A stretch of 26,977 nt of DNA from a virus. Position numbers and translations under genes: made by a program. Below are positions 1 to 26,977 of the stretch, one piece after another; positions within the stretch are counted from its first letter, which is position 1, and each line of letters starts with the position of its first letter. A model generated the notes under the pieces. The model saw nothing but the letters and a program-made list of their open reading frames with translations. It ran no database searches and was not told the origin of the DNA. Location of the stretch: positions 1-26,977 of the IMG/VR virus record IMGVR_UViG_3300035034_001047; one strand, 5' to 3'.

Positions 1-126
1 ATTTACATATTGAAATTGTACACCTTTCGGTAGGAATTCATCTCTCACTTCGTCAATTACTCTTTTTAATGCGGTACAAGGTGAACACCATTCCGCCCAA
101 AACTTTAATACTATTATATTATTCAT
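1..126 (-). CDS. Thioredoxin, N-terminal part (3' end outside window)
   Basis: The first 42 residues can be read from the ATG at 124-126 to the window edge, where the frame is still open. They carry the motif W-A-E-W-C-S-P-C at residues 10-17, the CxxC dithiol active site of thioredoxins preceded by the usual beta strand (IIVLKFW). The gene starts 62 bases after the stop of the nrdJ C-terminal half, on the same strand. Class II ribonucleotide reductases are re-reduced by thioredoxin through their C-terminal cysteines, so this is probably the dedicated electron donor for the neighbouring NrdJ. No clear Shine-Dalgarno is visible. A glutaredoxin is less likely given WCSPC and the strand before it. 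Confidence 0.85.
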   Translation of the reverse strand, partial: MNNIIVLKFWAEWCSPCTALKRVIDEVRDEFLPKGVQFQYVN

Positions 127-187
127 AACTTAATATACTATTTTTTTTGATTAAAATCAATTTTTATTTTCATTTTTATTTTCATCT

Positions 188-1357
188 TTAAGCACATTTA
201 CTTGTGCCACACGTTTTACAAATCAAACACGATTCAGCATATTCGATTTGGCAATCATCACCATCGTTAGGACAATCCAATGGATTATCTTTTATTAATT
301 TTTCTGCTCTTGTAGTATCTATATATTTCTTTAATTGTCTTGCAATAGCTTTACTAAACGAAACAATAGATCCTTCTGCTTTTTCTAATTGTTCAACGAC
401 AAAATCTATCTTCGCCCCATGTCGTAATGAAGTAGAGATCAATCTTGTTATAGCAACTTCTTCATCTGTATTTGTTTCAGTAATGTTATCTTCAACTCCA
501 CCATTTACAAAGTTATAGTGTCCTGATTTAATTTTTACCATTTCACCTACATCTTTATGTTTTCCATATTTACCCTTTACAGCAAATACTTCGTATGGGA
601 ATTCATTCATTATACCCACAAATACTGTCCACTGTTCACCCTTTGCTACAGTGTGATAAACATCACAATATAACGATTTAGGTCTTTTAGGTGCATTATT
701 ATGAATAATCTTATCCAGTGAATCTTTTTTGGATTTTGTATTCAGTACACCTGTTCGACATTCATCTCTATATACTGTTATTCCTTTACAACCACTTTTC
801 CAAGCTGTCATATATACATCATTTACTACATCTACTGATATATCTTTTGGTAAGTTTACGGTTACTGATATAGAGTGATCTATATGTTTTTGAACCCGTC
901 CTTGCATTTCTACCTTTTTGACCCAATCTACATCATTTGCGGTTGTACCATGATATGGTGATTTTCTTCTCCACTCATCCGCCTCAACTTTTGTTAAATT
1001 AATAATTTCATCCTCTGATAATCCATTTATTTTTAAAAATAGTTTAAATGTTGGGTGAAATACTGGAAACTCTTGCCAAGAATCTCCCATTTCATCAGTG
1101 TAATCAACTCTTACGTTTGCATCATTTGGATTGACCTTCTTAGAACGGAAATATACAATAGAAAATACGTTTTCAATTCCAGACGATGTTTGTGTCATTA
1201 AGGATGTAGTATTATGTGAAACAATACCATTATCTAATGTATAATAATTAGTATCATCAACTTCAATATCCATTGTATAATCGTTACATTGCTTCTTTTC
1301 TATTATTTTAATTGTGTCATAATTAACATTACTTAAATCTACTGTTTCATTTTCCAT
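188..1357 (-). CDS. nrdJ: Split NrdJ, C-terminal half: C-intein (49 aa) + C-extein of class II ribonucleotide reductase
   Basis: This 389-aa ORF starts with a 49-residue C-intein ending S-H-N (penultimate His48, Asn49), with the usual preceding pattern YTMDIEV...YYTLDNGIVSHN. The +1 extein residue is Thr50. From there TTSLMTQTSSGIENVF continues exactly where the N-half (2578..4401) breaks off at IAPTG; intact class II reductases read IAPTGT-SL at this point. The C-extein is 340 aa and ends in cysteine pairs (SCLICKTCGTSKCA) like the mobile tail that passes electrons from thioredoxin. After trans-splicing the enzyme would be about 830 aa. Its start overlaps the last 11 bases of the endonuclease gene, suggesting translational coupling. 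Function: reduction of ribonucleotides to deoxyribonucleotides with adenosylcobalamin. Confidence 0.9.
   Translation of the reverse strand: MENETVDLSNVNYDTIKIIEKKQCNDYTMDIEVDDTNYYTLDNGIVSHNTTSLMTQTSSGIENVFSIVYFRSKKVNPNDANVRVDYTDEMGDSWQEFPVFHPTFKLFLKINGLSEDEIINLTKVEADEWRRKSPYHGTTANDVDWVKKVEMQGRVQKHIDHSISVTVNLPKDISVDVVNDVYMTAWKSGCKGITVYRDECRTGVLNTKSKKDSLDKIIHNNAPKRPKSLYCDVYHTVAKGEQWTVFVGIMNEFPYEVFAVKGKYGKHKDVGEMVKIKSGHYNFVNGGVEDNITETNTDEEVAITRLISTSLRHGAKIDFVVEQLEKAEGSIVSFSKAIARQLKKYIDTTRAEKLIKDNPLDCPNDGDDCQIEYAESCLICKTCGTSKCA
1211..1357 (-). other. Split intein C-fragment (NrdJ)
   Basis: Residues 1-49 of the downstream NrdJ ORF. Intein C-terminal blocks are visible: D-I-E-V near residue 30 (block F region) and terminal V-S-H-N (block G). 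It pairs with the 117-aa N-fragment at 2581..2931. Size and position correspond to a canonical split at the site where homing endonucleases sit in contiguous inteins. Confidence 0.88.
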
Positions 1358-2504
1358 CTTTAATAATTTTTTTAATTTTACTCACTGTTTCATTAATGAC
1401 TTTTTGTTTATCATTATTATAATCACTTTCCCAAACTATAACTACATTGCATCCAAAGTGTTTTTTTAATATAGAAATACGATTTTTATCATTCTTTTGT
1501 ATTTTTTTTGATTCTTCATCTATATATTCATTCGGATTTCGATGCCAATAATCACCATAGAATTCAACTACTACATTGATATTTTTTATATATAAATCTG
1601 GTGAAATTATTGTATAATCGTCTTCGTGTATATAAAATTTATATTCATTATCACCATAATAGATTTTGTCATATATATCATTAAATTCATATGTTATTAG
1701 TTCAGCAAATTCAAGTCCGATATTTGAATATAAATTGGTAAATGAATTAACTTTATCAATTAATAATTGTTTGTATTTATTTTCACCTGCAATTTTACCA
1801 TATCTTTCAATATAATATTCAATAGTTTGTGAATATGATAGTCGTTCACAATATTTATTATACTTTTCAATACCTATGGGTTCACCATATCTTCGTATAA
1901 AATTATCAAGAGAATTTGATTTAGATAAATTTGTTTCTTGATATTTTTTCTTACCATCTTCTTTACCGTATTTTTCAATAAATTTAGATAATGTTGATGT
2001 TGACTGTCTATTAAATAATTTCTTCTTCGCTTTAGATAAATCGCCATCACATTGGTCAATCCAATATTCAATTGTAGTATTATATGATTTTTTATTACGG
2101 CTTTTATGTCCGCGGATTGATGCAATAGAGCATTTTCGTTTAAATTCTTCATATTTTTTCAACCCATCAACTTTGCCATGCCTTCTTATAAAGTTTTCCT
2201 TAGTTCCAGCTGTTTTTTTATTCTTTTCATTATACTTTTTCGTACCCAATTGTTTACCATGTCTATTTATAAATCCATTCAAAGTAGGGTCTCGTTTTTT
2301 ATCTACTTCTTTCTTTTTTTCATTATAAAGTTTAGTTCCTTCTACTTTTCCATATTTATAAATATATTTTTCAAGTGAAAATGATCGTAAAAAAGACCAA
2401 TATTCATTTATAATTTCTTGAGTTTCACCATCATATTTTTCTACAAGTTCTTTCCACTTTTTAGGATATGAAATTGTTTTAGGTTTCTTTTTTTGTTTAG
2501 ACAT
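1347..2504 (-). CDS. Free-standing Vsr-like (EDxHD-type) homing endonuclease between the nrdJ halves
   Basis: The frame is open back to a GTG at 2537, but the ATG at 2504 (MSKQKKKPKT) is the better start, giving 385 aa. The C-terminal third holds a Vsr/PD-(D/E)xK-like nuclease core: SPDLYIKN, then VVVEFYGDYWHRNP, then VVIVWESDYNN. The N-terminal two thirds carry at least six copies of [FY]-I-x-[RK]-[HY]-G-x3-G-x2-[KL]-Y, at residues 58, 89, 116, 186, 213 and 242 counted from the GTG; a weaker one lies near 158. These are probably tandem DNA-binding modules. The gene sits exactly between the split-intein halves, the arrangement described as fractured genes in environmental phage data. It presumably cuts intein-free nrdJ alleles to spread the cassette. 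The fold is judged from motifs only. Confidence 0.85.
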   Translation of the reverse strand: MSKQKKKPKTISYPKKWKELVEKYDGETQEIINEYWSFLRSFSLEKYIYKYGKVEGTKLYNEKKKEVDKKRDPTLNGFINRHGKQLGTKKYNEKNKKTAGTKENFIRRHGKVDGLKKYEEFKRKCSIASIRGHKSRNKKSYNTTIEYWIDQCDGDLSKAKKKLFNRQSTSTLSKFIEKYGKEDGKKKYQETNLSKSNSLDNFIRRYGEPIGIEKYNKYCERLSYSQTIEYYIERYGKIAGENKYKQLLIDKVNSFTNLYSNIGLEFAELITYEFNDIYDKIYYGDNEYKFYIHEDDYTIISPDLYIKNINVVVEFYGDYWHRNPNEYIDEESKKIQKNDKNRISILKKHFGCNVVIVWESDYNNDKQKVINETVSKIKKIIKDGK

Positions 2505-2536
2505 AATATTGATTTTATTTAATATATTAACAACCA

Positions 2537-2556
2537 CTCCTGTATAAGTATAGGAG
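2537..2556 (-). promoter_or_regulatory. Dyad centred on a TATACTTATA promoter-like motif, upstream of the endonuclease
   Basis: On the minus strand this reads CTCCTATACTTATACAGGAG. The arms (2549-2556 and 2537-2544) form an 8-bp stem with one G-U pair and a 4-nt loop. The decamer TATACTTATA (2543-2552), shared with upstream regions of sheath and tube, lies at its centre, 39 bases before the endonuclease ATG. A late promoter would start RNA near the 3' arm, so the hairpin would form only in read-through RNA from the nrdJ N-half. It could alternatively act as a weak terminator. Confidence 0.45.
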
Positions 2557-2577
2557 TAATAGTTAAAACGTTAAAAA

Positions 2578-4401
2578 TTATTCAATTAATTTCACAATTT
2601 CATCACCTTCTTTCAATTCATCAACAGTTTTCCATTTTGCAATATTATTCTCATAATCTATAATAACTAAAAACTTATGTATTTTTGATGTTGATACAGT
2701 AGAATCATCTGAAAATAAAAGTTTATAACCATCTGTCATACCATTCCAATATAATTTAGTTATTTTATGTTCATTGCCATTTATATCATATACATTAAAA
2801 TCATCCATTATATTAAACCATTCATTTTTCATATTCTTTAGATCATCAATAAGAATACCATTTTCTTTAAATAAATTTTCTAATGTTAATACACCTTTAT
2901 CTGTTTTAATTTTAGTATCTTTGTCTAAACAACCAGTCGGGGCTATCGTAGATATTGCTATATTTCGTCTTCCCGATCTTTGTAGCCTGTTCCATAATTC
3001 TTCATTTTCACTTTTCAATCGTAATAAAAACGGATTATTAATTTCTCTTTCTGGATCCCAAATTGGGAAGCATCCACGTTCTTCTGCCATAATAATAGAT
3101 GATTCATATTCTTTATGTTTTTTTCGTTTCATTAATTCATCTACAAAATCATTACCACTATCTGAACCATATCGTATTCCTAGACCTGCCAACATATCAC
3201 CAAGTGCAGTAATACCAAATCCAGTACGTCTACCTCTTTCCGCCTTATCCTTAATCGTTTTCCATAAGTTTAATTCAACGAACTTTATTTCATCAGGTTC
3301 TTCATCATTTTCTATTTTATGAATAATTTTATTAACAGATTCCAATTCTAAATCAACGATATTATCCATTAAACGTTGTCCCAATCTCACTTGTCTATCA
3401 AATTCATTCCAATCAAAATACGCATCTTCAGTGAATGGATGAATCACAAATGACCATAAATTTAATGCAAGTAACCGGCAAGAATCTCCGTTGCAGAGGA
3501 CGATTTCTCCACAAGGATTTGTTGAAACCGATTTGTATCCTAAATCTGCATAACAATCTGGAAGGGATTCTCTAATAATCGTATCCCAAAACATAAGTCC
3601 AGGCTCTGCACGCGCATGGGCGTTCTTTACAGTAGTATCCCAAATTTCTTGTGGATTCACTACCTTAGTAACTTGAGCTTCTTCTATTGGTTTATCAGTT
3701 GGCCAATATAATGTAAATTCAGTATCGCCCCGATCTACTGCTTCCAAAAATGTATCATATTGTCTTATGGATATATTTGCACCAGTAACTTTAGTTTCAT
3801 CCATTTTAATATCTATAAACTTTTCAACATCTGGATGTAGTCCACTAATTGTCAACATTAGCGCCCCGCGTCTTCCTGATTGAGCTACTTCACGAGTAGT
3901 ATTTGAGTATCGCTCCATAAAGGATACTGCCCCAGTTGAAGTTCTTGCTGCATTATTGACGGGAGTATGTTCAGGGCGAAGATGTGATAAATCAGTACCA
4001 ACACCTGCCCTTCGTTTCATTAGATGTGTCAACTGTTCATCGGTTCTCATAATACCACCATATGAGTCTGAAGGATTATGAACGACAAAACAATTGGATA
4101 AACTCATTATTTGATATGAGTTCCCTATACCTGCCATTGGCGATCCTTGAGGGATCAAATATTTAAAATCCTTTAATGAATTATAAATTTCTTCATAGGG
4201 AGTAGGATTTGGATAATTTAATTCTATTCTATACAACTCACTTGCGAGTCGTTTATGCATATCATCAGGTGTAGCTTCATATAAATTACCTTCATTATCT
4301 TTTAATGCGTATTTATCTAAAAAAACACTAGCTTCTAAGTTTGAGCCATTAAAATATTCTTCGGATAGGTGTAACGCTTTTTCATAATCAATTTTTTTCA
4401 T
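2578..4401 (-). CDS. nrdJ: Split NrdJ, N-terminal half: class II ribonucleotide reductase N-extein + 117-aa N-intein
   Basis: A 607-aa ORF. Residues 1-490 are the catalytic barrel of an adenosylcobalamin-dependent reductase. Visible marks: LSNCFVV (Cys104) and SCRLLALNL (Cys308) as the redox pair, STNPCGE with Asn295-Cys297-Glu299 as the radical/catalytic triad, and GRRGALMLTI plus KVTGANISI typical of NrdJ. At Cys491, right after IAPTG, the intein begins: CLDKDTKIKTDKG (block A) and STSKIHKFLV (block B, His about 85 of the intein), ending after 117 residues. The rest of the enzyme is at 188..1210. The insertion is in the conserved APTG-T loop, not at the NPC active-site loop, which is intact. 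A TATACTTATA-like element lies about 34 bases upstream, preceded by a terminator for the previous gene. Confidence 0.92.
   Translation of the reverse strand: MKKIDYEKALHLSEEYFNGSNLEASVFLDKYALKDNEGNLYEATPDDMHKRLASELYRIELNYPNPTPYEEIYNSLKDFKYLIPQGSPMAGIGNSYQIMSLSNCFVVHNPSDSYGGIMRTDEQLTHLMKRRAGVGTDLSHLRPEHTPVNNAARTSTGAVSFMERYSNTTREVAQSGRRGALMLTISGLHPDVEKFIDIKMDETKVTGANISIRQYDTFLEAVDRGDTEFTLYWPTDKPIEEAQVTKVVNPQEIWDTTVKNAHARAEPGLMFWDTIIRESLPDCYADLGYKSVSTNPCGEIVLCNGDSCRLLALNLWSFVIHPFTEDAYFDWNEFDRQVRLGQRLMDNIVDLELESVNKIIHKIENDEEPDEIKFVELNLWKTIKDKAERGRRTGFGITALGDMLAGLGIRYGSDSGNDFVDELMKRKKHKEYESSIIMAEERGCFPIWDPEREINNPFLLRLKSENEELWNRLQRSGRRNIAISTIAPTGCLDKDTKIKTDKGVLTLENLFKENGILIDDLKNMKNEWFNIMDDFNVYDINGNEHKITKLYWNGMTDGYKLLFSDDSTVSTSKIHKFLVIIDYENNIAKWKTVDELKEGDEIVKLIE
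2581..2931 (-). other. Split intein N-fragment (NrdJ), 117 aa
   Basis: Begins with nucleophile Cys1 immediately after IAPTG and contains blocks A and B, so it is a canonical N-half. It ends with a stop at 2578, before the endonuclease gene. Its partner is at 1211..1357. Combined intein length is 166 aa, typical of a mini-intein without an internal endonuclease. Confidence 0.88.
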
Positions 4402-4434
4402 TCTTTTCTTTTGTTTCTTAATTTCGTTTGAGTA

Positions 4435-4444
4435 TATAAGTAGT
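4435..4444 (-). promoter_or_regulatory. TATACTTATA-like promoter candidate for nrdJ
   Basis: The minus strand reads ACTACTTATA, 8 of 10 matches to the decamer that is perfect upstream of the sheath, tube, 129-aa and endonuclease genes. It lies 34 bases before the nrdJ ATG and just downstream of the terminator at 4477-4504, so a new transcript start here makes sense. Confidence 0.4.
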
Positions 4445-4476
4445 TTTAATTTTTAATATGTGTGATGATTTTATAG

Positions 4477-4504
4477 AAAAAAATATGTATTTTTGAAATA
4501 CGTA
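4477..4504 (-). terminator. Intrinsic terminator after the SLOG gene
   Basis: A 9-bp stem (4496-4504 with 4484-4492, one G-U pair) with a 3-nt loop is followed on the minus strand by seven T (4483-4477). It starts 20 bases after the stop of the SLOG gene and precedes the nrdJ promoter candidate. The stem is AT-rich, so efficiency is uncertain. Confidence 0.6.
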
Positions 4505-4524
4505 GAAAGTTAGGTAAATTTGTA

Positions 4525-4866
4525 TTAATATCTAATAATTTTAAGCGGTTTATTGGATTTCTCACATAATCCAAATGAATGTTGTGTTCCTTTACTCTCT
4601 CCATCCCAAAATGCAATTACAGCATCTGAATTTTCTACTATATCTGTATTTCGGACGAAACCTGCCCTCTTACCGTATTTTTCCCAATCAGGTAAAAAAA
4701 TATTAGTATTCTTATCATTTTCATTTGCCCATCGGTCTCCTAATGAATCTGCTCCTTTGGCTCCACCAGAAACTACTTCAGTTATTTTATCTTTATATTG
4801 TTCTAATGTAGATTTCAAAAGATCATAATTGTCGAATCCACGTGAACCTATAATTGCTAATTTCAT
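4525..4866 (-). CDS. SLOG-family (YspA/DUF2493-like) nucleotide-binding protein
   Basis: A 113-aa single-domain protein. It opens with KLAIIGSRGF, the glycine-rich Rossmann-type loop, and has VSGGAKGADSLGDRWA at about residues 32-47, the second signature of the YspA/cpYpsA branch of the SLOG superfamily. GFVRNTDIVENSDAVIAFWDG follows as expected. SLOG proteins bind nucleotides or nucleotide-derived ligands; phage copies have no settled role, and proposals range from NAD-derivative sensing to defence or counter-defence. Its ATG overlaps the previous stop by 4 bases. A terminator follows. The family call is firm; function is open. Confidence 0.85.
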   Translation of the reverse strand: MKLAIIGSRGFDNYDLLKSTLEQYKDKITEVVSGGAKGADSLGDRWANENDKNTNIFLPDWEKYGKRAGFVRNTDIVENSDAVIAFWDGESKGTQHSFGLCEKSNKPLKIIRY

Positions 4867-5309
4867 AGTATTCGTTTTTCATTATGTTTTATAACCCACT
4901 CATATTCTTCTAAATTTGTTTCATCCGGAGAGTGTTTAACCTCATAAAGTAAAGCATCCAATTCAGGTATATTATCAGTATAATAATCAATAATTGCATC
5001 TTTGTATTCATTATCGGTATTGAACTCATAATCATACTCGTCCAATTTCCACCCAAAATCTATTATTTGTTGGTGGTGTCTAAATTCATGTGATATAGTT
5101 GCTTCATTCTGATCTTCTCTTATAAGTAAAATTCCTCTTTCCATTGTATATTCTCTTCCATCCACATATATTTCAGAATATTTATTAGGTGAATAATATC
5201 CACCTGCGAAATCATATTCATCTACACTGATTATGATGATATCAGGGATTGATATATCCTTTGGAAACTTTAACCAATTTAATTCTAATGATGGATTTTT
5301 TATTTTCAA
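4863..5309 (-). CDS. Putative zincin-like metallopeptidase domain protein
   Basis: A 148-aa protein not recognised as a named family. It contains ATISHEFRHHQQ with H74-E75-x-x-H78, the HExxH zinc-binding helix of zincin metalloproteases. The hydrophobic-acidic lead-in (ILLIREDQNEATIS) is what such a helix usually has. An acidic C-terminal half (YEFNTDNEYKDAI...) could supply the third ligand, but I cannot identify it. No signal peptide or membrane segment, so it would act in the cytoplasm. It overlaps both neighbours by 4 bases, forming a coupled trio with the deleted methyltransferase and the SLOG gene. A chance HExxH is possible, but the context is typical. Confidence 0.6.
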   Translation of the reverse strand: MKIKNPSLELNWLKFPKDISIPDIIIISVDEYDFAGGYYSPNKYSEIYVDGREYTMERGILLIREDQNEATISHEFRHHQQIIDFGWKLDEYDYEFNTDNEYKDAIIDYYTDNIPELDALLYEVKHSPDETNLEEYEWVIKHNEKRIL

Positions 5310-5614
5310 AAATCAAAAAATTTATTTATGGTTTCTTGTTGTTTTTTAGGTATTATTTCAGTGGTTCCCTTCATTGCATTTTCAATCCTCGCCGTTGCTA
5401 TATCAAAAAATTCATCTTCCATTTCCATTCCGATAAATGAAAAACCACCAAGACGTTTGACTGCCTTACCTGTACTACCCGATCCCATATACGGATCTAA
5501 TACCGTTCCATTTGGTGGGTCTGTAACGATACTATCCGATTGAAGCTCATGACTAAACTCCTTTAATAACTCATAGTTATCCCCATGTAGTAATTGTATA
5601 GTATTTTGTGTCAT
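5306..5614 (-). pseudogene. DNA methyltransferase remnant with large in-frame internal deletion
   Basis: A 102-aa ORF that looks like both ends of an N4/N6 (beta-order) DNA methyltransferase joined together. Residues 1-34 (IQLLHGDNYELL...DSIVTDPP) are the N-terminus with the start of catalytic motif IV, which should read DPPY. The next residues are already NGTVLDPYMGSGSTGKA, the AdoMet-binding motif I found near the C-terminus, followed by the normal ending. The Tyr of DPPY and the whole target-recognition region, probably 100-200 residues, are missing, so it should not methylate DNA. The frame stays open. Start and stop overlaps are normal, so the small product may still be made. An assembly error at this junction is the main alternative. 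Confidence 0.75.
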
Positions 5615-5626
5615 CTCTGTGTATAG

Positions 5627-7003
5627 TTATCCATTATCAGTACCAATTGTATTTAAATATTTTTTATATAGATGTTGTTTTTCGATAGATTCTCCACCGT
5701 TAGATGCTTCCTTTTGAGCCATAATACCTTCAGGAGATTTTCCCTCATATATCTCTATCATCCCTGTATTCGTATCCATCTTAGCAGGAAACGTTAACCC
5801 ATCTGGACCAAACCTATTCTTCATAATATGGAACCTAGCAGTTTCATTTACCTTATCAGATGCCTTTCTAGATAGTGATATAATAAAATCAGAATGCATA
5901 ACTTTTGCATATGAATCTGCGATCTTATCAGCTTGAATATATTCTTCATTTATAGCCCCACGAGATGCTTGGGATGCTGTCCAAAATGGGATTTGATATA
6001 ATCCTGATAATCCTCTCAGTTCCACATAAATACCACCTTGTTCTGCGTATGTTGAATCCATATGACCTCCCTTTGATAATAACAGATCTGCATAATCAAT
6101 AATAACCAATCCTGGTTTATTACCATTTGCTATTAACTTCTCTATATGTAGTTCTATTCTCTGTGAAGTTATACCTTTAGGTGGGAAATATTTAATTAAT
6201 AATTTACCTGGAATGTTCTTAATCTTTTTATAAACATCCTCTTGTTTTTCTTCCAAATCAGTGGAAGGTATTCCAGTAAAAATAGTATCATATCGTTTAC
6301 CTACATAATACTCATTTAATTCCAAAGTGTAATGAACGACATTATACCCCAGTTTCAATGCAGCGGCTCCTAAGTGACATAACACCCAAGATTTACCACC
6401 ACCAGAAGCAGAAACAACAACACCCAATTCACCACCGCCTAAACCACCATCCATTAAATCATTAACAAGTTCCCAATCAGTTGGAACTGTAGTACGATTT
6501 ATTTCATCATTTCTTTCCGAAAAATCTTCAATATAATCATGCCCTAAATCGTTTTCTACGCCAACTTTTAGTGCTGTATCTACTAACTCTTTAATTTTTT
6601 GATAATTACCAATCTTCATTAAATCAACAGAGTGGATAATTGCCTTCTTCATATTTTGATTAAAACAGAATTCAGTAAATTCCTTTTTCACATAATCAAA
6701 ATCCTCAGTTCCAATTTTTGTATAAATTGTCCGTAAGTTATCTACAATAAGTTTCTTTAGTATCTCATCATCTATCTTTGTGATTTCAGCTTTAAACACA
6801 TCCATCGTTGGAAGCTTTTTATAACCATCATAATATTCTAATATGGTTTCTACTATCCATTTTGCTGCATCGGAATCAAAGAAATTAGGTGATATCGTTT
6901 CATATAACGACTCAATTAATTTAACATCTGTTAATAAAGAAGATATGATTTTTAATTGAAAAGAAGTTCCATATTTATTTAACGTATCTTGCTCATTGTT
7001 CAT
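5627..7003 (-). CDS. DnaB-like replicative helicase (T4 gp41 type)
   Basis: A 458-aa protein, close to T4 gp41 in length. An N-terminal helical domain (to about residue 150) is followed by a RecA-like motor. Walker A is SASGGGKS at 198-205, with the gp41/DnaB-style Gly-rich lead (GGLGGGELGVVV). The catalytic Glu is in YTLELNE (about 229), Walker B is LVIIDYADLL with Asp303, and the sensor Gln is in FWTASQASRGA. It would encircle the lagging strand and unwind the fork 5'-3'. It overlaps the exonuclease gene by 4 bases, matching the replication role of the block. No primase domain is seen. A recombination helicase is less likely, given the DnaB order of motifs. Confidence 0.9.
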   Translation of the reverse strand: MNNEQDTLNKYGTSFQLKIISSLLTDVKLIESLYETISPNFFDSDAAKWIVETILEYYDGYKKLPTMDVFKAEITKIDDEILKKLIVDNLRTIYTKIGTEDFDYVKKEFTEFCFNQNMKKAIIHSVDLMKIGNYQKIKELVDTALKVGVENDLGHDYIEDFSERNDEINRTTVPTDWELVNDLMDGGLGGGELGVVVSASGGGKSWVLCHLGAAALKLGYNVVHYTLELNEYYVGKRYDTIFTGIPSTDLEEKQEDVYKKIKNIPGKLLIKYFPPKGITSQRIELHIEKLIANGNKPGLVIIDYADLLLSKGGHMDSTYAEQGGIYVELRGLSGLYQIPFWTASQASRGAINEEYIQADKIADSYAKVMHSDFIISLSRKASDKVNETARFHIMKNRFGPDGLTFPAKMDTNTGMIEIYEGKSPEGIMAQKEASNGGESIEKQHLYKKYLNTIGTDNG

Positions 7004-8040
7004 ATAACCATTCTTGTTGAAAGTTCTCTAAACCAATCATTTGCGTTTGTAAATGTCTGTAACATTTTATAGTTATTCATTATCTTAAAAAATTCGAATT
7101 TACCTTTATTTTTAATTGTTTCATCAAATCGTTCTCGAATCATTAATTTATTTTTTGTACCAATATCAGGATCTTCTAATTGCATTAATTTCTTATTCAT
7201 TATTAATGTTTTCTTCGATTCTGCTATTTTTTTAAATATCTTATAGTCATCTTTTTGTTTTTCTGATATCTCAATGATTTCATCTATTGTGAGTTTCTTA
7301 TCACCTCCAATTTCCGGTATCCGTTTGAGTAAAGTTTTCAAACCTACACCTTGTATACCAGGAATGTTATCAGATTTATCACCGTTTAAAACTCTATATA
7401 ATAGCATGTTTTTTGGGTATATATTATATTCTTTATATAACTTATCCGTATTATATAGTAGTTTTTTAGTTGGTGACCAAACCAATGTGGTATCATTAAT
7501 CAGCTGTAAGAAATCTTTATCTGAAGACATGATGATGGACTCTTCACCATTCACTAATATCTGTCGGGATATATACGCTATAACGTCATCTGCTTCGATA
7601 CCTTCATATATCATTGTTGTGAGAGGTGTATAATCCAAACAATCAATTAACCAAAATAATTGCCTTGCCATTGATTTATGTTCTTCTTCCTCATTCATCA
7701 TTTCAGGATATTGACGGTTCACCCTAAAACGTGATTTCTTTCGATTTGCTTTATAACCTTCGTATTCTTTTTTCTTTCTATTAGAATTCCCCTTTCCATC
7801 AAATATTACAATGACTCTTGTCGGATTTAATTCTCTAATAGCATATCCAATTGAATTTAAAAACCCAGTGATGCCACCAATATGATCTCCATTTTCATTC
7901 ATAGTTGGTGTAACCGTCCAAGCTCTTATAAAGGTATTTAATCCATCAATTAATAAAACTCTATCATTACGATTTCTGTCTATAGTTGGTTTTGATGTAT
8001 TATTTACTTCGTCTAATATATCTTTGTATAATTTTTTCAT
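7000..8040 (-). CDS. 5'-3' exonuclease / flap endonuclease (T4 RNase H-like)
   Basis: A 346-aa protein of the FEN/PIN superfamily. Metal-binding carboxylate motifs appear in order: LLIDGLNTF (Asp32), VIVIFDGKGNSNRKKKEYEGY, IEADDVIAY and MSSDKDFLQL. The helix-hairpin-helix region follows: NGDKSDNIPGIQGVGLKTLL. In T4-like phages this enzyme removes RNA primers and 5' flaps from Okazaki fragments. The gene lies between the recombinase and the helicase and overlaps the helicase start by 4 bases. The family polymerase at 12942..14243 lacks such a domain, so this is its likely partner. Confidence 0.92.
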   Translation of the reverse strand: MKKLYKDILDEVNNTSKPTIDRNRNDRVLLIDGLNTFIRAWTVTPTMNENGDHIGGITGFLNSIGYAIRELNPTRVIVIFDGKGNSNRKKKEYEGYKANRKKSRFRVNRQYPEMMNEEEEHKSMARQLFWLIDCLDYTPLTTMIYEGIEADDVIAYISRQILVNGEESIIMSSDKDFLQLINDTTLVWSPTKKLLYNTDKLYKEYNIYPKNMLLYRVLNGDKSDNIPGIQGVGLKTLLKRIPEIGGDKKLTIDEIIEISEKQKDDYKIFKKIAESKKTLIMNKKLMQLEDPDIGTKNKLMIRERFDETIKNKGKFEFFKIMNNYKMLQTFTNANDWFRELSTRMVI

Positions 8041-8042
8041 AG

Positions 8043-8867
8043 TTATTCATCTTCTGACTCATCTATTTCTAATGTATCTGGATCTATCTTACCACTTTTA
8101 TACTTTGTAATAATATTATCACATATTTTTTCATATATTTCAGCACGAAGTTCATCCCTAGTTTCCATCATTTCTATGAAATCTTTTGATTGAAATTTTA
8201 TTTCTTCTTTATCATTCCCCTCAAATACATATGTATACCATGCGCCACCCTGTTTAACTAATTTATTATCTTTCATTACAGTTAACCAACTACCATAATC
8301 ATCTATACCACTATCAAAGAATATATCAAAATCTGCAGATCTCAGTGGTGGACCCATTCTGTTTTTTACAATTTGAGCTCGGATTTTCATCCCTATAATT
8401 CTATCTTGTCCGTTTACTTTTTGTTTAATTCTACCTAATGATTTTAAACGAATGCGTACAGATGAATGGAAAGCAAGACTCTTACCTCCGCTTGTTGTAT
8501 TATGGTTCAATCTACCATTGGCTAAATACGAATGTAAATCCTCAACTTCTATATCCGCAACATACATTTTACCGTCAACTTTATTAAAATCCGGATGGTC
8601 TTTTGCAAAAATAGTGGTTCCATTTTCTATAAAGCGATGATTACTTGTTACCCTAATATCACCATCAGTATAATATTCATTTACAGTATCTTTAATCAAA
8701 AAATTCTGTATTGGTTTATATACCTCATTACCACCTTCATCAAGTGTCAATACATCAACACCTAAATCTTCAACATCATATGCATTTGGTTCTGAGTAAT
8801 TATTTACTCCAATAAATCTATCAGCAAACTCTGCTAATGTTAATTCTTCTTCTATATAAGATTCCAT
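8043..8867 (-). CDS. uvsX: Split UvsX, C-terminal half: 123-aa C-intein + recombinase C-extein
   Basis: A 274-aa ORF. Residues 1-123 are an unusually long C-intein containing block B (DIRVTSNHRF, T74-x-x-H77), normally in the N-fragment, plus the C-terminal blocks (MYVADIEVEDLHSYLANG and LNHN, His122-Asn123). The extein starts at Thr124: TTSGGKSLAFHSSVRIRL, the conserved segment that follows NQLR...DPW in UvsX/RecA, then GMKIRAQIVKNRMGPPLR and an acidic tail. The N-half is 8933..9679. The spliced protein would be about 371 aa, near the usual UvsX length. The start is the ATG at 8867, overlapping the endonuclease relic. Function: strand exchange in recombination-dependent replication. Confidence 0.9.
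   Translation of the reverse strand: MESYIEEELTLAEFADRFIGVNNYSEPNAYDVEDLGVDVLTLDEGGNEVYKPIQNFLIKDTVNEYYTDGDIRVTSNHRFIENGTTIFAKDHPDFNKVDGKMYVADIEVEDLHSYLANGRLNHNTTSGGKSLAFHSSVRIRLKSLGRIKQKVNGQDRIIGMKIRAQIVKNRMGPPLRSADFDIFFDSGIDDYGSWLTVMKDNKLVKQGGAWYTYVFEGNDKEEIKFQSKDFIEMMETRDELRAEIYEKICDNIITKYKSGKIDPDTLEIDESEDE
8499..8867 (-). other. Atypical split intein C-fragment (UvsX), 123 aa
   Basis: Contains block B as well as blocks F and G, so the split lies between blocks A and B. Almost the whole intein fold is in this fragment, in contrast to the nrdJ intein in the same window. Catalytic His122-Asn123 and +1 Thr are intact. Confidence 0.88.
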
Positions 8868-8932
8868 ATTTTATTTTTTACCTCATTTATGTTATTTTTA
8901 ATATCACTTTCCCAAAATGATAACAACTTTTT
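8852..8932 (-). pseudogene. C-terminal relic of a Vsr-like homing endonuclease between the uvsX halves
   Basis: Right after the stop of the uvsX N-half, the frame reads KKLLSFWESDIKNNINEVK...IWNLI and then TAG. This matches the end of the nrdJ endonuclease (VVIVWESDYNNDKQKV..., ending just inside the C-intein gene). The shared pieces are the hydrophobic strand, W-E-S-D, the following Asn-rich turn, a Lys-rich helix, and the position overlapping the start of the C-intein ORF by 16 bases. There is no start codon and nothing of the nuclease core remains upstream. I infer that an endonuclease gene once filled this gap and was deleted except for its last 26 codons, which may be kept because they overlap the next gene's start. 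Confidence 0.75.
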
Positions 8933-9679
8933 TTATAATTTAATCAACTTTGTATCGTATTTTAATTTTAAATCAACTTTGTATCGTATTTTAATTTTAG
9001 TGGTCAACGGGTCAACACACCACGGATCTGAAAATGGCATTGCGTTCATTTTTTGTCGTAATTGATTAGTAAAAATTAGAGTTACCTTTTGTCTACCAAT
9101 CATATTTGTTATCTTACGAAGTGCCTTTGATATGATTATTGCTTTATCGGTTGCGTAACCATCCTTATCAAAATCGGCATTTATTTCTGTTTTAGTTGAA
9201 GCGGCAGCAACAGAATCCGTTACAATCGTGACCATTTTATCTTTATCTGAACTTCGTACTTTTTCAATAATAGTTTCAATAGTTTCAAAAATTTGTTCAA
9301 CTGAATCAGCTGTAACATATAATAGTTTCGATACATCAACGCCAATTGCATCAAAGAACTCTCTTGATACAGCGGTTTCAGTATCAATCAATACCGCTAG
9401 CCCACCCTTTTTCTGTGTAGATGCCAATGCGTGTGCGGATACTAAACTTTTTCCACTCTGTTCTAACCCAGTGATTTCCAATATACGACCTACAGGCACC
9501 CCGCCATTTGGTCTATTAGATATGGCTAAATCCAACATTGCCGAACCAGTGGATATCCACCCGCCTACATTTGTTGGTGCTTCTTCAGAGTCTAAAAAGA
9601 ATGCAACTTTTTGGTCTTTATTAGCTTTGTTTAAAGAATCCGCTAATATTTGTGCTAAATTTTCTTCTTTTTTTGACAT
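8933..9679 (-). CDS. uvsX: Split UvsX, N-terminal half: recombinase N-extein + short N-intein
   Basis: A 248-aa ORF. Residues 1-220 are the RecA/UvsX ATPase core: Walker A GLEQSGKS (71-78), LIDTETAV with the catalytic Glu (about 101), Walker B VTIVTDSVAAA (about 150-160) and the L2-adjacent FTNQLRQKMNAMPFSDPW. At Cys221 an intein fragment begins: CVDPLTTKIKIRYKVD, extended by 12 residues to the stop. The extension is encoded by a perfect 29-bp tandem repeat; with one copy removed the frame stops right after the 16th intein residue. The C-half is 8043..8867. It lies 74 bases after the gp32-like gene, separated by a hairpin. No Shine-Dalgarno is obvious; the leader is A-rich. Confidence 0.92.
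   Translation of the reverse strand: MSKKEENLAQILADSLNKANKDQKVAFFLDSEEAPTNVGGWISTGSAMLDLAISNRPNGGVPVGRILEITGLEQSGKSLVSAHALASTQKKGGLAVLIDTETAVSREFFDAIGVDVSKLLYVTADSVEQIFETIETIIEKVRSSDKDKMVTIVTDSVAAASTKTEINADFDKDGYATDKAIIISKALRKITNMIGRQKVTLIFTNQLRQKMNAMPFSDPWCVDPLTTKIKIRYKVDLKLKYDTKLIKL
8936..9019 (-). other. Atypical ultra-short split intein N-fragment (UvsX), 28 aa (16-aa core)
   Basis: Starts at Cys1 after DPW and contains only block A. The 16-residue core occupies 8972-9019; the last 12 residues come from the duplicated 29-bp unit. A 16-residue N-fragment has been reported for an environmental UvsX split intein (VidaL), so the core length fits a known class. Confidence 0.85.
8942..8999. 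repeat. Perfect 29-bp tandem duplication at the end of the UvsX N-intein
   Basis: Positions 8942-8970 and 8971-8999 are identical. Because 29 is not a multiple of 3, the second copy shifts the frame past the ancestral stop and adds 12 residues to the N-intein. The perfect identity in an AT-rich genome suggests a recent event. Confidence 0.97.
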
Positions 9680-9705
9680 TTTGTTTTAATTTAAAGATTA
9701 GTAAA

Positions 9706-9734
9706 TATACCACTCCCATCAAGAGAGTGGTATA
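9706..9734 (-). promoter_or_regulatory. Perfect 10-bp hairpin between the gp32-like gene and uvsX
   Basis: Arms TATACCACTC (9706-9715) and GAGTGGTATA (9725-9734) pair completely around a 9-nt loop. It lies 19 bases after the gp32-like stop and 27 bases before the uvsX ATG. No T-run follows on the minus strand, so it is not a classical terminator. It may be an RNA 3'-end stabiliser, a processing site, or a partial terminator that lowers uvsX relative to the SSB. Confidence 0.6.
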
Positions 9735-9752
9735 AGTTGTAGCTTGTGTTTA

Positions 9753-10631
9753 TTAACTATTGAAAAGATCGTCAAAAGCAGTTGCTACATCATCTACTTT
9801 TACTTTTTTCTTTTCTTTGTTTTCCTTTGTATCTGCAAGATCATCCAATTTATCAACGCCAGTGTCATCTGGATCGAATGGAGCATCATCATCTTCATCG
9901 TCATCGTCATCTGATTTATTAGACAATGTTTTCTGTGAAGCTGATTCTTTGGTTGATGGAGTTATTTCTTCTTCAGCATCAGGATTAAGCCATCCGGTCA
10001 GAACGGTTTTCAATTCGTCGTAACTCAATTCTGTATACAACTCAGTGATTTCGATTTGATTATCCATCCACTCTGTAAATTCAGCTTTATCAGTTGTTAA
10101 TGGAGTTTCTTTTGGTTTCACTCTAATAGTTGTAGTTGGATATTGCGTTCCACCATCTTCTGCAGATGTATATTCAACTGTTAAATCACGTCCCGAACGT
10201 GGATCAGAAATGTCACCGTAATCTGGATCTGCAATATATCCCAAAATCTCTTGATATACAGTTTTTCCGAATCCCCAGAATCGAACACCTTGATCTTCTT
10301 CACCTCTTACTACTACAGGTACAAATGTTCTCAATTTTGGTTCCATTCGTTTTGCAGCTTTCCAATCATCTTTATCTCCCATTCGTTTCAATTTCTCTGC
10401 GAATTCAACGATAGGATCAGGTCTACCAAATGATTGTGGTGAAAGATATGTTTTCTTATTTACGTTATAATGAAAATACAGTTCTATGAAAGGATTTTCT
10501 TTATTGAATTTATAAGGAACAATTCTTACTTGGTGTTTACCTGGAGTTGGTTTCCATTGTTCATTACTTCTGTTTTGTGTGGACTGTAACTTATTAAGTC
10601 TATTTTTAATTTGAGATAAATCTATACTCAT
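9753..10631 (-). CDS. Single-stranded DNA-binding protein (T4 gp32-like)
   Basis: A 292-aa protein in three parts. It has a basic N-terminus (IDLSQIKNRLNKLQ), an OB-fold core (GKHQVRIVPYKFNKENPFIELYFHY, then FGRPDPIVEFAEKLKR and VRFWGFGKTVYQEIL) and a very acidic tail (DDDDDEDDD, ending DDVATAFDDLFNS), as in gp32, where the tail recruits replication proteins. It has no cysteine at all, so the zinc site of T4 gp32 (His-Cys3) is absent. A good GAGGA Shine-Dalgarno precedes the ATG, and a strong TTGACA/TATATT promoter lies about 80 bases upstream. It leads the replication block, as expected for a protein needed in large amounts. Confidence 0.88.
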   Translation of the reverse strand: MSIDLSQIKNRLNKLQSTQNRSNEQWKPTPGKHQVRIVPYKFNKENPFIELYFHYNVNKKTYLSPQSFGRPDPIVEFAEKLKRMGDKDDWKAAKRMEPKLRTFVPVVVRGEEDQGVRFWGFGKTVYQEILGYIADPDYGDISDPRSGRDLTVEYTSAEDGGTQYPTTTIRVKPKETPLTTDKAEFTEWMDNQIEITELYTELSYDELKTVLTGWLNPDAEEEITPSTKESASQKTLSNKSDDDDDEDDDAPFDPDDTGVDKLDDLADTKENKEKKKVKVDDVATAFDDLFNS

Positions 10632-10713
10632 ATTATGTTTCCTCTTTATGTTTTATGTTTTAAATTTTACTTCTTATGTTTTATATTTACAACTTATTTT
10701 TGTATTGATAATA

Positions 10714-10742
10714 AATATACGAAAATATATATTAATTGTCAA
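10714..10742 (-). promoter_or_regulatory. Sigma70-like promoter of the gp32-like gene
   Basis: Minus strand: TTGACA (10737-10742), a 17-nt spacer, TATATT (10714-10719). The spacer contains TAATATAT and ends in TTTCG, shared with the promoters at 14249-14277 and 26798-26826. The predicted leader is about 75 nt and includes the GAGGA ribosome site. Confidence 0.8.
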
Positions 10743-10816
10743 ACTTTTTCTATAATAAAAAATCTATTTTAATTTATATGATTTAATAAATACTATAATA
10801 TTCTATATGTAATTTC

Positions 10817-10972
10817 TTACCCTATATGGGCCAGATTCTTATCTACCTGTTTGAGTTTAGACACGTTTGATATAAAACGAGTAATATCTTTTTTGATCTC
10901 TTTTGGATCAAAACCTTCTACACGAGCAAAGTTAATTTTAATTTCATTTAACAATTCTGTTAATTTTATCAT
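10817..10972 (-). CDS. Small hypothetical protein, 51 aa
   Basis: An intact ATG-to-TAA ORF between the endolysin and the gp32-like gene: MIKLTELLNEIKINFARVEG, then FDPKEIKKDITRF and a basic C-terminus. It starts 10 bases after the endolysin stop in a tightly packed minus-strand run and is predicted to be helical. Its first ten residues resemble the start of the SWIM-like protein at 23118..23639 (MIRLTKILDE). No Shine-Dalgarno. I do not recognise the family; the even packing and reasonable composition argue that it is real. Confidence 0.6.
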   Translation of the reverse strand: MIKLTELLNEIKINFARVEGFDPKEIKKDITRFISNVSKLKQVDKNLAHIG

Positions 10973-10982
10973 ACTTATTTAG

Positions 10983-11612
10983 CTATTTAGTTAATATTTT
11001 ATAATATTTATTGAATTTCCTGATTCTATCAGATAATCCATTAGTTCCTCCATTAATTTTTATAGTAAGTTTTCTAACTGTTGCATCATCAGATCCCTCA
11101 TCTGCCAAATAATTCAATTTATGTCGGTTCCAATACCATGCTGCTGAAACTAATGGATAATCAGATGCTACTAACTCTGGATTGGTTACTACATCATCTT
11201 TTACAAATCCATTAAATTGAGAATAATTATATTTTCCTGTTAATTGTATATACCCTCTACCTCTATACTTCCAACCCTCTCCACTTAATTCGTTTCCGTT
11301 TCCCATTCGGTTTCCATATACTTTATTTGCAATCAGTTGAGGTTTTCTTGCATATTGTGATGCTATTGCCTCATTTGAAAAGTACTTACGAAACACTGTC
11401 ATTAATGCCTCTTTAGAATAATTTAAATTCTCTTCTATAAACGTAAATGTAGCAGATTCATGTGCACATTGTCCTAAAAAATGAGCTACTCTTAATTCAG
11501 TATCTATCTTATATTCAAAACAAACCTTTGGTAATTCTAAAAATACTGATTCTGGAAGATGATTCTTCAATTTTGCATAAATCATAAATAAACCATTTAA
11601 AGGGCTTTTCAT
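10983..11612 (-). CDS. Endolysin, glycoside hydrolase family 19 (chitinase-like)
   Basis: A 209-aa single-domain enzyme. HFLGQCAHESATF carries the catalytic Glu (E52), followed by EENLNYS and, at 114-126, WKYRGRGYIQLTGKYNY, the substrate-binding loop signature of GH19 lysozyme/chitinases. NPELV...SAAWYWNRHKLN and a C-terminal INGGTNGLSDR complete the fold. Phage GH19 enzymes cleave the peptidoglycan glycan at lysis. No signal peptide or membrane helix is seen, so release would need a holin, which is not identified here. It sits with structural and late genes upstream of the replication block, 9 bases after the preceding stop. Confidence 0.9.
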   Translation of the reverse strand: MKSPLNGLFMIYAKLKNHLPESVFLELPKVCFEYKIDTELRVAHFLGQCAHESATFTFIEENLNYSKEALMTVFRKYFSNEAIASQYARKPQLIANKVYGNRMGNGNELSGEGWKYRGRGYIQLTGKYNYSQFNGFVKDDVVTNPELVASDYPLVSAAWYWNRHKLNYLADEGSDDATVRKLTIKINGGTNGLSDRIRKFNKYYKILTK

Positions 11613-11621
11613 AACTCTCTT

Positions 11622-12011
11622 TTATAGTTCTATGATATTATATAACTTTGTAGGTATTATATTTAGTTCATCTCCATTTAATAGTATGATTGAATTTTTA
11701 TAATCTTCCCAATTTAATTTATATTTTTTATCCAACACTCCATTTTCTTCGACTATCAGGCGATTCAATGAATTAATTGTATATAATGTATTCGTCTCCT
11801 TTTTTCGGTGGATTAAAATAGTATTAGATATAGAGTGTGTATATTTTATTTCTTTATTGATATTGTATGTTATATACAACTCTTCATCATAATACCCACT
11901 TTGAAGAACATATATATAATTATATACTAAATCATAAATATCTCTTATTAATTGTATTGATTCGTCTACTGTTTCTATACTAGAAAATGTACATAGTAAC
12001 TGTGTTTTCAT
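11622..12011 (-). CDS. Conserved-looking phage protein of unknown function, 129 aa
   Basis: Begins MKTQLLCTFSSIETVDESIQ and contains IYVLQSGYYDEELYITYNI, then TILIHRKKETNTLYTINSLN and LNWEDYKNSIILLNGDEL. This is a compact alpha/beta pattern without catalytic motifs that I can name. I believe similar proteins occur in marine T4-like phages, but cannot assign a role. It has its own TATACTTATA promoter-like element 31 bases upstream (12042-12051), so it probably leads a late unit with the endolysin. No signal peptide or membrane segment. Confidence 0.75.
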   Translation of the reverse strand: MKTQLLCTFSSIETVDESIQLIRDIYDLVYNYIYVLQSGYYDEELYITYNINKEIKYTHSISNTILIHRKKETNTLYTINSLNRLIVEENGVLDKKYKLNWEDYKNSIILLNGDELNIIPTKLYNIIEL

Positions 12012-12041
12012 TTGCTTACATCCGTTATATAATTCATATTA

Positions 12042-12051
12042 TATAAGTATA
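12042..12051 (-). promoter_or_regulatory. TATACTTATA late-promoter candidate
   Basis: Perfect decamer on the minus strand within CATATACTTATATAATATG, in the 72-base gap upstream of the 129-aa gene, 31 bases from its ATG. The same decamer precedes sheath, tube and endonuclease genes. Confidence 0.5.
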
Positions 12052-12083
12052 TGAATTCAAAAGAAAAGAGTGGAATTAATTAA

Positions 12084-12926
12084 CTATTCGGTATTCTTTT
12101 CATTATCTTCAGTATCACTATCGTCTTTTTTAGCATGTATTTGTTCTAAATCATCTTTCGTTAATTTCATTAGTGGGATTGATTCCTTTTCATCACCCCT
12201 TATTCCATATAATTCAGCTGCGCCATCTTCCGGTTTTTGATATTGTGGTCTTCCGTTTTCTTCAGAAGAATAATATTCACCTTCTACAGAATATACTTGT
12301 AAAGGTTGGTGAGCAGGATCATCAGGAGGTAGTGCCGCCAGAGCTTCCGCACCGCCCTTTGTATCTGCATCAAAAACACCTTGACCACTTGGTACATCGT
12401 CATCTTCACCCTCTCCTTCTCCTTCTTCATCAGGGGTATCCGCATCTGGCTCAGGTATATCATCTCTTCCTGGTTGATTCTCAGAACCTAATTCATTATT
12501 AATCTCCTGTCTATTCTCTGTACCTTCTTCTGGTACATGCTTTTCGGCTTCTTTTCTTCCTGGTTTATCATCACCTAATCGTAATAGATCACCAACCAGT
12601 CCTTCTTTTTCTTCACCATCTTCATCAACCCATTGTATTACTTTATTCAAAACAGGTAATTTAAATTTTTTATCTTCTGCCTCTCTACTCCGTTCTTTTG
12701 CTTTTTCTTTATCTCTTTCTGAGTCAGCTTCGTTAACTGGATAGTAAAGTTCTTTTACACTTCGTATCCAAGCTTCTCGTATATTATACGGTAACCCTGT
12801 TTCCACCATTACCTCAGATAGAGTAGCTAAATGATTTGGATTTGACCAATCTAAATTATCTGGTGATATTCTGTATGAAACTTCGTCTACTACTTCGTCT
12901 ATATATTGTTTTAATTCTTCTTTCAT
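12084..12926 (-). CDS. Acidic low-complexity phage protein of unknown function
   Basis: 280 aa in three parts. An ordered N-terminus to about residue 65 (EVVDEVSYRISPDNLDW, NPNHLATLSEVMVE and an aromatic helix) precedes a charged middle rich in Glu, Asp, Pro and Gly (for example EEGEGEGEDDDVPSGQG). The C-terminus is partly ordered (VYSVEGEYYSSEENGRPQYQ, SIPLMKLTKDDLEQIHAK). The composition suggests a largely disordered linker or scaffold-like virion protein with terminal binding modules. No enzyme motif is seen. It lies between the polymerase and the 129-aa gene. I do not recognise the family. Confidence 0.75.
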   Translation of the reverse strand: MKEELKQYIDEVVDEVSYRISPDNLDWSNPNHLATLSEVMVETGLPYNIREAWIRSVKELYYPVNEADSERDKEKAKERSREAEDKKFKLPVLNKVIQWVDEDGEEKEGLVGDLLRLGDDKPGRKEAEKHVPEEGTENRQEINNELGSENQPGRDDIPEPDADTPDEEGEGEGEDDDVPSGQGVFDADTKGGAEALAALPPDDPAHQPLQVYSVEGEYYSSEENGRPQYQKPEDGAAELYGIRGDEKESIPLMKLTKDDLEQIHAKKDDSDTEDNEKNTE

Positions 12927-12941
12927 AAATTTTATTTTTTA

Positions 12942-14243
12942 TTAAATATCTGCTAATGTATTTCCATATGATACTGTTGTTGGAAAATCTGGCGAACCCA
13001 TTATACTCTTAATTTCTTCTATATGTTCTTCTATATGAGATTTGCTCTCTCCCCAAATCACCACCGAATCATACATATATAATAATAAGTATAAATTTTT
13101 ATCATTTATATAAGAAATTAATTTCTTCAATACATCTACGTTCTTTTCCAATTCAATTGCCTGTAATAGATAATTGAATACTTTTTGTGGGTTTGGTTCC
13201 TTAATCCATTTTAATGGAATATTTCTTCGCTTGGTTGTTAAGAAGCCCGTTTTATTTGTACGTTCCCATAATGACTCTATAAATTGTTGTGTTTGATAAT
13301 AAAATGGTATCTGTAAAAACTCTTCGTCAATCCCACCGTACAACAAACGAAATGTTACTGCCTTTGATTCATCATATCCAACACCATATTGATCTGCTAA
13401 CCATTGGTGGGCAGATGTTTTTGGTAATTCATACTTAATCAACTTTCCAATTAAACGAACGTGATGTGCATCATAATCCAATGCTACCATTACTCCATCA
13501 TCACTATGAAAAATATCCCGTGTTCCATCATCTTTATTTAATGCTAAATAATTCACAGATGAATGTGTATTAGATGGTCTACCTGTTACCGTATATGGAT
13601 GATATTCAGTATAAACCTTTCCATCTTTTATTTGTTCTTTTGCCTGTGGGAATCGTTCAATAAATTTCTGTTCATCCACATATAGACCATGAACTTCCAT
13701 ATAACGAAGGACAGGTAAGTATGTTCGTACGTACCAATAATATTCTTCGGTTAATGGTTTATCTAAATTTGAAGTATACTTATCAAAAAAAATTCGTAGC
13801 CTTTCTATCAAAACGGTAATGGGTGTTATCTCCGTTAAATTTGCTCTGTAACCTAGTCGAATATAATGCCCATAAACTTTATCATTAAACTCGTTGTAAT
13901 CAATCCTGAGTGAAGTGTGAATGAAATAGAAGGTATCTATATCATAGACGTTCACTAACTTAAACACGTGTCCAACTTTCTTAGTATCGAATACCCATTT
14001 TTTAGATTTTACTTGAAAAAGATCATTTATTTTCGTATATTCAAATGGAATTAAGTCTATATGCTCTACACCAATAATCCATAACACTTCGTCCACTAAA
14101 ATACTAACAAATGAAAGTGATGTATTTCTTACATGTTTTTGATGATCTTTCCAATGAAACATCCATATTGATTCATTATCATCATTTAATATATGATATA
14201 ACTCATTATAATCCTCATTTGTATCTATAATACGGAATCTCAT
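12942..14243 (-). CDS. Divergent family A DNA polymerase with vestigial 3'-5' exonuclease domain
   Basis: A 433-aa protein. TGRPSN...SVNYLAL (220-234) and TRDIF correspond to the Pol I TGRLSS/NLQNIP region. Motif A is ALDYDAHHVRL, with catalytic Asp256 kept but the usual Glu (E. coli E710) replaced by His261. Motif B is ESKAVTFRLLYGG with Lys294, Phe298 and Tyr302-Gly303 kept. Motif C is MYDSVV with Asp392 kept and the HDE flanks changed to Y and S. Residues 1-165 follow the outline of a Pol I exonuclease domain (KVGHVFKLVNVYDIDTFYF) but lack the DxE, HNxxxD and last Asp residues, so proofreading is probably absent. The promoter abuts the ATG. It may be the replicase or an accessory polymerase. 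Confidence 0.82.
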   Translation of the reverse strand: MRFRIIDTNEDYNELYHILNDDNESIWMFHWKDHQKHVRNTSLSFVSILVDEVLWIIGVEHIDLIPFEYTKINDLFQVKSKKWVFDTKKVGHVFKLVNVYDIDTFYFIHTSLRIDYNEFNDKVYGHYIRLGYRANLTEITPITVLIERLRIFFDKYTSNLDKPLTEEYYWYVRTYLPVLRYMEVHGLYVDEQKFIERFPQAKEQIKDGKVYTEYHPYTVTGRPSNTHSSVNYLALNKDDGTRDIFHSDDGVMVALDYDAHHVRLIGKLIKYELPKTSAHQWLADQYGVGYDESKAVTFRLLYGGIDEEFLQIPFYYQTQQFIESLWERTNKTGFLTTKRRNIPLKWIKEPNPQKVFNYLLQAIELEKNVDVLKKLISYINDKNLYLLLYMYDSVVIWGESKSHIEEHIEEIKSIMGSPDFPTTVSYGNTLADI

Positions 14244-14248
14244 ATAAT

Positions 14249-14277
14249 AATATACGAAAATATATTAGAAATGTCAA
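14249..14277 (-). promoter_or_regulatory. Sigma70-like promoter of the polymerase gene, giving a near-leaderless transcript
   Basis: TTGACA (14272-14277), a 17-nt spacer ending TTTTCG, TATATT (14249-14254). The predicted start of transcription falls at about 14242-14243, on the polymerase ATG itself. The -35 box overlaps the TGA stop of the upstream gene (14274-14276). Confidence 0.75.
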
Positions 14278-14642
14278 TCTTTTATTTTTGAAAATTGTAA
14301 AAGATTCGGTAAATATAAATTTAAATTAGAAATATTTTTCATTCCCAATTGTATTGATTTAGAATTCGATGCTTCTATTTCTTTTTCAGTACCTGTCACT
14401 CTCCAATCAATTGATGTTATTTCATATAATGGATTTCTATTATATTGATTTACATTATTAGAATTAATTTCAAATATAAACGAATTTAGATCATTTACCT
14501 TTCGAATAAAATATCGTTCAATAAATCCACGTTGATAGTCACTGTCAATTACCTGTGGTACAAATGTTTTAATTGATATGGATTTATCGGAAATATTAAT
14601 TTTCGGTTTTATCTTATTATATTTTTCAATTGTGGATTTCAT
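14274..14642 (-). CDS. Hypothetical tail/baseplate-region protein, 122 aa
   Basis: The start overlaps the stop of the hub-like gene by 4 bases, so the two are translationally coupled and probably act together in the tail. It has a beta-rich pattern: SISIKTFVPQVIDSDYQRGF, then IERYFIRKVNDLNSFIFEI, LYEITSIDWRVTG and an end LYLPNLLQFSKIKD. No catalytic motif, membrane segment or coiled coil. I do not recognise a named family. Its last codons contain the -35 box of the following polymerase promoter. Confidence 0.75.
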   Translation of the reverse strand: MKSTIEKYNKIKPKINISDKSISIKTFVPQVIDSDYQRGFIERYFIRKVNDLNSFIFEINSNNVNQYNRNPLYEITSIDWRVTGTEKEIEASNSKSIQLGMKNISNLNLYLPNLLQFSKIKD

Positions 14643-16972
14643 TGTTTTTGAATTTGTCTAAATTGTGAATCTACTTCAACTATCCAATTCATTCCAGAAA
14701 TTGAATGTGTTATCTCTCTTATTTGGAATATCCCTCTATCACTTCTAAACTTTGTAGGTAAATCTATAATTGAAAATGTATTATTAAATTGGATACCACT
14801 TACCCCAAATGTTGAAAATTTACAGCTAATTGGAAGTAGTACGGATATTTCTCTATAATTTGTTGTTTTTTTATCAAAGTGATTAAATAACGATGAGTCA
14901 TTAAATGCTGATACGATTATGTAATCAGAAACATCAGCTAATTCTTTATTTGGGTCGTTTATAGGTATAGTAATATCTGATACTAATGTAGCAGTTTTCA
15001 TAAAAAGCTCAAAGTTTTCTTTTAGCTTTTCTGTAGCTGTTCTATCATCTGTTGGTAGTTCTACTTCTCCTGGTGATTTTTTAACAGGAATTCGCTTACC
15101 AATTTGGTCTTCAATATCAACTGTATCTATGAATAATCGACTTGGTACCTTAACTTCCGTAGAAATTTCCATACCATTACTATCCTCAGTTTTTGTTAAT
15201 CGTTTACCGATGATTTGAGATGTCATTGCTGAAGGTATATCTATATCTACGCTGAATGAAAGAAAAGGAGATTGTTCTCCATTAGATACAAACGAAACTG
15301 GTTTGTTATATTTCAAATCTGTAAAACTTTCATCTACTATTCGGACAACAATTACATTATCATCCTTATCTATGTCCTCTGTTACTTGAAAATCCCACTT
15401 ATTATTCACTGCAGAACTCATACCATTTAATAATTCCAATATAGTTTCTCGTATAGATAACCCCTTTCTCTCTAATACCGATTTTGTGAAATCAAAATTA
15501 ATATATAAGTCATCTAATAATCCAAAATAATAGTCTTTTAATTCGTAAATATCAGTTGGATATTCGAATGATGTATTTCCTCTTGGAAATCCTGGACTTG
15601 AATTAAATGTAAAATTAACACTTCTCATATCACCCTGTGTAGCCTTCTTTGCGTGTTCAGAAAAAGAAACTTCACCATCTTTAAACGAAGTGGATAATCC
15701 GAAATCAGGTGGATGTATATTTGGTATATATAAACGAGAACCATTTGTAGAAAATATTTGTGGAAATGCAGATAAAAATGCTCCAGAAGTTTCAATGTTT
15801 AACGATAATTCACTACCATCTACAAGTTCAATAGTGTTTTCTATTTCACTTTCTTGTAATATGTCCATTAATGTACGGAATCGAATGTACCGTTCGTCAT
15901 TAAGAATACCATCACCAGCAGGGATTACTTGTTTTTCACCATCTACAGTGGTAGATCTTTTAAAAAATCGAAACCAAGTATCCTTTGTTCTATGGTTTAT
16001 TTCATTTTTTACTCCAGGAATAAAATTAATAAAATTATTAGGATCTGAAATATGTTTAACATTAATTAAATTCATAATTCGTTCAGTTCTCCACCCAGCA
16101 GGTAAATCATTAAACATATATGCAAATGATTGTGTATCAGCTCCTACTTTCACTGTAGATGTATTTGATTTTATGTTTTTTGATTTCCTTACCCATCCTT
16201 CAGATGGATTTAACCCTTGTGTTAATTTACCAGATCTGGAACTTGTATCATCAGTGATTACAATAGATAATTCTGTTTTTTCTTTTACTCCATCTTCAGT
16301 GGCAGGCGCTGGTTGAAATTGTAATCCTGATAATACTTCTCCGATTCCTGTTAAATCCACTGAAACAGTGAATCCATCACCAGTTTGAATACCACCACCT
16401 GTAATAATTCCTATATATGCTTCATATGTATACTTGGATGCTTTTCGTTTTTCATTTAATTTTTCAAAATGATAAAGTTCAGCTAATTCATTTACGTTTT
16501 TACACAACTGTCCATATGATTCTGTTTGGTTCCATCCCCATTCAATTGAAACGTGGAATCCGGGTTCCAAAAAGTATTTCGTTATTTCATCTAATTGTTC
16601 TTTTGTATAACATTTTATATCAAACTTAGCTTTTCTACTCAATCCTCTATTCCCATATGAAACTGATATACTCTCTATAATTGGTCTAGGATAATAACCA
16701 GTTCCCTGTGAGGTAGGTTCGGTTGTACTACCACCATTAAACCCCATAGAACCAACGGATGCGGATGAATCCAATGTTCCATGAATAGATTTCTGCCCGA
16801 ATGTTGGTATATTTGGATTAGATATGATTGAAACTAATTCATTTGAAGATTTACCTGCACCAGATGTGATTTTTACCCATACTCCGCCTAATTTAGAGGA
16901 AAATAAAGGATCTTTAAATTTATTTATTCTATCTGTAATACCAGATGATATAGGTGCTATTCCAAAACTCAT
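14639..16972 (-). CDS. Large baseplate hub-like tail protein
   Basis: 777 aa. After a low-complexity Ser/Gly stretch comes PRPIIESISVSYGNRGL, then KAKFDIKCYTKEQLDEITKY and FHVSIEWGWN, a beta-rich tail-protein domain. The C-terminus (DRGIFQIREITHSISGMNWIVEVDSQFR) resembles the closing strand of phage hub/gpD-type proteins (F-x-V-x-x-V-x-H-x-I-x-x-x-W-x-T). Length and position after the tape measure and next to the LysM protein fit a baseplate hub or central spike carrier. The run SGAGKSS near residue 40 resembles a P-loop but has no ATPase context. The exact T4 counterpart cannot be named. It is coupled to the 122-aa gene. Confidence 0.65.
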   Translation of the reverse strand: MSFGIAPISSGITDRINKFKDPLFSSKLGGVWVKITSGAGKSSNELVSIISNPNIPTFGQKSIHGTLDSSASVGSMGFNGGSTTEPTSQGTGYYPRPIIESISVSYGNRGLSRKAKFDIKCYTKEQLDEITKYFLEPGFHVSIEWGWNQTESYGQLCKNVNELAELYHFEKLNEKRKASKYTYEAYIGIITGGGIQTGDGFTVSVDLTGIGEVLSGLQFQPAPATEDGVKEKTELSIVITDDTSSRSGKLTQGLNPSEGWVRKSKNIKSNTSTVKVGADTQSFAYMFNDLPAGWRTERIMNLINVKHISDPNNFINFIPGVKNEINHRTKDTWFRFFKRSTTVDGEKQVIPAGDGILNDERYIRFRTLMDILQESEIENTIELVDGSELSLNIETSGAFLSAFPQIFSTNGSRLYIPNIHPPDFGLSTSFKDGEVSFSEHAKKATQGDMRSVNFTFNSSPGFPRGNTSFEYPTDIYELKDYYFGLLDDLYINFDFTKSVLERKGLSIRETILELLNGMSSAVNNKWDFQVTEDIDKDDNVIVVRIVDESFTDLKYNKPVSFVSNGEQSPFLSFSVDIDIPSAMTSQIIGKRLTKTEDSNGMEISTEVKVPSRLFIDTVDIEDQIGKRIPVKKSPGEVELPTDDRTATEKLKENFELFMKTATLVSDITIPINDPNKELADVSDYIIVSAFNDSSLFNHFDKKTTNYREISVLLPISCKFSTFGVSGIQFNNTFSIIDLPTKFRSDRGIFQIREITHSISGMNWIVEVDSQFRQIQKQ

Positions 16973-16975
16973 TTT

Positions 16976-17254
16976 TTAATATGTATTTAATATTTCCAAA
17001 AATTCCGTAGGTACTCGTAATATCATTCCTTCTTCTAATCCTATCGGGGCATCGTGTATATTATTAGCAGATGCAATAATCCACCATAACCTACTATCGT
17101 TATAATACTTAGATGCTAACGTATCAAGTCTATCGCCAGTTTGTACAGCTACATAAATATCACTATCTCTTAATTTTATAGTATTTGATATTCTACTACG
17201 ATACACCTTTCTACCAGCATCGTTTTTCTTTATTTCGTTTTTATTATATCTCAT
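16976..17254 (-). CDS. LysM-domain baseplate protein (T4 gp53 / P2 gpX-like)
   Basis: 92 aa. The C-terminal part is a LysM fold: VQTGDRLDTLASKYYNDSRLWWIIASANNI followed by IGLEEGMILRVP. In contractile tails such small LysM proteins (P2 gpX; the C-terminal domain of T4 gp53) sit in the baseplate and bind hub or wedge proteins rather than cell wall. The start shares one base with the stop of the 449-aa gene, and the hub-like gene follows after 3 bases, so all three are tightly coupled. The N-terminus is short and basic. Confidence 0.8.
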   Translation of the reverse strand: MRYNKNEIKKNDAGRKVYRSRISNTIKLRDSDIYVAVQTGDRLDTLASKYYNDSRLWWIIASANNIHDAPIGLEEGMILRVPTEFLEILNTY

Positions 17255-18603
17255 TAATTTACTGGTTCAAATGAATAAAGTTGTTCTTCTACATCTTGTC
17301 TATTTTCAATAAATGTGTATGAAATAGAAACATCAATAATTTTAGGTAATATCCAATCTTTTCCTGCTGATTTAAGTTTTGGAGAATCTTGTAACTGTGA
17401 ATGTATAGTATCATCGAACCCTGTATCCCAGCCGCCCTCATCTACCATTGTATATGATAATGAACTAATAAATCCATATTTCTCTTTATACATACCACCT
17501 ATTGTTAGTTTAGTAATCGGGGGAGTAACCACTCCTGCTGCACCATTATATTTTAATGGATATACTAATTTAGCAAGTTTATCTAATTTCTCCCATATTT
17601 TTTTATGAGTATCTGGATTTGTACTATACATTTTTAAACTAAATCCAACATTTCGTTCTATTCCCTCATACATAAATTGTGAAAATGGAGAACCTACCAT
17701 TTTGGATGATGCCCAATTTGGTGTAAACGTTTCACTAATACCTGAGATTACAACTAATGGGAACCATAATGGCTCTTGCCCATCTACTTCTATTTTTACT
17801 TTCACCGCCTCGGTTGCGTACTCATTGTTTTCTTCAAATATATTTCGGATTTTTACATCTTTACCTATTACTTTATATCCTGCGCTATTTTCGTAATAAT
17901 CAATATTTTCTTCATTTAATTCAGTTGAAGGTTTTCTATCTATATTATATCCTATTGAGAATGGATTAAATCCCAGTGCACCATCTTCTACTGACATACT
18001 TAATATGTCCATTCTTTGTTGAATAACTAATTCACTATACGGTTTTTCATCAGTGGTACGAATGGAGCCATCCCTTGCAGTTGTTTCTAATCCATCAGCG
18101 GTTCCACGTGTTCCAAATAAAATACTTCTTGCTTTATCCTTTGCCTTTCCAACTGCAATTCCAACTGCTTGTGTTCCTATTTGTTTTGGTGTTCCACCAC
18201 CTGCTTGAGCTAAAAAATTGCCCAGCACTGTTCCACCATCTCCGCCAACAGATTCAACTGTTACGGGTTTATCAGAACGGAAGCCATCTACTTTATCCTT
18301 GATTCTTGTTGGGATAAGAGTTGTTGGAATTCCAAGTTTCGATTTTATAAACTTTGTGGCAGAATCTATTTGCCCACCTATCAACCCATCTGTACCTTCT
18401 CCGCCTGTTGAATTTTTCATATCACGAACAGATGAAGTAGATTGTTTTGTAATTCTTATTGTTTCACTTCCATATAAAAGTGGAAAGTTTTTATAAAATG
18501 TTGTACGTAGCCCAGAAGTTTCTTGTTCTAACCGAACTGAACCTTTATCTCTTTCTATATTATGTACCGAACTTAAAAATAAGTCCTTCATTGTTTTAGC
18601 CAT
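17254..18603 (-). CDS. Putative baseplate / tail-tube cap protein
   Basis: 449 aa. The N-terminal half is Gly/Ser/Lys-rich and partly disordered. The C-terminal half is beta-rich, with PLWFPLVVISGISETFTPNW, then ERNVGFSLKMYS and TKLTIGGMYKEKYGFISSL. It closes PKIIDVSISYTFIE, a strand pattern typical of tube-fold tail proteins that cap the tube at the baseplate. It directly follows the tape measure gene (1-base overlap), where gp48/gp54-type proteins or distal-tail proteins usually lie. Assignment rests on position and strand pattern, not on a firm family match. Confidence 0.6.
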   Translation of the reverse strand: MAKTMKDLFLSSVHNIERDKGSVRLEQETSGLRTTFYKNFPLLYGSETIRITKQSTSSVRDMKNSTGGEGTDGLIGGQIDSATKFIKSKLGIPTTLIPTRIKDKVDGFRSDKPVTVESVGGDGGTVLGNFLAQAGGGTPKQIGTQAVGIAVGKAKDKARSILFGTRGTADGLETTARDGSIRTTDEKPYSELVIQQRMDILSMSVEDGALGFNPFSIGYNIDRKPSTELNEENIDYYENSAGYKVIGKDVKIRNIFEENNEYATEAVKVKIEVDGQEPLWFPLVVISGISETFTPNWASSKMVGSPFSQFMYEGIERNVGFSLKMYSTNPDTHKKIWEKLDKLAKLVYPLKYNGAAGVVTPPITKLTIGGMYKEKYGFISSLSYTMVDEGGWDTGFDDTIHSQLQDSPKLKSAGKDWILPKIIDVSISYTFIENRQDVEEQLYSFEPVN

Positions 18604-21137
18604 TATAATAATCCATAAGAATTTTCTGTAGAACGATTTATAGATGCCGCAACACCTTTAGATACTTTTTCTCTATCTAAGTATACTGATATCTTACCCG
18701 CTTTTAAATCCGATCTCAATGATTTCATTTCAATAATAAGTGAATCCAATCTTGAATTAGTTTCAGTGAAATCGACAGATGTATCAATATCATTAATTTC
18801 ATTAGATGTATTCTTTGTATTCGATTGTTCATTTACAGTTTCAGTTCTACTACCTAATATTTTAGTTGCTATACCACCGATAGCACCGATTGCGGATAAT
18901 GTAGGTAATGCGATCAAACCTGCCCCTGCTACAGCGGTTAGAGCACCTGCTAATCCAAATAACGCAACTGATAATAAACTAATTGGTGGGATGTACATTA
19001 ATAATGAACCTATCACAGAACCTGCTAATGTTAATTGTGGTATTAGTGAAGATATTCCGCTACTTAACATTTCAAAACCACTTCCCATTGCCTGTAACGC
19101 ATTTCCTAAAATTAATACAGAAGTTGCTATAACTAATAACGCACCAGCACCTGCTAAAATTGCAACTGCCCCAACACCACTACTCATTAAAGCCCCTAAT
19201 AAAGACACGGCACCTACTAACGCCAACATAGATACTACTGCCTTACCTACATCTCCCCATTTCACTTCCATAAATTCTTGTACTGCCTTTCCAAATACAA
19301 ATAATGCACTTGCAACAATTAATAATGCTGCTGCTCCTGCTAACATTGAAGTTGGATTTAATTTTCCAACCCCTCGTGCAGTTCCTAAATTATCACCCTT
19401 ACCACCTGTTTTGTTTGATATAGTAGATAATGCGGCTTGTCGTTTTTCAACCAATAATCGTTTCTGTGCAAATGATAATTCCTTTCCAGCAAAAAACGCT
19501 TTAAGTTTCATCCAAACTAATGATGCCTTTCGTTTAGCGGCAATTAACGCCTCCCATTTAAATATATTCTGTAAACCACCACTCATTTGACCTAATGCAA
19601 CAAGCCCACTACCCAATGCACTTAAAAATGGACCACTTATCTTATTAGTTAATCCTGTTGCCAATTCGTTTAATGAACTGAATTGTCTTTGGAAAAATGT
19701 AGTTTCTGTATTTGCGGTTTCAAGTTGAGTTGCCATTCTCTGTAATTCAACAACTGAAACTCCTATTAAGTCTGCGGATGCCTTTCGTTGATAATAATTC
19801 ATTTGTTCAAATGCGTTTATACCACCTAATTGATGTAATACTTCTTTAGTAGCCCCTTCCAAATCATTTTGGAACGCCAATCCTCTGGCTCTTTCTAAAT
19901 TAATATTCCTACCTAACAATGAAGATAATTCTAATTCCTTTGTAATCGAACTTTCAAAATCCAACAGATTATCAGCTATACCTACCATTGTAGATAATTC
20001 AGTTCCTAATTGTCTTGCAAATACAGCGGCAGATGCTAAGTTTTTTCCGCCATCTTTTCCAAACAATGCAAATGCTTCAGTATTATTTGCCAAGTCGGAC
20101 ATTACCTGTGAAGGAATTACTCCTCTTTGTTTTGCAAATTCTTTTGTTGAAGTAATTAAATCCTCTGCTATATTCTTAGACCCATTATTTAATCTTGCAA
20201 ACGAACCTACTAATGTTGCTGCTTCTTTACCACTTATTCCTAAATTTAATGCAAGTAAATTAGTATTTAATTGAGTACCAAGTGATGCCGATTCAGTATT
20301 TCCAAATTGATTTGCTAATTCAGTAGCCGTTCCAGTCGCATCATCAAATACGGTACTCATTAAAGCTGTTCGTCTAGCTATTCCATCTGTTGATGATAGA
20401 GTTAACCCAAACTCAGAATTCATTTCTCCTATTTTACCAACTACTTGCCCCAACCCGATTGTTAAGAACCCAATACCAGCACTTGCATTAGAAAGCATTA
20501 AACTAGCTGTATCTAATACGCCGCCTATTGATTTTTTAATTCCATCGTAAACTGCAATTTGCGCATCTAATTGTTCTTTTTGGTTTTCTGTTAAATGAGC
20601 GTACTCATTAGCCAAAGAATTAGTAACTCGTAATGATTCAACTTGTTTTTTAAGATTTGGATATCTATCTATTGAACCTATTTTTTTTATATTACCTAAC
20701 TCCGATTCAAACTCCCTGTTTAATAATTCCTTCTGTGTAATATCAGACGATGTTAGATTAGCTATCTGTTCGTTTATCTCTTGTGAACGTTCTAAAATAT
20801 TAAGATTATGTTCACTTTGAATGGCTGAAGAATGTAACGATTGAATTCTTCTTTTTTCAATTTCTTGGATAGGAAGATATATACCAGTTAATGATTTTAA
20901 TCCTTGTTCTTGGTCACTGATTGATTGGAGAACGTCGGTACTTACCTTCGTACGGGATTGTTGAATCTGAATATTGATGTTTTTTAATTTAGTGGCTAAT
21001 GTTATCCGTTTTGTATTCAGTTCATTAACTTTTTTAGTATCTCTTATTTCTTGGGCATCAGATGCAGCAATATCCCTCTTTAATTTTTCAATCTCTTTTA
21101 ATATCTTAAGTCGTTCTTTATTTAAATCTTCAGCCAC
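18603..21137 (-). CDS. Tail tape measure protein
   Basis: 844 aa. Residues 1-60 are a charged coiled coil, followed by long helical Gln/Glu/Lys-rich segments. A hydrophobic patch lies at 205-235, and clustered Ala/Gly/Leu membrane-like helices at about 598-617, 632-680 and 703-760. The C-terminus ends GKISVYLDREKVSKGVAASI, common in tape measures. It sets tail length and is ejected with DNA. At about 0.15 nm per residue it predicts a tail near 125 nm. The start is GTG: an in-frame TGA lies 3 codons upstream and no early ATG exists. It follows the chaperone-like pair and a 72-aa gene, the standard order. Confidence 0.9.
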   Translation of the reverse strand: MAEDLNKERLKILKEIEKLKRDIAASDAQEIRDTKKVNELNTKRITLATKLKNINIQIQQSRTKVSTDVLQSISDQEQGLKSLTGIYLPIQEIEKRRIQSLHSSAIQSEHNLNILERSQEINEQIANLTSSDITQKELLNREFESELGNIKKIGSIDRYPNLKKQVESLRVTNSLANEYAHLTENQKEQLDAQIAVYDGIKKSIGGVLDTASLMLSNASAGIGFLTIGLGQVVGKIGEMNSEFGLTLSSTDGIARRTALMSTVFDDATGTATELANQFGNTESASLGTQLNTNLLALNLGISGKEAATLVGSFARLNNGSKNIAEDLITSTKEFAKQRGVIPSQVMSDLANNTEAFALFGKDGGKNLASAAVFARQLGTELSTMVGIADNLLDFESSITKELELSSLLGRNINLERARGLAFQNDLEGATKEVLHQLGGINAFEQMNYYQRKASADLIGVSVVELQRMATQLETANTETTFFQRQFSSLNELATGLTNKISGPFLSALGSGLVALGQMSGGLQNIFKWEALIAAKRKASLVWMKLKAFFAGKELSFAQKRLLVEKRQAALSTISNKTGGKGDNLGTARGVGKLNPTSMLAGAAALLIVASALFVFGKAVQEFMEVKWGDVGKAVVSMLALVGAVSLLGALMSSGVGAVAILAGAGALLVIATSVLILGNALQAMGSGFEMLSSGISSLIPQLTLAGSVIGSLLMYIPPISLLSVALFGLAGALTAVAGAGLIALPTLSAIGAIGGIATKILGSRTETVNEQSNTKNTSNEINDIDTSVDFTETNSRLDSLIIEMKSLRSDLKAGKISVYLDREKVSKGVAASINRSTENSYGLL

Positions 21138-21147
21138 AGTTCAAAAA

Positions 21148-21366
21148 TTATAATTTTGCTTTAGGTATCTTTGATAGAATTCGATCCAATTCTTCTTTTT
21201 CCCTTTTGATCTTTTCCATTTGTTTTATAGCTTCATCATCCATCTTAGCCTTTTTAGCTTTGGCAAGAAGTGAATCCACCGCGTTTGCCTTTAACCCATC
21301 GAAAAATGCATCGGAAAACTTTTTAGCGGCGCCGAAGATCTCATTCACTGGTTGTTTTTGTTTCAT
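21148..21366 (-). CDS. Small helical protein before the tape measure gene, 72 aa
   Basis: Starts MKQKQPVNEIFGAAKKFSDAFF and is almost entirely charged amphipathic helix, ending in a coiled-coil-like EAIKQMEKIKREKEELDRIL. It lies 10 bases upstream of the tape measure GTG. Its size, helical nature and position would suit a tape-measure-associated or assembly factor, but no family is recognised. A short AT-only hairpin (TTATAGTT with AACTATAA, 21383-21402) lies just upstream of its leader. Composition matches its neighbours. Confidence 0.7.
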   Translation of the reverse strand: MKQKQPVNEIFGAAKKFSDAFFDGLKANAVDSLLAKAKKAKMDDEAIKQMEKIKREKEELDRILSKIPKAKL

Positions 21367-21430
21367 ATTAATAGTATGTTATAGTTTTATAACTATAAAT
21401 ATAAAATATTACAAAAATAAGGAAAAAGAA

Positions 21431-21670
21431 TTACCTACGAATATTTACTTTTGAATTTTGATTGGTGGTTTTCTTCACCTCTGCCTCTTCTTCTTTTTTC
21501 AATTTAACCAACTTATTATAGTAAAAGTTTCTCCATTTGGTAGGCATAGTATATACATCTGTAAATGTGAAGCCGTTACCAAATTGAATAAGTTGCCACA
21601 TTTCAGTGTGTAACTTATAAGAATGGTTACTCGGAAGGGTAAAAAAAGTCGATCCCGAACGGGATATCAA
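21431..21670 (-). CDS. Tail assembly chaperone extension (gp51-like), probably made by frameshift
   Basis: 79 codons open in the +1 frame relative to the upstream gp26-like gene, overlapping its last 44 bases. The frame opens at TTG, with no ATG and no ribosome site in the overlap; the first ATG is at codon 24. The protein has MWQLIQFGNGFTFTDVYTMP and KWRNFYYNKLVKLKKEEE, an aromatic module that I associate with the small hub-assembly proteins of T4-like phages. The overlap contains seven T (21641-21647), which permit a +1 or -2 shift. A shift there gives a fusion of about 319-320 aa, the lambda G/GT style arrangement. Independent translation from codon 24 is the alternative. Confidence 0.65.
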   Translation of the reverse strand: MISRSGSTFFTLPSNHSYKLHTEMWQLIQFGNGFTFTDVYTMPTKWRNFYYNKLVKLKKEEEAEVKKTTNQNSKVNIRR

Positions 21671-22391
21671 GAGCCTCCATCTCGCCTGTTATATCAGATT
21701 CAAATTGGAATTTTAACTCTAAATCTGGACTAATAGAATTTACATAATTTCGTAATGCTTTACTATCTTGTGAAACTAAATTCTCAGCCAACTCATTTAT
21801 TGTTTTTCTTTCTTCTTTTCCATCTACTGATACAATCATATGGCGTAAACGGGTAGTAACTTCTTTAGAACCTGCGTTTTTAGTAAGACGTGCAAGTGCT
21901 TGTAAATCTTTATTAATTTCAAGTTCATCACCGTGAGTTAATAACTTAAATTCAATATCTTTTTGTGTTTTTTCTAAAGTAAATTTATATCGGTTTTCTC
22001 TATTTAATACTGATTCATCTACTTCTTTTACTTTTACTTGAGATAAATCAATAGTTACATTTTGCCTTTCCAACGAAAATGGATCTGTAACTTCTGCGTT
22101 ATATTCGTTACCATAACCCAATATTCTTGTAGCTATTAGTATGGCGTTTTTATCTCCAATGATAATATCGTTTATATCTATATCATCAATTATAATAGAT
22201 TCAAATAATTTATCCAATACAACACCTTTCTTTATTAAATTTTGAGAAGCTAATATATCTTCTTCTTTAGCTGTCATATACTTAATAGTAATTTGACCAG
22301 ATGAAAGAGGGGAATCTTCTGGATAAACTAATCCTTTTGATGGGAGGTCAATAACTTCTGTTGGAAACTTGTGTTCTTTTTTTGTACTCAT
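21627..22391 (-). CDS. gp26-like protein, probable tail assembly chaperone
   Basis: 254 aa. The opening FPTEVIDLPSKGLVYPEDSP, then ITIKYMTAKEEDIL and KKGVVLDKLFES, is the conserved start of T4 gp26-type proteins, annotated as baseplate hub but absent from mature hub structures as far as I recall. It lies between tail tube and tape measure, exactly where tail assembly chaperone G is found in other tailed phages, and is followed by an overlapping out-of-frame extension. It would bind the tape measure protein during tail assembly. It ends FGIDFFYPSE just after a run of seven T. No strong Shine-Dalgarno; a terminator separates it from the tube gene. Confidence 0.75.
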   Translation of the reverse strand: MSTKKEHKFPTEVIDLPSKGLVYPEDSPLSSGQITIKYMTAKEEDILASQNLIKKGVVLDKLFESIIIDDIDINDIIIGDKNAILIATRILGYGNEYNAEVTDPFSLERQNVTIDLSQVKVKEVDESVLNRENRYKFTLEKTQKDIEFKLLTHGDELEINKDLQALARLTKNAGSKEVTTRLRHMIVSVDGKEERKTINELAENLVSQDSKALRNYVNSISPDLELKFQFESDITGEMEALDIPFGIDFFYPSE

Positions 22392-22453
22392 AACATTTAA
22401 TTTGTTGTTGATTTGTCCTTATAAATATAAAAAATTAATATTTTTAGAATAAT

Positions 22454-22491
22454 AAAAAAACCTCACCACTTATAATAAAGTAGGAGGTTTT
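22454..22491 (-). terminator. Intrinsic terminator after the tail tube gene
   Basis: Stem AAAACCTC (22457-22464) with GAGGTTTT (22484-22491), plus an inner ACTT/AAGT helix and a short loop. On the minus strand the stem ends in TTTTTTT followed by ATTATT. It lies about 70 bases after the tube stop and would let the tube be made in excess over the chaperone and tape measure genes. Confidence 0.8.
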
Positions 22492-22562
22492 AAAATTTTA
22501 GTTCAATATATGATTAAGCCGTACTACTTATTTTAGTTCAATATTAAATAGTTTAATATTAA

Positions 22563-23051
22563 TCAATATTCCAAAATTGCGTAATCGTAGGCTAAAGTCA
22601 CAGTTATTTCTACTTTTTCAGATGATTCATATGTTAAATCACCGAAATTTGCTTCTGTAATAAATGCACCTTTTACTGTCCACTCTTCTACCTTATCCGT
22701 AACTGGTCCTAAAAGATAGAAATTCAAATCTTTTTTGTAAAAATCAGCGTACCCTTCTCTACCTGTAATAGCTTCGTGAGATAATCGTACCCACTCCATT
22801 ACTGCTTGTGCTCCAGATGGAACCAATGGGTCATGTAGTGTAATTGAAATATCATTCCAAGTAGTTTTTCCTTTAATTTTACGTTGTACGTTGATATGAT
22901 CTATAGTTACAACATCAGAAGAAATAGTTGGTCTACTCATTGCTTTAATCATATATGATGGTATCCCGTCTACTTCCATAATGAACCTGTTTTGCATCTT
23001 TGGTTCAAAATTGGTATAGAAAGCTTGATCGTATTCTAAAATTTCTGCCAT
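22563..23051 (-). CDS. Tail tube protein (T4 gp19-like)
   Basis: 162 aa, the same size as T4 gp19 (163). NRFIMEVDGIPSYMIKAMSRP, then ISITLHDPLVPSGAQAVMEW and the closing VEITVTLAYDYAILEY are characteristic of the gp19 tube family. Polymerised hexamers form the inner tube through which DNA passes. It has an AAAGGAA Shine-Dalgarno, a TATACTTATA promoter-like element 44 bases upstream and an intrinsic terminator downstream, so it can be expressed as a strong single-gene late unit, as suits a high-copy protein. Confidence 0.92.
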   Translation of the reverse strand: MAEILEYDQAFYTNFEPKMQNRFIMEVDGIPSYMIKAMSRPTISSDVVTIDHINVQRKIKGKTTWNDISITLHDPLVPSGAQAVMEWVRLSHEAITGREGYADFYKKDLNFYLLGPVTDKVEEWTVKGAFITEANFGDLTYESSEKVEITVTLAYDYAILEY

Positions 23052-23094
23052 AATAAATTTCCTTTAAATAATGTGTTTAGTTTAATTATATATA

Positions 23095-23104
23095 TATAAG
23101 TATA
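23095..23104 (-). promoter_or_regulatory. TATACTTATA late-promoter candidate of the tail tube gene
   Basis: Perfect decamer on the minus strand in the gap between the SWIM-like gene and the tube gene, 44 bases before the tube ATG, followed by an alternating TA stretch. Confidence 0.5.
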
Positions 23105-23117
23105 ACTTTTTTTAGTT

Positions 23118-23639
23118 TTAAATACCTTTTTTCAGAAATTTCCTTAAATCAGTAGATATATCAGAGTAATAACTATCAATATTTTCTAATATAGAATGAA
23201 GATGTTTACATACACTCCCTTCTAATTTTGGATTTCGTTCATTTGGTGCAATAGATTGTTTAATAATACCATAATCACCTGCATCCGCCATCCACTCATA
23301 CCCTTTATATTTAAAATCTTCACAAGTACAATGTACTTTAACATCACCTGCTTCTGTTGCTAATTTTATACGTTCTTTAAGTGTAGTTCCTTTGTGTTTT
23401 CTACTTATTTCCCTAAAATCAGGAATCTGAATTCGTTGTGTATGAGATTTGCCACTTCCATCGGAAGATGGGTCTTTACTTTTAAATTCAAACGTTCTTA
23501 TTCGTTTGTTTCCTACACGATGATATAATTTACTATAAGATGATTGGATAGATGAAGCACGCTTCTCACGTTTATCTTCAGTTTCTTTTGTTAAATCATC
23601 TTTAAATACTTCATCTAATATTTTTGTAAGTCGTATCAT
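23118..23639 (-). CDS. SWIM-like zinc-binding protein
   Basis: 173 aa. A basic N-terminal half precedes the zinc motif: VHCTCEDFKYKGYEW (Cys104, Cys106), then about 37 residues later GSVCKHLHSIL (Cys144, His146), i.e. CxC...CxH of SWIM domains. SWIM modules bind DNA or protein. The role in tail modules of phages is unknown. The start MIRLTKILDEVF resembles that of the 51-aa ORF and the C-terminal helix of the HNH-like protein. It is separated from the upstream gene by a terminator and has no clear promoter of its own. Confidence 0.7.
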   Translation of the reverse strand: MIRLTKILDEVFKDDLTKETEDKREKRASSIQSSYSKLYHRVGNKRIRTFEFKSKDPSSDGSGKSHTQRIQIPDFREISRKHKGTTLKERIKLATEAGDVKVHCTCEDFKYKGYEWMADAGDYGIIKQSIAPNERNPKLEGSVCKHLHSILENIDSYYSDISTDLRKFLKKGI

Positions 23640-23678
23640 TTAATATAAATATAGAGTTTTTAATTTTAACACATAAAA

Positions 23679-23708
23679 AAAGGGAACCTAAATCAATAAG
23701 TTCCCTTT
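23679..23708 (-). terminator. Intrinsic terminator after the HNH-like gene
   Basis: A perfect 9-bp stem, AAAGGGAAC (23679-23687) with GTTCCCTTT (23700-23708), 12-nt loop, followed on the minus strand by a T-run (TTTTTTT counting the stem end). It closes the sheath/HNH-like transcript. Confidence 0.85.
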
Positions 23709-23735
23709 AATTCTTTAACTATATGTACGTACTAA

Positions 23736-24047
23736 TCATTTACTACTTTCAGTTAATCGTTTGATTTCCTCACGAATAATTTCCCGTAATTTTGATTTTG
23801 TCAGTTTCACCGTTTTCGTTTCATTTTTATTCTTACTTCTGTTTTTTGACTGTGTTGTTACTGCCAAATTAGAAGCTGAATCATCATCAGTGTCGTGATT
23901 TCGATGATGGACATCCTTACCATCACCTTTTTTCACTTTACCTAACTTCTCCATTTTTCTACGAGATTTATTTCTCTGAGCCCGTCTCTTTTTCTGTTTC
24001 GGGTCAGATTGATAATTCTCGTATTCTTTCTTGTAATCTCTACTCAT
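23736..24047 (-). CDS. HNH-like phage protein
   Basis: 103 aa, very basic. The centre GDGKDVHHRNHDTDDDSASN, then LAVTTQSKNRSKN, follows the HNH nuclease pattern (H-H...N...N), with the last His replaced by Asn. This also matches a class of small phage proteins near structural genes that are probably not homing enzymes. The C-terminal KLTKSKLREIIREEIKRL is an amphipathic helix of a type recurring in this phage. It lies 2 bases after the sheath stop and is closed by a terminator. Activity as a nicking enzyme is uncertain. Confidence 0.7.
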   Translation of the reverse strand: MSRDYKKEYENYQSDPKQKKRRAQRNKSRRKMEKLGKVKKGDGKDVHHRNHDTDDDSASNLAVTTQSKNRSKNKNETKTVKLTKSKLREIIREEIKRLTESSK

Positions 24048-24049
24048 TA

Positions 24050-26356
24050 TTAATCACTGAATGTTGCCCCAGTCGGTAATACTGTGAAGTTTACAACGAT
24101 GAATTCAGCTGTTCTTGTTGGTTGAATGAAAATATCACCTTTTAGAATATTACGATCTATGGTCGCAGGATCATTGTTAGTTTCATCCATTACAACTCTG
24201 AATGCGTATAAACCTTGTCGTTGTTGTATTGATTCCAAATATGGATTAACAGTATTCAAGAAGCGATTTCTCGTAGTTGAACTGTTTTGTTCGAACACTA
24301 AGAATCTTGATGTAGAAGCAATATACTTCTTCACTTTGATCAACAATCGTCTTACATTGATTCTATCCAATGCAGATGGTCTTGTCTGTAGTGTTTTTTG
24401 TCCATAAGCAACAATACCCTGTCCAGGGAATGATGCGATTGGGTTAACCTTACCTTCATATAGTTGATCTCTTTCAATATGTGTCAATCTATTCTTCACT
24501 CCGATTGCTCCAACAATTCCACCTCTGTTTAATCCAGCAGGTGCGAACCATTCAGCAGCAATTCTATCATTTGATGCGTAAATTGCCGGCATCAATACCG
24601 ATGGTGGTACTACCATTTGTTTATTTGTTTGTACATCTATTGTAGTTACCCAAGGGTAATATGTACCAACGTACGAACTATCAACTGATTCTGCTTGTTG
24701 GATAGAAGCGTTTACCGTTCCGTTTACACCAACAACATCACCGATGAAGAAACAATCTTGTCTACTATCTACCAAGTCTACTATTCTATCAAAAACGTAT
24801 CCGTGGAATTCTCTGATTATTCCAGGAGCAACTACTAAGTTAATATCATATTCATCTTGATTTGATATTGAATTAATTGCTCTTGTATAAGAAACAGATC
24901 CAGCAGATGTAGATGTTGTTAAATTAAAACCTTGTGAGTTTCCTGAATTGATATCTCCGGCTTTATTAATAGGAGTTGCAGGTGATTGTCCATCAAATCC
25001 ACCTTGGAACCCTACTACAAATTGTCTTTTTGAAATATCGGATGCTCTATCATCTATATTTACTGATTGTGTTACTTCCAATCCATAATTGTCAAGTCCA
25101 AATGATTCGTTTGCTCCAACTGACGCTGATTCTGGAAGTGGATTTAAATAAAAGATATTATCTAATTTTGCACTACCATCGAAATCAAATCCTGAATATA
25201 GTGTGGAATTGGTGCCAGTGTTTGATAGTGAACCTGTTGAAAATACAACAGTTGGCAATTCAGATGAAACAGCTAATGTTATAGTGTTAAAATAAGCAGC
25301 ATGTCCAAATGGTGCTACAGATGATGGGAATTTTCCTTCTTCTACCACTTCTGCTCTAACATATGATGAATTATTTTGGAATGTACCTTCTTCACTTACT
25401 TTTCCATTACTATCAACAGAAATTGATTTATCACCAATTAATCTTGCGATATAGTTTGGAGATGCTGGATCTAAAGTTGCATTTTGGAATGTTTCTAATA
25501 CATTCTTTCTATTATCTGTGTCGGAAAAACTACGTACTGTTACTGTAAATGTTGTGAAATCAGTTCCTGGTACAGTTCCAGCAGGTTTAACATTAGAAAT
25601 TCCAATTTTAAACTCTCTGTTAGCTGAATTTCCATCACCAATTGTGTGGAAACGGAATAAATCATATCGTTCGCCAGCTATTAATTGTGATTGAATCCAA
25701 GGAGTTATAGCGTGTGATACTTCATATGTAAAATCTTGCGTAGGTAATATTTCATCTTCTAAAATAGAATCTGAACTTTCTAATGTATTTTCATTTTCTT
25801 CCGCTGTGTGTTGGAAAAAAGTGTAAAGATAAGATGGTTTCGTTCCTAACGCATTCAAACCGAATACTGATCCTACATCATCTCCATCAGATGGTAATAT
25901 AGACGAAGTAGCTGCTACTCCAATATCACTACCACTAATTTCAAATCTTGTAGTTCCACCAACATGAGTGAATGATGTGTCGGTAAAACCTACACTTTCA
26001 TCTCCTTGTGCTGTTGAATGAAAAGAAGTTACTAATTTTCTTCCACCTGATCCACTTACAAAGATTCCGTATGGAGATATTTGTGAATATCCCTCAGTAC
26101 CGGCAACTCTTACAATGGTAACTATTCCAGCTTCCCGTAAGTAATTTTGTACGGTTACACCTGTATAATACGAACCATCAGGTCTACCGAATATTTGTTC
26201 AAATTCTTGTTGTGTATTAACAACAGTTGGTATAAAAGCGGGTCCTTTTGAAAACGGACCGATTATTGCGGCTCCAATAGCACCAACTCCTTGTGTTAAA
26301 AAAGATAAGTCTGTTTCACGTGTAAAAACACCTGGTGATACAATTTGTTCTGACAT
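24050..26356 (-). CDS. Contractile tail sheath protein (T4 gp18-like)
   Basis: 768 aa. The N-terminus SPGVFTRETDLSFLTQGVGA, then AAIIGPFSKGPAFIPTVV and FGRPDGSYYTGVTVQNYLR, is diagnostic of myovirus sheath proteins. The C-terminus has the conserved APAGLNRGGIVGA, QGIVAYGQKTLQTRPSALDRINVRR-type block and FIVVNFTVLPTG. It is longer than T4 gp18 (659 aa), the extra length lying in the variable Ser/Gly-rich middle, probably a surface domain. AAAGGAAA precedes the ATG. A TATACTTATA element followed by a T4-like TATAAATA (26408-26415) lies upstream. Confidence 0.95.
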   Translation of the reverse strand: MSEQIVSPGVFTRETDLSFLTQGVGAIGAAIIGPFSKGPAFIPTVVNTQQEFEQIFGRPDGSYYTGVTVQNYLREAGIVTIVRVAGTEGYSQISPYGIFVSGSGGRKLVTSFHSTAQGDESVGFTDTSFTHVGGTTRFEISGSDIGVAATSSILPSDGDDVGSVFGLNALGTKPSYLYTFFQHTAEENENTLESSDSILEDEILPTQDFTYEVSHAITPWIQSQLIAGERYDLFRFHTIGDGNSANREFKIGISNVKPAGTVPGTDFTTFTVTVRSFSDTDNRKNVLETFQNATLDPASPNYIARLIGDKSISVDSNGKVSEEGTFQNNSSYVRAEVVEEGKFPSSVAPFGHAAYFNTITLAVSSELPTVVFSTGSLSNTGTNSTLYSGFDFDGSAKLDNIFYLNPLPESASVGANESFGLDNYGLEVTQSVNIDDRASDISKRQFVVGFQGGFDGQSPATPINKAGDINSGNSQGFNLTTSTSAGSVSYTRAINSISNQDEYDINLVVAPGIIREFHGYVFDRIVDLVDSRQDCFFIGDVVGVNGTVNASIQQAESVDSSYVGTYYPWVTTIDVQTNKQMVVPPSVLMPAIYASNDRIAAEWFAPAGLNRGGIVGAIGVKNRLTHIERDQLYEGKVNPIASFPGQGIVAYGQKTLQTRPSALDRINVRRLLIKVKKYIASTSRFLVFEQNSSTTRNRFLNTVNPYLESIQQRQGLYAFRVVMDETNNDPATIDRNILKGDIFIQPTRTAEFIVVNFTVLPTGATFSD

Positions 26357-26407
26357 ATTGTTTTTCCTTTATTATTTTAATATCAATGAATATAACTATA
26401 CATACTA

Positions 26408-26429
26408 TATTTATATATGTATAAGTATA
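26408..26429 (-). promoter_or_regulatory. Late-promoter candidates of the sheath gene
   Basis: On the minus strand the decamer TATACTTATA (26420-26429) is followed within a few bases by TATAAATA, identical to the T4 late promoter core. They lie about 52-73 bases before the sheath ATG. Either could be the functional element. Confidence 0.5.
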
Positions 26430-26455
26430 TGAAAGAAATGGAAAACGGAATAAAA

Positions 26456-26761
26456 TTATTTAGTAACGGAAGTAAATTCTCCTGTTTGGGAGTTTAACTC
26501 ACCATCACCGTATTTTTCTCTTAAATCTTTAATGAATTCAGTTTCTTCTTTTTGAAGTTCGTTATACTGTTCCATTAGTTTCTTTTTGTATTCGTCTAAT
26601 TCATCAATTTTTTTGTTTGCTTCGTTTGCAACAAATTCAGTTTGTACTGTAACTTGTCCCAATTCTGTAAATATTGTGTTAGCATTTACTTGTATCTTAT
26701 TTACTTTTTTTAATTCTTCGTCTGTAATCTTTACCTTCTCTGTCACTTTTTCTTTACTCAT
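26456..26761 (-). CDS. Coiled-coil phage protein of unknown function, 101 aa
   Basis: Begins MSKEKVTEKVKITDEELKKV and is mostly helix with heptad-like spacing in ANKKIDELDEYKKKLMEQYN and LQKEETEFIKDLREKYG. It ends in a polar tail, GELNSQTGEFTSVTK. It lies upstream of the sheath gene with its own sigma70-like promoter. No catalytic or membrane feature, and no Shine-Dalgarno (A-rich leader). Function is unknown; it may be a structural or assembly accessory. Confidence 0.75.
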   Translation of the reverse strand: MSKEKVTEKVKITDEELKKVNKIQVNANTIFTELGQVTVQTEFVANEANKKIDELDEYKKKLMEQYNELQKEETEFIKDLREKYGDGELNSQTGEFTSVTK

Positions 26762-26797
26762 TTTTGTTTAGTTTATAGTTAATAAAATATATAATAT

Positions 26798-26826
26798 AAT
26801 ATACGATAAAATATATTAAAAGTCAA
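26798..26826 (-). promoter_or_regulatory. Sigma70-like promoter of the coiled-coil gene
   Basis: TTGACT (26821-26826), a 17-nt spacer containing TAATATAT and ending TCG, then TATATT (26798-26803). It starts 8 bases after the stop of the upstream gene and predicts a leader of about 30 nt. Confidence 0.75.
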
Positions 26827-26834
26827 ATTTTAAA

Positions 26835-26977
26835 TTAAGATAAAAATGAAATTACAATTTTACCTGTAGATGACCATTGTGGATGAAATACTCTATAGTC
26901 AGGCTTGTTGGGATCTTCTGCCCATCCCTTCCAAAATTCAGGATCAGGATCTTCTCCATATACCGTATCACCCTTCG
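26835..26977 (-). CDS. C-terminal part of an unknown protein (start outside window)
   Basis: The last 46 residues before a TAA at 26835-26837 are readable: KGDTVYGEDPDPEFWKGWAE, then PDYRVFHPQWSSTGKIVISF and LS. The open frame runs to the window edge. Aromatic/Pro-rich character and lack of alternative frames support coding. It is upstream of the sheath region, where T4 has terminase genes, but I see nothing in this tail to link it to terminase. Confidence 0.65.
   Translation of the reverse strand, partial: KGDTVYGEDPDPEFWKGWAEDPNKPDYRVFHPQWSSTGKIVISFLS

What the first reader, a model, noticed from the sequence alone, without database searches (positions are those of the whole stretch)
8933..9019. 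UvsX carries an ultra-short split-intein N-fragment whose ancestral length was 16 residues
Seen: the uvsX N-half ends with Cys1 after DPW and only block A of an intein, while block B is in the 123-aa partner. Deleting one copy of the 29-bp repeat makes the frame read CVDPLTTKIKIRYKVD then TAA. Known: a 16-residue N-fragment was reported for an environmental UvsX split intein (VidaL). Inference: this is a new natural member of that rare class, in genomic context, with a 12-residue extension.
Basis: partly seen in the sequence, partly recalled or inferred. Interest (0 to 1): 0.85.

Follow-up and report, generated by a model that had tools for sequence, protein, structure and literature searches.

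The report
Phage uvsX with ultra-short split intein
An uncultured T4-like phage makes its DNA-repair recombinase UvsX as two proteins that an intein, cut very near its start, should join; about thirty relatives show that the short piece was most likely 16 residues long before a 29-base duplication stretched it to 28, so it is a new, partly decayed member of a known rare class.

Summary
On the minus strand, uvsX is split exactly at DPW|TTSGG. The N-half ends in a 28-residue IntN carrying only block A. The C-half starts with a 123-residue IntC holding block B, blocks F/G and the terminal HN before Thr+1. The predicted IntC fold matches solved inteins and related HINT domains only (ranks 1-49), and about 46 related contigs have an uninterrupted uvsX at this site.

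The repeat is a perfect 29-nt tandem duplication (8942-8999). Undoing it gives a 16-residue IntN. Near-identical contigs from two metagenomes carry it too; no unduplicated copy was found. Family evidence supports the short ancestor: 19 of 30 distinct split alleles at this site have 15-18 residue IntNs, and the window's intein groups among them. The 65 bases between the halves contain a fossil of the homing-endonuclease gene that relatives carry there.

So this is a new member of the VidaL-like, atypically split class that lost its endonuclease. The family is more interesting: unsplit forms are scattered through its tree, near-identical phages carry different forms at one site, and a long-IntN clade has a group I intron a few codons downstream. 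Splicing itself, and direct homology to VidaL, could not be tested.

The parts
9020..9679 (-). UvsX N-extein (residues 1-220, ends DPW)
   Evidence: Pfam RecA profile 32-197; purifying selection against intact relatives
8972..9019 (-). IntN core, 16 residues CVDPLTTKIKIRYKVD (block A, Cys1)
   Evidence: first 13 positions conserved across the family
8936..8971 (-). 12-residue IntN extension LKLKYDTKLIKL created by the tandem duplication; TAA stop at 8933-8935
8942..8999 (.). perfect tandem duplication, 2 x 29 nt (8942-8970 and 8971-8999)
   Evidence: same duplication in L062 and L068
8858..8929 (-). fossil of the 3' end of a homing-endonuclease gene (KLLSFWESDIKNNINEVKNKIWNL), in another reading frame than IntC
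   Evidence: HMM of the family's endonucleases: E=8.7e-5 here, 2.9e-8 in sister contig L068, which keeps 41 nt more
8499..8867 (-). IntC, 123 residues: helix alpha-1, block B (TSNH), blocks F/G ending NHN
   Evidence: AF2 pLDDT 92.3, Foldseek matches to inteins; NCBIfam intein_Cterm
8046..8498 (-). UvsX C-extein starting TTSGGKS (Thr+1); stop codon 8043-8045
   Evidence: Pfam RecA from profile position 198; TIGR02012

Best explanation
The uvsX gene is interrupted inside the stretch that aligns with the RecA DNA-binding loop (DPW|TTSGG) by an intein split after its second beta strand. Two proteins are made: UvsX-N with a C-terminal IntN tail, and IntC with UvsX-C. IntN docks into the nearly complete HINT fold of IntC; Cys1 makes the N-S shift, Thr+1 takes over the N-extein in the branched intermediate, the terminal Asn cyclises with help from the preceding His, and contiguous UvsX (DPW-TTSGG) is released. 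The locus once looked like most relatives: a 16-residue IntN, a free-standing endonuclease gene, then IntC. The endonuclease gene was lost, leaving its last ~24 codons, and a 29-nt tandem duplication shifted the IntN frame past its stop and added 12 residues. Anatomy and history rest on sequence evidence; the splicing steps are inferred from established intein chemistry.
For: Exact RecA profile junction 197/198. Empty site DPWTTSGG in about 46 related contigs. IntC fold: Foldseek ranks 1-49 all inteins or related HINT domains; intein_Cterm above cut-off; family profile hits Spl DnaX mini-intein, E=5.5e-4. Block B His and the C-terminal His-Asn invariant over 14 members. 30 distinct split alleles at the same site, 19 with IntN 15-18. 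Intein tree places the window among alleles with 15-17 residue IntN. Endonuclease fossil. Perfect tandem duplication, also in other contigs from two metagenomes. Both exteins under purifying selection: dN 0.14-0.30 with dS above 1 or saturated. The region does not fold like an RNA intron (z +2.0; no Rfam hit).
Against: No splicing test. No unduplicated allele found (exact match only). The window's place in the tree has moderate support (81/83). The extein selection estimate includes time before the insertion. The 12-residue extension could lower splicing activity.
Confidence: 0.87

Rival explanations
1. The intein has decayed: the duplication and endonuclease loss left a uvsX that no longer splices, and the phage does without UvsX or uses the host RecA.
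For: Endonuclease fossil and IntN extension; no assay.
Against: Both ORFs are open with all splice residues. The C-half is identical over 825 nt in L068 and differs by one codon in L003. Relatives have longer IntN tails (32-41) or inserted linkers at this point. Exteins show low dN/dS.
Confidence: 0.08
2. The original IntN was long (32-41 residues, as in L057, L065, L086), was truncated to 16 by a frameshift, and was then extended again by the duplication.
For: A long-IntN class exists with a tail conserved between diverged members. Some local DNA similarity between window and L057 around GATT..TTATAAA.
Against: The long class sits on one side of a single branch away from the window, 86/74, with IntC start next to or overlapping the IntN stop. 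The window instead keeps an endonuclease fossil typical of the short class.
Confidence: 0.05
3. The repeat or the gene split is an assembly or sequencing artefact.
For: A single metagenomic contig was given.
Against: The same duplication and split occur in other contigs from two metagenomes (3300023296, 3300035698), with other differences between them.
Confidence: 0.01
4. The interruption is an RNA intron or a programmed frameshift rather than a split intein.
For: uvsX of relatives does carry group I introns nearby.
Against: No intron match in the window, no stable fold, a separate start codon, and an intein fold for IntC.
Confidence: 0.01

Closest known systems
VidaL atypically split intein (16-aa IntN; known here through PMC13014065)
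   Same: Natural, Cys1-dependent, split right after beta strand 2 (S1 site), IntN of 16 residues, equal to the window's pre-duplication IntN.
   Different: The window's IntN is now 28 residues.
PolB16 OarG split intein (15-aa IntN; PMC10189870)
   Same: S1 split and ultra-short IntN; 13 distinct alleles of the present family also predict exactly 15 residues.
   Different: Ser1/Ser+1, in a DNA polymerase gene, and without the usual need for the block B His. Here Cys1/Thr+1 with an invariant block B His.
AceL-TerL and GOS-TerL split inteins
   Same: Natural split inteins with short IntN (25 and 37 aa; PMC11766414).
   Different: Split after helix alpha-1 (S2 site) according to PMC13014065; here that helix lies in IntC.
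Fractured genes with split inteins and free-standing endonucleases (Dassa et al. 2009; cited in PMC11766414, not readable here)
   Same: Most relatives have exactly IntN - endonuclease gene - IntC, and so does the nrdJ locus in this window.
   Different: In the window's uvsX the endonuclease gene is gone except for a fossil.

Membership tests
Split intein | Host gene in two ORFs that together make one complete protein | tested here: met
   RecA profile 32-197 plus 198-262
Split intein | Block A nucleophile at residue 1, block B TxxH, terminal His-Asn, nucleophile at +1 | tested here: met
   Cys1, TSNH, NHN, Thr+1 in the sequence; block B His and His-Asn invariant in 14 members
Split intein | HINT fold | tested here: met
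   IntC model matches solved inteins and HINT domains only; tested on IntC, not on the assembled pair
Split intein | Empty insertion site in relatives | tested here: met
   DPWTTSGG contiguous in about 46 contigs
Split intein | Trans-splicing activity | not testable with these tools
   needs expression
Atypically split (S1) intein, VidaL-like | Split after beta-2, helix alpha-1 in IntC | tested here: met
   IntC model begins with helix 11-19; unsplit relatives join at the same point
Atypically split (S1) intein, VidaL-like | IntN of about 15-16 residues | tested here: inconclusive
   28 in the window; 16 without the duplication; 15-18 in 19 other alleles
Atypically split (S1) intein, VidaL-like | Sequence homology to VidaL itself | not tested
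   VidaL sequence not available in the held papers
Fractured gene with endonuclease between the halves | Free-standing endonuclease ORF between IntN and IntC | tested here: not met
   Only a ~24-codon fossil remains in the window; the ORF is present in most short-IntN relatives

The most novel reading that the evidence does not exclude
At this single uvsX/recA site, inteins have switched repeatedly between split and contiguous forms at the same point, and split forms that lost their endonuclease have re-fused into contiguous inteins. The window would be caught midway: endonuclease reduced to a fossil, halves still separate, IntN length drifting.
Probability: 0.45. Interest if true: 0.72.

Novelty: new member of a known kind. 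Interest (0 to 1): 0.56.

Why it matters
Very short natural IntN fragments are prized for protein semisynthesis and few are described. Here one uvsX site yields 30 distinct split alleles with IntN of 15 to 41 residues, plus nine unsplit relatives: a ready series for asking how short an IntN can be and what its tail does. The window gives a natural length experiment (16 versus 28 residues), and the family makes the question of how split inteins arise, and whether the split can reverse, directly testable.

Tried and rejected
VidaL's sequence: the primary papers tried are not held, and papers that mention VidaL give no sequence. PDB search with the window's IntC alone gave only chance-level hits; the family profile was needed. 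Isolated phages: no member of this intein family found; the Cellulophaga recA hit is intein-free. GTDB genomes: none. Unduplicated allele: none in IMG/VR by exact match. RNA-intron reading of the junction: rejected. A resemblance of the extension (YDTKLIKL) to the long-class tail (YHTKLMKI) was set aside, since the extension is an out-of-frame reading of the repeat. The AF2 model of the unsplit relative L073 had a low-confidence N-terminus, so it does not show the docked IntN.

Full report
What is there. The window is a 26,977-base viral fragment. Its tail sheath is closest to Microcystis phage Mel-JY01 and Flavobacterium phage immuto, so it is most likely a T4-like myovirus; its host is unknown. 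On the minus strand uvsX lies in two ORFs. The first ends DPW|CVDPLTTKIKIRYKVDLKLKYDTKLIKL and the second begins with 123 residues ending NHN|TTSGGKS. The Pfam RecA profile passes from one to the other without loss, 197 to 198, and TIGR02012 does likewise at 201. About 46 related IMG/VR contigs have DPWTTSGG uninterrupted. From knowledge of RecA, the aligned stretch (GNPE|TTTGG) is the L2 DNA-binding loop, so the unspliced halves should be inactive; that last step is inference.

It is an intein. The IntC alone scores weakly against Pfam Intein_splicing (0.0029) but passes NCBIfam intein_Cterm (20.8 bits against a cut-off of 15.6). A family profile finds the Spl DnaX mini-intein at 5.5e-4. The AF2 model (pLDDT 92.3) matches inteins and related HINT domains only at ranks 1-49. 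Block B His, the final His-Asn and other positions are invariant over 14 members. Cys1 and Thr+1 are the expected nucleophiles.

The repeat. The 29-nt pair is a perfect tandem duplication, TAAAATTAAAATACGATACAAAGTTGATT twice, at 8942-8999. Because 29 is not a multiple of three it shifts the frame past the original TAA; undoing it leaves CVDPLTTKIKIRYKVD and stop. Contigs 3300023296_001057 and 3300035698_004979 carry the same duplication, so it is not an assembly error. No single-copy allele was found in IMG/VR (exact match only).

The family. A DNA pattern for DPWC-xDP and an IntC profile recovered a family at this one site. Counting distinct alleles with both parts in hand, 30 are split: IntN lengths 15 (13 alleles), 16 (2), 17 (3), 18, 20 (2), 22, 23, 28 (the window lineage), 32 (2), 35 (2), 39 and 41. 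Nine are unsplit. Most short-IntN alleles have an ORF of about 280-370 aa between the halves, with weak similarity of some members to DUF559/Vsr-like nucleases. The window branches beside short alleles (81/83).

A fossil between the halves. The window has no such ORF, only 65 nt. An HMM built from 21 endonucleases of the family finds the last ~24 codons of one there: E=8.7e-5 in the window and 2.9e-8 in L068, which retains 41 nt more. So the ancestor had the usual order IntN - endonuclease - IntC, and the endonuclease was lost. This supports the short ancestral IntN independently of the repeat.

Beyond the finding. The long-IntN clade (32-41 residues, one branch at 86/74) has IntN stop and IntC start adjacent or overlapping. 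A group I intron follows a few codons downstream, detected in L057, L065, L090 and L152, mostly below the Rfam gathering score. The tail shows fewer non-synonymous than synonymous changes per site, so it is probably functional. The nine unsplit alleles need nine changes on the tree (four at least by well-supported branches) and have linkers of different length at the join. L073 and L086, 97% identical in the flanks, carry an unsplit intein and a long split intein plus intron at the same place, and L144 (split) and L150 (unsplit) are 98.7% identical over 4.3 kb right up to the split point. The direction of these switches is not settled.

Verdict. The window itself is a new member of a known rare class; the family around it is where the new biology may lie. 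Shown: anatomy, fold, empty site, duplication, fossil, family. Inferred: splicing, and inactivity of the separate halves. Untested: homology to VidaL.

Noticed in passing
window 188-4401 (minus): A class II ribonucleotide reductase (nrdJ) is also fractured by a split intein, here with a long IntN and a 396-aa Vsr-like endonuclease ORF still between the halves.
   Followed up: partly
L057 5998-7167 (minus): The same uvsX N-half carries a second, contiguous mini-intein in the Walker A region (GLEQ|CVTEDT...HN|SGKS) besides the split intein.
   Followed up: no
L057 4493-5585, L065 2104-3204, L090 3355-3771, L152 4376-4587: Group I introns interrupt uvsX/recA a few codons after the split intein, with an endonuclease-like ORF inside in L057 and L065; intron and intein sit so close that one endonuclease might mobilise both.
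   Followed up: partly
L144 and L150; L073 and L086: Near-identical phage haplotypes differ in split versus unsplit intein (or in intein type plus intron) at the same uvsX site.
   Followed up: partly
L073, L080 and L090, helicase gene downstream of uvsX: The replicative helicase gene is interrupted after GVGK by what looks like a further intein, apparently split, with an endonuclease-like ORF nearby.
   Followed up: no
window 5306-5614 (minus): A 102-aa ORF looks like an internally deleted DNA methyltransferase: a DPPN motif is followed directly by a C-terminal-looking VLDPYMGSGST motif.
   Followed up: no
L072 / L126, between IntN and IntC: Instead of the usual endonuclease, a different-looking 147-residue ORF lies between the two intein halves.
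   Followed up: no

Follow-up and report, generated by a model that had tools for sequence, protein, structure and literature searches.

Short and long versions of a protein made from one RNA are a trick known in many tailed phages, and in the virus considered here the trick would run in the direction opposite to that of T4's closer relatives. In a 2022 study by Vladimirov, Gautam and Davidson, frameshifting was reportedly conserved in several T4-like groups, and T4 is said to use genes 26 and 51. The passages citing this study attribute to it T4-like phages with a short gene and a fused long gene (PMC10885494) and -1 signals of the poly-T type in the TAC-N genes of such phages (PMC12846349). 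That the hub assembly chaperones gp26 and gp51 are the chaperone pair of T4 was already published in 2022, and the general kind of system is therefore known; the sequence-only reading of our locus knew of no shift for gp26/gp51-type genes. The literature searched, in which the 2022 study is represented by passages citing it, yielded no description of the +1 direction in the present clade. According to a 2016 review, which predates the identification of the T4-like chaperone genes, the G-T frameshift is near-universal in long-tailed phages and T4 is the exception (PMC5009743).

Several described systems share individual features with the locus. In lambda (gpG/gpGT) and P2 (E/E+E') the position between tail tube and tape measure genes is as here and the short and long products of a frameshift near the 3' end are as predicted here, but the shift is -1 and no sequence similarity to our locus is detectable. 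The UUU_Y sites of YopN-TyeA and influenza A PA-X have a pyrimidine next, no adjacent stop codon and no obvious stimulator, also as here, but they lie in different genes, whereas in the present locus UUU_Y would make a tail chaperone (PMC5009743). In bacteria, UUU_Ynn is reported as particularly liable to +1 shifting, also where no stop codon is present, and several shifts of phages and viruses take place with no stimulator, a lack that is common among phage shifts (PMC5009743). The tail chaperone of the archaeal myovirus HSTV-2 is reported as very likely +1 (PMC5009743) and is likened to ours by description only.

The locus lies on the minus strand of a 26,977-base virus fragment, the whole of which is called the window below. 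ORF A (21627..22391; 254 aa, ATG start) encodes a gp26-type, TAC-N protein, the putative short zero-frame product. Frame analysis and a profile match place the gp51-like, TAC-C domain B in an open +1 frame (21431..21688, stop codon at 21431-21433) whose first 62 nt overlap ORF A. In the ORF listing this frame appears as 79 aa from TTG at 21670, and the overlap in the window contains no ATG, just as had been claimed for a 254-aa ORF overlapping a 79-codon one. The tail tube gene gp19 is the upstream neighbour (22563..23051, minus strand; PF06841, E 8.2e-10; phrog_4542, E 4.7e-30). Downstream, past a listed 72-aa ORF (21148..21366, minus strand) for which searches against Pfam and PHROG profiles gave no significant match, is a probable tape measure gene (18603..21137, minus strand; 844 aa, GTG start), so designated by position and by a match to phrog_4372 (E 3.1e-4). 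The gene order is thus tube - A - B - tape measure with one small ORF between the last two; the neighbours are those named by the sequence-only reading, and the pair sits between tail tube and tape measure as in lambda G/GT-type systems. Elsewhere in the window, an NrdJ-type ribonucleotide reductase large subunit is split at one point into two parts (2578-4401 and 188-1357, minus strand). The first part ends in a region resembling an intein N-terminus from Cys491 (TIGR01445, E 0.0012, below cut-off), an intein C-terminal region opens the second part (TIGR01443, above cut-off), and an ORF for a Vsr-like endonuclease lies between the two parts (1347-2537); judged by these matches, 188-4401 is a fractured gene with a split intein.

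The protein encoded by ORF A belongs to the gp26 family, matching PF12322 (T4_baseplate) above the curated cut-off of 24.5 over most of its length (26.5 bits, E 6.3e-6, residues 29-230) and phrog_150 (baseplate hub) over residues 5-250 (E 1.8e-12). In agreement with this assignment, a profile built from the A family matches T4 gp26. Proteins A and B were folded separately, AlphaFold2 being used for A. The A model (pLDDT 94) is most similar to other models of phage baseplate-hub/gp26 proteins (SP-15, TM 0.84). Among PDB structures VIA-align ranks the HK97 tail assembly chaperone 2ob9 highest, a weak match (Z 4.7, rmsd 5.3, 94 aligned residues) that is suggestive only; at the sequence level, searching the PDB with a profile of A returned nothing relevant. 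Domain B is modelled as three helices (pLDDT 82), for which VIA-align against the PDB gave no informative match, the best (Z 4.4) being a homeodomain chain. Window B has no direct match to phrog_634, and its direct comparison with T4 gp51 is weak; the B profile built in this work from five seeds and iterated matches it together with the B proteins of KVP40 and P-SSM2, which belong to phrog_634 (E 3e-20 and 6e-28, respectively).

Phage records and IMG/VR were searched for relatives, giving 404 loci with an A homologue, in which 341 distinct junctions were left once duplicates were removed; a scan of genome contigs found no relatives. The homologues come from metagenomes and from phages of Flavobacterium, Microcystis, Bacillus (SP-15), Listeria (LIS04), Streptococcus (GXN1) and Rhodothermus (RM378). 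Domain B is in the +1 frame relative to A in 231 junctions, in the -1 frame in 98 and in frame 0 in none. It was undetected in 12; in eight of these a TTT_Y site is present with an open +1 frame after it, and most of the eight contain sequence that is recognisably like B. The window junction recurs in two independent metagenome contigs (L001 and L002), and together with the same +1 layout in 231 distinct junctions this argues that the arrangement is not a chance one. Over the stretch between the slip codon described below and a point 150 nt beyond the stop of A, 226 of 227 relatives have an open +1 frame, and the other alternative frame is open in 10.

A frame-0 TTT codon followed by T or C lies in the overlap of 227 of the 231 +1 junctions; the conserved UUU with its pyrimidine neighbour corresponds to the +1 UUU_Y sites, for which no stop codon is needed. 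The most frequent context is TTT TTT TGG (137 cases), followed by NNN TTT CTT TGG (about 29), TTT TTT TAC (25, the type found in the window) and TTC TTT TGG (12); TTY TTT CGN is also among the common contexts. A run of seven T at 21641-21647 with slippage into ACC CTT CCG had been proposed for the window. The run is present (GAC TTT TTT TAC in frame 0), and the candidate slippery tetranucleotide TTT_T within it consists of the P-site Phe codon 21644-21642 and T 21641 (21641..21644, minus strand). The B part read after the shift is predicted to comprise 69 codons and the stop (21431..21640, minus strand). In agreement with the expected length of about 319-320 aa, a +1 shift would join A(1-250) to these 69 residues in a 319-aa fusion with the junction ...GIDFF-TLPSNHSYK, and a -2 shift would give 320 aa.

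The two directions proposed earlier, +1 and -2, fared differently. A Mu-like -2 shift on the T7 run would reach the same frame, and re-pairing of tRNA-Phe two bases back is possible in the window, where TT precedes the slip codon, as it does in 175 of the 227 relatives. In the remaining 52, all with B in the same frame, such re-pairing is impossible (TTC TTT, ACC TTT CTT, etc.), whereas +1 slippage of the P-site tRNA-Phe fits all 227; +1 is favoured for this reason, UUU_Y is moreover known as a +1 site (PMC5009743), and a -2 shift was rejected as the general mechanism and is most improbable. Slippage of RNA polymerase on T7, by which part of the mRNA would carry the B frame joined to A, is similarly doubtful in the extreme. 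The T-run has length 7 in the window and in 163 of the 227, but consists of just three or four T in 51 relatives of the same arrangement, including one close to the window (L036, TTC TTT TAC), and transcriptional slippage was rejected as the general mechanism on these grounds. The conserved unit is the codon TTT_Y and not the length of the run, TTT_T (21644-21641) and not the whole T7 being the essential element in the window.

Conservation of the slip codon extends to its third base. The synonymous codon TTC is found at this position in none of the +1 relatives; elsewhere in A it makes up 573 of 2,419 Phe codons (24%). Codon changes were counted on a tree of 179 sequences built with the C-terminus left out: third-base changes number 0 at the slip codon in these sequences, which were chosen for TTT there, although no +1 relative with TTC existed to exclude, as against two at the preceding Phe codon and 14-31 at each of eight further conserved Phe codons. 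Ahead of the site, variation falls at third positions of the A frame, and from the site onward it follows the +1 frame, so that selection moves from frame 0 to +1 immediately 3' of the TTT codon. In particular, position +9 past the slip codon may be A, C, G or T, with 37 changes counted on the tree. In the +1 frame this is the wobble position of a Leu codon, and the Leu is retained in 178 of 179 sequences; in frame 0 its variation freely alters the residue (D, S, G, T or E). This pattern indicates that the +1 frame is translated from at most two codons past TTT, before A's stop.

Selection in the +1 frame sets in right after TTT and ahead of the stop of A, which also bears on the alternative without a fusion product, in which B would be a small gene of its own, read by reinitiation at ATG 21601 or TTG 21670. 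The first B-frame ATG of the window (21599..21601, minus strand) is 26 nt past A's stop codon and could give a free, partly truncated B, but it lies inside the conserved core and would yield 56 aa lacking the start of that core. Between the upstream stop and eight codons into the core, 149 of the 231 +1 relatives have no ATG in the B frame and 66 have no ATG, GTG or TTG; after the site, 181 lack all three. In the 66, B is not a separate gene, barring a rarer start codon; separate translation was rejected as the general mechanism and is very unlikely. A start codon for the second part is present in T4, KVP40 and most cyanophages and in loci L397 and L009, the last with an ATG overlapping A's stop. 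Relatives with their own ATG had been named in advance as evidence against a fusion, and such were found in T4, L397, L009 and most cyanophages; the claim nevertheless survives, since these relatives have no +1 site or belong to the -1 group. An overlap in another frame, a dispensable start codon and a conserved slippery site are further features shared with lambda G/GT-type pairs.

Locus L397 (IMGVR_UViG_3300001528_000621) is nested in the clade of the immuto-like phages and has lost the slip codon (TCA TTC TTG), and for its domain B it has a separate ATG, in a different frame; inside the +1 clade it is a natural case of a lost slip site and a gained ATG for B. The four +1 relatives without TTT_Y (L120, L123, L125 and L126) form a small subclade sharing AAT CCC AGT, in which CCC_A may serve as a +1 site.

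In about 30 immuto-like relatives TTT CTT TGG offers two candidate slip codons, TTT_C and CTT_T. Five relatives carry TTT CTA, in which the second codon cannot re-pair, and TTT_C is therefore favoured. The predicted junction peptide of the immuto fusion, FFPEDGPDGGVDIPIGVSF[F/L]GLTPEYR, would distinguish the two, Phe corresponding to a slip on TTT_C and Leu to one on CTT_T.

Neither a stimulatory structure, up- or downstream of the site, nor a shared SD-like element near it was found in the relatives, which suggests that the efficiency of the shift may be low. Mean folding z-scores up- and downstream are -0.35 and -0.63, respectively, compared with -0.28 and -0.58 at random in-gene positions. 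In the window, a 5-bp hairpin, ATCCCGTTCGGGAT followed by CGACTTTTTT, was flagged at 21665-21652 (minus strand), just upstream of the T-run, and the two could be taken for an intrinsic terminator inside A, with the overlap incidental. However, one terminator-like match is at chance level (0.7 expected), no upstream structure is conserved among the relatives, and a terminator would leave the +1-frame selection unexplained; the terminator reading was rejected as resting on a chance-level, non-conserved match and is scarcely credible.

Comparative evidence for a programmed +1 shift joining the gp26- and gp51-like domains is thus strong, which bears out the proposal that the two chaperone-like proteins are joined by a programmed frameshift. 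Judged from sequence comparison, the locus very probably gives rise to two forms of a tail assembly chaperone by programmed +1 P-site slippage on UUU_Y. Most ribosomes would read A to its own stop, producing the 254-aa short form (TAC-N), comparable to lambda gpG and T4 gp26. In a minority, the P-site tRNA-Phe, paired with UUU (21644-21642), would slip one base forward and re-pair with the overlapping UUU (UUC in relatives), and these ribosomes would continue with ACC CTT CCG in the +1 frame, producing the 319-aa long form (TAC-NC), comparable to gpGT and T4 gp51 and made up of residues 1-250 of A followed by the 69-residue helical domain B. We infer the occurrence and frequency of the shift, and the P-site tRNA as the slipping part. 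By position, family and analogy, the products would be tail assembly chaperones, the short one G-like and the long one GT-like, which presumably cover the tape measure protein and bring in subunits of the tube.

The tree of A proteins is divided, with branch support of 100/99, into a -1 side that includes T4 gp26 and gp51 and a side that is mainly +1. The latter comprises phages of Flavobacterium, Microcystis, Bacillus, Listeria and Streptococcus and hundreds of uncultured ones, the exceptions being Atu_ph07 (L016, -1 type), L009 and L397; the former comprises cyanophages and KVP40-like phages. Phages of the -1 group (P-SSM2, S-SM2, KVP40, Aeromonas CC2/Ah1, Cronobacter S13 and Cr30) have homologous A and B and a site on the matching Phe-Phe codons near the C-terminus of A, but their B is in the -1 frame with the canonical heptamer T TTT TTC/T, present in 95 of the 98 junctions of the -1 side. 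The X XXY YYZ pattern of -1 sites does not describe the window and its clade, where B is +1. In most cyanophages an ATG for B also follows closely on the stop of A, at +5, and CC2, S13 and Melnitz-3 have no start codon for B ahead of the matched core.

The A protein of the window belongs to the family of T4 gp26 (PF12322, phrog_150), but in T4 the short and long forms come from two opposite-strand genes, while the window has one locus and a probable frameshift. In T4, matches to PF12322 cover most of gp26 and most of gp51; beyond this, gp51 carries a C-terminal region that falls in phrog_634, to which the free B proteins of KVP40 and P-SSM2 belong. The short and the long form thus have a gene each in T4, genes 26 and 51 being paralogues on opposite strands (L137, 7803-9229). 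It is quite probable that the direction of the shift switched at the same Phe-Phe pair within one family (+1 on UUU_Y, -1 on U_UUU_UUC/U), and that T4 turned to gene duplication and lineages such as L397 to a new start codon. Set against its sister clade, with a -1 heptamer at the corresponding Phe-Phe codons, the +1 clade seems to be a new variant.

For published genomes, namely immuto, SP-15, LIS04, GXN1, CC2 and S13, this means that the long chaperone form is unannotated or truncated in its C-terminal part. The annotations of immuto and SP-15 contain just a 3' fragment of domain B (4213-4458 of L005, which is immuto 3-5A), and those of LIS04, GXN1, CC2 and S13 contain no B gene. Beyond what was already described, the comparison brings in a large clade whose predicted shift runs the other way at the matching codons, as well as natural cases in which the shift is replaced by an own ATG or by gene duplication, and the family is thus a usable system for how shift direction and product ratio evolve.
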